47,620 bases of DNA from a virus, in IMG/VR virus record IMGVR_UViG_3300023096_000007, positions 1 through 47,620 of that record; one strand, given 5' to 3'. A program made the translations under genes and the position numbers. Under the pieces are notes generated by a model. The model had not been told where the DNA came from, searched no databases, and saw only the letters and a program-made list of their open reading frames with translations. Shown here piece by piece: positions 1 through 47,620 of the stretch. Within the stretch, counting starts at the first letter, position 1; each line of letters begins with the position of its first letter.

Positions 1-72
1 GGCATTTGTAGATTATTTCCTGCTATAGATGTATGCTAACATTATCAGTAACTACGAAACTAAGGTAAGTAA
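1..72. other. Short gene-free left edge before terS
   Basis: AT-rich stretch with no ORF I can support. It ends in the terS ribosome binding site (AAGG at 63-66, before the ATG at 73). If the molecule is circular or cohesive-ended, this joins the gene-free right end (47418-47620), so the packaging start site would lie across the two edges. I found no convincing promoter here. Confidence 0.5.
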
Positions 73-618
73 ATGGCACTAACCACTAAGAAGTCATTGT
101 TCTGCGAAGCTATCATGGCTGGCAAGAACCAGACGCACGCTGCTATATTTGCTGGGTACAGTGAAAACTCTGCTGCCATAACTGGCTCTAAACTGGCAAG
201 AGACCCTGACGTTATATCCCTGTTAGCTAGGCTTAAGGCTGGTGGCAATATAACTCAAACACCTGATTACCAAGATACAATTAAAACTGTTTCCAAGGTC
301 GCCAAAGAAAATATTGAGGCTGTGCAGATTCATGAATTGCCGCATGAAAAGATTGAACAGAAAACCATTAAAGTAACTGTTGAAGATGTTGCGCCAATTC
401 ACATGACGAGTGACCCACTTGAATTTATGGCCCGCATGATGAATGACTATGAAGCCGAACCTAGATTGCGATTGGACGCAGCAAAAGCTTTAGCGTCATA
501 TAAGATTCCAAAGCCTGGCGAAAAGGGTAAAAAAGAACAAGTGCAAGATGAAGCGGAAAAAGTTTCATCTGGCAGATTCGGATTGCGAAAACAAGGTCAG
601 CTTAGAGCAGTTAAATAA
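73..618 (+). CDS. terS: Terminase small subunit
   Basis: 181 aa. Small terminase subunits bind the packaging start site and recruit the large subunit. The N-terminal 60 residues have the helix-turn-helix layout of the Terminase_2 family: a basic start, then 'KNQTHAAIFAGYSENSAAIT', the familiar 'T.AAI.AGYS..SA...GS.L' pattern. The middle is less conserved and the C-terminus is lysine/glutamate rich. The start has an AAGG ribosome site 6 nt upstream. The last base of the stop codon is the first base of the terL ATG, so the two are translationally coupled. Position directly before an unmistakable terL supports the call. Confidence 0.85.
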   Translation: MALTTKKSLFCEAIMAGKNQTHAAIFAGYSENSAAITGSKLARDPDVISLLARLKAGGNITQTPDYQDTIKTVSKVAKENIEAVQIHELPHEKIEQKTIKVTVEDVAPIHMTSDPLEFMARMMNDYEAEPRLRLDAAKALASYKIPKPGEKGKKEQVQDEAEKVSSGRFGLRKQGQLRAVK

Positions 619-2285
619 TGGAGTGGACTACCGCTTGTCCCCAATGGGAATCTAAAATAGTAGCGCGTGAATCTATCATGCCGCTTAAGCCAATATTTCA
701 AGATCAGGCAGACGATGCTTTAGACGTATTCAAAAATTTGAGAATGGTTGATGCAATTGGCAGTCCGTTAATGGGGGATACTTGCCAGCCGTGGGTTTTG
801 GAATTAGTCGCTGTCTTATTTGGTTCTTACGATGTTGAAGCACAAAGGCGGTTAATTACTAATTACTTTTTAATGGTAAGTAAGAAGAACGGCAAGTCAA
901 CAATCGCCGCTGGAGTTATGTTAACGGCATTGATATTAAATGCTAGACAATCAGGCGAATTCATTATTTTAGCGCCTACAAAAGAAGCGGCTGATAATGC
1001 TTACAAGCCAATCAGGGATATGATTAATGCCGATGATGATTTAAAAGCAAGATTCCATGAGCAAGAACATATCCGAACGATTACAGACAGATTAAACCAA
1101 GCCACATTGAAAGTGGTTGCGGCTGATAGTGCAACCGTTACAGGTAAAAAAGCAATTGGTGTTTTTATAGATGAACTCCACGAATTCGGTAAGCAAGCTC
1201 GCGCGGCAAATATGCTAACAGAAGCAACTGGTGGATTAGCTTCAAGACCAGAAGGCTTTGTATTTTATTGCACCACACAATCAGCAGACCCGCCTGCTGG
1301 AGTTTTTAAAGCAAAGCTAGAATACGCTAGAGGCGTACGCAATGGAAGGATTAATGATAAAAGGTTTTTACCATTAATTTATGAATTCCCGCTATCAATG
1401 ATTAAAAGTGGCGGGCATAGGGATTTATCAAATGCTTATGTGACTAATCCAAATTGGGGGATATCGGTTGACCAGCAAGTAATTGAGCAAAAGTACCAAG
1501 AAGCGCAAGAGGGTGGAGAGGAAGCGACAAGGGATTTTCTCTCCAAACACATGAACGTTGAGATAGGACTTGCACTTCAATCTGACAGATGGGCTGGCGC
1601 AGACTTTTGGGAAGAATCTGTAAGGCAAAATATATCACTCGATTACATCCTAGAAAACGCCGAAGTCATTGACGTTGGCATTGATGGCGGTGGATTAGAC
1701 GACTTGCTTGGCATGGCTGTAGTTGGTCGGCATAAAGAAACGCGTGAATGGATGGCATGGGCGCACGCATGGGCGCATCCTTCTGTACTTGAAAGACGAA
1801 AAGATATATCATCACGACTACATGATTTTGCCAAAGAAGGTGACTTAACTCTAGTCAACCATATTGGCGAGGATGTTGCAGGCGTTGCGGCTTACGTTAA
1901 ACAAATATATAGTGCTGATTTATTAGATCTTGTAGGTGTTGACCCAAGCGGTTTAGGTGGTATATTAGACGCATTAATCGAGGAAGAAATACCAGAGGAA
2001 AAGATTGTTGGTATTTCGCAAGGCTGGAAACTGACAGGTTCGATAAAAACTGCTGAAAGAAAACTTGCAGAAGGTGTTATTATTCACGGTGGTCGTAGTA
2101 TGATGGCATGGTGTGTAGGTAATGCCAGAATTGTGCCACAAGGTAACGCAATAACGATTACAAAACAAGTCAGTGGATCTGCTAAGATTGACCCTTTAAT
2201 GGCTTTATTTAGTGCAGTAGAATTAATGTCGCGCAATCCTGCTGCAACTGGCAGGAAATATCAAATGTTCGCGCTAGGCGGATAA
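618..2285 (+). CDS. terL: Terminase large subunit (HK97-type)
   Basis: 555 aa, normal length for the family. It is the ATP-driven DNA packaging motor and headful/cos nuclease docked at the portal. Walker A is at residues 88-95 (SKKNGKST) and Walker B at about 182-186 (VFIDE), followed by a coupling region. The C-terminal half carries the RNase H-like nuclease acidic residues, including the VGIDGGG strand near 350 and VGVDPSG further on. It overlaps terS by 1 nt. A downstream ATG (MPLKPIF, residue 21) is a possible alternative start, but coupling to terS favours 618. Confidence 0.95.
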   Translation: MEWTTACPQWESKIVARESIMPLKPIFQDQADDALDVFKNLRMVDAIGSPLMGDTCQPWVLELVAVLFGSYDVEAQRRLITNYFLMVSKKNGKSTIAAGVMLTALILNARQSGEFIILAPTKEAADNAYKPIRDMINADDDLKARFHEQEHIRTITDRLNQATLKVVAADSATVTGKKAIGVFIDELHEFGKQARAANMLTEATGGLASRPEGFVFYCTTQSADPPAGVFKAKLEYARGVRNGRINDKRFLPLIYEFPLSMIKSGGHRDLSNAYVTNPNWGISVDQQVIEQKYQEAQEGGEEATRDFLSKHMNVEIGLALQSDRWAGADFWEESVRQNISLDYILENAEVIDVGIDGGGLDDLLGMAVVGRHKETREWMAWAHAWAHPSVLERRKDISSRLHDFAKEGDLTLVNHIGEDVAGVAAYVKQIYSADLLDLVGVDPSGLGGILDALIEEEIPEEKIVGISQGWKLTGSIKTAERKLAEGVIIHGGRSMMAWCVGNARIVPQGNAITITKQVSGSAKIDPLMALFSAVELMSRNPAATGRKYQMFALGG

Positions 2286-2293
2286 AGGAAAAT

Positions 2294-2830
2294 ATGACTT
2301 GTATCGTTGGATTGGTGAAAGATGGTGAAGTATTTATCGGTGGTGATTCTGCTGGTGTAGGCGGATTATCATTAGCCAAACGGCAAGACAAAAAAGTATT
2401 CAAAAATGGTGAATTTATATTTGGCTTTACTTCATCATTTCGCATGGGGCAGCTGTTAAGATATTCCTTAACGCCGCCAAAGAATTTAGAAGAAAAAGAC
2501 GTTTACCAATTCATGGTTGTTGAGTTTGTAAACGCTATCCGTGAATGTTTAAAAAATGGTGGATTCGCTAGAAAAGACAATGAAACAGAATCTGGCGGAA
2601 CATTCTTAGTTGGCTATAAAGGTCGTTTATTTAAAATAATGGATGATTACCAAGTGGGTGAGGTTTTTGATAATTTCACAGCTTGCGGGTGTGGTGAAGA
2701 TATTGCGCTTGGCTCTATGTTTTCAAGTAAATCATTAGGCGAAGAAGAAAGAATATTACTTGCTTTAAAAGCGGCATCAAATTATTCTGCTGGCGTAGCA
2801 GAGCCGTTTTATGTGGAGTCGATTAAATGA
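2294..2830 (+). CDS. Proteasome-like Ntn (N-terminal nucleophile) hydrolase
   Basis: 178 aa. The N-terminus MTCIVGLVKDG.VFIGGDSAG is that of 20S proteasome beta/HslV-type peptidases. After removal of Met1, the Thr becomes the nucleophile, and the other two catalytic positions fall exactly on the proteasome numbering: Thr1, Asp17 (in GGDSAG) and Lys33 (in RQDKKVF). There is no propeptide beyond Met1, so it could be active without autoprocessing. It lies between terL and the capsid protease gene and overlaps the latter by 4 nt (ATGA), which points to a role in head assembly or proteolysis during assembly. Substrate unknown. An inactive structural relative is possible but less likely given the intact triad. 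Confidence 0.75.
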   Translation: MTCIVGLVKDGEVFIGGDSAGVGGLSLAKRQDKKVFKNGEFIFGFTSSFRMGQLLRYSLTPPKNLEEKDVYQFMVVEFVNAIRECLKNGGFARKDNETESGGTFLVGYKGRLFKIMDDYQVGEVFDNFTACGCGEDIALGSMFSSKSLGEEERILLALKAASNYSAGVAEPFYVESIK

Positions 2831-4848
2831 AGAAATTCCAGTTAGAAGGCACAACTCAAAAAGCATATTCGCTATTTGAAGTTAAATCTATTGACAGCAA
2901 AACTCGCACGTTTGAAGGGTGGGCGACAACTCCTTCTTTGGATCGCACAAATGATACGATTAACCCGCTAGGCGCAAAGTTTAAGAATCCTGTCGCATTA
3001 CTTCACCAACACAATCATAACAAGCCAATTGGTAAAGCCGTATTTGGCAAGCCAACTGCAAAAGGCATTCAATTTACTGCTGAAATCGCAAACACTGATG
3101 TTAGCGGTGAATTAAAAAACAGATTAGATACAGCATGGGGCGAAGTCTCTTTAGGCTTAATCCGCGCTGTTAGTATCGGTTTCAGACCGATTAAATACGC
3201 ATTCCGTGATGATGGTGGTGTTGATTATCAAGAGATTGAAATCTACGAATTGTCAATTGTGACAGTTCCCGCTTTACCTGATGCTGTTATCACACAAGTT
3301 AAATCAATGGATGGTACTCCAATTTCATCCGAATTAGTTCAAACGGTTAAATCTTTGGTCAACGAAAAACAAGCCTCGTCTGGCAATGTTGTTGTCAAGC
3401 TTTCACCATCATCTGGCGTTACAGATAAAAAACCTACTATTCTTAACAAAGGAAATGAAATGAAAACGATTGGCGAACAAATTGCGGACTTTAAAGCCGC
3501 GCGTGAAAAGAAAGCTGCTGACTTAGAAGCAATTATCACTAAGGCTGGAGAAACTGGCGAAACATTAGATGCTGAACAGGAAGAACAGTATGACACTTTA
3601 GAAGCTGAAATCTCTTCTATTGATAAGCATTTGACTCGTTTAGCTTCTGCTGAAAAGATTCAAGCAACTAAAGCAGTTCCAGCACAAAAACAAAGCGATG
3701 ATGTTGCAAATACTAAAGCAACTCAACCACACATCACTGTAAAGCATAACCGCGCTGATGCTGGTATCGCATTAGCTCAAATGGTTAAGTGTATCGGTCG
3801 CGCACAAGGCAGTTACTTAGGTGCGTTGCAAATTGCCGATTCTGCTGGTGAATCATTAGATGCTCGTGTTAAAAATGTACTTAAAGCAGCAGTAGCCGCT
3901 GGTAGCACATCAAATACAACATGGGCAGGTAACTTGGTTGGTGATGAAACATCAATGTATGCTGATTTTATCGAGTTCTTACGCCCACAAACTATCTTGG
4001 GTAAATTCGGTGCTAACGGCGTGCCTAACTTGCGTAACGTACCTTTCCGTACACCTTTAATTGGTCAGACTTCTGGCGGTTCAGGTTATTGGGTAGGTGA
4101 AGGCGCTGGCAAACCATTAACTAAGTTTGACTTTAGCCGCACTACGTTAGAGCCATTGAAAGTTGCAAACATCGCTGTATTAACAGAAGAAGTCTTGCGC
4201 TCAAGCGCACCTTCTGCTGATGCGATTATTCGTGACCAATTGGTTGCGGCTTTACGTGAACGCTTAGATATTGACTTTATTGATCCTGCTAAATCAGCTT
4301 CCGCTGGCGTTTCACCTGCTTCAATCTTAAACGGTGTAACAGGTATTCCAGCAAGCGGTACAGGTACAGCGGATAATATCCGTGATGACATTAAAGCTTT
4401 GTTCGGTGCATTTATCGCGGCAAACAACGCGCCAACTACTGGCGTTTGGATTATGCCTTCAACAGTGGCATTAAGCCTTTCATTAATGGTTAATCCATTA
4501 GGTCAAGGTGAGTTCCCAGGCATTAACATGAACGGCGGCACATTGTTTGGCTTGCCAGTGATTGTTTCTGAATACGTTCCTAGTGATTCAGACGGTGCTA
4601 TCGTTGCCCTTGTAAATGCTTCTGATATTTACGTTGGTGATGAGGGTGGTTTCCAAGTTGATATGAGCCGTGAAGCTTCATTGCAAATGGATAATGCGCC
4701 AACACAAAACAGCGTAACGCCAACTGGTACTACTTTAGTGAGCTTATGGCAAACTAACAGCGTTGGTTTCCGTGCTGAACGTGAAATTAACTGGGCACGC
4801 CGTAGAAATACGTCTGTACAGTATTTGACAGGCGTTGAGTGGGGCTAA
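2827..4848 (+). CDS. HK97-type prohead protease fused to major capsid protein
   Basis: 673 aa. Residues about 1-170 are a U35-type prohead protease: ..EGWATTPSLDRTNDTINP.., the LLHQHN histidine, the AVSIGF serine and ELSIVTVPALP. Residues about 212-290 form a charged coiled coil like an HK97 delta/scaffold domain (IGEQIADFKAAREKKAADLE). Residues about 340-673 have the HK97 capsid fold pattern (TSMYADFIEFLRPQTILGKFG, GYWVGEGAGKP). Most phages encode protease and capsid separately; here they are one frame. An internal start (see 3460-4848) probably makes capsid protein alone. The protease presumably cleaves between the domains and removes the delta region. Confidence 0.9.
   Translation: MKKFQLEGTTQKAYSLFEVKSIDSKTRTFEGWATTPSLDRTNDTINPLGAKFKNPVALLHQHNHNKPIGKAVFGKPTAKGIQFTAEIANTDVSGELKNRLDTAWGEVSLGLIRAVSIGFRPIKYAFRDDGGVDYQEIEIYELSIVTVPALPDAVITQVKSMDGTPISSELVQTVKSLVNEKQASSGNVVVKLSPSSGVTDKKPTILNKGNEMKTIGEQIADFKAAREKKAADLEAIITKAGETGETLDAEQEEQYDTLEAEISSIDKHLTRLASAEKIQATKAVPAQKQSDDVANTKATQPHITVKHNRADAGIALAQMVKCIGRAQGSYLGALQIADSAGESLDARVKNVLKAAVAAGSTSNTTWAGNLVGDETSMYADFIEFLRPQTILGKFGANGVPNLRNVPFRTPLIGQTSGGSGYWVGEGAGKPLTKFDFSRTTLEPLKVANIAVLTEEVLRSSAPSADAIIRDQLVAALRERLDIDFIDPAKSASAGVSPASILNGVTGIPASGTGTADNIRDDIKALFGAFIAANNAPTTGVWIMPSTVALSLSLMVNPLGQGEFPGINMNGGTLFGLPVIVSEYVPSDSDGAIVALVNASDIYVGDEGGFQVDMSREASLQMDNAPTQNSVTPTGTTLVSLWQTNSVGFRAEREINWARRRNTSVQYLTGVEWG
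3460..4848 (+). CDS. Major capsid protein from internal in-frame start (nested)
   Basis: The ATG at 3460 is Met212 of the protease-capsid fusion. It is preceded by AAAGGA (3448-3453), a good ribosome site 6-7 nt away, stronger than most in this genome. Translation from here gives 462 aa: the charged delta-like coiled coil followed by the capsid fold, with the composition and length of a normal HK97-type capsid precursor. A nested product would supply the hundreds of capsid copies needed, while full-length translation would supply a few protease copies joined to a delta domain, which would co-assemble. The start signal is seen; the dual use is inferred. Confidence 0.65.
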   Translation: MKTIGEQIADFKAAREKKAADLEAIITKAGETGETLDAEQEEQYDTLEAEISSIDKHLTRLASAEKIQATKAVPAQKQSDDVANTKATQPHITVKHNRADAGIALAQMVKCIGRAQGSYLGALQIADSAGESLDARVKNVLKAAVAAGSTSNTTWAGNLVGDETSMYADFIEFLRPQTILGKFGANGVPNLRNVPFRTPLIGQTSGGSGYWVGEGAGKPLTKFDFSRTTLEPLKVANIAVLTEEVLRSSAPSADAIIRDQLVAALRERLDIDFIDPAKSASAGVSPASILNGVTGIPASGTGTADNIRDDIKALFGAFIAANNAPTTGVWIMPSTVALSLSLMVNPLGQGEFPGINMNGGTLFGLPVIVSEYVPSDSDGAIVALVNASDIYVGDEGGFQVDMSREASLQMDNAPTQNSVTPTGTTLVSLWQTNSVGFRAEREINWARRRNTSVQYLTGVEWG

Positions 4849-4860
4849 GTAGTTAGGTTT

Positions 4861-4884
4861 AAACAGCTTCTTCGGAGGCTGTTT
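4861..4884 (+). promoter_or_regulatory. Ten-base-pair hairpin with UUCG tetraloop after the capsid gene
   Basis: AAACAGCTTC and GGAGGCTGTTT pair around a C(UUCG)G tetraloop, an exceptionally stable RNA hairpin. It starts 12 nt after the capsid stop. No long U-run follows, so it is a poor intrinsic terminator. More likely it shields the 3' end of the highly expressed capsid mRNA or partly reduces read-through to the portal gene. Confidence 0.6.
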
Positions 4885-4907
4885 ATGCAAAACCACTGGA
4901 GAATACA

Positions 4908-5105
4908 ATGAAAAAAGTACGCTATAGAAAAGGCGGCGCTGTTAAAGAGATGAATGAACGCTATGCTGTTATTCTCGTTAATCTTGGTTTAGTTGATTAT
5001 GTAGAAGAAAAAGTTGAAACAGTCATTCGTCAATCGCCTGTCACTAAAGTTATCGGTGAAGGAAGTTCATCTAAGCCAAAAAACACGCAGTTTAAAGGCA
5101 AGTAA
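4908..5105 (+). CDS. Small basic protein between capsid and portal genes
   Basis: 65 aa, lysine rich, with a GGAGA ribosome site 7 nt before the ATG. It begins MKKVRYRKGGAVKEMNERYA and continues with 'LVNLGLVDYVEE', a pattern typical of small phage proteins that lie among head genes (compare the 7969 gene). Its stop codon overlaps the portal start (TAATG). No catalytic motif. It could be a head accessory protein; function unknown. Confidence 0.65.
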   Translation: MKKVRYRKGGAVKEMNERYAVILVNLGLVDYVEEKVETVIRQSPVTKVIGEGSSSKPKNTQFKGK

Positions 5106-6469
5106 TGAACTTATGGCCTTTTAAGAAGAAAGCGCTTAACACAGTACCTTCAACAGGTGGTTGGTGGCCTTTAATTAAAGAACCTTTTGCGGGTGCTTGG
5201 CAGCGGAACTTAGAAGAAGTGCGCGGCACGGTATTAACGTACCCAGCTCTTTATGCTTGTATCGCGCGTATATCTCAAGACATTGGCAAGCTGCCTTATG
5301 TCTTAAAAGCAATCGACTCAAATGGAATTTGGAAAACTGTAGAGAATCCTGCATACAGTCCAGTTCTACGCAAGCCAAACCATTACCAAACTCAATCACA
5401 ATTCCGTGAGTCATGGATATTATCCAAGCTGACATTTGGCAACACCTACGCGCTTAAGAGGCGCGATAATAGAGGTGTTGTCACTGCGCTATATATCTTA
5501 AATCCTATGCGCGTTAAACCACTCGTTTCTGATAGTGGCGATGTGTTCTATGAATTGCAGATTGATAATTTAAGCTTAGTTCCTGATAGTGAAGAAGGCG
5601 AAAATCTAATCGTTCCCGCACGTGAGATTATTCACGATCGAGAAGTTACTTTACACCATCCATTAATCGGAATCCCTCCAGTCGCAGCTGCCAATTGGGC
5701 GGCGGTTAAGAACTTACGCATATTAAAGAACTCTTCTGAATTCTTTGCAAATGGCGCTAGTCCTGGCGGCATATTAACTGCGCCTGGTAGCATCAGCGAT
5801 GATACGGCAACAAGACTTTCAACTTATTGGAATACCAATTTCACAGGTGAAAATTCTGGACGCGTTGCCGTGGTGGGTGATGGACTTTCATATACCGCTT
5901 TAGCTGAAAATGCAGCAGACAGTCAATTAGTTGAACAAATGCGCTATTCAGATGAGCAAGTCTGCCAGCCTTTTGGGGTGCCTCCTTACATTATCGGAAT
6001 TGGTGATATTCCTGCTGGAATGAAAATTGATGACATGACCAATATGTACTACAGCTTTGCTTTGCAGACACGTATTGAGCATATGGAAAACCTGCTTGAT
6101 GAAGGTCTTGGCGTTAAATCGCCTTTTGGCATTGAATTAAACCTAGAACCTTTATTGCGTATGGATCAACAAAAGCTGGCAGAAGTGCAAGGCTCGTTAA
6201 TTAAAAACAATATTTCTACGCCTAACGAAGCCCGCAACAAGTTTGGCTTACCTCCTATTGCTGGTGGCGATACAGTCTATATGCAACAGCAAAATTTTAG
6301 CTTAGAAGCATTATCTAAACGCGATGCACAAGATGACCCATTTAAAACACAATCTACAGCCACAGAGCCTGAAACTAAACCTGATGAAGTGATTGATGAA
6401 GAAAAGTCTATGTTAAAGTTTGGCATGTTGCTTAGGCAGGAATTGAAAGGAATCACTCTTGATGTTTGA
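5105..6469 (+). CDS. Portal protein (HK97 family)
   Basis: 454 aa. The portal is the dodecameric ring at the capsid vertex through which DNA enters and exits. HK97-family features: the N-terminal 'YPALYACIARISQDIGKLPY' helix, the 'HHPLIGIPPV' segment, 'FFANGASPGGILTAPGSIS', 'EQMRYSDEQVCQPFGVPPYIIG' and a C-terminal clamp rich in Asn/Pro ('NNISTPNEARNKFGLPP'). The usual HK97 order is portal-protease-capsid; here the portal follows the capsid gene. Start at 5105 overlaps the upstream stop. Confidence 0.95.
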   Translation: MNLWPFKKKALNTVPSTGGWWPLIKEPFAGAWQRNLEEVRGTVLTYPALYACIARISQDIGKLPYVLKAIDSNGIWKTVENPAYSPVLRKPNHYQTQSQFRESWILSKLTFGNTYALKRRDNRGVVTALYILNPMRVKPLVSDSGDVFYELQIDNLSLVPDSEEGENLIVPAREIIHDREVTLHHPLIGIPPVAAANWAAVKNLRILKNSSEFFANGASPGGILTAPGSISDDTATRLSTYWNTNFTGENSGRVAVVGDGLSYTALAENAADSQLVEQMRYSDEQVCQPFGVPPYIIGIGDIPAGMKIDDMTNMYYSFALQTRIEHMENLLDEGLGVKSPFGIELNLEPLLRMDQQKLAEVQGSLIKNNISTPNEARNKFGLPPIAGGDTVYMQQQNFSLEALSKRDAQDDPFKTQSTATEPETKPDEVIDEEKSMLKFGMLLRQELKGITLDV

Positions 6470-7301
6470 CGCTATTGTAAAAGATATTGCTGCCAGTGTT
6501 AAAGACACAATCAACCAACTTGGTAAAAGCTGGGAAGAAAAGCTTAATGCTAAGATTGAATTATTATCAAAACGTTTTGATGAACTGCCAACTCCTAAAG
6601 ACGGTGAGGACGGAAAAGATGGGGAGTCAATTACGATTGATGAATTGATGCCACAAGTCGAACATGCTATTAAAATGGCAGAGCTGGACTTTAGTAAAAA
6701 AATGGATGTTTACGCAATAGCGGGCGATGTAGTCGATGAAGCTATCAAGAAACTACCTAAGCCTGATATTTCAGATTTAATTAAAAAAGTAGATGATGCG
6801 ATTAAATCAATCCCTGCGCCTGATAAACCGTTGAATCCACCTACACCAGAAGAAGTTGCATTATCAATGAAAGGCTTATTCAGTGAGTGGGCTTTAAGCT
6901 TTGAGCGCAATGCTAATTTAGTATTACAAAAGGCTGTAGACAATATTCCTAAACCTAAAGACGGTGAGGATGGGCGTGACGCGTTAGACCTTGAGGATTT
7001 AAGCCTTACTATTGGAGAGGACAAAAGAACCGTTACAATCGCTTTAAAACGCGGAGAAACTGTCATTGAAAAGTCAATCAAGCTTGCAACTATAATTGAT
7101 AAAGGCGTTTATAAAGATGAAGGCGAATATGAGCAAGGTGACGCGGTAACTTTCGGCGGTTGCTTGTGGATTGCACAGAAAGACGCCCCAAAAGGAAAGC
7201 CAGGAACTACCGAAGATTTTCGTATGGCAGTGAAGCGCGGTCGAGATGGGAAAACCATTAGCGGTAAATCTGTGGATGTTCAAACGGTGAAAATAAAATG
7301 A
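6462..7301 (+). CDS. Head-region fibre-like protein with collagen-like and carbohydrate-binding-like segments
   Basis: About 279 aa. A helical N-terminus is followed by short Gly-Asp-Gly stretches (PKDGEDGKDGES near residue 45 and PKDGEDGRDALD near 167), then at about 220-260 a 'GEYEQGDAVTFGGCLWIAQK' module. This resembles the small GxYxxGDxVxxxGxxW carbohydrate-binding-like modules of phage surface proteins, and is followed by another RGRDGK. It may decorate the head or neck surface. ATG at 6462 chosen; an in-frame TTG at 6459 is possible. Overlaps the portal by 8 nt and the next gene by 4 nt. Confidence 0.65.
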   Translation: MFDAIVKDIAASVKDTINQLGKSWEEKLNAKIELLSKRFDELPTPKDGEDGKDGESITIDELMPQVEHAIKMAELDFSKKMDVYAIAGDVVDEAIKKLPKPDISDLIKKVDDAIKSIPAPDKPLNPPTPEEVALSMKGLFSEWALSFERNANLVLQKAVDNIPKPKDGEDGRDALDLEDLSLTIGEDKRTVTIALKRGETVIEKSIKLATIIDKGVYKDEGEYEQGDAVTFGGCLWIAQKDAPKGKPGTTEDFRMAVKRGRDGKTISGKSVDVQTVKIK

Positions 7302-7612
7302 TAGTTTCACTTCAAGAGGCTAAAGAACATTTACGCGTTGATACAGATGCGGAAGATGATGACATTACTTTAAAGATTCAAGCGGCAAGTAATATCATTC
7401 TGGATTATTTGAAAAAGACAGAAGATGATTATGAGCCAGGTTTATACGGCACTATTTTAACGCCTACGTCTGTAAAAATGGCTTGTTTGATTCTTGTAGG
7501 TATTCTTTACCGTGACCGTGATGGTGAAGAAACTAAAAACTGGAATCAAGGCTATTTGCCTTTTTCAGTTACCGCATTAATTTACCCTTTACGTGATCCA
7601 AGTTTAGCCTAA
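7298..7612 (+). CDS. Head-tail connector protein (gp6-like)
   Basis: 104 aa. The start MIVSLQEAKEHLRVDTDAEDD followed by 'ITLKIQAASNIILDYL' is the signature of the HK97 gp6/SPP1 gp15-like connector family, an all-helical ring that docks under the portal. The C-terminus 'LPFSVTALIYPLRDPSLA' is also family-typical. ATGA overlap upstream and a 1-nt TAATG overlap with the adaptor downstream. Confidence 0.85.
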   Translation: MIVSLQEAKEHLRVDTDAEDDDITLKIQAASNIILDYLKKTEDDYEPGLYGTILTPTSVKMACLILVGILYRDRDGEETKNWNQGYLPFSVTALIYPLRDPSLA

Positions 7613-7965
7613 TGTTTTCTGGAAAATTACGACACAGAATAACGATTCAAAAGCCAGTCTTTACGCAAGACCAAGAAACAGGCGCACCTAGCCCTATTAC
7701 ATGGCAGGATGTTTATGTAGATTTAGCGGCAGAAGTTCGCCCGCCATCAGCTAGAACTTACGGTGCAAGAGAAATGATTGCAGCTAATCAAATTCAATCA
7801 AGAATAGTTGCCGATGTAACAATACGATTCAAGAATGACTTAACGCCTGATATGCGGATTTTGCACAGAAGCACAATTTATAATATAGCTGGATTGTTGC
7901 CAGATAACAATTCAGGCTTAGAATATCTAACAATTCCATGTTCAAGCGGCTTAAATACGGGGTGA
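7612..7965 (+). CDS. Head-tail adaptor / head closure protein (SPP1 gp16-like)
   Basis: 117 aa. 'MFSGKLRHRITIQKP....QDQETGAPSPITWQDVYVDLAAEVRPPS' is diagnostic of the phage head-tail joining family; the strand 'MRILHRSTIYNIAGLLPDN' closes the fold. It stops the head DNA from leaking and forms the tail interface. It lies between the connector and the embedded glycan cassette. Confidence 0.9.
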   Translation: MFSGKLRHRITIQKPVFTQDQETGAPSPITWQDVYVDLAAEVRPPSARTYGAREMIAANQIQSRIVADVTIRFKNDLTPDMRILHRSTIYNIAGLLPDNNSGLEYLTIPCSSGLNTG

Positions 7966-7968
7966 CTT

Positions 7969-8247
7969 ATGGCAAGTGTAATAGCGATTAAATCTTTTAA
8001 CTTTGGCGATAAAAGAATCGTCCGTGGTTCAACATTTTATCCAGAAGATGCTATGGCACATTCTTTAGTGAATGAACGTAAAGTGCGAATCATCAGCTTG
8101 GAAGATGCAAAAAAAAAGGAAAACGAGCCAGTGATTTGCAGCGGTTTGAATGCGTCTGTATCGCAAGCGGGCCAAGCCTCACAAAGCAAGACTGCAAGCA
8201 AGTCAAAAAGTGGCGAAACGCTAAAAAAACAAGACGAGTCTTTGTAG
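7969..8247 (+). CDS. Small structural-region protein with overprinted low-complexity tail
   Basis: 92 aa. Residues 1-46 form a compact domain (IAIKSFNFGDKRIVRGSTFY) like small phage proteins of the 'KSFN.GDKRI.RG' type found near connectors. From residue 47 on the protein turns into a Ser/Lys/Gln-rich tail, exactly where a run of nine A residues (8109-8117) occurs and where the next gene's frame opens. The tail therefore looks like a by-product of coding in the other frame. Stop 3 nt after the previous gene's end; ribosome site weak. Confidence 0.65.
   Translation: MASVIAIKSFNFGDKRIVRGSTFYPEDAMAHSLVNERKVRIISLEDAKKKENEPVICSGLNASVSQAGQASQSKTASKSKSGETLKKQDESL
8109..8117 (+). promoter_or_regulatory. 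A9 run, candidate -1 slippage site joining 7969 and 8136 frames
   Basis: Nine consecutive A residues lie within the upstream frame. The downstream gene is in the -1 frame and is open from 8082, just after a TAA at 8079-8081. A ribosome slipping here would fuse the 46-residue domain to the glycosyltransferase-fold protein. Without slippage the downstream gene must start at TTG 8136, with AAGGA about 12 nt before it. Confidence 0.4.
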
Positions 8248-8675
8248 TTAACACCACTTATCAGATAGCGCCTTGGGCTGATTATCTATATGCAAATGAC
8301 CGCGCATGGTGGAATTACCACAGAGCAGAAGTAGATAAGTATTTTAAAGGTGAATTGCTTTCGCCAACGCACATGCAAGGAGTCACAGCCGTTCATAAGT
8401 TAGTCGCCAATAGTGGTGCAGGGGCTTTAGTAACGGCTTATTTAATGGGTGCTGAAAAGATAATTATGCTTGGCTATGATTGCAAGAAAACAGATGGTAA
8501 AGCTCACTGGCATGGCGATCATCCACAACCTTTGGGCAACGCTGGCAGTATGGGTAATTGGCAAGCTCAATTTGATAAGGCTGCATCATATATCAAGTGT
8601 GAAGTTTTAAACGCCTCAAGAGAAACGGCACTGGATATGTTTGAGTTAGTAAATTTAGAGGATGCGCTTAATTGA
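8136..8675 (+). CDS. Glycosyltransferase-fold ('norphogenetic'/DUF115-like) protein
   Basis: 179 aa from a TTG start. A beta-strand followed by a glycine/serine loop ('ECVCIASGPSL', residues 5-15), then 'VFVVNTTYQIAPWADYLYAND' and 'AEKIIMLGYDCKK....HWHGDH' are the marks of a phage family related to MptE/DUF115 and sialyltransferase-like Rossmann folds, which use nucleotide-activated substrates. It overlaps the 7969 gene by 112 nt in another frame, an unusually long overlap for this genome. It is first of a three-gene cassette with a GT9-like protein and a methyltransferase. Start uncertain (TTG or frameshift). Confidence 0.7.
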   Translation: MQRFECVCIASGPSLTKQDCKQVKKWRNAKKTRRVFVVNTTYQIAPWADYLYANDRAWWNYHRAEVDKYFKGELLSPTHMQGVTAVHKLVANSGAGALVTAYLMGAEKIIMLGYDCKKTDGKAHWHGDHPQPLGNAGSMGNWQAQFDKAASYIKCEVLNASRETALDMFELVNLEDALN

Positions 8676-9556
8676 CTTTAATTATTCATGGGCTACATGG
8701 ATTAGGCGACAATCTTAGGATGCGTTCAATCGTTAAGCAACTCATGTTATTCCATGATGTATGGCTAGAAACTCCGTGGCCTTGTTTGTTTCATGATATG
8801 GATATTAAGTTTCTCGCTAAGTCGTCCAAACTAAGAACGCAAGCAAAGAACGCCAAAAGGGAATCGGTAAAGTTTACAAAAGAACAAGCGCCTTCAAAAT
8901 CTAGGCAGATAGCAGTTAATTACCCGCCTGCGTCGGTTAGACAACATGGAAATGTTTTAGCGGCAATGTCTGCACAAGCTGGCGTTTCAATTGAGAATTT
9001 TGATTTGCCTATTCCAGATGAGTGGGATTTGCGAGCGAAAGAATTAATTGATAGCTGGAATGTAACGAAACCTATTTTAATCTACAGACCATTGATTGAA
9101 AGAACAGAATGGAGTGGATGCTCGGCGAGGAATCCTGATAAATCATCTTATTCAGAATTGTTTGAATCAATCCGCGATAAGTTCTTTATAGTAAGTGTTG
9201 CAGACTTGGTTGATGATGTTGAATGGATGGTCAGTGACCCCATAAACGCTGATGTGACTTATCATAAAGGCGAATTGGATATTGAGATATTAGCGGCGTT
9301 AGTTAATCGGTCTGCGGCTGTTTATTCATCGCCTGGATTCGCGGCTGTATTAGCTCAATCAGTCGGAACTCCTTCTGTCGTTATATTTGGTGGATATGAA
9401 AACTCACAGACATTTTCTCATAATGGCTATCCGTATTTGGGAATAGATACAATAAAACCCTGTGACTGCTTTAGCCATCATCATTCATGCGTTAAAGAAA
9501 TTAATATACCAGTAGCAAAAGATAGATTAATGGAGTTTGTTAATGAGTATTGTTAG
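8672..9556 (+). CDS. Heptosyltransferase-like (GT9-type) glycosyltransferase
   Basis: 294 aa. N-terminus 'IIHGLHGLGDNLRMRSIVKQL' matches the GDxxxxxP/R loop of ADP-heptose LPS heptosyltransferases. The C-terminal half has 'ALVNRSAAVYSSPGFAAVLAQSVGTPSVVIFGG', the GT9 donor-binding region. Start is a TTG overlapping the previous TGA. It lies with a second glycosyltransferase-fold protein and a methyltransferase inside the head-tail genes, so it may glycosylate a virion protein or remodel host glycan. Acceptor unknown. Confidence 0.7.
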   Translation: MTLIIHGLHGLGDNLRMRSIVKQLMLFHDVWLETPWPCLFHDMDIKFLAKSSKLRTQAKNAKRESVKFTKEQAPSKSRQIAVNYPPASVRQHGNVLAAMSAQAGVSIENFDLPIPDEWDLRAKELIDSWNVTKPILIYRPLIERTEWSGCSARNPDKSSYSELFESIRDKFFIVSVADLVDDVEWMVSDPINADVTYHKGELDIEILAALVNRSAAVYSSPGFAAVLAQSVGTPSVVIFGGYENSQTFSHNGYPYLGIDTIKPCDCFSHHHSCVKEINIPVAKDRLMEFVNEYC

Positions 9557-10136
9557 AAACCGAAAATCAATAGTTTATCAAGCAAACGAGTATGATTTAA
9601 CAGGCATCCCAACGCGTTATTTTAATGCTGGTGAGCTACAGGTATTGATTACCTTAATTGAATCGGTTTCAGCTACGTCTGTGATTGAATTTGGTGTTAA
9701 TAACGGACGCACACCATTGGCAGTTTTAAGAAATATCCCAGCAATCGAAAAATATATCGGCATTGATGTTGAACAGGGTTATATTACGCATATGCCAAAG
9801 CAAAGGCGTGAAGTTCCCGCTATTGCAGGACAGTTAGTTTTAGACGATCCGCGATTTGAATTGATAGTAAGACCACGCGGCAGTTTTGATTTAACGGCTG
9901 ATGAATTGCCAAAAGTTGATGTAGCATTTATTGATGCAGACCATTCACGTTTAGGCGTAGAAAACGACTATAATATTGCAAAGCAGATTGTGCGTAGCGG
10001 TGGGTTGATTATATTTCATGACGATAATTGTTTGCCAGTAGTTGAAGTAACGCAGACATTAAATGATTTATGCGATGCAGGACACGATATTATTCACATT
10101 AAAGATACTTGGTTATCTTATGAGGTGGTTAAATGA
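9543..10136 (+). CDS. Class I SAM-dependent methyltransferase
   Basis: About 197 aa. Motif I 'VIEFGVNNGRTPLAVL' (near residues 42-57), acidic motif II 'YIGIDVEQG', and 'DVAFIDADHSRLGVENDY' with 'SGGLIIFHDD' are typical of the Methyltransf_24 group, common in sugar and glycan gene clusters. ATG at 9543 is chosen because GGAG lies 7 nt upstream; a TTG at 9537 is in frame. It overlaps the GT9-like gene by 14 nt and the next small gene by 4 nt. Probably methylates the product of the two upstream enzymes. Confidence 0.75.
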   Translation: MSIVRNRKSIVYQANEYDLTGIPTRYFNAGELQVLITLIESVSATSVIEFGVNNGRTPLAVLRNIPAIEKYIGIDVEQGYITHMPKQRREVPAIAGQLVLDDPRFELIVRPRGSFDLTADELPKVDVAFIDADHSRLGVENDYNIAKQIVRSGGLIIFHDDNCLPVVEVTQTLNDLCDAGHDIIHIKDTWLSYEVVK

Positions 10137-10279
10137 AAAACGAACAGCTCGATAGAATTGAAGAGCTTTTAAGGCTTATTGTCGCGCTGCTAACAACAGA
10201 AGAAGAGAGCGAAGAAGTTGAAATAGACTTAGAAGGCAACCCATTACCAACTGAAAGAAATTCTAATCAAACGCTATGA
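10133..10279 (+). CDS. Small acidic protein, coupled on both sides
   Basis: 48 aa: a predicted helix (NEQLDRIEELLRLIVALL) followed by a glutamate-rich tail. ATGA overlaps with the methyltransferase upstream and the tail-completion gene downstream make it a genuine operon member. Amphipathic helix plus acidic tail suggests a small oligomerising or chaperone peptide. Not recognised. Confidence 0.6.
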   Translation: MKNEQLDRIEELLRLIVALLTTEEESEEVEIDLEGNPLPTERNSNQTL

Positions 10280-10767
10280 AGGTTGAATTTTCAATATTGG
10301 GGATTGATAACGTAATTAACGCGTTAAAATCCTTGCCGCCTAGCGTTGTGTCAAAACGTGGTGGGCCAGTGCGTTTTGCATTAAGAAAAGGCGCAACTGT
10401 TATTGCTAAACAAGAAAGACTCAATCTGCAAGCGCAATTAAAAGGTGTTAGCGATGAAGGTGAAAAAATTAGCACTGGCTTATTGCTAAAAAGCATCATT
10501 GTTTCTCGCGGTAAACCACCTACAGGCGGCAACGGCGAAAGATACTTAATAAGGATTAAGAACAAACGATACGAACGTGCTGGTAAATATGTAAGCACTT
10601 TAAAGACAGCGCAAATTAAAGAATATGGAAGTGTAAATCAACCGCCTAGCTCTTTTATTAGAAGCGCGTTTAATGCCAAAGCAACAGAGGCTATTTTTGT
10701 GACAAGAGACGATTTACTAAAACGCATTGATAAGATAGCTTCACAATTATTAAGAGGCGCTAAATAA
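10276..10767 (+). CDS. Tail completion protein, HK97 gp10-like
   Basis: 163 aa. 'VEFSILGIDNVINALKSLPPSVVSKRGGP' then 'ALRKGATVIAKQERLNL' is the HK97-gp10-like family pattern (minor tail/head-tail joining protein), ending with 'KEYGSVNQPPSSFIRSAF', the conserved 'E.Gt..q.a.pFlrpA' motif. It follows connectors and precedes a DUF3168 protein, the standard order. Confidence 0.85.
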   Translation: MKVEFSILGIDNVINALKSLPPSVVSKRGGPVRFALRKGATVIAKQERLNLQAQLKGVSDEGEKISTGLLLKSIIVSRGKPPTGGNGERYLIRIKNKRYERAGKYVSTLKTAQIKEYGSVNQPPSSFIRSAFNAKATEAIFVTRDDLLKRIDKIASQLLRGAK

Positions 10768-11129
10768 TGTTGCCTCCAATATTCCAGACATTAAAAAACA
10801 ATGCCGAAGTATTCGCTATTGTTGGTAATGGAATATACCCTCACGGTGACGCACCACAAGGCGCACAACGCCCTTATGTTACATGGCACATAGTAAGCGC
10901 TGTACCACAGAATGAATTGTCAGACGTACCCAATATTGATAACATAAGCATTCAAGTAGACTGCTGGCATATTTCATCAGAGGGTATGTTAAACTTAACA
11001 AAAGCAGTCAGGAATGCGATTGAGCCATTTGCTCACATGATTGCAATTCCAATTAATGAACGTGATTTTGAAACAAAGTTGTATCGCATAACGCTACAGT
11101 TTGATTGGTGGCTAGATCGTGATAGTTAA
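10767..11129 (+). CDS. Tail completion/terminator protein, DUF3168 family
   Basis: 120 aa. 'VGNGIYPHGDAPQGAQRPYVTWHIVS', then 'ISIQVDCWHISSEGMLNLTKAVRNAI', is the DUF3168 pattern (gpU-like tail terminator). It caps the tail tube and joins it to the head. TAATG overlap with the gp10-like gene; directly upstream of the tail tube gene. Confidence 0.85.
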   Translation: MLPPIFQTLKNNAEVFAIVGNGIYPHGDAPQGAQRPYVTWHIVSAVPQNELSDVPNIDNISIQVDCWHISSEGMLNLTKAVRNAIEPFAHMIAIPINERDFETKLYRITLQFDWWLDRDS

Positions 11130-11131
11130 CC

Positions 11132-11167
11132 CCGCATTTGCGGTTTATAGTTGCCCCATTTACGGGC
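11132..11167 (+). promoter_or_regulatory. Two short hairpins before the tail tube gene
   Basis: CCGC-ATTT-GCGG (11132-11143) and GCCC-CATTTAC-GGGC (11153-11167) stand between the tail terminator stop and the tail tube start. The second is followed by TTTAGTTTT, so it could be a leaky terminator or a processing site. This would help set the much higher tube-protein level. The tube gene has its own AGGAG site. Confidence 0.45.
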
Positions 11168-11187
11168 TTTAGTTTTAGGAGATTTTC

Positions 11188-11664
11188 ATGGCATCCGTCA
11201 AAACGCAAGGCAGCGAACTCTATTTCGTTGATGTATTAACAAGTTCAGTTCCAGCAGTCGTTAAATTAAATTGCCCTACTGGTATTACAGGTTTGGGCGG
11301 CCCAGCAGACCAGATTGATACTACGTGTCTAGATGCTACAGAGCGCGGCTTCGTTCGTGGTCTTGGTAATCCTGGTCAAGTTAGCGTTCCTTTCAATCTT
11401 GACCCAGGCGCATCATCACATCAAATCTTATTTGATTTGCAGGAGTCAGGCGAAAACCTAGATTGGTTAATCGGTCTTTCTGATGGTTCAGCAGCACCAA
11501 CTTTAACAAGTGGCGATCAGTTAGTTCATCCAGCAGCACGCACTTCAATCATCTTTAATGGTTATGTTGCAGACGTTAACTTGGATATTGCGACTAATGA
11601 GATTGTTCGTGGTACTTTAACAATCCAACGCAGCGGCCCATTAGATATTAGCTGGAAACCATAA
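11188..11664 (+). CDS. Major tail tube protein
   Basis: 158 aa. 'MASVKTQGSELYFVD....VVKLNCPTGITGLGGPADQIDTTCLDAT' is the lambda gpV/HK97-type tube protein pattern ('I.G.GG....IdvT.ld'), with 'RGLGNPGQVSVPFNLDPG' following. Strong ribosome site (AGGAG, 9 nt). Stacks of hexamers form the tail tube. Followed directly by the G/GT chaperone pair, as in lambda. Confidence 0.9.
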   Translation: MASVKTQGSELYFVDVLTSSVPAVVKLNCPTGITGLGGPADQIDTTCLDATERGFVRGLGNPGQVSVPFNLDPGASSHQILFDLQESGENLDWLIGLSDGSAAPTLTSGDQLVHPAARTSIIFNGYVADVNLDIATNEIVRGTLTIQRSGPLDISWKP

Positions 11665-11665
11665 C

Positions 11666-11983
11666 ATGGCATTACCTGATAGTTTCTTTGCAAGCGAAGT
11701 TAAACAAGTCGATGTTGAAATTGATGGGCAGACGCATCAGCTGTATTTTAAAGAGTTAAGCGCTACTGAATGGAATCGCTTTACACTGATTGAATCTAGC
11801 AATGATGAAGTTAAAAAATCATCAAACATGGCAAGAATTCTTTCGATTTCACTTTGTGATGCTGATGGAACACCAGTGATGAATGAAAAAGAAGCTGCTT
11901 TATTGAAACCTAAACCACTCGCGCTGTTATTTACCAAAATGATGGAGGCTAATAATCCTACGGGAAAGACCAAAGCAGATTAA
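11666..11983 (+). CDS. Tail assembly chaperone G
   Basis: 105 aa, zero-frame product. It begins with an acidic, beta-rich segment ('VKQVDVEIDGQTHQLYFKEL') and helices typical of gpG-like chaperones, which coat the tape measure during assembly. About 8 residues before its stop is the GGGAAAG slippery heptamer that produces the longer GT form. Located between tail tube and tape measure, as in lambda. Confidence 0.9.
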   Translation: MALPDSFFASEVKQVDVEIDGQTHQLYFKELSATEWNRFTLIESSNDEVKKSSNMARILSISLCDADGTPVMNEKEAALLKPKPLALLFTKMMEANNPTGKTKAD

Positions 11984-12285
11984 AGCCTAGAACTGAAGAA
12001 TGGTTTTGGCACATTCTAGCTTTGGCATTAGGTGGCAGGACTGTATCAGAGCTTAAATCTGCTATGAGTAAAGCAGAGTTTGAAAGATGGAAGTTGGTTT
12101 ATCGCCATCAGCCGTTTGATGATTATCACAGATACCACAGGCCAGCAGCTTTAATATCGCAATCTATGCGAGGTGGCGAGATTGAACCATTGCTGGAATT
12201 TTTACAACCGCCTTATGTGCCAGAAGATATGAGCGATGCCGATATGAATACACTTAAAGCACTTGGTATAAGGAGGGTTGGCTAA
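11666..12285 (+). CDS. Tail assembly chaperone GT (-1 frameshift product)
   Basis: Slippage at 11962-11968 moves ribosomes into the -1 frame from base 11968, adding 105 residues to the first 101 (206 aa). The T part reads 'RTEEWFWHILALALGGRT' then 'AEFERWKLVYRHQPF' and ends 'MNTLKALGIRRVG', characteristic of gpT-like regions that contact the tail tube. There is no good independent ribosome site for the T frame (first candidate TTG at 12022), supporting frameshifting as the route. It ends 1 nt into the tape measure ATG. Confidence 0.88.
11962..11968 (+). promoter_or_regulatory. Programmed -1 frameshift site GGGAAAG
   Basis: The heptamer is in the correct register (G GGA AAG, with GGA at 11963-11965), identical to the lambda G/GT site. 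In the zero frame a TAA follows 12 nt later; in the -1 frame the reading continues to 12285. Confidence 0.92.
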
Positions 12286-14330
12286 TGGCAGCGGGATCAA
12301 TAGTTGTTGAGCTCATCGCAAAAACAGGATCATTTTCTACCGATACTGGTCGCGCCGAAAAATCACTTAACCGATTAAAAAAAGAAGCAGCAGACGTAAC
12401 TGGCGTATTTAAGAATCTCGTTGGTATCGCTATCGGTGGTGCTGGTATTGCTGGCGTTATTAACTTAACAGACCAATATCAAAAGTTCACAGCACAATTA
12501 AAACTCGCAGCAAGCAGTTCCGAAGACTTCGCTGCATCGTACGAAAACGTCCAGCGCATCGCAAATGAAGCGCAAGCAGATATTGGCGCTACGGCTACTC
12601 TTTATGCTCGGTTAAGCAATTCATTAAAAGATGCAGGTGTATCACAGCAAGAAGTCGCCGATATATCTGAAACAGTCGCTTTGGCGTTACGTGTTAATGG
12701 TGCAAGCGCAGCAGAGGCTGCATCAGCCATGCTTCAACTATCTCAAGCATTTGGTGCTGGTCGTTTAGCTGGAGAAGAATTTAGGGCTGTATCAGAATCT
12801 GCACCTGGTCTTTTAAGACAGCTATCAAAAGAACTCGGCGTTGCTTATGGTGAACTTAAGCAAATGGCTGCTGATGGAAAAATAACATCAGAAGTATTAA
12901 GGCAAGCATTTACTAATCAAGAATACCTAGAAGGTTTGCGCCAACAATCGCAAGAGATTCAAACTGTATCTGGCGCTATGACAGTGCTTAGAAACAATCT
13001 TACATTGATGTTTGGTGAAACAAACCAAACAACAGGCGCAACTAAAACACTTTCAGACACGATTATTATTTTAGCAAATAACCTAGACTTTGCTGCATCA
13101 GCCGTTTCTGTTGTTTTGCAAACAATATTAGTTTTGGGTGCGAATGTTAAATTTGTTTTTCAAGGTATTGGGCGTGATATTGGCGGCATGGCTGCACAAT
13201 TAGTGGCTTTAGCAACGCTGGACTTTAAAGGTTTTAGCTTCATTGGCGATCAATTAAAGAAAGATGCCAAAGAAGCAAGAGCAGAATTAGACAAATTTGA
13301 AAAGGATATATTAAATCCTAAAGCCGCTAAGTTCACTCCAGTGCCTTCAACCAGTGGGCCATCAGGTAATGTAGCGTCTGCAAAATCAATTGCAGCACCT
13401 TTGATAGCCGCTGCGAAACAAGCGAAAGTCGCACAGGCTGAATATTCTGAATCAGCAAGAGAAATGGCATTAGCTCAAAAAACTTTACTTGAAGAAGGTC
13501 AATCACTCACTTTAACATTACGCGATCCGCTACAGGTATTGAATGATGAGTATAAAAAACTAGATGCCCTATTGAAGGCTGGCGCTATATCTCAAGAAGT
13601 ATTTAACAAAGCCGTAACAAACGCACAAAGCGCATATGATGATACATTGGCAACAACAAAGGCATACCGCGAAGAACAAGAAAAGCTTAATGGTTTATTA
13701 GCGGCAACACCAACTGCACAGCTTGAAAAACTGCGCGAAGATATGATTGCGCTAGGCAAGGCTTTTGATGATGGCGTGATTAGTGAGGAACAATTTTTGG
13801 AGGCGGTGCAAACAAGATTAGGTAGATTGCCAGAAGATGTGCAGGCAGCAACCAATGAGATGTCAGAGTTTTCAAAACAAGCGGCTAGAAACATGCAAGA
13901 TGCCTTCGCTGACTTTTTATTTGATCCATTTCAAGAAGGGCTAGACGGGCTACTAAAAAGCTTTATAACTACACTTCAAAAAATGACCTCTCAAGCATTA
14001 GCCTCACAAGTATTTAAAATGCTAGGCTCTGGAACAGGCGGATTTTTAGATAATATATTAGGTGGTTCTTTTGCGGCGGGTGGCAATCCACCTGTAGGTA
14101 AGGTTTCATTAGTTGGCGAACGTGGGCCAGAATTATTCGTACCAAACACAGCAGGAACTATTATTCCTAATCATGCAATGGGCGGTGGTAATACAAACGT
14201 CACTGTCAATGTTGATGCTGGCGGTTCATCCGTAGACGGCAATGGCGGCGCTCAATTAGGGCAAATGATTGGCGCGGCTGTGCAGAGTATTCTTATTAAA
14301 GAAAAACGTGCTGGAGGCTTGTTAGCATAA
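12285..14330 (+). CDS. Tail length tape measure protein
   Basis: 681 aa. The N-terminal 'SIVVELIAKTGSFSTDTGRAEKSLNRLKKE' and the helical region 'YQKFTAQLKLAASSSEDFAASYENVQ' match the lambda-gpH-like tape measure N domain. A hydrophobic segment lies near residues 45-60 and again near 265-290. The C-terminal end is Gly-rich with 'GERGPELFVPNTAGTIIPN', a recurring tape measure motif. By the lambda rule of about 0.15 nm per residue the tail would be roughly 100 nm (inference). Confidence 0.92.
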   Translation: MAAGSIVVELIAKTGSFSTDTGRAEKSLNRLKKEAADVTGVFKNLVGIAIGGAGIAGVINLTDQYQKFTAQLKLAASSSEDFAASYENVQRIANEAQADIGATATLYARLSNSLKDAGVSQQEVADISETVALALRVNGASAAEAASAMLQLSQAFGAGRLAGEEFRAVSESAPGLLRQLSKELGVAYGELKQMAADGKITSEVLRQAFTNQEYLEGLRQQSQEIQTVSGAMTVLRNNLTLMFGETNQTTGATKTLSDTIIILANNLDFAASAVSVVLQTILVLGANVKFVFQGIGRDIGGMAAQLVALATLDFKGFSFIGDQLKKDAKEARAELDKFEKDILNPKAAKFTPVPSTSGPSGNVASAKSIAAPLIAAAKQAKVAQAEYSESAREMALAQKTLLEEGQSLTLTLRDPLQVLNDEYKKLDALLKAGAISQEVFNKAVTNAQSAYDDTLATTKAYREEQEKLNGLLAATPTAQLEKLREDMIALGKAFDDGVISEEQFLEAVQTRLGRLPEDVQAATNEMSEFSKQAARNMQDAFADFLFDPFQEGLDGLLKSFITTLQKMTSQALASQVFKMLGSGTGGFLDNILGGSFAAGGNPPVGKVSLVGERGPELFVPNTAGTIIPNHAMGGGNTNVTVNVDAGGSSVDGNGGAQLGQMIGAAVQSILIKEKRAGGLLA

Positions 14331-14662
14331 TGGAAACCTTTAATTATGTACCTGCACCAGGACAATCTAAATCTGTCACGCCTAGAGTATTAACGGCGCA
14401 GTTTGGCGATGGGTACTCACAAAGAATCGGTGACGGCATTAATATTAAGCCTAGAATCTATTCATTGACTTTCAATCGTAAGATGGATGAATTACTAGCA
14501 ATTGAATCCTTTTTAGATGCACGAAAAGGAATTGAAGCATTTATCTGGACTCCGCTTAACAGCACGCAAGGTGTTTGGATTTGTGATTCATGGAGTAAGG
14601 TTGACATTTTACTTTCAGTCGGTTCAATAACTGCCACTTTTACAGAAGTGTTTGAATCATGA
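14330..14662 (+). CDS. Minor tail protein, gpM-like
   Basis: 110 aa. 'RVLTAQFGDGYSQRIGDGINIKPRIYSLTFN' is the signature of the lambda gpM (phage_min_tail) family, with the C-terminal 'WSKVDILLSVGSITATFTEVFE'. It joins the tail tip to the tube. 1-nt overlap with the tape measure and 4-nt ATGA overlap with gpL-like gene. Confidence 0.9.
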   Translation: METFNYVPAPGQSKSVTPRVLTAQFGDGYSQRIGDGINIKPRIYSLTFNRKMDELLAIESFLDARKGIEAFIWTPLNSTQGVWICDSWSKVDILLSVGSITATFTEVFES

Positions 14663-15348
14663 TAACTGAAGATATCCAGAAATTATCTGCTGGTCAATTA
14701 GTTGAATTGTTTGAGATTGATCTAAGCACTATCGGCATTAATGAACAATATTATTTTCATAATGGCGTAAATGAATTATTAAATAACGTTGTATGGAAAG
14801 GTCAGATTTATACGCGATTCCCAATTGAAGCAACTGGCTTTGAAATGTCAGGCAACGGACAGCAAGCGCGCCCTATTTTAAAGATAGCCAATATTGACGG
14901 ATTGCTAGGCGCAATCGCTACAGCCAACGAAGATTTAATTGGTGTAAAATTCATCCGTAGACGCACGTTCTTAAAATATTTAGATGCGGTTAACTTCGTT
15001 GCAGGTAATCCACAAGCAGACCCTAACGTAGCATTGCCAGATGAGATTTATTTCATTGACAGAAAATCAAGTGTTGACCAGATATTTATTGAGTTTGAGC
15101 TTGCAAGTGCATTTGACCTAGAAGGAGTTATGTTGCCACGTAGACAGTGCGTACAGAATATTTGCACATGGCAATATCGCAGTCCTGAATGTAGCTATGC
15201 TGGCCCGCCTGTTGCTGATAAGAATGATGTTGGAACTTTAGACCCTGCAAAGGATGAATGCTCAAAAAGAATTTCTGGATGCCGTTTAAGATTCGGGAAT
15301 TCACCTTTACCTTACGGTGGATTTATTTCGATCTCTTTAATTAGGTAA
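14659..15348 (+). CDS. Minor tail protein, gpL-like (putative iron-sulfur)
   Basis: 229 aa. 'LVELFEIDLSTIGINEQYYFHNGVNE' and 'FEMSGNGQQARPILKIANIDG' match gpL. The C-terminal domain keeps the conserved cysteines ('RRQCVQNICTWQYRSPECSY' and 'DECSKRISGCRLRFG'), which in lambda gpL bind a 4Fe-4S cluster. It ends '..LPYGGFISISLIR', so the protein looks complete and is not cut by the HNH gene inserted after it. Confidence 0.9.
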   Translation: MITEDIQKLSAGQLVELFEIDLSTIGINEQYYFHNGVNELLNNVVWKGQIYTRFPIEATGFEMSGNGQQARPILKIANIDGLLGAIATANEDLIGVKFIRRRTFLKYLDAVNFVAGNPQADPNVALPDEIYFIDRKSSVDQIFIEFELASAFDLEGVMLPRRQCVQNICTWQYRSPECSYAGPPVADKNDVGTLDPAKDECSKRISGCRLRFGNSPLPYGGFISISLIR

Positions 15349-15357
15349 TGTTATAAT
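15349..15357 (+). promoter_or_regulatory. Extended -10 promoter for the HNH endonuclease gene
   Basis: TGTTATAAT is a perfect TGn-TATAAT extended -10 element; no clear -35 is needed or visible. The predicted start (about 15364) is the first base of the structured leader (GTGCGGA...), so the RNA would begin exactly at the first paired base. Confidence 0.55.
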
Positions 15358-15363
15358 TTAATT

Positions 15364-15449
15364 GTGCGGATAGGAGGCATCCGAAAGTGATTACCTGAAT
15401 CATTTCCGCACATAATTATCAGGATTATCAACAGGAGATAATTATGTGC
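15364..15449 (+). promoter_or_regulatory. Switch-like leader with alternative hairpins hiding the HNH start codon
   Basis: GCACATAATTATC (15408-15420) pairs perfectly over 13 bp with GATAATTATGTGC (15437-15449), which contains the HNH ATG (15444-15446); the AGGAG site (15433-15437) lies in the loop edge. A competing stem, GTGCGGA (15364-15370) with TCCGCAC (15405-15411), uses the same GCAC. Inside it are hairpins CGGAT/ATCCG and GATT/AATC. An AGGAGG (15372-15377) precedes a GTG-ATT-ACC-TGA mini-ORF at 15387-15398. Start-codon sequestration is known for phage homing endonucleases (I-TevI, mobE of T4-like phages). Confidence 0.65.
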
Positions 15450-16085
15450 AAAATCACAGATATACAAGGCTTTAGATTTGGCAGATTAACTGTTTTAGCA
15501 ATAGCAGGTAAAAGTAAAGACAGGCACATTACTTGGACGTGCAAATGTGATTGCGGAAATATAAAAGTTATTTCAGGCAATTCAATGAGATCTGGAATGA
15601 CTACATCATGCGGTTGTTATTTAAGTGAGGTAATAAAGCTAAGTAGCAATAAGTCATCAACCCACAAAATGACAAAATCAGCAACTTACGCAAGTTGGCG
15701 TAGCATGTTATCAAGGTGCAATAATAAAAACGCACCTGATTATGACCGTTATGGTGGGCGAGGAATTACAGTCTGCGAGAGATGGAATTCATTTGAAAAC
15801 TTTCTCGCAGATATGAGCGAAAGGCCCAGCGGAAAAACATTAGACCGTAAAGATAATGAAGGCAATTACGAGCCATCAAATTGCAGGTGGGCAACGCGAA
15901 TTGAGCAAGGATGCAATACGCGCGGAAATGTTAATTTAACCTTCAATGGGCAAACAAATTGTTTGGCTGAATGGGCTAGGGTGACTGGTATAAAAGAAAA
16001 AGCCATACGCGACAGGTTTAATGATGGATGGACTGCGGAAAGAATCTTAACAACGCCTGTAAGGGTTAAAGCGAAGCGTGCATGA
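15444..16085 (+). CDS. Freestanding HNH/AP2-type homing endonuclease
   Basis: 213 aa. An N-terminal zinc-ribbon-like part ('WTCKCDCGNIKVISGNSMRS....SCGC') is followed by 'YASWRSMLSRCNNKNAPDYDRYGGRGITVCERW' and 'DRKDNEGNYEPSNCRWAT', the standard HNH-AP2 type seen in phage mobile genes, then a C-terminal DNA-binding helix region ('LAEWARVTGIKEKAIRDRF'). It separates gpL from gpK, which are adjacent in lambda, so it is an intruder; its TGA overlaps the gpK ATG (ATGA). Own promoter and hairpin leader upstream. Confidence 0.88.
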   Translation: MCKITDIQGFRFGRLTVLAIAGKSKDRHITWTCKCDCGNIKVISGNSMRSGMTTSCGCYLSEVIKLSSNKSSTHKMTKSATYASWRSMLSRCNNKNAPDYDRYGGRGITVCERWNSFENFLADMSERPSGKTLDRKDNEGNYEPSNCRWATRIEQGCNTRGNVNLTFNGQTNCLAEWARVTGIKEKAIRDRFNDGWTAERILTTPVRVKAKRA

Positions 16086-16786
16086 TAAACGACACTATAA
16101 TAAACGATATAAACGTACACGTTCAAGCTAATCCAGAAAGGGAGATTTGCGGCGTGATAGGCACGTCGCATCGTAAATTAAAATACATTCCATGCAGAAA
16201 CATCGCTGCACAAAATAACCACTTTGTTATTGACCCACAAGACTACGCAGATGCAGAAGACAACTATGAGATTCTTTGCATCGTACATTCCCACATCAAT
16301 ATTAACCCACAACCTAGCCAAGCTGATTTAGTTGGAATTGAAAAGTCTGGATTGCCGTGGTTGATTATGAATCATCCTGTAGGCAACTGGACTGTAAGCT
16401 ATCCAAACAATTACGAAGCGCCTTACGTTGGTCGTGAGTTTTCACATGGAATATTAGACTGTTATTCAATATGGCGCGATTATTACAAGCGTGAATTAGG
16501 TATTGAAATGGTAGACTATGATCGCGGCGTTGAGTGGTGGTTAAAAGGTGATGATTTGTATGAAAAGAATTATACTGATGCTGGCTTTGTAGTAGTCGAT
16601 GATTTACAGGTTCACGATATAATCTTAATGAAAGTCGGTAGCCCTGTAGCGAATCATGCCGCTGTCTACTTAGGTGACGATATTATTCTGCATCATGTGA
16701 TGGGTAAAATATCCAGCCGTGACATTTACGGCGGTTGGTGGAAAAAGATAACGGTTAAAATATTAAGGCACAAGAGCTTCCTATGA
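16082..16786 (+). CDS. Tail tip protein gpK-like: JAMM protease plus NlpC/P60 domain
   Basis: 234 aa. N-terminal JAMM/Mov34 metalloprotease: HSH at 69-71 with Ser79 and Asp82 (HxH...S..D) and an upstream Glu21. C-terminal NlpC/P60 peptidoglycan hydrolase: Cys127 in 'SHGILDCYSIWRDYY', His192 in 'VANHAAVYLG' and a His at 204/205. Same two-domain plan as lambda gpK; it may process tail proteins and cut host cell wall. It lacks a good ribosome site, so translation probably depends on coupling to the HNH gene. Confidence 0.9.
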   Translation: MINDTIINDINVHVQANPEREICGVIGTSHRKLKYIPCRNIAAQNNHFVIDPQDYADAEDNYEILCIVHSHININPQPSQADLVGIEKSGLPWLIMNHPVGNWTVSYPNNYEAPYVGREFSHGILDCYSIWRDYYKRELGIEMVDYDRGVEWWLKGDDLYEKNYTDAGFVVVDDLQVHDIILMKVGSPVANHAAVYLGDDIILHHVMGKISSRDIYGGWWKKITVKILRHKSFL

Positions 16787-17367
16787 TAGCGATTTATTTG
16801 TATGGTCATTTAGCCAAGAAATACGGAAAAAAACACATGCTGGATATTAAAAGTCCAGCGGAAGCTATCCGTGCGCTATCAGCTAATTACAAAGGTTTTA
16901 GAGAATCCATTGCAGACAGCGATAATGAATATCGTGTGCTTGCTGGAAAAGATGATAGGGCAGACGAGATAGGCTTGCACTTGCCAGCGACTAAGTCAAT
17001 AAAAATAGTCCCGCTTGTTGTTGGTAGCGGTGGGCTTGGTAAAATATTGCTAGGTGCGGCATTGATTTATCTTTCTTTCCAGTTCCCGGGCTTCGGTTCA
17101 TTCACAGCTTTTGGCTCATCATTTTCAATTGCCAGTATTGCGGGTTCAATTGGATTTTCATTAGTATTGGGCGGTATATCGCAATTACTATTCGCCCCGC
17201 CAAAAGCACAGAAGTCAAAAGAGAAGCCAGAGAATCAACCTTCATACGCCTTTGATGGTGCGGTCAATGTCACGGGCCAGGGCAACCCTGTACCGCTTTG
17301 CTACGGTCGAAGATTGCGCGTAGGATCGCAAGTTATCAGTGCTGGTCTGACTGCTGAGAACCTATGA
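16783..17367 (+). CDS. Tail assembly protein gpI-like
   Basis: 194 aa. N-terminal ubiquitin-like fold ('IAIYLYGHLAKKYGKKHMLDIKSPAEAIRALSANYKGF'), then a glycine/hydrophobic segment (about 85-135), and the C-terminal 'NVTGQGNPVPLCYGRRLRVGSQVIS' motif typical of lambda gpI/TAP-I. It assists gpJ incorporation at the tail tip. ATGA overlaps on both sides. Confidence 0.9.
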   Translation: MIAIYLYGHLAKKYGKKHMLDIKSPAEAIRALSANYKGFRESIADSDNEYRVLAGKDDRADEIGLHLPATKSIKIVPLVVGSGGLGKILLGAALIYLSFQFPGFGSFTAFGSSFSIASIAGSIGFSLVLGGISQLLFAPPKAQKSKEKPENQPSYAFDGAVNVTGQGNPVPLCYGRRLRVGSQVISAGLTAENL

Positions 17368-20300
17368 ATAAATTAGTTTCTGGTTTCGGTGGGGGTGGAA
17401 AATCAGGCGGCGGTGGTGGTCGCACACCTGTTGAATCCCCTGACAGCTTACGCTCAATCCAATACGCAAAAGTCCTAGACTTAATATCAGAAGGTGAAAT
17501 CGGCGGATTAATTGACGGTTTAAAATCAGTCTATTTAGACGACACGCCATTGCAGAATGACGATGGCACATTTAACTTTGCTGGCGTTACAATCATTCAG
17601 CGAGTTGGCACTCAATCACAATCCTACATTGAAGGCTTTGCGGCTAGTGAAGCAGAATCGCCTGTTAGCGTAGAGATTGTTCAAGCCTTACCAGTGACAA
17701 GAACAATCACTAATCCTAATAACACAGCGGTTAGGGTAACAGTATCAGTTCCGCAATTAACCTTTCAGAATCTAGAAAATGGTGACTTAGGCGGTACTAG
17801 CGTAGAGATTGCAATTGATATTCAAACCAACGGTGGCGGGTTTATTGCACAGCCATTACGCAAGATTTACACGCCTAACGGGTTTGCAGTAGCAAGTGGG
17901 CAAGGCACAAATACAATCGCAAGCAGTAAGTTTGTTGTGGATGTTTTATGGACTCCTGAAAATATTAAATCCCCACAAACATTAACTTATGAATTTCAGT
18001 ATAAGTTAAAAACAGATTCAGTTTGGACGACAAAAGAAACAGCCACATTTACAGGAACTTTGCAACAATCAGGCGTTAATGGCATAGGTGTTGTTGGCGG
18101 CGCAGGAAACGGCATACCTGTTGGTGGTGTTGGAGGAAATCCAGTAACAACACCTATCGGGAATTTAACTACAGGCAATATAGTTAAGTCTAAAACATTC
18201 ACATTAGATTTGCCAGCTAACCTTTATGACTTCAGAGCTTTAAAGATTAAAGGTACATCAAATACATTCGGAATAGGTTTCCCTGTTAATAGTGCTAATT
18301 CTGGCGGCTCTGTTTCTGTTAGTAGCGGTCAGATTTACACCCCTGCATATACAGACGTATTCACAGGTAAAACAACTTCTAAGTATCAGCGAGCTTATCG
18401 CATTGAATTGCCAGCATCTGGCCCGTGGGATGTGCGCGTCCGTAGAATAACTCCTGATAGCGCAGCATCGAACTTAAGCAACAAGACGTTTTGGGATAGC
18501 TACACTGAAATAATTGACGCTAAATTAACTTATCCTAACAGCGCAATCATGGCTGTGATGATTGACGCTAAACAGTTTAATAACATTCCTGTACGTGGTT
18601 ATGAGATAAGCGGCATTTTAATTAAAGTACCAACTAATTACGATGAATTAACTCGCGTATATACTGGCACATGGGATGGTACATTTAAGAATGTAGTCAG
18701 TGATAATCCTGCATGGGTATTTTACGACATTATTACAACTGGTCGTTATGGTTTAGGTAAATTTGTTAGCGAATCGCAAGTAGATAAGTGGGCTTTATAC
18801 CAAATCGCTAAATATTGTGATGAAATGGTTGCTGATGGCTTTGGTGGATTAGAGCCGCGCTTCACATGTAACCTATATCTCCAAACACGAGAGAAAGCTT
18901 ATACAGTTATTGCAAACTTAGCTTCTATATTTCGTGGTATCTCCTATTGGGGCGCTGGTGAAATCACAGCTTCACAAGATGCCCCAGCCGATGCTGAACA
19001 ATTATTTACTAAAGCCAATGTGATTGATGGCAGGTTTAGCTATTCAGGATCAAGCTCAAAAGTACGGCATACAGTTGCTTTAATATCATGGAATGACCCT
19101 AGCGATTCTTTTAGGCAAAAAGTCGAATATGTTGATGACCCTGACGCAGTTGCACGTTATGGCGTGATTCAAACTGAAATAGTCGCAATGGGTTGCACTT
19201 CACGCGGGCAAGCGCATCGTATGGGTAAATGGCTAATCTATTCTGAACAGTATGAAACTGAAACAGTTAGCTTTAAGGCTGGCATGGACTCTGTTTATAT
19301 TCGCCCTGGTTCGGTATTTAAAACCACAGACCCTAATCGCGCAGGTAAACGCATGGGTGGACGTATTAAATCATCTACGTTATCGCAAGTGGTTATTGAT
19401 AACCCTGTTATTCTAGACGCACAGACTTACAAGTTATCGTTAATCATGCCAGATGGCACGATAGCAGAGCGCACATTAACGAACGTGGCAAGCACAACTG
19501 ATACATTAACATTCTCGCCAAACCTTCCAGCTTTACCTGTGAATAACGCTATTTGGATATTAGCAGCGGATAATTTAATACCTGAACTATGGCGCACTAT
19601 CTCAATTAAAGAAACAGATAAAACACAGCTTGAAATAGTTGGTTTAGCTTATCGTGCGGACAAATATGATTTTGTAGAAAAAGACGTTATCTTGCAGCCC
19701 TTGCCTTTAAGTCTAATTAGCACAGACCAACCAATAGCCCCGCTATCAATCACAGTGGTTGAATCATTGTATCAATCAGGCTTAAATAGCGTTGGCGCAC
19801 GCGCTACAGTTTCTTGGGTTGAGTCACCAGGTGCATCAAGCTACGTTTTAAGCTATCAGCGTGAAGGGCAAAACATCGTCACGATTGATAACATCAGGAC
19901 TAACACAGTAGACATTCAACCTATTGAAAATGGCGTTTACACTTTTACAGTTTATGCTGTTAACTCAATCGGTAGACGTTCTGTTTCAACATCATTAGTG
20001 CAAGAGATTTACGGAAAGACCGCACCACCTGCTAATGTTATTAATTTGCAAATGGTCGCATTGAGTGGATACGCTCATTTAACATGGGAAGCAACTCTAG
20101 ATTTAGATGTGGCTATTGGCGGGCATTTAAGAATGAGATTCACGCCTAATCTAATAACACCTGATTGGGTTGGCTCTGCTGATATTGGTACTGAAATAGC
20201 TGGAAATTCTACTACAGCAACACTACCATTATTGACAGGGTCTTACCTTGCAAAATGGGTTGATTCCAGCGGAATTGAGTCTGATGATGCCGCTATAATT

Positions 20301-21077
20301 TCATCTAACGTTGCTAGCATTGTTACTTTAAATATATTTGAAACAATAACAGAATCGCCAACATTCGCAGGTGTTAAAGACGGTGTTGTTTTGGACGGGG
20401 CAACACTTAAGCTTGAAGGCGCGTCTTTAGTTGATGATATTCCAGATATTGATGCTTTAGTAATTTGGGATTCAACAGGCGGAATTAGAAGTTCAGGCGA
20501 GTATTATTTTTCTAACGATTTAGATTTGGGAAGCATTCAAACATCCAGACTATCAGCAATGATGCAAGTGTTAGGTGTTGATGAATTAGATACTATTGAT
20601 GCTAGGCTTGAAAACATTGATACATGGGAATCAATTGACGGCAATTTGATTAATGACGCAGGTGTTATAATATACGTTAGGACAACAAATGATAATCCAG
20701 CATTAACGCCTGTATGGTCTGATTGGATTCCATTCTTTGTTGGCGATTGGACAGCGCGAGCTTTTGAGTTTAAATTATCGTTTTATACAGGTTCATCAAC
20801 GCACAATGTTTTAGTCAGTGACTTAAATGTAATTGTAGATATGCCTGACCGTGATGAGTACGGTGAAGATATTGTTTCAGGAACTTCTGCATTAAACATT
20901 GTTTACGGCATACCGTTTAAGAGTTTGCCAGCAGTAGGTATAACGGCGCAGAATATGGCGACAGGCGATTATTATACAATCACAAGTAAGACTGCTTCAG
21001 GATTTACTATTTTATTTAAAAACGCGGCTGGTACTAATATATCCCGCACGTTTGATTATCATTCAAAAGGATATTAA
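17364..21077 (+). CDS. Tip attachment protein J (central tail fibre, receptor-binding)
   Basis: 1237 aa, close to lambda gpJ. Glycine-rich start, then 'PDSLRSIQYAKVLDLISEGEIGGL', 'VYLDDTPLQNDDGTFNF' and 'IRPGSVFKTTDP', all typical of gpJ. Two fibronectin type III-like repeats lie around residues 800-960 ('GASSYVLSYQREGQ...NGVYTFTVYAVNSIG'). The C-terminal third is the likely host-range determinant. It ends 2 nt before the next fibre gene. Confidence 0.93.
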   Translation: MNKLVSGFGGGGKSGGGGGRTPVESPDSLRSIQYAKVLDLISEGEIGGLIDGLKSVYLDDTPLQNDDGTFNFAGVTIIQRVGTQSQSYIEGFAASEAESPVSVEIVQALPVTRTITNPNNTAVRVTVSVPQLTFQNLENGDLGGTSVEIAIDIQTNGGGFIAQPLRKIYTPNGFAVASGQGTNTIASSKFVVDVLWTPENIKSPQTLTYEFQYKLKTDSVWTTKETATFTGTLQQSGVNGIGVVGGAGNGIPVGGVGGNPVTTPIGNLTTGNIVKSKTFTLDLPANLYDFRALKIKGTSNTFGIGFPVNSANSGGSVSVSSGQIYTPAYTDVFTGKTTSKYQRAYRIELPASGPWDVRVRRITPDSAASNLSNKTFWDSYTEIIDAKLTYPNSAIMAVMIDAKQFNNIPVRGYEISGILIKVPTNYDELTRVYTGTWDGTFKNVVSDNPAWVFYDIITTGRYGLGKFVSESQVDKWALYQIAKYCDEMVADGFGGLEPRFTCNLYLQTREKAYTVIANLASIFRGISYWGAGEITASQDAPADAEQLFTKANVIDGRFSYSGSSSKVRHTVALISWNDPSDSFRQKVEYVDDPDAVARYGVIQTEIVAMGCTSRGQAHRMGKWLIYSEQYETETVSFKAGMDSVYIRPGSVFKTTDPNRAGKRMGGRIKSSTLSQVVIDNPVILDAQTYKLSLIMPDGTIAERTLTNVASTTDTLTFSPNLPALPVNNAIWILAADNLIPELWRTISIKETDKTQLEIVGLAYRADKYDFVEKDVILQPLPLSLISTDQPIAPLSITVVESLYQSGLNSVGARATVSWVESPGASSYVLSYQREGQNIVTIDNIRTNTVDIQPIENGVYTFTVYAVNSIGRRSVSTSLVQEIYGKTAPPANVINLQMVALSGYAHLTWEATLDLDVAIGGHLRMRFTPNLITPDWVGSADIGTEIAGNSTTATLPLLTGSYLAKWVDSSGIESDDAAIISSNVASIVTLNIFETITESPTFAGVKDGVVLDGATLKLEGASLVDDIPDIDALVIWDSTGGIRSSGEYYFSNDLDLGSIQTSRLSAMMQVLGVDELDTIDARLENIDTWESIDGNLINDAGVIIYVRTTNDNPALTPVWSDWIPFFVGDWTARAFEFKLSFYTGSSTHNVLVSDLNVIVDMPDRDEYGEDIVSGTSALNIVYGIPFKSLPAVGITAQNMATGDYYTITSKTASGFTILFKNAAGTNISRTFDYHSKGY

Positions 21078-21079
21078 CA

Positions 21080-22045
21080 ATGGCACAAAGCGATTACAAT
21101 TTAGCAAACCAGTCAGGCGCTTCATTTAGGGCAGAATTAAACGACATTTTTTCGTCAGTTCTATCAGTAAATTCTGGATCATCTGAACCTGCAACTAGAG
21201 TAGCTTATATGCTTTGGGCTGATACAACATCAGGCCAGCTTAAACAGCGCAACGCAGCTAATAACGCATGGATTAATAAAGGCGCTCTTACTGCAACTCC
21301 ATTAGATGGTAATGGTGGTACATTCACTGGTGATATTATAATGAGTGGTGCAAGTGTCGTTTATGCAGAAGGCGCAGACGTTGCCGCCGCATCAACAGCA
21401 AATATATGGGCTACAGATGGCAACACTCGCCACATAACTGGTAACACTACTATTACAAGTTTTGGCACAGCGCCGCAAGCTGGCATGTTCATGCGATTAA
21501 TATTTGATGGCGTTCCGTTATTAACTCAAAGTGCCAACTTGAATCTTAATGCTGGCGGCTCAAATATCCAGATTGAAGCTGGTGACATAGCAATCGTTTA
21601 CGCCGATACCACAACTCAATTTGATGTGTTTGTTATCCGTAAAAGTGGAAAGCCATTAAGCTACGAAAGAAACATTTTAGCTGAATCTCTTTTAGTGGAT
21701 GGCGCTGGAGGCGTCGGGTATGAGGTAGGCACTGGCGGTCAAGTTACTCAAGCAACCAGCAAAACAACAGCGGTTACGCTGGATAAATACACAGGTAGAA
21801 TTACAATGAATGGCGCATCTTTAGCTGCTAATACCATTGCACAATTTACGTGGAATAATTCATTATTGGAAACTGGTGATGTAGTAGTGATAAACCATGT
21901 AGGAGGCGGAAATGTTGCAAGCTACGATGTTAAAATATCGCCAATATCAGGTAGTGCAACGGTATACTTAAGGAATCTAACAAATGGCGCTTTGGCAGAC
22001 GCTTGCGTTCTAGGTTTTGCAGTTATTAAAGGATCATTAACATGA
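21080..22045 (+). CDS. Tail fibre-like structural protein
   Basis: 321 aa. N-terminus 'SDYNLANQSGASFRAELNDIFSSVLSVNSG..EP..RVAYMLWADTTSGQLKQRNAANNAW' is a widespread phage fibre module often found right after gpJ. The rest is Thr/Ser/Ala/Gly-rich beta structure without catalytic motifs. Probably a side fibre or tip accessory that binds the host surface. The ATG has no strong ribosome site; coupling with gpJ is likely. Overlaps the next gene by 4 nt. Confidence 0.75.
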   Translation: MAQSDYNLANQSGASFRAELNDIFSSVLSVNSGSSEPATRVAYMLWADTTSGQLKQRNAANNAWINKGALTATPLDGNGGTFTGDIIMSGASVVYAEGADVAAASTANIWATDGNTRHITGNTTITSFGTAPQAGMFMRLIFDGVPLLTQSANLNLNAGGSNIQIEAGDIAIVYADTTTQFDVFVIRKSGKPLSYERNILAESLLVDGAGGVGYEVGTGGQVTQATSKTTAVTLDKYTGRITMNGASLAANTIAQFTWNNSLLETGDVVVINHVGGGNVASYDVKISPISGSATVYLRNLTNGALADACVLGFAVIKGSLT

Positions 22046-22893
22046 TTAAATTTATCTTTTTATTCTTCATTTCAATAAATTCTTACGCGGTAGACCTGCG
22101 TGAATATCTCGTTGATAACATCATTTATTTAAATAACGCTAACGGCACGTCACAAAGCAAGTATACGTTTTCAAGTTCAAACGCTGGACTAGAAAGTGTT
22201 TACACTAATTATCACAATCTTGGAAAAGCTGGTACACCTTTCTTCTGGCGCAAAGAATACCGTAAGAATAATGCCTGGTGTACCTATACCTATGGAATTC
22301 TATTTAAAGGTACAGACCAGAGTATCACTGAAACTGGCGATTGGTACGCCAACACTCCTTGCACGCCTAATGTGGTATTAGGTTATAAAACTGATTCAAA
22401 CGTCAACACAGGTTTGATATGGTCTCCTGCTGGTGGATTGACATCTACAGTAAGTTATCACGAATCTAACGTATGGAATCAAGGCATTCCAGGTGGTAGC
22501 TATGTAAATACTGGTGTTGATACATTTAGCAAAACTGGACTAATTGAAGAGCTTGCCACATTCATGCCTCAATATGGCCGCGATCCCATTACAGGTGTTT
22601 GGGGTGAAGGTAACTCAAGAACTTACACTGACGTGATTCATATCGTGATGTATCATGGCACTACATCCACACCATTAACGCGCTGTAATTATTCGCCATT
22701 AGTCGCTAGCGGCACTTATTACCAGTCATTCAAAAATTACAATTCGTACGCTATCGAGCTATGGCTTGCTAAAGGTGTTGGCATAATTCAAGAGAGAATC
22801 CCATTTGTTGAAAAAGGTTCTGAATTGGGAACTACTGACTGCAACGGCTACGTGTTTAATCAAGCTGGTTGGCAATGGTACATTGATAATTAA
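22042..22893 (+). CDS. Secreted protein of unknown function
   Basis: 283 aa. N-terminal signal peptide: short basic start, hydrophobic core (FIFLFFISI), cleavage site near NSYA-VDL. The mature part is aromatic- and Gly/Ser/Thr-rich with several Cys (WCTYTYG, TPCTPN, RCNYSP, TDCNGY), consistent with a disulfide-bonded exported protein. ATGA overlap with the upstream fibre gene. A tail protein would not normally have a signal peptide, so it probably acts in the periplasm or outer membrane, for example blocking superinfection. Not recognised. Confidence 0.65.
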   Translation: MIKFIFLFFISINSYAVDLREYLVDNIIYLNNANGTSQSKYTFSSSNAGLESVYTNYHNLGKAGTPFFWRKEYRKNNAWCTYTYGILFKGTDQSITETGDWYANTPCTPNVVLGYKTDSNVNTGLIWSPAGGLTSTVSYHESNVWNQGIPGGSYVNTGVDTFSKTGLIEELATFMPQYGRDPITGVWGEGNSRTYTDVIHIVMYHGTTSTPLTRCNYSPLVASGTYYQSFKNYNSYAIELWLAKGVGIIQERIPFVEKGSELGTTDCNGYVFNQAGWQWYIDN

Positions 22894-22915
22894 GGCACAA
22901 CAAATGGAGTTAAAG

Positions 22916-23254
22916 ATGCATGATGACTGGCTAATTAAAATAGGTGCAAAAATCCTAGAGATTTTGCCAGCCATCGGCGGCGCATTTATATCATTACGAA
23001 ACTTACCAAACGAGCAACGAACACCATTCGGGATATTGTCGGCGTTTGTAGGCGGAATCCTTATTGCCGTATTTGGTGGAGAATGGATAATCGGCTTTTA
23101 TAGTCTGCCTAATTATGCCTCTAACTTTGTCATGTTAGCTTTGGGTATTTGGTCAATCCTGTTAGTGGATATTTTAGTCAGAGCTATAAAAGACATAAAA
23201 ATATCTGACGTTAAAACATGGATTAAAGAAGGATTAAAAAAATGGCTGAATTAA
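22916..23254 (+). CDS. Putative holin (multi-span membrane protein)
   Basis: 112 aa from ATG 22916, which has GGAG 6 nt upstream; another in-frame ATG at 22904 has a weaker site. Three hydrophobic stretches (about 11-25, 39-59, 66-90) and a charged C-terminus (IKDIKISDVKTWIKEGLKKW) fit a class I/LydA-like holin. It starts the lysis cluster that ends with the endolysin. Direct sequence family not certain. Confidence 0.6.
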   Translation: MHDDWLIKIGAKILEILPAIGGAFISLRNLPNEQRTPFGILSAFVGGILIAVFGGEWIIGFYSLPNYASNFVMLALGIWSILLVDILVRAIKDIKISDVKTWIKEGLKKWLN

Positions 23255-23535
23255 AAACATTCTTTTCATCAATTGAGTTTTTCGAATACGCTTGCGCCGC
23301 ATTAATGTTTATCGGCATAGTATGCCCACTTGAGAGCAAAGTTGATACGACTAATCCAGTTAGGCTCACAGCGTTCATATTTACCGCTATCGGCGCGACT
23401 GTAGCGATCAGCAAAGGTCACAGCAACCTTGTTTTGTGGTTTGCCTTGATTGTATTATTCCTAACTTATTTTTGGGATTTTGTACTATTCGCACGTAAAC
23501 ATCAAAAAGCTAAATATGATCGAAGGGCAAAATGA
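23242..23535 (+). CDS. Second small membrane protein in lysis cluster
   Basis: 97 aa. Predicted membrane helices around 12-28, 42-58 and 63-82, then a basic tail (FARKHQKAKYDRRAK) likely in the cytoplasm. It overlaps the upstream holin candidate by 13 nt and the lipoprotein downstream by 4 nt. It could be the holin, an antiholin, or a spanin partner. Confidence 0.55.
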   Translation: MAELKTFFSSIEFFEYACAALMFIGIVCPLESKVDTTNPVRLTAFIFTAIGATVAISKGHSNLVLWFALIVLFLTYFWDFVLFARKHQKAKYDRRAK

Positions 23536-23702
23536 AACTGCTAATTTGTTTAATCGCACTCACATTAACGGCCTGTAACACAATCGCAAGCCGTTTACCT
23601 AGTGTGGAAAACTGCCAGCATGTAAACTATCAGCGTGATTATTCAGTGGTTAAGATACAGGCTGAATGCGATACAAGTCAGAGCGGCACTGTTGCACCAT
23701 GA
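23532..23702 (+). CDS. Small lipoprotein (possible o-spanin)
   Basis: 56 aa. Lipobox 'LTLTAC' with Cys15 after a short hydrophobic signal (MKLLICLIALTLTAC), so it should be lipid-anchored. Short outer-membrane lipoproteins in lysis clusters are commonly Rz1-type o-spanins, though this one is not proline-rich. ATGA overlap with both neighbours. Confidence 0.6.
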   Translation: MKLLICLIALTLTACNTIASRLPSVENCQHVNYQRDYSVVKIQAECDTSQSGTVAP

Positions 23703-24172
23703 AAGTAGAATTTAAAAATAGCTTACGTGTAACCGCTATAAAAAGTCCTTCTGGCGATTCTTACGGATTATGGCAGCTAGCTAATCCGTTTTATGTTTGG
23801 GTTTATGATGATGATTTAGACAAGGTTATTGAGATTGTAATTGGTCAAGATTTTGTCACTGATTTTGTGTCCACTCCAAAACTGCCTTTTACCTATTTGC
23901 TTTTTGGTGGCTTTGCTAACGAGGCTGGAATACTGCATGACGCTGGATATTCAGATTGGATTGGCGTGCAATCTCGCGATTTGGTTAGCCGCGAACCATT
24001 CGTTATAGAAAAAGCATGGATTGATAAAGTATTATATGCCGCGTTAATTGAATGTCGCGTATCCAAATGGAAAGCAAGCCGTATGTGGTTGGCGGTTAAA
24101 TTATTCGGCGGCAAATACTTTCATTGCACACCAGCTTTACCGCATGGTGTGCCACACTATAAAGACTTATGA
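23699..24172 (+). CDS. DUF1353 protein
   Basis: 157 aa from ATG 23699, coupled to the lipoprotein by an ATGA overlap. 'VIGQDFVTDFVSTPKLPFTYLLFGGFANEAGILHDAGYSD' is the DUF1353 motif ('G..TDlaS.Pr......g....a...HDylY'). This family is frequent in phage tail/lysis regions and may bind metal or act as a peptidase-like accessory. Role unknown. Confidence 0.8.
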   Translation: MKVEFKNSLRVTAIKSPSGDSYGLWQLANPFYVWVYDDDLDKVIEIVIGQDFVTDFVSTPKLPFTYLLFGGFANEAGILHDAGYSDWIGVQSRDLVSREPFVIEKAWIDKVLYAALIECRVSKWKASRMWLAVKLFGGKYFHCTPALPHGVPHYKDL

Positions 24173-24363
24173 CATTAGACGACATTGCAAGCGATACCGA
24201 AGAACTGTTTAGACAGCAAGCTTTAGCGCACAGAAAGCCACAATTGCCTAAAACTGGATTTTGCTTTAACTGTAGCGAAGCAGTTCCGCAACATGCTAAT
24301 TTCTGTGATTGTGATTGTTTAAAAGATTATGAGCGCAGAACCGAAAACGCGAAAGGTAGATAA
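24169..24363 (+). CDS. Small zinc-ribbon protein
   Basis: 64 aa. 'CFNCSEAVPQHANFCDCDC' supplies a CxxC...CxCxC zinc-binding set typical of small phage zinc-ribbon proteins (DksA/DUF2116-like appearance). Helices on either side. Overlaps by 4 nt upstream and 1 nt with the endolysin, so it is co-translated with it. May bind nucleic acid or a protein. Confidence 0.6.
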   Translation: MTLDDIASDTEELFRQQALAHRKPQLPKTGFCFNCSEAVPQHANFCDCDCLKDYERRTENAKGR

Positions 24364-24827
24364 TGAACTTCGATGAAGCTTTTGAAAAGTTAATTGGTCA
24401 TGAAGGTGTGCTATCTGATAATAAGGCGGATAAAGGCGGTTTAACAAAATTTGGCATTTCACAACGTGCGTACCCATCAGTAGATATTCGCGCCTTAACA
24501 TTAGACGATGCAAAACGAATCTATTATATTGACTACTGGATGAAGTGCAAATGCGAACTGTTGCCTACATCGCTACGCTTTCACATATTCGATGCTGCTG
24601 TAAACTCTGGCGTTAATCGCTCTATCCTATGGTTGCAAGAGGCTGTAAAAGTTAAACAAGACGGTATCATCGGCCCGCTAACAATAGCCGCCGCCCAAAC
24701 GCTAGATGGTGATAAACTAGCCATGAAATACAATGGCACACGGTTAATGTTTATGACTGAATTGGATGGATGGCGAGTGTTTAGTAGGGGTTGGGCCCGT
24801 AGGATCGCAGAAAACTTAATGCTATAA
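24363..24827 (+). CDS. Endolysin, glycoside hydrolase family 108-like
   Basis: 154 aa. 'FEKLIGHEGVLSDNKADKGGLTKFGIS' is the GH108/ZliS N-terminal motif with catalytic Glu14, and 'RFHIFDAAVNSGVNRSILWLQEA..VKQDGIIGPLTIAAA' is the C-terminal PG-binding half. It cleaves peptidoglycan glycan strands. No signal peptide, so it needs a holin for export. Confidence 0.9.
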   Translation: MNFDEAFEKLIGHEGVLSDNKADKGGLTKFGISQRAYPSVDIRALTLDDAKRIYYIDYWMKCKCELLPTSLRFHIFDAAVNSGVNRSILWLQEAVKVKQDGIIGPLTIAAAQTLDGDKLAMKYNGTRLMFMTELDGWRVFSRGWARRIAENLML

Positions 24828-24836
24828 GGAATAATC

Positions 24837-25295
24837 ATGACACAGAGAAACTTAAGACGCATCATCATTGCATCGGTAATTGCATGGTTACTAATCATGG
24901 TTATTGCACACCAAGCATTCGGCGCAACAATTTGGAATGTTCAATCAGGCGTATTAAATAAATACAAAGCTGGCACGCAAACTAAATATCTGCCAACTAA
25001 CGTATTACCTGGCGATGTACCGAAAAACTTCATCAAACAATCTGGTACATACTTTCAATGTATTAGCAGCAACAATGCTAAAAAATACGTCACTACCGAT
25101 TTAGACTGCTATGGTAACAAGTTAAAAGCTGATATCGTGTATTGCCCTGTAGAGTTCTGTATTACTGGTGAAGGCGGTATGGCTATGTTTACTAATTCAG
25201 CAACTTATGGCGATTGTGATAGGCTTTACTTCACAAAAGAAAAGCTTGTCAGTGTTTACGATTCTACTGTTGAAAGCGTGAACGATTGTAAATAA
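24837..25295 (+). CDS. Exported protein with N-terminal membrane anchor/signal
   Basis: 152 aa. Basic start (TQRNLRR), a hydrophobic stretch (IIIASVIAWLLIMVIAHQAF) and a cleavage-like site FGA-TIW. The mature region contains several Cys (FQCISS, LDCYGN, YCPVEFC, GDCDRL, NDCK), consistent with disulfides in the periplasm. AAGGA ribosome site 7 nt upstream. Unknown; second exported protein in this region. Confidence 0.6.
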   Translation: MTQRNLRRIIIASVIAWLLIMVIAHQAFGATIWNVQSGVLNKYKAGTQTKYLPTNVLPGDVPKNFIKQSGTYFQCISSNNAKKYVTTDLDCYGNKLKADIVYCPVEFCITGEGGMAMFTNSATYGDCDRLYFTKEKLVSVYDSTVESVNDCK

Positions 25296-25462
25296 TGCGT
25301 GAGTGGCATCGCGGAATATATCAAAAGAATAATCCAATAGGCTACATCCTACGCGCAAAGCTTCAAGACCAATGTAAGCCTAGATTCTATAAAGAAAAGC
25401 CAAGAAAATGGAATCAAGAATTATTCGACTTGATTCCTGTTTATGAAGTTATTGCGGATTAA
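25295..25462 (+). CDS. Small basic protein at the end of the rightward late operon
   Basis: 55 aa (MREWHRGIYQKNNPIGYIL...), Arg/Lys/Trp-rich. TAATG overlap with the upstream gene. Its stop codon sits directly against the 3' CCA end of the oppositely oriented tRNA-Ser, so it marks the end of the late rightward unit. Not recognised. Confidence 0.5.
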   Translation: MREWHRGIYQKNNPIGYILRAKLQDQCKPRFYKEKPRKWNQELFDLIPVYEVIAD

Positions 25463-25551
25463 TGGCGGAAGTCTGTGTACTCGAAACACATGCGACATTA
25501 TCGCACCCATTGTTTAGCAAACAAGTCTAGTACCTAACTAGTTAAACTTCC
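25463..25551 (-). tRNA. tRNA-Ser (anticodon GCU)
   Basis: 89 nt on the minus strand with a complete class II cloverleaf: acceptor GGAAGUU/GACUUCC, discriminator G and encoded CCA; D stem CUAG/CUAG with loop UUAGGUA; anticodon loop UUGCUAA (GCU, serine AGC/AGU); long variable arm UGCGA/UCGCA; T arm UGUGU-UUCGAGU-ACACA. Long variable arm and G73 are serine identity features. The CCA end touches the stop of the opposing gene. It follows a second tRNA on the same strand. Confidence 0.9.
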
Positions 25552-25557
25552 TGTGTA

Positions 25558-25648
25558 TGGCGGAAGGATGGCAGAATCGAACTCCTGGCCCATAAAGGCT
25601 CGCGCTGCTTTCAAAACAGCCGTAACATCCCAGGTTACATAACCTTCC
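25558..25648 (-). tRNA. tRNA-Ser-like (anticodon UGA), atypical T stem
   Basis: 91 nt on the minus strand. Acceptor GGAAGG/CCUUCC, G73 and CCA; D stem GUAAC/GUUAC; anticodon stem GCUGU/GCAGC with loop UUUGAAA (UGA, serine UCA/UCN); variable hairpin GCC-UUUAU-GGGC; T loop UUCGAUU. The T stem pairs poorly (AGGAG against CUGCC) and there is an extra base before the acceptor 3' strand, so it is either a decayed or an unusually folded tRNA. Six nt separate it from the GCU tRNA, so they are probably co-transcribed. Confidence 0.65.
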
Positions 25649-25662
25649 ATAATTCAATTATA

Positions 25663-25863
25663 CTACTTTTTCTTGCTAGTGTACTTATCACTTAAATCAA
25701 CCACATCAGCACCCATAGCGATTAACTTAATTATATTAATTCCATGCTCTGCTGATTGCTTTTGGTTGTACAGCTCGCTGGTTAAAACTATTTCACCGTT
25801 ATCCGCTTTCAGCACAAAGTAATATTTCTTATTGCGCGATAGTTTTAATTCAAATTTAGCCAT
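25663..25863 (-). CDS. YegP/DUF1508-like small protein
   Basis: 66 aa. 'MAKFELKLSRNKKYYFVLKADNGEIVLTSELYNQKQSAEHGI' is the YegP (UPF0339) beta-alpha repeat ('F.l....g.yyf.L.a.NGe.i..Se.Y.sk..a..GI..v'), a single copy. Start chosen at 25863, with GGAG about 9 nt upstream. It overlaps the preceding (PEP-CTERM-like) gene by 19 nt and is the last protein gene before the tRNAs. Confidence 0.75.
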   Translation of the reverse strand: MAKFELKLSRNKKYYFVLKADNGEIVLTSELYNQKQSAEHGINIIKLIAMGADVVDLSDKYTSKKK

Positions 25864-26360
25864 GCTCTTCTCCAAAATAAAAGTAATCCACTTACTAAAA
25901 ACCATATCGAACTAGGCAGCGGAGTCGCTATAGGAGGCGTTATAATAACTGGCGCAGGCAAATACTCTACCACAGTGCGAATAACCTCTCTATCGCGCAC
26001 AAAACCGCCTACAAAGTAACCTGCTGGTGTATATCCTAAGCCGTTATAACCTTCAACATGCCGAATCGGATTGTTGATAGGGTTATGCGGCAACTTTCCT
26101 AAGTAATCAGCAGCGATAATTTCATCGTAGTAAAACCGTTGAATCACTTCTGTAACGCAATGCTGTTCAACCACTGGCGGTATAACTGTTTGTCTAGCAT
26201 GTTGTTTTCCTTTATATACTGGTTTTTTCTTAACAGCCTTTTTTATCGGACACGTAAACTGTTCACTCACACACTTCATGCCTACACCACACGAAGGCGC
26301 TTTGACTAGTCCAGCGTGGGCGGTAGTAGAAAGTAATAGTGCTAGCAGTAAGAGTTTCAC
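25845..26360 (-). CDS. Exported protein with PEP-CTERM-like C-terminal sorting signal
   Basis: 171 aa. Signal peptide MKLLLLALLLSTTAHAG; two cysteine pairs early (CGVGMKC, FTCPIKK); a basic stretch; a middle region rich in Gly/Tyr/Pro ('GYNGLGYTPAGYFVGGFVRDRE'). The last 27 residues read PLP (147-149), W153, a hydrophobic span with SGLL (157-160), then RR (164-165): the PEP-CTERM/VPLP-type exosortase signal layout. It should be exported and anchored or processed in hosts with an exosortase. ATGA overlap with the zinc-ribbon gene upstream. Confidence 0.65.
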   Translation of the reverse strand: MKLLLLALLLSTTAHAGLVKAPSCGVGMKCVSEQFTCPIKKAVKKKPVYKGKQHARQTVIPPVVEQHCVTEVIQRFYYDEIIAADYLGKLPHNPINNPIRHVEGYNGLGYTPAGYFVGGFVRDREVIRTVVEYLPAPVIITPPIATPLPSSIWFLVSGLLLFWRRAWLNLN

Positions 26361-26839
26361 TTCACATCCTTTTCAATAGGTTTAGCTTCAGTCATGGCTT
26401 CATCAATAACAGCATTAATATCTGCTGAATAGGTAATACCCTCTGGCATTTCAAAGATAATTCCACTAACGCCGTCTTCAAACTTTTCTGCATTGTAAAT
26501 ATCAAAATTAGCCATTACATATCTTTCACGTAACCAACGATAACGCTCTGCATCTACCAACACATCTACAGATGGTTGCTGTGCAAGCTGTTGGCGTAGT
26601 GATTCAGCATATTCACCAGCATCATTCCAAGCCTCATCAGCATTTCTACAGCGTTCAGGTAATGGAGTTCCTGTAGTCATTCGCCTGTCGCTTGAGCATT
26701 CATCCACAATCCTGCCACAGCCATTGCAAGTCATATTCCACCAGCGATATGTGCTACCTTCTGATAGAGAGTAACCTTTATTCTTTCCGCATAATGGGCA
26801 AGGCAATAATTCTTTATCACTCATGTTTGTATTGTTCAT
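26357..26839 (-). CDS. Lar-like zinc-ribbon protein
   Basis: 160 aa. 'ELLPCPLCGKNKGY' followed by 'MTCNGCGRIVDECS' is the CxxC...CxxC zinc ribbon of the Lar (restriction alleviation) family, whose founding member in Rac counteracts type I restriction. The C-terminal part ('VDVLVDAERYRWLRERY') is a mosaic phage segment seen in many leftward operons. Start at 26839 has AAAGG 6 nt upstream. Anti-restriction activity is inference from the family. Confidence 0.6.
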   Translation of the reverse strand: MNNTNMSDKELLPCPLCGKNKGYSLSEGSTYRWWNMTCNGCGRIVDECSSDRRMTTGTPLPERCRNADEAWNDAGEYAESLRQQLAQQPSVDVLVDAERYRWLRERYVMANFDIYNAEKFEDGVSGIIFEMPEGITYSADINAVIDEAMTEAKPIEKDVK

Positions 26840-26910
26840 AGGAAGCCTTTAAATACTCTAAAATCTATCTTGTTCATTAGGTTTTATTCACTAAGTGGCG
26901 TTTCTACATA

Positions 26911-27108
26911 TCAACCGACTAGCGAATATTGAAAATGCTCTTCTAACTTTAACGCTCTACTACGCATCATCAAAGTCATGGGTAATTGTTCGCCTTTTTT
27001 AATCTCAAGTAAGTTAGCAAATTCTTTTAGATATTTATTCACATCACCACCATCATCTAGCGTTAATGAGCCATCTTTATTAAGTCTTAATCTATCTGGT
27101 AATTTCAT
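26911..27108 (-). CDS. Hypothetical protein in leftward operon
   Basis: 65 aa, 'MKLPDRLRLNKDGSLTLDDGGDV...' with a helical charged C-terminus. AAAGG ribosome site 5 nt upstream. No family recognised. Gaps of about 50-70 nt on both sides hold only ribosome sites. Confidence 0.5.
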   Translation of the reverse strand: MKLPDRLRLNKDGSLTLDDGGDVNKYLKEFANLLEIKKGEQLPMTLMMRSRALKLEEHFQYSLVG

Positions 27109-27160
27109 ACAAACCTTTCAGCGGGTAATCCGCTACTAACTTTCACAAATCGAATAAACA

Positions 27161-27460
27161 TTAAGGGGTCTCTTTGATAAGAGCGCGTATCTCATCTTGA
27201 AGTAATTGCATCGGTGCTGGATTACCGTCAATCTTTTCTTGTGCAATGTATCTATCACACAATTTAGCCGCCTTCTCTAAAGCCTCTGCCGTAGTAGCTA
27301 TTGATTCATTCTTTTTATGCGCTATGGCGGCTTGCCAAACAAATTCCATTGTTCTAGTATCAGATAATTCTTTTTGGCTGGCACTTGGTCTAAATGCTAG
27401 ACATCCGTATTGTTTTAGATACCACTTCTTAAATGCTTCTCTATCTGTATTTTCACTCAT
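27161..27460 (-). CDS. Accessory phage protein with 'EAFKKWYLK' N-terminus
   Basis: 99 aa from the ATG at 27460. 'SENTDREAFKKWYLKQYG' followed by 'FVWQAAIAHKK' is common in accessory proteins of lambdoid leftward operons (mosaic Eaa-like modules), with no known activity. Longer in-frame extension upstream overlaps the neighbour and is less likely. Confidence 0.55.
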   Translation of the reverse strand: MSENTDREAFKKWYLKQYGCLAFRPSASQKELSDTRTMEFVWQAAIAHKKNESIATTAEALEKAAKLCDRYIAQEKIDGNPAPMQLLQDEIRALIKETP

Positions 27461-27464
27461 GGTG

Positions 27465-27680
27465 TTATCCTTCAATGTCGTCTGATTTTCTAAAACAATG
27501 TGTGCCTTCTTTTTCAATCCTATCCAGCCAGTAGCCAATTACCGTGAAATGGTAAACCCTGCGTAATCGCTTGTATAAAGCAACGCCACACATGCCAGAT
27601 ATAAGCCAAAGGACGGCAATAATCGCACTAATAATCATCCAGCCAAGAAATGCGTAATAATGAACATATTGGATTTCCAC
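27465..27680 (-). CDS. Small membrane protein
   Basis: 71 aa, GTG start. One strong membrane helix or hairpin (about residues 9-37: FLGWMIISAIIAVLWLISGM), then a basic, aromatic tail (YKRLRRVYHFTVIGYW). Sits between two mosaic accessory genes and ends 4 nt before the next start. Unknown; membrane-acting accessory proteins in this position often affect superinfection or host physiology. Confidence 0.5.
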   Translation of the reverse strand: MEIQYVHYYAFLGWMIISAIIAVLWLISGMCGVALYKRLRRVYHFTVIGYWLDRIEKEGTHCFRKSDDIEG

Positions 27681-27681
27681 A

Positions 27682-28548
27682 CTATTCCCCTTTAGGTTGG
27701 CTAATGGCTATCATGGCTTTGTAAGCAGCTCTTAAAACGGCTCTACATTTATTCTCGCCGCTAAAATCTAGTAAATCCATCATTGCTGGAAACTCACCTT
27801 CATCGTCAATAGCTTTACTTTCATTCATTGCTTTTAGCATTTCTTCTGTAGGCTCAATCGGCACACTTACCCATCCATCTGTATTGGTAGATATTTGACT
27901 GCGCAAGTGATGGATAACTTCATAAACTTTGTCTTTGCTGGCGCCGCATGTGCAATTAAAAGCCTCATTTGGCACTGTGACATTCATCAAATTACAGCCA
28001 GACTTATGAAATGTTGTGCGCTCGATTTGTTCTTCAAATTCTTTCTTGCTTTCATCACTCACACCTTTAACCCTGTCATGCAAATAAAGCGGCGTGTCAT
28101 ATTTCTCTAGCTTAGTCCATGCAACAGATGCTGTTCTATTTTCTTCCTCTTGAACAACGCCATTAATTACATGGGCGAATAGAACTGGCTCACCGTCCCC
28201 TTGCATAGATGTGACGGGTGCGGGGTGGGTGTAAAGTGGTTCATCAGGTATTTGTTCAAACATGCGTTCAATTGCTTGATTCCAGCCGTAAGCCATAGCT
28301 TCATATCGGTCTGTAATACCTAAATCTTCTAAACCACATCCCATTGCTTGGTCGTGATAGTCAGGCTCTTCAATAACCACTGGCTGTCCTGTTTGCATAG
28401 ATGTGATTGCATGGGCTGAGACTAGCTCAACAAGCTTGCGAATTTCTTTAGTGAAGTGTCCGTTATGTGGCGACATTACAAAGCCGCCTGACACATAAAA
28501 CCCCGCTTCATTGGCTAATTCTTTTATTTTTTCTTCTGTGATAATCAT
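27682..28548 (-). CDS. Mosaic accessory protein (Eaa-like)
   Basis: 288 aa. Modular phage segments are visible: 'PLYTHPAPVTSM' and 'TPLYLHDRVKG' (recurring linker motifs), 'WVSVPIEPTEEMLKAM' and 'AVLRAAYKAMI' at the C-terminus. These modules shuffle among leftward-operon proteins of many phages. Start ATG 28548 with AAGGA. No catalytic residues recognised. Confidence 0.6.
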   Translation of the reverse strand: MIITEEKIKELANEAGFYVSGGFVMSPHNGHFTKEIRKLVELVSAHAITSMQTGQPVVIEEPDYHDQAMGCGLEDLGITDRYEAMAYGWNQAIERMFEQIPDEPLYTHPAPVTSMQGDGEPVLFAHVINGVVQEEENRTASVAWTKLEKYDTPLYLHDRVKGVSDESKKEFEEQIERTTFHKSGCNLMNVTVPNEAFNCTCGASKDKVYEVIHHLRSQISTNTDGWVSVPIEPTEEMLKAMNESKAIDDEGEFPAMMDLLDFSGENKCRAVLRAAYKAMIAISQPKGE

Positions 28549-28577
28549 CTTGTGTTCCTTATGTGGTTGCCGAAAAC

Positions 28578-29297
28578 CTAATGGTTATGATCGTTAGCAA
28601 TCTTATCTAACATTTCATTAAAGTAATTCTGACAAGCGGTTACTTTAACTTTTATGTTTTCTTCAATGTCTAAATCGCGCTCGTATTGAACAACAGTAAC
28701 GCGCATCTTTTCATCAATTCCATCAACAATATGCTGGTCAATCGGTTCATATTTAATTAAATGCTCTGGCGTGTTTACCATACAAAAAGCATTTTCAAAT
28801 AAATCTTTATTCCATAGCATCATGTAAGCCCTGCCCTGCCACTCATAAAGCTTGTCTACGGCATCTTCTGACACACATGGGAACGTAGATAGCGACCAGG
28901 ATGATTTAACGTCTACAATCTTGTCTGGCGCGTCTACATCACATTCACCCGTTAACCATTTATTCGTTTTACGCTCTGTGTTTTTAACGTAGTCAGTTTT
29001 AAATACATTGTTATAAAGTGCTATTGAATCATCTTCAACTAATATGCCTTTTTCCATGTATTTTGAACTAACGGAATCTTTAAAGCCATAAACGTATTCG
29101 CGTGCTAGTTTCTTAATGTGAGTTTTTGCGCCCACAGATAAAGATTTATTCCAATACGGTTCTAAAATAGCTTTTTCTTCATCAGTTTTCTTTTTCTTAT
29201 TATTTATTTCGATCAACTCATCATTCAGCAAAGACTTATCAATGCTTTGAGCATCTGTCATAACACAACCAAGTTCATGCGCTCTAATTAGTAGCAT
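28578..29297 (-). CDS. PD-(D/E)XK exonuclease (YqaJ/RecE-like)
   Basis: 239 aa. 'GECDVDAPDKIVDVKSSWSL' gives the catalytic D...(D)xK arrangement of RecB-family phage exonucleases, followed by 'YEWQGRAYMMLWN' (the conserved Q helix). It directly follows the ERF annealing protein, a standard exonuclease/annealing-protein pair for recombination-dependent repair or replication. Start at 29297 (GAGG upstream) rather than a longer form beginning at 29360, because the latter overlaps ERF by 77 nt. Confidence 0.75.
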   Translation of the reverse strand: MLLIRAHELGCVMTDAQSIDKSLLNDELIEINNKKKKTDEEKAILEPYWNKSLSVGAKTHIKKLAREYVYGFKDSVSSKYMEKGILVEDDSIALYNNVFKTDYVKNTERKTNKWLTGECDVDAPDKIVDVKSSWSLSTFPCVSEDAVDKLYEWQGRAYMMLWNKDLFENAFCMVNTPEHLIKYEPIDQHIVDGIDEKMRVTVVQYERDLDIEENIKVKVTACQNYFNEMLDKIANDHNH

Positions 29298-29919
29298 TTT
29301 TAGCCTCGATTGCAGCTTTAAGTTTTTTTGTTTTTTCGCCAACAGCTTTAAATCCAGCAATATCTTTTAGACGGGTTGATTCTTTTTTCGCTTCAACGTA
29401 GTTAGATTGCAATTCTTCTAGCGTGGTTGATTTTTCTAGTAAGTCGTTATAAAACGCAAGGTCAAATGTTTCTTTTTCTTGGTAACGACTTTCTTCATCA
29501 TCGCCACTCTCAATCTCAAAGAGTTTTAATACGGCGTACTTTTTGGCATAGCTCAATGCTTTACCTGGTGCTTTGTCTGCGTTATCAAGCGCGTGCGCTT
29601 CAATGCGAATAACTATTTTGTCGTCTAGATTATCAATGCTTGCGAAAGTAATGTCGTAAGTGGCTTCGTACATGCGTTGTTTTGCTTGCGTGCCGTCAAC
29701 ATTAACCGTTGGTAGATTCATAACGCTTGCAATTAAGTAAGGGAATGAAACAACTCCTTGCGACACCATGTGTTCACGCACCATACCTGTCACAGCATCG
29801 TGGCTTAATGCCTTATAGCCACCACTTTGGCCAGTAGAAACGTTTTTATCTTTTTGCATGTACGTGATTAACTTTCTTACTTCGTTAATTCGTTGCAAAA
29901 TATTCTTTGAATCACTCAT
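29284..29919 (-). CDS. erf: ERF family single-strand annealing protein
   Basis: 211 aa. 'GGYKALSHDAVTGMVREHM' and 'ALDNADKAPGKALSYAKKYAVLKLFEIESGDDEES' are the defining ERF motifs. It anneals complementary single strands and often circularises or recombines phage DNA. GGGAG ribosome site. Overlaps the exonuclease gene by 14 nt. First gene after the E1 RNA element and its promoter. Confidence 0.93.
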   Translation of the reverse strand: MSDSKNILQRINEVRKLITYMQKDKNVSTGQSGGYKALSHDAVTGMVREHMVSQGVVSFPYLIASVMNLPTVNVDGTQAKQRMYEATYDITFASIDNLDDKIVIRIEAHALDNADKAPGKALSYAKKYAVLKLFEIESGDDEESRYQEKETFDLAFYNDLLEKSTTLEELQSNYVEAKKESTRLKDIAGFKAVGEKTKKLKAAIEAKNATN

Positions 29920-29938
29920 TACTTACTCCCAAAAACGC

Positions 29939-30039
29939 AAAAAGCCCTAGACAGTTATCTCACCACTAATGTGGCGTTGGCGGATTCCGAGTAGGAACAG
30001 ATAACTGACTAAGGCTTACTCTAAATGCCGCCAAGCAAT
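29939..30039 (-). ncRNA. Structured RNA element E1, ~100 nt, terminator-ended
   Basis: On the minus strand, 30017-29999 pairs with 29960-29942 over 19 positions (one U-U mismatch at position 10, one G-U at position 14), closing a multi-branch loop with hairpins UUCC-UACUC-GGAA and CCAC-AUUA-GUGG. A U-run follows the closing stem, so it also reads as an intrinsic terminator. A TTGACA promoter lies just upstream. E2 at 33400-33507 has the same plan with compensatory changes. Could be a small RNA or an attenuator in front of erf; not recognised. Confidence 0.75.
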
Positions 30040-30045
30040 GACTAT

Positions 30046-30074
30046 ATTTAATATTAACTACTCAACAATGTCAA
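30046..30074 (-). promoter_or_regulatory. Promoter for E1 RNA
   Basis: Minus-strand TTGACA (30074-30069), 17-nt spacer, TTAAAT (30051-30046). Predicted start about 30039, 20-odd nt before the E1 closing stem. It lies in the end of the 42-aa membrane-peptide gene. Confidence 0.55.
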
Positions 30075-30182
30075 CAAAAATAAACCAGCTACCAAACTAC
30101 CAACAAAACTACTTATAGCAAACACTTGATAGCCGATACTAGGCTCATCTTTAGGTATGTAGTGTTTTAGATCGTATGGCAT
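30054..30182 (-). CDS. Tiny membrane protein
   Basis: 42 aa: polar N-terminus (MPYDLKHYIPKDEPS) and one membrane helix (VFAISSFVGSLVAGLFLLTLL). TAATG overlap with the upstream gene. Unknown. Confidence 0.5.
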   Translation of the reverse strand: MPYDLKHYIPKDEPSIGYQVFAISSFVGSLVAGLFLLTLLSS

Positions 30183-30427
30183 TATTTATTCCCTTCTAAA
30201 ATCATTGCATCAGCAAGTCTAAAATACAGAGCTACTCTATGAGCGATAATATCATCCGATATTTCACCGCCAGCCCATCCATCACCAGCAGAGGCATCGC
30301 CTTGCATAGCCTTAGCTGCATAATATTGACGCATAGTCACGCCTTTAAATTCTTCATCCCAAGTAGTTAGTGTGCCATCTTTATCAAATGCTGTACGTGG
30401 GAAAGCTGGAAAACTTGCATCATTCAT
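30182..30427 (-). CDS. Small protein with 'TMRQYYAAKAMQG' motif
   Basis: 81 aa from ATG 30427, with GGAG about 9-11 nt upstream. 'ASFPAFPRT' and 'GVTMRQYYAAKAMQGDAS' are common to a large family of small phage proteins whose role is unknown; they are usually in leftward early operons. Overlaps both neighbours by 1-4 nt. Confidence 0.65.
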   Translation of the reverse strand: MNDASFPAFPRTAFDKDGTLTTWDEEFKGVTMRQYYAAKAMQGDASAGDGWAGGEISDDIIAHRVALYFRLADAMILEGNK

Positions 30428-30627
30428 TTTGAACTCCAATTTATTAACCGATGTGGCTTAGCGCAAAATCCTGGCTTGATGCGCTTCTTAAAATCACCTT
30501 GCACTAACAACCAGCCGCCCCTATGGGATGCGCTTAATCTAAATTTAATCCATTCAGGATAACTGTAAAAACTGTGGCATATCCAACCGTTCGGCGTTTT
30601 GTAAAATTCTGCGCTACCATTAACCAC
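30424..30627 (-). CDS. Hypothetical protein in leftward operon
   Basis: 67 aa, GTG start with AAGGAG site. Aromatic/basic (WICHSFYSYPEWIKFRLSASHRG). Overlaps the upstream gene by 8 nt and the next by 4 nt. Unknown. Confidence 0.5.
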   Translation of the reverse strand: MVNGSAEFYKTPNGWICHSFYSYPEWIKFRLSASHRGGWLLVQGDFKKRIKPGFCAKPHRLINWSSK

Positions 30628-30925
30628 GATTTATCTCCTTAGTTGCGCGATTGATTAAATAACTGTCAATTTTCATGCAAACAGTTTTAGCCAATACAGA
30701 CATATTCAATTGATCGTAAAGTGGGTTCTTAAACTCAACATGCGAACGATACAATGCGCGTATAGCCTCTAAAATTTCATCATTAATGATCGCATCGTCT
30801 AAATCTTCGTAATTGGCTACGTATTCTGCAACCTTGTCTGTGATAGCCTGTGAATAATCTTTATCATTCACATCCATAGCATCAGCCACATCATCACTAC
30901 TTCCATTTGCTGTTTTGTAGTACAT
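30620..30925 (-). CDS. Hypothetical acidic protein in leftward operon
   Basis: 101 aa, starting at ATG 30925 (a GTG one codon earlier is possible). Asp/Glu-rich: 'MDVNDKDYSQAITDKVAEYVANYEDLDDAIIND'. TGATG coupling with the upstream ORF. The acidic N-terminal half would fit a DNA-mimic-like or protein-binding accessory, but no family recognised. Confidence 0.5.
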   Translation of the reverse strand: MYYKTANGSSDDVADAMDVNDKDYSQAITDKVAEYVANYEDLDDAIINDEILEAIRALYRSHVEFKNPLYDQLNMSVLAKTVCMKIDSYLINRATKEINRG

Positions 30926-31041
30926 CACATACCTCGATATATATTTTCAATTTGTTCATCTGTTAACTGTGGGATGTGCTCATCGCTTTCCCAGTTATAG
31001 CTAGATGTGAACCATGATAGGATTGATTTAATTAGTTTCAT
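30925..31041 (-). CDS. Small hypothetical protein
   Basis: 38 aa: 'MKLIKSILSWFTSSYNWESD' then an acidic tail 'IPQLTDEQIENIYRGM'. Amphipathic N-terminal helix. TGATG overlap downstream and overlap of 14 nt with the gene above. Coding status rests on coupling only. Confidence 0.4.
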   Translation of the reverse strand: MKLIKSILSWFTSSYNWESDEHIPQLTDEQIENIYRGM

Positions 31042-31336
31042 TTTTTAACTTTCCCCATAATTTATTTGTTAATTCCATTTCAAACCAAGGATAAAATCCC
31101 ATCTTCTTAAATCTAATAGTAACCAAATCAACGTTGTTGAATGTCCTTTGCCCAAATACTGTTGGCGTATAATTTAGCTTTAAAAGCTTTTTTGCATTAA
31201 AGACGAGTCTATTAGGTGTATTTTCAATAGGGTTGTAATAGCAATCTGTTATATATTTATTTTTATCAAAGTAATCGCCATCCAATTCCTTTTTGGTGAA
31301 AACTCTATTGCAATCTCCTTCTTGAAAATACTGCAC
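31028..31336 (-). CDS. Hypothetical protein in leftward operon
   Basis: 102 aa, GTG start 1 nt after the previous stop with AAGGGG upstream. Lys/Phe/Tyr-rich ('FGQRTFNNVDLVTIRFKKMGFYPWFEMELT'). No family recognised. Confidence 0.5.
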   Translation of the reverse strand: MQYFQEGDCNRVFTKKELDGDYFDKNKYITDCYYNPIENTPNRLVFNAKKLLKLNYTPTVFGQRTFNNVDLVTIRFKKMGFYPWFEMELTNKLWGKLKNETN

Positions 31337-31337
31337 G

Positions 31338-31457
31338 CTAATTCCCCTTAATCACTACATTACGATATTCGCCATCGTAAAACTTACGTCCTGCTAATCC
31401 ACCATGCAATAAAGCTTCGGGGGATTTATCAAATAAGCGTTTAATAAAGTTAATCAT
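31338..31457 (-). CDS. Small basic hypothetical protein
   Basis: 39 aa (MINFIKRLFDKSPEALLHGG...). AAAGG ribosome site 6 nt before the ATG. One nt separates it from the next gene and from the upstream one. Unknown. Confidence 0.45.
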   Translation of the reverse strand: MINFIKRLFDKSPEALLHGGLAGRKFYDGEYRNVVIKGN

Positions 31458-31458
31458 A

Positions 31459-31725
31459 TCAACCTTTCAAATCGTTAAGGTGAGGAACTAATCCCCAGTG
31501 TGAATACTCACCGATCATCTGCATTACACGTCTACCACCCAAGCTTAATCCGCTATCATCTGTAATGCCTTGCATCTGAAAACATAAAGGCGCAGACCAA
31601 ACTGATGCTAACTTATCTATCTCATTAAAGAATTTAGCTTGCGCCTCTGCATCCATGTTACAAAACAATTCAGCCACAATCTCAGGTGTGATTTCTGTTA
31701 TCACATTATCTTTAATTATTTGCAC
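31459..31725 (-). CDS. Phage accessory protein ('VAELFCNMDAEAQAKFFNEI')
   Basis: 88 aa, GTG start with GGGAG. The pattern 'I.ELF..M..e.QA.FFNEi........W...L.fQ.q.I...s.L...gR.vM..IGeY' is found in many phages of Gram-negative hosts, with no known role. Begins the compact set of leftward accessory genes. Confidence 0.6.
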   Translation of the reverse strand: MQIIKDNVITEITPEIVAELFCNMDAEAQAKFFNEIDKLASVWSAPLCFQMQGITDDSGLSLGGRRVMQMIGEYSHWGLVPHLNDLKG

Positions 31726-31752
31726 TTTAACTCCCTTGAATATGTAGCATTG

Positions 31753-31854
31753 CTACAAAAAATAATTGATCTGATGTAACAAATAAAACCAAACTGGCAC
31801 TATCACTAACAAAGCTAATGCCAAGCCATTAATAATCTTAGCCTCTACTGTCAT
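31753..31854 (-). CDS. Tiny membrane peptide
   Basis: 33 aa with a single membrane helix (IINGLALALLVIVPVWFYLL). ATGA overlap with the peptide upstream. Coding status inferred from overlap and hydrophobic profile. Confidence 0.4.
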   Translation of the reverse strand: MTVEAKIINGLALALLVIVPVWFYLLHQINYFL

Positions 31855-31925
31855 ATTGCATATCCCAATGAGGACATAGCAGCGATAAAAACAATCACTA
31901 AGCAAGCGTTAATAAAATCTTTCAT
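31851..31925 (-). CDS. Tiny membrane/signal-like peptide
   Basis: 24 aa (MKDFINACLVIVFIAAMSSLGYAI), almost entirely one hydrophobic helix. ATGA overlap with the next peptide. AAGGA about 7 nt upstream of the start. Function unknown. Confidence 0.4.
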   Translation of the reverse strand: MKDFINACLVIVFIAAMSSLGYAI

Positions 31926-31961
31926 TTTCAATCCTTATTCATTAATGTTAATCGGTATTAA

Positions 31962-32111
31962 TTAATAAGCCTGACGACCCCAAGGCGCATATTTGTTTCT
32001 TTCCATCGCGCGGTGGTCAATTTTATAAACAGGTGCATTTACCCAACGTTTAGTTAATCCTGCGCCTAATAAAATCTTTGTGATTAGTTCGCCTGTTTGT
32101 ACGTATTTCAT
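31962..32111 (-). CDS. First gene of the leftward early operon, small basic protein
   Basis: 49 aa, with GGAG 9 nt before ATG 32111. 'YVQTGELITKILLGAGLTKRWVNAPVYKIDHRAMERNKY' is basic and helical. Transcribed from the leftward promoter at 32209-32237, about 90 nt upstream. First early leftward proteins often act on the host or on antitermination; nothing here proves it. Confidence 0.5.
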   Translation of the reverse strand: MKYVQTGELITKILLGAGLTKRWVNAPVYKIDHRAMERNKYAPWGRQAY

Positions 32112-32208
32112 TTTATTACTCCATATTTATTAATAAATTATTTTATTACTTAGCAACCGTCCCGCTTATCGCTATTGCGAATCACCTACGAGTTGCAACC
32201 ACAACTAC

Positions 32209-32237
32209 ATCTTAAAACATCCAATTCATAAAGTCAA
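32209..32237 (-). promoter_or_regulatory. Leftward early promoter
   Basis: Minus strand TTGACT (32237-32232), 17-nt spacer, TAAGAT (32214-32209), predicted start near 32202. It faces away from the rightward promoter at 32271-32298, which has the same -10 hexamer. Good consensus match. Confidence 0.65.
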
Positions 32238-32248
32238 CACCTTTAGTG

Positions 32249-32268
32249 CATTATTTGTACGATAAATG
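32249..32268. promoter_or_regulatory. Imperfect palindrome between divergent early promoters (candidate operator)
   Basis: CATTATTTGTACGATAAATG: 7 of 10 base pairs symmetric about the central GTAC. It lies between the leftward and rightward -35 boxes, the place expected for a Cro-like protein (32325 gene) to shut off both. Confidence 0.45.
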
Positions 32269-32270
32269 TA

Positions 32271-32298
32271 TTGCTTTATTAATTCAATATGCTAAGAT
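32271..32298 (+). promoter_or_regulatory. Rightward early promoter
   Basis: TTGCTT, 16-nt spacer, TAAGAT; predicted start near 32305, just before the AAAGG ribosome site of the HTH gene. The weak -35 suggests activation or weak basal use. Confidence 0.5.
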
Positions 32299-32324
32299 AA
32301 GCCATGTTTAAATGAAAGGTAAAT

Positions 32325-32543
32325 ATGAATCCATTAACTAAGATGCTTAATTTGTTTTACAACCAGCGCGAATGTTCAGATGAAATGGTAATAGGACAAA
32401 CAACATTAAGCGGCTGGGTAAAGAAAGGCTTTATACCTTACAAAAACGCTGATTATATTGAGCAGCAATCAATGGGCAGGATTAAAGCTGATGACGTTCG
32501 TAAATACGCTATTAAGATGCGTAAAGCTAGAAAGGCTGATTAA
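32325..32543 (+). CDS. Small HTH regulator (Cro/YdaS-like)
   Basis: 72 aa. 'EMVIGQTTLSGWVKKGFIPYKNADYIEQQSMGRIKADDVRKYA' has the helix-turn-helix and following 'P...a..ie..t.G.i...dv' pattern of Cro/YdaS-type proteins, which bind operators at divergent promoters. First gene of the rightward early operon, with a palindrome just upstream. No CI-like partner was found divergent to it. Confidence 0.75.
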   Translation: MNPLTKMLNLFYNQRECSDEMVIGQTTLSGWVKKGFIPYKNADYIEQQSMGRIKADDVRKYAIKMRKARKAD

Positions 32544-32544
32544 C

Positions 32545-32853
32545 ATGGAAAAGAAACCACATAAGCACGCAGAATTAATTAAGCAATGGGCTGATGGCGA
32601 ATCAATCCAATTGCTACGCTGTGACGGAAGTTGGGGCGATACAATTAATCCTGATTGGGATGAATCAATTCGTTACCGTGTAAAAGTTGAACCTGTTATT
32701 GACGTTATATTTTTTGTTTATAGAGAAGGTCAATACTGGAAAGCTGGATCGCACATTGATGTTGGAGAAAATACTGCAATACCATTTTCTGGCGAAGACT
32801 TAAAAATAACTTACCACGATGGTAAAGCCGTTAAGTCTCAATTGGCTGATTAA
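32545..32853 (+). CDS. Hypothetical phage protein ('KPHKHAELIKQWADG')
   Basis: 102 aa. 'KPHKHAELIKQWADGESIQLLRCDGSWGDTINPDWDESIRYRVK' is a recurrent phage module ('W.dg..iq.....g.W.d...P.w.....yRik'), function unknown. Start 1 nt after the HTH gene stop. Confidence 0.65.
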   Translation: MEKKPHKHAELIKQWADGESIQLLRCDGSWGDTINPDWDESIRYRVKVEPVIDVIFFVYREGQYWKAGSHIDVGENTAIPFSGEDLKITYHDGKAVKSQLAD

Positions 32854-32894
32854 TCGGCATACCTACCTAATACACAAAACAGAAAGGATTTAAG

Positions 32895-33155
32895 ATGATA
32901 AAGGCTGGAGATTTGGTGATAGTAATTAAACCTAGTCATTGCTGTAATTCATATGGGTCTATTGGACTTATTTTTAAAACAGCGAATCTAAAAAGAAGTA
33001 AGTTTGGAATTTGTGAATGTGGTGCTATTGATTTTAATGATAATCGGTATATTGGATTGGTCGGAGGTGGTTTTATTTTAAAATCACGCCTCAAAAAAAT
33101 AGACCCACTATCAGAACTAGATGATATTAGAACAGATGAAAGTATTAGTGCTTGA
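32895..33155 (+). CDS. Small beta-rich hypothetical protein
   Basis: 86 aa. 'IKAGDLVIVIKPSHCCNSYGSIGLIFK' and 'RLKKIDPLSELD' recall SH3-like small phage proteins with two Cys pairs (CC, CEC). AAAGGA ribosome site. Unknown. Confidence 0.55.
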   Translation: MIKAGDLVIVIKPSHCCNSYGSIGLIFKTANLKRSKFGICECGAIDFNDNRYIGLVGGGFILKSRLKKIDPLSELDDIRTDESISA

Positions 33156-33224
33156 ACCCTAAAGCTATTTTGTTCATTAGATTTTCTCTTTTAAGTAGCA
33201 TTACTACATATGAAAGGTTTTAAA

Positions 33225-33386
33225 ATGGTAGATTCAGATGCTTTAGAAACAATATTATTGCGGATAACAGAAACGATTTGGCAAGTTAATCATTCTGTTG
33301 GCAATCACTCATTAAGAGAACAAATTAAGAATGAATTGAATGTAATAAATTATGAAATAAAAAGTTTGACAAGTAGTAAGAAGTAA
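33225..33386 (+). CDS. Small helical protein
   Basis: 53 aa, with AAAGG 7 nt upstream of ATG 33225 (an ATG 15 nt earlier is in frame). 'LETILLRITETIWQVNHSVGNHSLREQIKNELNVINYEI' looks like two helices. The E2 promoter (TTGACA) sits inside its 3' end. Unknown. Confidence 0.45.
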   Translation: MVDSDALETILLRITETIWQVNHSVGNHSLREQIKNELNVINYEIKSLTSSKK

Positions 33387-33393
33387 GTAAAAT
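33366..33393 (+). promoter_or_regulatory. Strong promoter for E2 RNA
   Basis: Perfect TTGACA, 16-nt spacer, TAAAAT (5 of 6). Predicted start near 33400, 27 nt before the E2 closing stem. Same arrangement as the E1 promoter on the other strand. Confidence 0.7.
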
Positions 33394-33399
33394 TCAGTT

Positions 33400-33507
33400 A
33401 TCACTTGCAGGTGGTTTATTATGAGTAGCCATTAGACAAAACCCTGCACCTACTCGGTGTCCTGCAACCAAGCGAAAGTTTGGAGGGTTTTGCCTAGTGG
33501 CTTTTTT
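33400..33507 (+). ncRNA. Structured RNA element E2, ~108 nt, terminator-ended
   Basis: 33427-33445 pairs with 33484-33502 over 19 positions (A-C mismatch at position 10, G-U at 14, the same places as in E1), enclosing CACC-UACUC-GGUG (33447-33459) and CCAA...UUGG (33468-33483). UUUUUU follows. The UACUC loop and the segment 'UCC.GC.AAC' are shared with E1 while the stems differ with compensating changes. Lies between a strong promoter and the replication genes. Small RNA, attenuator or antitermination signal; not recognised. Confidence 0.78.
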
Positions 33508-33521
33508 ATTGGACGTTTAAT

Positions 33522-33659
33522 ATGAAAACAACCGAAACACAAGAGTTTAAAGACGCGATTCACTTATCCAAGTTAATCCCTTTAGGTAAAAAAACTCAAG
33601 CTAAAAAAGACGCTGTACATAGACTAGCTTTAGCATGGCAGAAAATGCTTAAAGCCTAA
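33522..33659 (+). CDS. Small basic protein before the replication genes
   Basis: 45 aa (MKTTETQEFKDAIHLSKLIPLG...), lysine-rich C-terminus. 2 nt before the DUF1376 gene. Weak ribosome site. Unknown. Confidence 0.45.
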   Translation: MKTTETQEFKDAIHLSKLIPLGKKTQAKKDAVHRLALAWQKMLKA

Positions 33660-33661
33660 TC

Positions 33662-34381
33662 ATGCACTACTATCAATTTAACATTGGTGATTACAAAACA
33701 CACACAGGGCATTTAACGCCAATTGAAGACATTTGTTATCGGCGGTTGTTAGATCATTATTATCTACACGAAGAACCCCTTGAAAACAACATCGATAAGT
33801 TAACTAGACTTCTAATGTTGAACGGATATTCAACAGATGTTGAACAGGTGTTGAACGAGTTTTTCATTCTGATAGAAAACAGATGGTATAACAATCGCGC
33901 TGATGCTGAAATAACTGCTTTCCAATTGCTTAAAGACAGCAAGTCAAAGGCTGGAAAGGCAAGCGCAGCAAAGAGATTAAGCAAATCTCAACAGGTGTTG
34001 AACACGCGTTTAACAGATGAGCAACTAAACAAGAACTATAAACCATTAACTATTAACAATGATAAAAGCATTGTCATCAACGATGTTGCTGACTGTCCGC
34101 ATCAAGAGATTATATCTTTATACAAAAAAATCCTTCCAATGGGAACGATACCTTTAACGTGGGATGGTTCACGATCATCTCAATTAAAAGCGAGGTGGAG
34201 AGAACAAGCAAAAAGACAAAATCTTGATTGGTGGGAAGGTCTTTTTAAATATATTGCTCAATCTGAATTTTTAACTGGTCAGGTTAATAGTGATAAAAGA
34301 AAGCCATTTGTGATTAGCCTTGATTGGATAATTAAATCTGAAAACTTTAAAAAAATAACAGAGGGTAAATATCATGGTTGA
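33662..34381 (+). CDS. Replication protein with DUF1376 domain
   Basis: 239 aa. 'YYQFNIGDYKTHTGHLTPIEDICYRRLLDHYYLHEEPL' is the DUF1376 N-terminal domain, common in phage replication initiators; the C-terminal part ('LDWWEGLFKYIAQSEFLTGQ') matches the tails of primosomal loader-type proteins. It overlaps the helicase gene by 8 nt, so it likely loads or directs it, as gpO/gpP-like proteins do. Confidence 0.8.
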   Translation: MHYYQFNIGDYKTHTGHLTPIEDICYRRLLDHYYLHEEPLENNIDKLTRLLMLNGYSTDVEQVLNEFFILIENRWYNNRADAEITAFQLLKDSKSKAGKASAAKRLSKSQQVLNTRLTDEQLNKNYKPLTINNDKSIVINDVADCPHQEIISLYKKILPMGTIPLTWDGSRSSQLKARWREQAKRQNLDWWEGLFKYIAQSEFLTGQVNSDKRKPFVISLDWIIKSENFKKITEGKYHG

Positions 34382-35720
34382 AATGTTTAATAAATTTGCA
34401 GAAGAAAATGTCATTGGTAGCCTTACGATTAATCCGCAAGCCTTTGATGAAATACATTGGCTAACACCTGAAATGTTTTACGATCAAGCGCATGGGTTTA
34501 TATTCGCACAACTTCGTTACATGATTACTAAAAACAAACCAGTTGATTTGGTTACATTGGCGGAAGGACTTGAAGCGCGTGGAAAGCTTGAATCAATAGG
34601 CGGTTTGCCTTACCTGATTGATTTAAACAAAAACAGCATTAGCAGTCACAACATAAAACGCCATGCTGAAATTGTGCAGGAATACTCAATTAAGCGCCAA
34701 CTTTTTGCAGCAACGGATGAAATTAAAATTGACTTAATGTCTAGTGGTGATATTTATAAAAAACTAGAAAAAGCACAGGCATTGATTTTATCCATAACCG
34801 AAACAAACAATACCGCCGAACCAGTATTTGTTCGTGATTTACTGGAAGAGCGCATGGAAAGAATTGATCAAGCGTATCAAGGAAATATCAAATTAATATC
34901 AACAGGGCTTTTAGATTTAGATAAACAGCTAGGAGGTGGGATTGAAGGCGGCTCTTTAATTATTATCGCCGCGTCTGCAAGCATGGGTAAAACCGCGTTG
35001 GCTATTCAATTGGCAGAATCAATCCAAACACCCAATGAAAGCGCTTTGATATTCAGCATTGAAATGTCAAACGGCTTGCTAGTGGATCGTATGATTAGTA
35101 ACAAATCACATATTTCATCTGACAGGCTAAGAACTGGCAACATGATTGATACGGATTTTGATGGATTAATGGCATCAGTTCCTAAATTGCAATCATTAAA
35201 CATGCTTTTAGACGACAGAACAAACAAATTAAACGGCATGCGAGCTAAGGCTAGGCAAGTAAAAAGAAAACACGGTCTTTCTTGCATCGTGATTGATTAC
35301 ATCGGTTTAATGATTGAAGACGATAATTCAAAAACTAACAGCCGTGAACAACAAATAAGCACTATCACAAGGGGCTTAAAAGCGCTTGCAAAGGATTTAA
35401 ATGTTCCAGTCATAGCATTGAGCCAACTCAACAGGAAAGTAAGCGACAGGCACAATAAACGCCCTGTGATGAGCGATTTAAGGGATAGCGGCGCAATTGA
35501 GCAAGATGCGGATGTGATTATGTTCGTTTACCGTGATGACTATTATGATGTAAACAGTGCTTACAAAGGCATGGCTGAATTGAATGTGGCAAAAAATAGG
35601 AATGGTGCAACAGGGGCGGTAATGGTTAACTTTGAAAAAGAAAGAACCCTCTTTACAAGCTACACTGGCGGTATGCAAATGCAAGAAGTTAAACCACAGA
35701 AAGGCGCATATTATGATTAA
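34374..35720 (+). CDS. Replicative DNA helicase, DnaB-type
   Basis: 448 aa. N-terminal DnaB domain (residues 1-110, 'AEENVIGSLTINPQAFDEIHWLTPEMFYDQAH'), C-terminal RecA-like ATPase with Walker A ASASMGKT (200-207), Walker B in 'LSCIVIDYIGLM' and the 'ALSQLNRKVSDR..KRPVMSDLRDSGAIEQDADVI' motif. 5'-3' ring helicase that also contacts primase. Walker A is SASMGKT rather than the usual RPSMGKT. Confidence 0.95.
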   Translation: MVEMFNKFAEENVIGSLTINPQAFDEIHWLTPEMFYDQAHGFIFAQLRYMITKNKPVDLVTLAEGLEARGKLESIGGLPYLIDLNKNSISSHNIKRHAEIVQEYSIKRQLFAATDEIKIDLMSSGDIYKKLEKAQALILSITETNNTAEPVFVRDLLEERMERIDQAYQGNIKLISTGLLDLDKQLGGGIEGGSLIIIAASASMGKTALAIQLAESIQTPNESALIFSIEMSNGLLVDRMISNKSHISSDRLRTGNMIDTDFDGLMASVPKLQSLNMLLDDRTNKLNGMRAKARQVKRKHGLSCIVIDYIGLMIEDDNSKTNSREQQISTITRGLKALAKDLNVPVIALSQLNRKVSDRHNKRPVMSDLRDSGAIEQDADVIMFVYRDDYYDVNSAYKGMAELNVAKNRNGATGAVMVNFEKERTLFTSYTGGMQMQEVKPQKGAYYD

Positions 35721-35913
35721 TGAAAACCTATTTTTAGAAGCGGCTGAGTACGAAGGTTATACATGGGAATTTGCAAATAGAAAAATTGAAGCTTATCTAG
35801 ACACGCGATGCGATTCAGCATCAATAGAATCTTTCGTCATTTGGCTACGTGAAAAATGGCAAGAAGAGTTACAAATTCGAGCAAGTAAATTAAACAACGG
35901 AGAATCACAATGA
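35713..35913 (+). CDS. Small protein between helicase and SSB
   Basis: 66 aa from ATG 35713, overlapping the helicase stop by 8 nt. Acidic/aromatic helices ('NLFLEAAEYEGYTWEFANRKIEAYL'). Sits in the replication operon; ATGA overlap with SSB. Unknown. Confidence 0.55.
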   Translation: MINENLFLEAAEYEGYTWEFANRKIEAYLDTRCDSASIESFVIWLREKWQEELQIRASKLNNGESQ

Positions 35914-36311
35914 ATGTACTAAACGCAATCGGCAATGTAGGTAAAGACGCAGAAGTTAAATATCTGGCTAGCGGTGATCCTATCTTAAATTTTAGCTTTG
36001 CATTAACTAGTGGATATGGCGATAAACAAATAACTAGCTGGCTTAATTGTTCACTATTCGGTAAACGTGCAGAAACACTAGCGCCAATGGTTTTAAAAGG
36101 CACAAAGATAGGCATTACAGGCGAGGTAGTTAACCGTGAATATGAGAAGGACGGCGCAAAAAGATACAGCCTTGAATGCAGATTAAGCAATATCACACTA
36201 TTGGGTAAAAAAGATGACAATGTGGCAACGCAACGTCAATCCGAAAAGCCTAATGAGCAAAAATCAGGCTTTGCTGATCCTATGGACTTCGAGGATTCTA
36301 TCCCTTTCTAG
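35910..36311 (+). CDS. ssb: Single-stranded DNA-binding protein
   Basis: 133 aa. OB-fold: 'MNVLNAIGNVGKDAEVKYLASGDPILNFSFALT', 'TSWLNCSLFGKRAETLAPMVLKGTKIGITGEV', 'SLECRLSNITLLG'. The C-terminus ends in the acidic tip MDFEDSIPF that recruits repair and replication partners. GGAG site. Confidence 0.95.
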   Translation: MNVLNAIGNVGKDAEVKYLASGDPILNFSFALTSGYGDKQITSWLNCSLFGKRAETLAPMVLKGTKIGITGEVVNREYEKDGAKRYSLECRLSNITLLGKKDDNVATQRQSEKPNEQKSGFADPMDFEDSIPF

Positions 36312-36319
36312 GCTAAATC

Positions 36320-36652
36320 ATGAACAACGGAAAACACTCTCAAGAATACCGCGATAACGAATACAACCTAGTATGTAAAGTATTAATCAGACCAATGCAC
36401 AGATACGACATAGAAAAGTTAGTGCCGATTAAATCGCTCTACAGCAAGATGAATAAATGGGTAGTTGAAGGCAAGATGTACAGCGCAAAGATGCACGTAG
36501 GCAACAAGATTTATCAGTTCTACAGCCTAACACCTTTGCATGATGATATTAAGCCAGTATTGCAACATTTCTATAGGGTTGAGCAGGACAAGAAACCTAA
36601 GCCGCAGCGTATTGTGCGTGTTGGCGATCGGTTGATTCATTCATGTTTGTAG
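36320..36652 (+). CDS. Hypothetical protein with winged-helix look
   Basis: 110 aa. 'HRYDIEKLVPIKSLYSKMNKWVVEGKMYSAKMHVGNKIYQFYSLTP' has a helix-turn-helix-plus-wing order and a basic C-terminus (KKPKPQRIVRVGDR). Directly downstream of SSB. May bind DNA; unproven. Confidence 0.5.
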   Translation: MNNGKHSQEYRDNEYNLVCKVLIRPMHRYDIEKLVPIKSLYSKMNKWVVEGKMYSAKMHVGNKIYQFYSLTPLHDDIKPVLQHFYRVEQDKKPKPQRIVRVGDRLIHSCL

Positions 36653-36678
36653 CAGTTTAACTAACCAAGGGGATAGAG

Positions 36679-36840
36679 ATGAGATTAACAATGAGTATAT
36701 TTGCGTCAATAATAGTATTAATAGTTTTTTGGTTAGGAGGATATGATTTTAATGAGCGTGGATTTTTGGCTGCATATTCAGCAATTTTTACAATAATCGC
36801 ATTTTTTATTGTTTACTCTTGTCCAGGATGGAAAAAATGA
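36679..36840 (+). CDS. Small two-span membrane protein
   Basis: 53 aa. Two hydrophobic stretches (SIFASIIVLIVFWLGG; AAYSAIFTIIAFFIVYS) and a short basic tail. ATGA overlap with the next membrane protein; GGGGATAGAG upstream. Unknown. Confidence 0.5.
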   Translation: MRLTMSIFASIIVLIVFWLGGYDFNERGFLAAYSAIFTIIAFFIVYSCPGWKK

Positions 36841-37181
36841 ATCTTTATCGTAAATACCAAATGTTCATCCTAAGACGCTCACTCAATCAATCCATCTGGC
36901 AATCAACTATGGAATTTAGACAATTTAAACTTCGTGAATCTGAAAAGATACTAATAATATTTCTAACATGCCTAATATCAATAGCCATCACTTTGAAATA
37001 CGCGGATTACATTGATAACGCTAGATTAGTACAATTTGACCGCGCCTTAAAAGCAGAAAGCGAAGAGCTAAAATCATCAGCTATTATTGCTACTATGCTG
37101 AATAATGATTATCTGCGCGTAGATGGTGTGCGTGCTAGGGTTAAGTTGCAGTTTTGTACAGCGGCGGGTGACTGCAAATGA
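36837..37181 (+). CDS. Membrane-anchored protein (Rz-like layout)
   Basis: 114 aa from ATG 36837. Basic N-terminus, one membrane helix (ILIIFLTCLISIAITLKYADYI, about 43-64) followed by a helical region and two Cys (QFCTAAGDC). Type II membrane topology; resembles i-spanins in layout but is far from the lysis genes. Couples to the methyltransferase by ATGA. Unknown. Confidence 0.5.
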   Translation: MNLYRKYQMFILRRSLNQSIWQSTMEFRQFKLRESEKILIIFLTCLISIAITLKYADYIDNARLVQFDRALKAESEELKSSAIIATMLNNDYLRVDGVRARVKLQFCTAAGDCK

Positions 37182-38164
37182 AATATCATTATGAATGGAA
37201 TTTAAAAGATGCTGTTTTCACTAAAGACAAAGGCAAGGTATTTAGTTGTTTTGCTTGCGGCGGTGGTTCAACGATGGGTTACAAGTTAGCTGGTTTCGAT
37301 GTGATAGGCTGCAATGAAATTGATCCGCGCATGATGAAAGCTTATATTGAAAATCATCATCCTAAATATTCATTCTTAGAACCAATTCAAGATTTTAAGA
37401 ATCGTGATGACTTGCCGGAAGAATTATTCGATTTAGATATTCTGGATGGTAGTCCGCCTTGCAGTAGCTTTTCAATGGCCGGCTTACGTGAAGAAGCATG
37501 GGGTGAAGAAAAACATTTTAGAGAAGGTCAAGCAGAGCAGGTGTTAGATACGCTGTTTTTTGATTTCATTGATTTAGCAAAAATATTGCAGCCAAAAATA
37601 GTAATAGCTGAAAATGTAAAAGGTTTATTACTAGGCGAAGCTAAAGCTTATGTTCTTAAAATATACAATGAATTTGAATCTGCTGGCTATTACGTTCAAC
37701 ATTGGTTATTAGACGCATCAAAAATGGGTGTGCCGCAGAAACGTGAAAGAGTTTTCTTTGTTGCCTTAAGAAAGGATCTGGCAGGCCAATTTTTAGATGC
37801 AGTTGATTTATTTACTATCGCACCCAAATTAAAACTTGTTTTTAATCATAAAGAGATACCAATTAAAGAGTTTGTAAAAGGGATTACAAAGCGCGACACA
37901 CAAAACTATTCTGAAACAAGATTTGGCGATGTAATGCTTGATATTAATAAACCTAGTAACACTATTGCGACAGATATTAATCGTTATTGGCTTGATGAAA
38001 ATACATTGATTGATGATAGAAGCAAAAAACTCATTGGCAGCTATCCGCTTGATTATGAATTTGGCACAGAAAATCCACAATATTTAATTGGAATGAGCGT
38101 ACCGCCTTTAATGACTGCACACATAGCAGATGAGATTTATAGTCAATGGTTGAGTAAATTGTAA
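37178..38164 (+). CDS. DNA cytosine-5 methyltransferase
   Basis: 328 aa. Motif I FSCFACGGGS (22-31), motif IV GSPPCSSFS with catalytic Cys95, ENV at 145-147, QKRERV at 187-192 and motif X near the end (IGMSVPPLMTAHIADEI). The target-recognition region between VIII and X is short, so it is likely a solitary phage methyltransferase that protects DNA from host restriction. No cognate nuclease is next to it. Confidence 0.93.
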   Translation: MKYHYEWNLKDAVFTKDKGKVFSCFACGGGSTMGYKLAGFDVIGCNEIDPRMMKAYIENHHPKYSFLEPIQDFKNRDDLPEELFDLDILDGSPPCSSFSMAGLREEAWGEEKHFREGQAEQVLDTLFFDFIDLAKILQPKIVIAENVKGLLLGEAKAYVLKIYNEFESAGYYVQHWLLDASKMGVPQKRERVFFVALRKDLAGQFLDAVDLFTIAPKLKLVFNHKEIPIKEFVKGITKRDTQNYSETRFGDVMLDINKPSNTIATDINRYWLDENTLIDDRSKKLIGSYPLDYEFGTENPQYLIGMSVPPLMTAHIADEIYSQWLSKL

Positions 38165-38346
38165 TGTGGACTAAAGTTGATGATTATCACTTTTCCAACA
38201 ACGGCTGGACTATTGCTAAGCATGGCACTGAGAAATGCCATCCAAAGTTTCCCTACGGTTTATTTCATGGCAACAAGAATCACGGATATTTCACCACTTC
38301 AAAAGAAGCTATAGCTAAGTACAATGAGTTAGTAAAAACAGTTTGA
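38164..38346 (+). CDS. Small hypothetical protein after methyltransferase
   Basis: 60 aa. 'WTKVDDYHFSNNGWTIAKHG' and 'YGLFHGNKNHGYFTTSKEAIAKYNELV' form a small beta-rich unit common in phages (resembles short 'W....Yhi.s..ytIsK' proteins). 1-nt TAATG overlap with the methyltransferase. Unknown. The next promoter's -35 lies in its stop. Confidence 0.6.
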   Translation: MWTKVDDYHFSNNGWTIAKHGTEKCHPKFPYGLFHGNKNHGYFTTSKEAIAKYNELVKTV

Positions 38347-38371
38347 CTTTAGAGTAACAATGATTTAAATT
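38343..38371 (+). promoter_or_regulatory. Promoter of the IbrB/IbrA-like operon
   Basis: TTGACT (38343-38348), 17-nt spacer, TAAATT (38366-38371). Predicted start near 38378, at the base of the structured leader. Confidence 0.6.
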
Positions 38372-38375
38372 TACA

Positions 38376-38432
38376 TATCGGTTACGGGAGCGTAGGTAAG
38401 GGTTTTATGCTTATCTCATAAAACCGCCGATA
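38376..38432 (+). promoter_or_regulatory. Three-way-junction leader RNA (E3) before IbrB-like gene
   Basis: Closing stem TATCGG/CCGATA (38376-38381, 38427-38432); hairpin TACG-GGAG-CGTA (38383-38394); hairpin GGTTTTATG/CATAAAACC (38401-38409, 38417-38425, 9 bp) with loop CTTATCT, part of which (CTTAT) could pair with GTAAG 38396-38400. No U-run follows, so it is not a terminator. It lies about 30 nt before the start codon and directly after the promoter; riboswitch-like or mRNA-stability element. Not recognised. Confidence 0.6.
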
Positions 38433-38464
38433 CACTCACTCACACATCAGATAAGGATACGCAA

Positions 38465-39121
38465 ATGCTTAAGACAGCAATACAAGACGCAATCAATTCA
38501 TGCAATACGCTAGATGAAAAAGTAACCTTAATAAACGAGTTAAGGCTTGCCATTCACGAACTAAGCCCATTCAATACCGAGCCTGTAGATTTAGTCACAT
38601 GGGTTAAAAATGATGCGGTTTACGCTAACTCGTATAATCCCAATAACGTTGGGCCAAAAGAGATGGAATTACTCCGACTTTCAATTGATGCAGACGGATA
38701 TACACAGCCTATCGTATCAATGCCTAGCGAAACTGGATATGAAGTAATTGACGGATTCCATCGCCACAGAGTTGGTAAAGAATGTGCAGATATTCAAAGC
38801 CGCATACATGGATATTTGCCTTTAGTACAAATTCGCACAAGCCAGAACGATATGAATGATCGCATGGCTTCAACCATTCGCCACAATCGCGCACGCGGTA
38901 AACATAAAGTTGAATCAATGAGTGAAATCGTTGTTGAGCTTAAGCGCCGCTTTTGGTCTGATGAAAAGATTGCTAAACAGCTTGGCATGGAATCAGATGA
39001 GGTTTTAAGACTTCAGCAGATTACAGGACTTGCTTCATTGTTTGCAGATAGCGATTTTAGCGAAGCATGGGAAGCCGAAAGTTTTGCTGATATTGAAGAG
39101 GTAGGCGAAATTGAAGATTAA
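38465..39121 (+). CDS. ParB-like nuclease-fold protein (IbrB-like)
   Basis: 218 aa. 'GPKEMELLRLSIDADGYTQPIVSMPSETGYEVIDGFHRHRVGKE' is the ParB/sulfiredoxin-fold core with the GFHRHR motif, followed by a helical DNA-binding-like region ('DEKIAKQLGMESDEVLRLQQITGLA'). It pairs with the PAPS-reductase-like gene 39845, as IbrB pairs with IbrA. Possible roles are regulation or DNA-linked sulfur chemistry; neither is shown for this phage. Confidence 0.8.
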   Translation: MLKTAIQDAINSCNTLDEKVTLINELRLAIHELSPFNTEPVDLVTWVKNDAVYANSYNPNNVGPKEMELLRLSIDADGYTQPIVSMPSETGYEVIDGFHRHRVGKECADIQSRIHGYLPLVQIRTSQNDMNDRMASTIRHNRARGKHKVESMSEIVVELKRRFWSDEKIAKQLGMESDEVLRLQQITGLASLFADSDFSEAWEAESFADIEEVGEIED

Positions 39122-39500
39122 GCGCGTTTATCACCACTACACAAAAATGGAAGAATTTAATTGCAAAATGTGGAAAGGCTGCCCTATTGATGAAAGAGAA
39201 TCAATGATTCATAAATCAAGGGATTTAATGATTGATGTTTCTGCATTTGAGGCTGCAATGTTGAAAGCCGTTAATGAATGGCCATTTTCCTGCGAGGCAA
39301 ATTTAACAGCATCAGTAATTAATCACCAAGCCTGGCTAGGACATGCAGGATGCGCAATAAATCACGATGCACCAGAAGAATTAACTAGACTTGCGTGGTC
39401 AATGCTGAATAAAGAACAACAAGACGCTGCTAACTTAGCCGCTGATAATGTTAAAAATATATGGATGGAACGCTATGTTAGAAATAATGCAAATAAATAG
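39111..39500 (+). CDS. Conserved phage protein of the IbrAB neighbourhood
   Basis: 129 aa, TTG start at 39111 (keeps the 'KRVYHHYTKMEEFNCKMWKG' start typical of the family; an ATG 12 codons later is the alternative). 'NEWPFSCEANLTASVINHQAWLGHAGCAINHDAPEELTRLAW..L' is a widely conserved phage block ('W..S..hNLT....nr.AWLGqaAc.......E..tR.AW'). Role unknown. Overlaps the ParB-like gene by 11 nt and the GNAT gene by 26 nt. Confidence 0.65.
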   Translation: MKIKRVYHHYTKMEEFNCKMWKGCPIDERESMIHKSRDLMIDVSAFEAAMLKAVNEWPFSCEANLTASVINHQAWLGHAGCAINHDAPEELTRLAWSMLNKEQQDAANLAADNVKNIWMERYVRNNANK

Positions 39501-39852
39501 CACGCACATTGATTTTTATAATTACATGGGCCGCGTGTTCGGTTCACGTTTTATCGAAAAGCAAGTTGGCTTAAAGGTTTATGACGATGCAAATAAGCAA
39601 TGGGTTATTGCCTTGCAAGATAATATATTAGTTGGGTTTTGTTCATTACAGGCTAACACTGTTTCTGATTGTTTTGTATATCCTAATTATCGAAACAAAG
39701 GCATATTTAATTCGATGCTGGATAGCCTATTAAAAGATGCAAGTTATCGCGCTGTGTGTACTAAAATGAGTGTTACAGCCTTTCTTAATCGCGGGTTCAT
39801 CTTAACCAAACAAACTAAAAACTTCTTTTTTGTGGAGAGAAAAAATGCCTAA
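39475..39852 (+). CDS. GNAT-type N-acetyltransferase
   Basis: 125 aa from ATG 39475. 'NILVGFCSLQANTVSDCFVYPNYRNKGIFNSMLDSLL' carries the acetyl-CoA loop (RxxGx form YRNKGI). The C-terminal part 'CTKMSVTAFLNRGFILTKQTKNFFFVER' is the typical beta5-6. It could act on a protein, a metabolite, or on modified bases, since the operon also encodes a PAPS-reductase-like enzyme. Confidence 0.75.
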   Translation: MLEIMQINSTHIDFYNYMGRVFGSRFIEKQVGLKVYDDANKQWVIALQDNILVGFCSLQANTVSDCFVYPNYRNKGIFNSMLDSLLKDASYRAVCTKMSVTAFLNRGFILTKQTKNFFFVERKNA

Positions 39853-41062
39853 AATTGGACTTGGTATAAATGTGCATCAAGCGGCAATTGAGCGCATTGA
39901 ATGGACTTTTGATAATTTTGAAAGAATCTATATCAGCTATAGTGGCGGTAAAGATTCAGCGGTTATGTTGCACTTGGTTATGGATGAAGCTATTAAGCGC
40001 GGGCGTAAAATTGGCATGTTCCTGATTGATTGGGAAAATCAGATAACGCACACAATTGACCATATCAGAGATATGTACGAATTATATAAAGATCATGTAG
40101 AGCCTTATTGGGTTGCCCTGCCAATAACTACATGGAATGCTTGCAGTCAAATAGAGCCAGAGTGGACTGCTTGGGATGAAAATAAAAAAGAACTATGGGT
40201 TAGACAACCCGATCCTATGAGCATCACAGATAAATCTGTTTTCCCATTCTATTATGACGGAATATCATTTGAGGAGTTTGTACCTCTATTCGGTGAGTGG
40301 TATGCACAAGGTAAAGAATGCGCTTGTTTCGTTGGAATTAGGGCAGATGAGAGCTTGAATCGATTTAGAACTATTGCACGCGACAAAGACAAGAAAGACG
40401 GTAAAGCGTGGACTACATCCGTTATTGCTGATGTGTGGAATGTTTACCCAATTTACGACTTTAAGACAGCGGATATTTGGCGCTACTTTTCTAAGTTCAA
40501 TAAGCCTTACAATAAGCTTTATGACTTCATGCACCAGGCTGGCATTAAAATATCACAGATGCGTATTTGTGAGCCATTCGGCGATGAAGCTAGAAAAGGA
40601 TTATGGCTATATCAGGTTGTTGATCCTGCAATGTGGGCTAAAGTATGTTTACGGGTAGCTGGCGCAAACACAGGCGCTTTGTACGCCACTGAAAAAGGCG
40701 CGGTAATGGGTAACTATTCAATTGACTTGCCAGCTGGCCATACGTTTGAATCTTTCGCCAAACACTTGTTAAATACAATGCCACCTAAAACATCCGTGCA
40801 TTATAAAAACAAAATAGCAGTTTATTTAAACTGGTGGTCAAAACGTGGATATGATGAAGGAATCCCAGACAAGGCAGACAAGAAAATAGAGGCGCTTGGC
40901 AAAGTTCCGTCATGGCGCAAGGTGGTAAAGGTCATTCTAAAAAATGATTATTGGTGCAAAGGTTTAGGATTTAGTCCTACAAAATCTAGCGCATACAATA
41001 ATTATCTTGAGTTGATGAAACGCCGCAGGGCTGAATGGAATATTCAAGCGATTGAATCATGA
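39845..41062 (+). CDS. PAPS-reductase-family (IbrA-like) PP-loop protein
   Basis: 405 aa from ATG 39845 (GGAG 7 nt upstream; TTG 39830 is in frame). PP-loop SGGKDS at 33-38, then an ATP-pyrophosphatase core, 'FVGIRADESLNRFRTIARDK', 'YPIYDFKTADIWRYF', and the DUF3440-like C-terminus ('GLGFSPTKSSAYNNYLELMKRRRAEW'). Close in layout to IbrA of E. coli prophages, which act together with IbrB. Overlaps NinB by 4 nt. Confidence 0.85.
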   Translation: MPKIGLGINVHQAAIERIEWTFDNFERIYISYSGGKDSAVMLHLVMDEAIKRGRKIGMFLIDWENQITHTIDHIRDMYELYKDHVEPYWVALPITTWNACSQIEPEWTAWDENKKELWVRQPDPMSITDKSVFPFYYDGISFEEFVPLFGEWYAQGKECACFVGIRADESLNRFRTIARDKDKKDGKAWTTSVIADVWNVYPIYDFKTADIWRYFSKFNKPYNKLYDFMHQAGIKISQMRICEPFGDEARKGLWLYQVVDPAMWAKVCLRVAGANTGALYATEKGAVMGNYSIDLPAGHTFESFAKHLLNTMPPKTSVHYKNKIAVYLNWWSKRGYDEGIPDKADKKIEALGKVPSWRKVVKVILKNDYWCKGLGFSPTKSSAYNNYLELMKRRRAEWNIQAIES

Positions 41063-41499
41063 TTCACATTCTAGATAAAAGCTTGAGTGCTAACGTTAAA
41101 TCGTTCAATGAGAAAATAGCAAAGCTTGATCCAACACAGCGCCATAAGATTACAATTAAAGACTTCACAGAAACGCGCAGTGAGTTACAAAATAATCTTT
41201 CATTCGCGTGGTATGCCGAGCTTGCTAAAAACCTGAAAGAAGAAACAGCAGAAGGTTATCGCTGTTATTCTAAGTTGCATTTTGGCGTGCCTATCATGCG
41301 AATTGATGATGAAGAATTTAGACTGGTTTACGATAACGTGATTAAGCCGCTATCATACGAAAAGAAACTTGAGTTAATGAAATATCTGCCAGTAACAAGC
41401 TTGATGAACACAAAGCAGTTAAGCCAATACCTTGAAAACATGAAAGAGCATTTCTACACTAATCACGGCTACGATTTGAAGTTTCCCAATGATTACTAA
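41059..41499 (+). CDS. ninB: NinB (lambda Orf-like) recombination mediator
   Basis: 146 aa. 'LDPTQRHKITIKDFTETRSELQNNLSFAWYAELAK' and 'MKYLPVTSLMNTKQLSQYLENM' are the NinB/Orf hallmarks. It binds single-stranded DNA and replaces host RecFOR functions. ATGA overlap with the IbrA-like gene. Confidence 0.92.
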   Translation: MIHILDKSLSANVKSFNEKIAKLDPTQRHKITIKDFTETRSELQNNLSFAWYAELAKNLKEETAEGYRCYSKLHFGVPIMRIDDEEFRLVYDNVIKPLSYEKKLELMKYLPVTSLMNTKQLSQYLENMKEHFYTNHGYDLKFPNDY

Positions 41500-41803
41500 A
41501 TTCAGATACGTTCGCAGTAAGCGATTAATGGAAATGTACCGTGAGATTGCTTGCCAGAATTGCAGTAATAATGATGGTACAGTTTGCGGGGCGCATAGTA
41601 ATCAAGCGAAACATGGGAAAGGGCGTGGAATTAAGGCAAGTGATGAGTTTTGCGCAAGCTTATGCAACTACTGTCATGGCTGGCTAGATTGGGGCGAATG
41701 CTCAAGACAGGCTAAAGTTAAAATGTGGGAAGAAGCTCACATTAAAACTGTATCGAGATTAACAGATAAATTTGGCGATGAATATTTAAGGTTGGTAGCA
41801 TGA
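41489..41803 (+). CDS. YbcO-like (DUF1364) nuclease
   Basis: 104 aa. 'CQNCSNNDGTVCGAHSNQAKHGKGRGIKASDEFCASLCNYCHGWLD' has the zinc/HNH-like Cys-His arrangement of DUF1364/YbcO, a predicted structure-specific nuclease found after NinB in many phages. Overlaps NinB by 11 nt and DUF1064 by 4 nt. Confidence 0.85.
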   Translation: MITKFRYVRSKRLMEMYREIACQNCSNNDGTVCGAHSNQAKHGKGRGIKASDEFCASLCNYCHGWLDWGECSRQAKVKMWEEAHIKTVSRLTDKFGDEYLRLVA

Positions 41804-42132
41804 AAATTACACGTAGCAAATATAACAACGTAAAAATAGAAGATGATGGGCATAAATTCGATTCAAAGAAAGAGCATAAACGCTACTGTGAGCTAAAATT
41901 ATTGCTAAGAGGTGGCGTTATATCAGATTTGCGTTTGCAAGTGCCGTATGAGCTTATACCAGCTCAAACAGGCGGCATGAGAAAAGAACTAAAAACAGTA
42001 TATAAAGCTGATTTTGTTTATAATGAGAACGGCAAAGAAATAATTGAAGACACGAAGGGCGTTAAGACTGATTTGTATATCGTTAAGCGCAAACTAATGA
42101 AATATTTAGGCTATGAGATTACAGAGCTTTAA
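41800..42132 (+). CDS. DUF1064 endonuclease-like protein
   Basis: 110 aa. 'KYNNVKIEDDGHKFDSKKEHKRYCELKLL' and 'YKADFVYNENGKEIIEDTKGVKTDLYIVKRKLMKYL' are the DUF1064 core, with the D...E-x-T/K arrangement of a restriction-endonuclease-like fold. Likely a Holliday-junction or packaging-related nuclease; catalytic residues plausible, not proven. Confidence 0.88.
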   Translation: MKITRSKYNNVKIEDDGHKFDSKKEHKRYCELKLLLRGGVISDLRLQVPYELIPAQTGGMRKELKTVYKADFVYNENGKEIIEDTKGVKTDLYIVKRKLMKYLGYEITEL

Positions 42133-42156
42133 GGCATTGAAAATAGCACAGGAGTT

Positions 42157-42345
42157 ATGATGAAAAAGAAAGATTTAGACAAATTCCATCGGCATGAGGC
42201 ATTAGACCGCGCCCATGTAGTGCGTGACATAATTTATAATCATTTACTTGATCATCCATACATTGACTTAAATAAAAAACTTAGAAAGAAAGTTGAGAAA
42301 GCCGCTGATTTAATTGGCATTGTTTACCAAGAAATTGGCACGTAA
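42157..42345 (+). CDS. Hypothetical protein
   Basis: 62 aa, basic, helical, 'DKFHRHEALDRAHVVRDIIYNHLLDHPYIDLNKKLRKKVEKAAD', like small phage proteins that begin with 'K.HE.lDRa.v'. GGAG site. Unknown. Confidence 0.55.
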   Translation: MMKKKDLDKFHRHEALDRAHVVRDIIYNHLLDHPYIDLNKKLRKKVEKAADLIGIVYQEIGT

Positions 42346-42347
42346 AA

Positions 42348-42467
42348 ATGAATGAACTAATAAACCTAATCAACCAGTCACCTGAACTCTCGGAAGAGTG
42401 GATTGCATTTGCAGAATCATTGCCGTGGATGGATGAACCTCCGCAACTTGAATGGGATGAATCATGA
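42348..42467 (+). CDS. Small acidic protein
   Basis: 39 aa, acidic and Trp-containing (MNELINLINQSPELSEEWIA...EWDES). ATGA overlap with the next ORF and 2 nt after the previous gene. Unknown. Confidence 0.45.
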   Translation: MNELINLINQSPELSEEWIAFAESLPWMDEPPQLEWDES

Positions 42468-42643
42468 ATGACTACGACTTCTTCGGTGCTGAAATAATGC
42501 ACCACAGAGCGCAACAATACGTTGCCGAAAACTTCAAAGAAGGTGATGGTTATCGTGTGACTGATATAAACGGAAAGCCATTGTTTGGCTTAGTTCCTAA
42601 CGACAATAAACCCGTCCATAAATTAATATTGCCTCAATCATAA
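42464..42643 (+). CDS. Small hypothetical protein
   Basis: 59 aa (MNDYDFFGAEIMHHRAQQYV...), last gene of the early rightward set. ATGA overlap upstream. 'DGYRVTDINGKPLFGLVPND' looks like a beta hairpin. Unknown. Confidence 0.45.
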   Translation: MNDYDFFGAEIMHHRAQQYVAENFKEGDGYRVTDINGKPLFGLVPNDNKPVHKLILPQS

Positions 42644-42713
42644 TATCGCTTTACTAAACAATAGCGTTCAATTAATATTGCGCGTGAAATACCATTAAAT
42701 CAAAGGACAAATC

Positions 42714-43100
42714 ATGGCAAAATGGGTAAACGCAAAAGTATTAGATGAAGGCCCTAATTACATTAAGGTCAATTGCAATAAAGTAGTCCTAGTCCCTTCG
42801 TACACAGCAGGTGACAGTTACGCTACAGTTAACGGCGCGGCATTGGCTGATGTGACAGGTTTGGCTTCTGCTGACTTTGTCTTAGCATCATCAGGCAGCA
42901 ATCGCACATTAACAGCAGCAACAAAAACAGACACAGCGGCTAACTCAAGCGGTGGCGGTGCTGGTAATCATATTGCCTATCTAAACACTACAGGTTCAGA
43001 GGTTCTTTGGGTAACTAACGAAACATCAGGTCAAGCCGTTGTATCAGGTAATCCAGTTGTATTCCCTAGCTTAGTTTACACATCAGTACAGCCAGTTTAA
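42714..43100 (+). CDS. Small structural protein of the second fibre module
   Basis: 128 aa. Thr/Ser/Ala/Gly-rich beta pattern ('VNGAALADVTGLASADFVLASSGSNRTLTAATKTDTAANSS'), resembling decoration or fibre-base proteins. AAAGGA site 9 nt upstream. The 70-nt gap before it contains a possible promoter (TTTACT, 17 nt, TAATAT). It precedes a large fibre gene by 3 nt. Confidence 0.55.
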   Translation: MAKWVNAKVLDEGPNYIKVNCNKVVLVPSYTAGDSYATVNGAALADVTGLASADFVLASSGSNRTLTAATKTDTAANSSGGGAGNHIAYLNTTGSEVLWVTNETSGQAVVSGNPVVFPSLVYTSVQPV

Positions 43101-43103
43101 GAC

Positions 43104-45575
43104 ATGGCAAATCGTAGCGATAACTTTACCGCTGCGGATGGCGCAAGTTCGCTATTTGGGCGCACGCCTAGTGATGGCGGCTCTGCATGGTTAATCTATA
43201 ACGGTACATGGGGAATTATAGGCAATGAAGCCTATCCCTCTGCAATCAATGTAGCTGGTATATCCCCAGGCGCTTCACGCGCACACGCTGTATTAGAATC
43301 CAGCTCATCAGTTGGTGAAATAACCCATACGCTATCAGGCACGATTGACGTTGCTTTAATCATGCGTTTTACCGATATAAATAACTTTATGTTTATTTAT
43401 ATCACCACATCAGCAATTCAGCTTTATAGCGTAGTTGGTGGAACAGTATCAAATATCGCTAATGCCAGCGGATTAGGAACTATCATTGTTGGCGATGTTA
43501 TTCGCTGGGATGTAACGGCAGCAAACCTTCACACAGTAACCAAAAATGGCGGCGGGACAGTTTTAAGTTTCCCCTCAAGCGCAAATGCAACTGGCACTAA
43601 AGTCGGTATGCGTGGCTATGTTACAGGTTCACGTTATCCTGATTTTAGTTATGTAGACAAAGGTGCGCCATCAGGAACGACATTAACCGCGCCTAATTCA
43701 ACACAAAATAATACATCTGCATCAGGTTCAATTAGTAGCACAATAACTTTAGCTGGCGCTAATGCCACACAAAACAATTTAAGCGCATCAGGCTCAATCA
43801 CATCTAACTCAATAACTCCGACTGACTTTGCATCAGGCAGATTTTTTCAGCGCGTTGGCACGTCAAAAAACATTGTTTTTAGTGGGGCTTATGTAGCTGC
43901 TGGTGGTAATAGTGTTTGGATTGAAGTTAGACTTCAAGACCAAGTAACGGTAAAACAAGCATTAACAATACTATCTAGTGCGACAGTTGGTTCAGGCTCT
44001 TACACAGGCACTTTAAACGTACCACAGGGCGGTAAATCAGAGAAGTATACCTACGTTGCACAAATTCGAGATGCTAGCAATAACGTATTGGCCACTAGCG
44101 CACCAACAAGTAACTTATGGCGCGTAGGCGCAGCATTTGGTTGTATCGGCTCATCAAGTGGTGAGAAGTGGTTTAACAGTGATGGCGGCACAGGATTTAC
44201 AGCTAACGCAGGTGTTAACCAATACACACTAGGCAACGTATTTGCAGACTTCACAGCAGATGGCCCAATACAATTATTAGCTAATACGCTGAATGATTTA
44301 TTAAACGTACCTGTTTGTATGGTTAACTCGTCAGCCGCAGGATCAAAACTTGCTACAGGATGGCAATCAGGCGGTAGCAACTACATAAGCTTTACAAATG
44401 ATATTAATGCTGTAGGCGGTACGTTAGAGGCTGTATGGTCAGTGGTAGGCGTAAACGATGCTTACGATGGCTCTATAGTATCTCAAGCGGCGCATGAAGC
44501 TAATTATCGCGCTTTAATCAGCAATACACGAACCTTCACAGGTCAGCCAACTTTAAAATTCTTTATCACTGGCGCTCAAAGCCATAATGGTTCAGATGAT
44601 ACAAAAGCAGGTTGGGTGCGTGCAGCAGAATTAAACGTAGCTGATGATGCTAATAACTATTATGCAGTAGCTTCACAAGACTTAACACGCACAGGCGATC
44701 AACTTCATTTAACAGCAGCCTCGTACACTATACAAGTAGGTGAGCGCATGGTGCTAACTGCTAATGCGGTTTATGGAAGCTCTAACTATTATCGCGGCCC
44801 ACATATAGGCACTGTAAACGCATCAGGCACAACGATATTAATAAACGTAGTTAATAATGCGGCGGCAACTAATCTATCAGTTACATCTAATCATGGATTT
44901 GAAGCAACAGACGGAAGCGGCGCGTTATCTATTGCTAATGGTGCTGTAAGTGTAACAAGTCCTACGCAATTAACTGCCACAGCAGGGCGCACAATAGTAC
45001 CTCCTGTCACGTTAAAATATGCATGGAAAGCTCAAGCTTTACCAAATGGATTTAATGGCGTTAGAGACAACACCACGCAAGCATTGCCGATGGAGTCAGA
45101 AGCGGATGGCATCACGTCATCCAATGAGCTAACAGCGCCAAACTCAACACAAAACAACTTGAGTTCCAGCGGCGCGATAATTGCCACTAGGACACTATCG
45201 GCTGCAACCAGCACACAAAATAACCTGTCAACATCAGGCGCTATAGCATCATCAGGATTCTTAGGCGGCGCTAACGCTACGCAGAATAATCTAAGTAGTT
45301 CAGGTGCAATAACACAGACTTACACGTTATCAGCGTCTAACAGCGTTCAGAATAACTTAAGCCAAAGCGGATCAGTCGCACCTGTAACGGTTACATTAAC
45401 AGCAACTAATTCAGTACAAAACAACTTAAGTGATAGCGGTATAATCGGACAATCAGTATTATTAACTGCGGAAGATTCAACTCAAAACAATCTTAGCGGC
45501 TATCCTACTGATATTGTTTACGGAACGGTCTATTGGCACATTGCTAAAGCTCGCAAAAGTATTTCTTGGTCATGA
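43104..45575 (+). CDS. Tail fibre/spike with SGNH-hydrolase-like domain and repeats
   Basis: 823 aa. N-terminal concanavalin-like half ('LFGRTPSDGGSAWLIYNGTWGI'), then two short repeats (residues about 193-235), then a central region with features of SGNH/sialate-O-acetylesterase-type hydrolases ('FGCIGSSSGEKW', a late 'TRTGDQLHLTAASYTIQVGERM' with D..H), then six more repeats at the C-terminus ('STQNNLSxSGxI'). It probably binds and deacetylates host surface glycan. It is 20 kb from the main tail genes. Confidence 0.75.
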   Translation: MANRSDNFTAADGASSLFGRTPSDGGSAWLIYNGTWGIIGNEAYPSAINVAGISPGASRAHAVLESSSSVGEITHTLSGTIDVALIMRFTDINNFMFIYITTSAIQLYSVVGGTVSNIANASGLGTIIVGDVIRWDVTAANLHTVTKNGGGTVLSFPSSANATGTKVGMRGYVTGSRYPDFSYVDKGAPSGTTLTAPNSTQNNTSASGSISSTITLAGANATQNNLSASGSITSNSITPTDFASGRFFQRVGTSKNIVFSGAYVAAGGNSVWIEVRLQDQVTVKQALTILSSATVGSGSYTGTLNVPQGGKSEKYTYVAQIRDASNNVLATSAPTSNLWRVGAAFGCIGSSSGEKWFNSDGGTGFTANAGVNQYTLGNVFADFTADGPIQLLANTLNDLLNVPVCMVNSSAAGSKLATGWQSGGSNYISFTNDINAVGGTLEAVWSVVGVNDAYDGSIVSQAAHEANYRALISNTRTFTGQPTLKFFITGAQSHNGSDDTKAGWVRAAELNVADDANNYYAVASQDLTRTGDQLHLTAASYTIQVGERMVLTANAVYGSSNYYRGPHIGTVNASGTTILINVVNNAAATNLSVTSNHGFEATDGSGALSIANGAVSVTSPTQLTATAGRTIVPPVTLKYAWKAQALPNGFNGVRDNTTQALPMESEADGITSSNELTAPNSTQNNLSSSGAIIATRTLSAATSTQNNLSTSGAIASSGFLGGANATQNNLSSSGAITQTYTLSASNSVQNNLSQSGSVAPVTVTLTATNSVQNNLSDSGIIGQSVLLTAEDSTQNNLSGYPTDIVYGTVYWHIAKARKSISWS
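43680..43812 (+). repeat. Two short tandem repeats in the fibre gene, first block
   Basis: Two copies of the about 22-residue unit 'L.ApNaTQNNlSaSGsI', separating the N-terminal domain from the hydrolase-like domain. Confidence 0.75.
45127..45510 (+). repeat. Six tandem repeats at the fibre C-terminus
   Basis: Six copies of the same about 20-22 residue unit (STQNNLSSSGAI, STQNNLSTSGAI, ATQNNLSSSGAI, SVQNNLSQSGSV, SVQNNLSDSGII, STQNNLSG). DNA copies differ at third codon positions, so the unit is kept by selection at protein level. Confidence 0.8.
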
Positions 45576-45585
45576 TAGGAAAATA

Positions 45586-45939
45586 ATGGCATTCCCTCCA
45601 AAATCACCAATAGAACAAGTATTTTTAGGTTTCGATCTCCGCGCAATCGTTAAAGGCGATGACAAGATTGATATTGCCTCTCTGTGCGTTAGAGGCGTAC
45701 CCGCAGCTATAGCATCATCATCATTAACGCTAGATGGGCAACTAACAATCGTGACTCAAGACATTGTAGACGCTAATGAAGGCGATATAGATGAATCTTA
45801 TATCGGTAAAGCAGCTATTCAAAAGGTAAGTGATGGCATTATCGGCGCTTATTACTCAATCTCAATCACTGGTAAAACAGAAAAAGGATTAGTCTTTCAA
45901 GAAGAATCATCTATCTGGATAGTGCGTAAGGGTTGCTAA
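45586..45939 (+). CDS. Structural-region protein after the fibre
   Basis: 117 aa from ATG 45586 (AGGAA upstream). 'FPPKSPIEQVFLGFDLRAIVKGDDKIDIASLCVRGVP' followed by 'TIVTQDIVDANEGDIDESYIGKAAIQKVSDGIIGAYYSISI' is a phage beta-sandwich-like small protein often near fibres. No chaperone motif recognised; could assist fibre assembly. Confidence 0.5.
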   Translation: MAFPPKSPIEQVFLGFDLRAIVKGDDKIDIASLCVRGVPAAIASSSLTLDGQLTIVTQDIVDANEGDIDESYIGKAAIQKVSDGIIGAYYSISITGKTEKGLVFQEESSIWIVRKGC

Positions 45940-45983
45940 TAAACAACAATCATAAATAAATATTAAATAACGTAATAAATGCC

Positions 45984-46011
45984 TTGTAATATATCCTAAT
46001 AAGAGTATATT
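45984..46011 (+). promoter_or_regulatory. Candidate promoter for the terminal small-gene cluster
   Basis: TTGTAA, 16-nt spacer, TATATT. Predicted start (about 46018) coincides with the ATG of the next gene, so that gene could be leaderless, or the promoter mainly serves later genes. AT-rich surroundings make chance matches likely. Confidence 0.35.
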
Positions 46012-46017
46012 TAATAC

Positions 46018-46164
46018 ATGAGCGAAACAGTTAAAAGAAAAGCAGGCAGACCCGTAGTAGCAGATAACGGCAAAAACCGCACTTTTCGACTAACTGACGC
46101 ACAATACGCCAAAATGAAATTACTTGGCGGTGTTAAATGGCTTAAATCATTGTTAGGAGATTAG
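46018..46164 (+). CDS. Small basic protein (AT-hook/HTH-like start)
   Basis: 48 aa. 'SETVKRKAGRPVVADNGKNRTFRLTDAQYAKMKLLGGVKWLKSLL': a KAGRP AT-hook-like start, then 'R.FRLTDAQY.K.K.LGG..WLK.LL', a frequent small phage pattern. Probably DNA-binding; role unknown. No ribosome site visible. Confidence 0.55.
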   Translation: MSETVKRKAGRPVVADNGKNRTFRLTDAQYAKMKLLGGVKWLKSLLGD

Positions 46165-46168
46165 CAAT

Positions 46169-46498
46169 ATGTACCACGTTAAAACTAACGAGCCTCCATG
46201 TTTAGAGATAGTTGACAATAATATTGTCGTTAGCACTCATATCTCTAGTGCGCGTAATGAAGAAAGTAATGATTTTTTATTTGAATTATCTCAAGATTAC
46301 ATTAATGAAGAAGGCGAAACTGCAATTCAAACAAGTTTTAAATTATCAGAATTACTTGAACATGAAATTGAAGGATATGAGTTAGTAAATGAAAAAGAAG
46401 AAGAAATATTAGATATTGAATCAAAACCGTTATTCGATAAAATAAAAGAAGAATTATTGGAATTAATAGATAGAATTGACGTATTGAAATACAAATGA
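46169..46498 (+). CDS. Acidic hypothetical protein
   Basis: 109 aa, strongly acidic ('YINEEGETAIQTSFKLSELLEHEIEGYELVNEKEEEILDIE'). GGAG-containing site 10 nt upstream. Unknown; acidity would suit a nucleic-acid mimic, but nothing more supports that. Confidence 0.5.
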   Translation: MYHVKTNEPPCLEIVDNNIVVSTHISSARNEESNDFLFELSQDYINEEGETAIQTSFKLSELLEHEIEGYELVNEKEEEILDIESKPLFDKIKEELLELIDRIDVLKYK

Positions 46499-46574
46499 TT
46501 TTTAATGCAGCAAAGCCCCAAAGAGCTACTAACTCAATAAGGCTTCTAATCAATCAACTAAAGGAGTAGTTAAT

Positions 46575-46775
46575 ATGACTGAAATAATTATACCAGAGAC
46601 AATGGAAGCTTATAAGCAAGCAATTGTTTCTTTTCAAAAGTTTAGTGATGTACTAAATGCCAGCAAGCCAACTATTAAAGAGCTTTCAGAAAATATAGAA
46701 AACGCATCAAAACAGTTAAAATTCATTACTGCAAGCGCGCTTGATGAAAGACTTAAAAGATTGAGTGGTAATTAA
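46575..46775 (+). CDS. Small helical hypothetical protein
   Basis: 66 aa, helix-rich ('MEAYKQAIVSFQKFSDVLNASKPTIKELSENIENASKQLKFI'). AGGAG site. The 75 nt before it hold only a weak inverted repeat (AAGCC/GGCTT) and the ribosome site. Unknown. Confidence 0.5.
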   Translation: MTEIIIPETMEAYKQAIVSFQKFSDVLNASKPTIKELSENIENASKQLKFITASALDERLKRLSGN

Positions 46776-46777
46776 TC

Positions 46778-46864
46778 ATGGATATTCAGGACTACATATT
46801 TACATTCATTATTGTATGCTTGGTCATTACTATCATTGCCATTGAATACAAGAACAGGAAGTGA
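46778..46864 (+). CDS. Tiny membrane peptide
   Basis: 28 aa, one membrane helix (YIFTFIIVCLVITIIAIEY) with a basic end. GTGA overlap with the next gene supports coding. Unknown. Confidence 0.4.
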   Translation: MDIQDYIFTFIIVCLVITIIAIEYKNRK

Positions 46865-47049
46865 GTCTTATCATGCACCTACAAACAATCAAACCATCTT
46901 TAATGGATATGTTATCCAAGATAGAACAGAACACTAAGCAATCAGATACAAAGATTGTGGTGTCAATCACTAAAGCAGAACGTGACCGCAAGTTAGATGA
47001 ATGGATAGCCACAGTAGAGAACTACAAGACCCGTCCAATGTTTAGATGA
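46861..47049 (+). CDS. Small helical protein before HNH gene
   Basis: 62 aa from GTG 46861 (ATG 46873 possible). 'LMDMLSKIEQNTKQSDTKIVVSITKAERDRKLDEWIATVENY' is amphipathic. ATGA overlap with the HNH gene. Unknown. Confidence 0.5.
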   Translation: MSLIMHLQTIKPSLMDMLSKIEQNTKQSDTKIVVSITKAERDRKLDEWIATVENYKTRPMFR

Positions 47050-47417
47050 AACTAAAGACCCTATCTAATCGCATTAAGCCTATGCGCACTGCTAGAGTAG
47101 CCTACATACAGTACGCTAGTGGAAGTAACGCATTAGCCAAGCCTCATGCTGGCGGGTCAGCAGACAAGCGCATACAAGGCAGAGCATTACAATTAAGACG
47201 CAAGAAGCTATGGTCGCAATCCCCATGTTGCGCTATGTGTGGCAGACTAACAGAGTACCCATCAGGCTTTGAGTTAGACCACATAATCCCTCTATTCGCT
47301 AACGGGAGTGATGATGATGAATCGAATCAGCAGATACTGTGTAATGGATTAGACGGATGCCATAAGATAAAGACCCGCCAAGACAAAAGAAAGTACAGAA
47401 CGTTCCGAAACTTCTAA
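47046..47417 (+). CDS. HNH endonuclease next to the packaging region
   Basis: 123 aa. Zinc Cys pair 'CCAMCGRL', 'ELDHIIPLFANGSDDDESNQQILC' and 'CHKIKTRQDKRKYR': a complete HNH motif with the DH-N-H residues. In HK97-like phages (gp74) an HNH protein next to terS/terL is needed for cos cutting. If the genome is circular, this gene precedes terS by about 270 nt, matching that order. Confidence 0.88.
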   Translation: MKLKTLSNRIKPMRTARVAYIQYASGSNALAKPHAGGSADKRIQGRALQLRRKKLWSQSPCCAMCGRLTEYPSGFELDHIIPLFANGSDDDESNQQILCNGLDGCHKIKTRQDKRKYRTFRNF

Positions 47418-47620
47418 GTACAATCACCCGCTATTCAGCACATAAACAACACATCCACAGCAACACCATTTAAACGCGCTACAACACACGCACAATTCAA
47501 TACATACATAGACAACAACAAGGTTAAGTTGACGATTCCTATAGCGTATAACACAAAGGCACGGCATACGTTCATAGGGTGGGGGGTATCAGAAAATTGA
47601 ATATCTTGTTTGCTGGAAGC
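47418..47620. other. Gene-free right end, candidate cos/packaging region
   Basis: About 200 nt without an ORF. The first part is A/C-rich on this strand ('ACACACG', 'AACAACAA'), and near the end is the G-run GGGTGGGGGGT (47578-47588), the only such run in the window. Cohesive-end sites in HK97-type phages often lie between the HNH gene and terS and are GC-rich, so cos may lie here. Terminal reads would settle it. Confidence 0.4.

Follow-up and report, generated by a model that had tools for sequence, protein, structure and literature searches.

The window analysed here, the whole 47,620-nt stretch of phage DNA, carries two copies, E1 and E2, of an RNA element that belongs to an apparently undescribed RNA class found in environmental phages, with strong covariation and sited at a replication control point. 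This new RNA family, which has no entry in Rfam 15, is represented on viral contigs by more than 120 distinct sequences. We consider it fairly probable that E2 and E1 are cis-acting transcription attenuators, in which a fold made of two extra pairings, PK1 and PK2, acts as the antiterminator. If this is so, the element would be an RNA-only gate on the phage replication genes, with the two extra pairings set against one terminator stem.

E2 is located at about 33400-33507 on the plus strand, ~108 nt from the P0 hairpin to the U-tract, behind the sequence TTGACA-16-TAAAAT (33366-33393, +). The initial annotation had described this sequence as a near-consensus promoter, in agreement with a match at 11 of the 12 consensus positions; the site is the top one of ten in the region 29800-33800, which, scanned as a whole, showed no excess of promoter-like sites, and the spacing of the -10 hexamer in 124 elements (see below) points in the same direction. 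GGCUUUUUU forms the 3' end of the RNA and lies 14 nt upstream of the ATG at 33522. The sequence bears out the proposed arrangement, an RNA of about 108 nt closing in a U-tract just before the replication genes. The first gene 3' of E2 encodes 45 aa (33522-33659, +) and is followed by an initiator-like DUF1376 gene, of primosomal, replication-initiation type (33662-34381, +), and a DnaB-like replicative helicase gene (34374-35720, +); an SSB gene also lies downstream. As for the extent given earlier, the observation itself stands and the start has to be moved, since the RNA should open with the P0 hairpin, which at about 33400 is the probable 5' end of E2.

From 5' to 3', the element consists of P0, a spacer, the PK2 strand, P1, P2, the junction strand J2/3, P3, the second strand of P1 and the U-tract, with P1, P2 and P3 forming a three-way junction of which P2 and P3 are the hairpins. 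In E2 (all on the plus strand), covariation places the hairpin P0 at 33400-33415 (ATCAC and GTGGT around the hexaloop TTGCAG), the PK1 5' strand TTGCAG at 33405-33410 with its partner CTGCAA at 33462-33467, the PK2 5' strand GAGTA at 33423-33427, immediately 5' of P1 and with the P2 loop TACTC as partner, and J2/3, CCTGCAA, which is the PK1 3' strand, at 33461-33467. Folding together with covariation defines the P1 5' strand (AGCCATTAG, mismatch A, CAAAACCCT; 33427-33445), the hairpin P2 (33446-33460, apical loop TACTC at 33451-33455), the hairpin P3 (33468-33483) and the P1 3' strand (33484-33502), in which the lower half (33494-33502) makes up the terminator stem. The U-tract, read from the sequence, covers 33503-33507 and is TTTTTT when 33502 is counted. 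Across the family, P0 usually has 5-6 bp with an invariant CUUG..GG and a UUGNNG hexaloop; the P1 5' strand has 19 positions, ungapped in the 35-element alignment, in a 9+1+9 bp stem with a central mismatch in 94/124 elements; P2 has 5-6 bp and a loop of 4-7 nt, J2/3 is CCNNCAA and P3 is variable in length. The junction is tight, CUG 5' of P2 and GAG 3' of P3 being nearly invariant. Such conserved junction letters are compatible with a riboswitch; the downstream genes suggest no ligand.

E1 spans 30039-29939 on the minus strand, and a promoter-like sequence, TTGACA-17-TTAAAT, is read directly at 30046-30074 (-). Its parts, on the same strand, are P0 (30025-30039, loop TTGGCG at 30034-30029), a core running from PK2 through P1, P2 and J2/3 to P3 that is delimited by folding and the covariance model (29942-30021), and a U-tract read from the sequence (29939-29943). 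Within the core lie the PK2 strand GAGTA (30021-30017), P1 (30017-29999 with 29960-29942), P2 (29998-29984, loop TACTC at 29993-29989), J2/3 CCGCCAA (29983-29977) and P3 (29976-29961). An Erf-like annealing gene (29284-29919, -) starts 22 nt past the E1 stem. The initial annotation had taken E2 for a diverged second copy of the RNA of E1 and had suggested a comparison of their structures; folding gives an identical P1-P2-P3 dot-bracket for both (P1 of 9 bp, a 1x1 mismatch and 9 bp; P2 of 5 bp with loop UACUC; a 7-nt linker; P3 of 6 bp), with z-scores of -5.2 for E2 and -5.0 for E1 and none of 200 shuffles equally stable, and a single covariance model matches E1 and E2, and nothing else, in the 47.6 kb record. 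PK2 is common to the two copies; PK1 and the stems of P1 and P2 differ between them, the PK1 letters being UUGGCG in E1, as in most elements, and UUGCAG with CUGCAA in E2.

Two copies are an exception, peculiar to this phage: each of 128 other viral records, many of them fragments and several longer than 50 kb, has exactly one. The commonest PHROG matches of the first genes downstream of the element are primosomal and replication-initiation families and E1 precedes Erf, so that the position of E2 is the usual one and E1 looks like an extra copy placed before a recombination gene. These data also bear on a put-like processive antiterminator, in which the nascent RNA would be kept on RNA polymerase and later terminators ignored. 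A folded 5' RNA domain sited in two divergent early operons is what such a reading expects, but E1 and E2 are not made of two stem-loops, they include a terminator-like stem with a U-tract as an inherent part, and the 128 other records have the single copy; we regard it as very unlikely.

Several other features of the window were observed. The near-perfect palindromes TGTAGCATTGCTACA (31743-31757) and AGTAGCATTACTACA (33194-33208) flank the divergent early region; they resemble operators, with a number of matches only mildly above chance. A 54-nt direct repeat, 78% identical, is present at 26861-26914 and 33161-33214, its second copy spanning the second of these palindromes, ahead of the ORF at 33210. 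The window also encodes a phosphoadenosine phosphosulfate reductase (39830-41062) and a cytosine-C5 methyltransferase (37178-38164).

A short pattern from the core common to E1 and E2 retrieved 46 viral stretches, most of which fold alike and carry a further 5' part beyond the limits initially annotated. Broader patterns gave many more candidates, of which a structural filter left 124 unique elements; this filter demanded complementary PK1 middle bases and a 19-position P1, so the PK1 and P1 counts in that set hold partly by construction, while PK2 played no part in the final filter and a set of 35 elements was unfiltered for PK1 and P1. The covariance model R1, built from the 35 elements with the pseudoknots PK1 and PK2 absent from it, scores 61-116 bits on 88 elements from 87 sources. 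Rfam 15, searched at the gathering threshold and permissively up to E = 10 with the window and ten related loci, gave no relevant match across the element. A similarity search with E2 among phage records had no match, one with a sister sequence matched MW202462 and MW202544 only, and a plasmid similarity search returned no match. In MW202462 (L373:817-1059), the annotation places a hypothetical protein across the RNA element, on the opposite strand; it is probably no real gene. The complete, annotated phage genome MW202520 contains a very diverged relative (L376:2867-2986, 33 bits) with its own PK2 letters, CCAACA/UGUUGG, suggesting a family far broader than the present patterns capture. In bacterial genomes the strict pattern had no match and the broad pattern at least 119, two of which, among the matches listed, pass the structural filter; thus, at least two bacterial contigs have true copies, a Rhodospirillaceae metagenome bin (L330) and Polynucleobacter sp. 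UK-Kesae-W10 (L355). The latter is a named host genome in which an initiator-like gene lies downstream of the element and the opposite strand bears a helix-turn-helix repressor-like gene. The open literature, to which the search was confined, yielded no account of this RNA.

The structure is strongly supported by covariation. In the 35 elements 97.6% of cells are paired and double changes occur in 28/43 pairs, all controls being far lower; in the 88 elements the values are 98.0% and 34/43, with a covariation score of 0.578 compared with 0.158 for shuffled alignments. Covariation scores are ~3-4 times those of shuffled controls and at least 6 times those of any slid structure. PK1 pairs the P0 hexaloop UUGNNG (UUGNNGG) with CNNCAA of the junction (CCNNCAA) and covaries: in the 35-element set, not selected for PK1, it is paired in 35/35, and both of its variable positions show double changes. 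PK2, between the strand just 5' of P1 and the P2 loop, covaries as well, GAGUA/UACUC here being one of 35 Watson-Crick types (e.g. GGGUA/UACCC, CAGACA/UGUCUG, AGGC/GCCU), and its mean length is 4.75 bp vs 3.13 bp after swapping loops among the elements. A standard intrinsic terminator, perhaps with an added decorative hairpin, would account for the GC-rich stem and the U-tract, but it is contradicted by the covariation of P0, PK1 and PK2, and an ungapped P1 with a central mismatch and one architecture in more than 120 distinct elements also speak against it, which leaves it with hardly any probability.

The covariation of PK2 also changes the reading of GAGUA. The initial annotation had seen this motif as an outside target, through which free small RNAs would act near other ribosome sites; GAGUA instead belongs to each element and pairs with its own UACUC loop, the two covarying as partners within the element, and on this ground a primary role through GAGUA targets in trans was rejected. 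In two close pairs, L200/L244 and L185/L239, PK2 has changed completely with all other compared helices identical, and such a whole-PK2 switch suggests a specificity code. The variable PK2 therefore raises the question of a cis switch only vs a self-recognition code. In the latter case, a terminated leader with free PK2 strands would pair in trans with a nascent leader of the same type, block its antiterminator and shut off the replication genes, as superinfection immunity or copy-number control. The number of PK2 types, their switching as a unit between near-identical elements and the PK2 shared by E1 and E2 despite their differing PK1, P1 and P2 stems would fit; against this, across close pairs the P3 stem and the middle bases of PK1 change at least as fast as PK2, and chance alone could well place the commonest PK2 type in both copies. 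We judge this quite unlikely. Diversifying selection on PK2 is not supported, the pairs being suggestive but the average rate equal to that of the P3 stem. A phage self-recognition RNA in the full sense, with each attenuated leader accumulating as a small RNA, its free PK2 strands matching same-type leaders only and forcing termination there, and PK2 types constituting RNA-coded immunity or copy-number groups, is also unlikely in our estimate; if true, there would be switching between PK2 types comparable to that of plasmid incompatibility loops.

The end of the -10 hexamer, most commonly TATAGT, lies 5-8 nt upstream of P0 in 93/124 elements, and promoter scores upstream of the elements exceed those of shuffled upstream sequence. 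A U-tract (at least 5 T in 8 nt) follows the stem in 123/124, and in most cases the first frame opening with ATG or GTG begins 13-22 nt past the stem. Among 116 first genes there are 25 DUF1376, 9 Lin1244-like, 13 HNH_3 and 1 Erf. In a fair share of the phages (L021, L055, L148, L160, L172, L184, L214, L217, L023, L026, L006 and L034) the first gene codes for an endonuclease of the homing type, HNH or GIY-YIG, which makes the junction after the RNA look like a recurrent insertion site.

With a promoter and a terminator at either copy, a discrete RNA of ~108 nt is likely to be made from both. It could be a small RNA with other targets, in the phage or the host, on which it acts in trans, the nearby gene merely reflecting compact genomes. 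The framing of the RNA by promoter and terminator in nearly all elements suits such a compact unit, and the conserved structure is more elaborate than a terminator requires. However, most elements leave no space for a second promoter before the gene start 13-22 nt downstream, the variable loop pairs inside the element and the downstream genes are biased to replication; hence we find it rather unlikely. The other reading of the initial annotation, control of transcription elongation, is supported in outline: a promoter is followed by a leader with a switchable, intrinsic terminator-like stem, then by a ribosome site and the first gene at a fixed distance.

An alternative structure that excludes the terminator is predicted computationally. 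The PK2 strand adjoins P1 with a gap of 0 nt or a one-base overlap and the P2 loop lies past the 19-position stem, at the far end of P1, so that PK2 and full P1 should be mutually exclusive in one molecule; by this geometry, zipped P1 would keep the P2 loop from easily reaching the PK2 strand. PK1 and PK2 nest, so that a single extended hairpin made of both is possible in the nascent RNA. For RNA ending before the P1 3' strand, the predicted fold has PK1 in 120/124 and PK2 in 63/124 elements, whereas in full-length RNA P1 forms in 123/124 and PK1 in 0/124. When the two middle letters of J2/3 are swapped, PK1 drops to 36/124, a control that outweighs the raw PK1 count because the 124 elements had been pre-filtered for those two letters.

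For the attenuator, we propose the following course. Transcription would begin at P0, the extreme 5' end of the early phage transcript, and once the first ~85 nt are copied the nascent RNA would pair through PK1 and PK2, confining the P1 5' strand in a constrained loop, the antiterminator. The emerging P1 3' strand could then displace PK1 and PK2, with the 9 bp of lower P1 zipping beside the U-tract, and transcription would terminate about 15-20 nt short of the first codon in the operon for replication (E2) or recombination (E1). How terminator and antiterminator are balanced may set the amount of replication and recombination protein. Since the terminator is the thermodynamically favoured form of the complete RNA in nearly every element, read-through would need kinetic control or a factor; a trans RNA, a protein, a ligand or elongation speed are candidates for the deciding signal. 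The sequences themselves establish all helices, both extra pairings, the positions of promoter and terminator, the fixed gene distance and the switch in predicted fold; real termination and read-through, and the conformer that prevails, are inferred.

Among known systems, lambda nutR-tR1 is a control point between the cro region and the replication genes, like E2 ahead of its replication genes, with a different RNA architecture. The P4 CI RNA and the P1 c4-type immunity RNAs are phage leader RNAs with termination control and possible trans pairing, and in this they resemble the present family; unlike them, E1 and E2 matched no Rfam model, c4 included, at E up to 10. The HK022 put RNA consists of two stem-loops in ~70 nt; it binds the beta' zinc-binding domain and lacks its own terminator (PMC9378689). 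The analogy with putL/putR drawn by the initial annotation is valid only for position, both being early-operon phage RNAs with position-based transcription control and, in this phage alone, two related copies in divergent operons. It fails for structure, since here a three-way junction plus P0 makes a four-hairpin RNA of ~108 nt, complete with a terminator and two extra pairings, and it fits less well for copy number: a copy in each early operon is true of the window, and the usual number is one per phage.

The ColIb-P9 repZ leader precedes a replication-initiator gene and has a 5'-UUGGCG-3' loop and a pseudoknot as switch, as in this family, where a UUGGCG loop pairs with a distant CGCCAA (PK1). 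Its control is described as translational, with an antisense RNA opposing the pseudoknot, whereas here a terminator follows at once and the scan for antisense promoters over the leader gave scores no higher than shuffled, so that by promoter scan no antisense RNA opposite the loop is indicated; the common loop letters are probably convergent. pT181 repC, described as having a countertranscript-driven attenuator (cited in PMC10724649), shares transcription attenuation before a replication initiator gene and differs in its countertranscript, an antisense-RNA attenuator being rejected here for want of an antisense promoter signal over the leader in the promoter scan. The element is a member of no catalogued RNA family tested, and it would work like a transcription attenuator.
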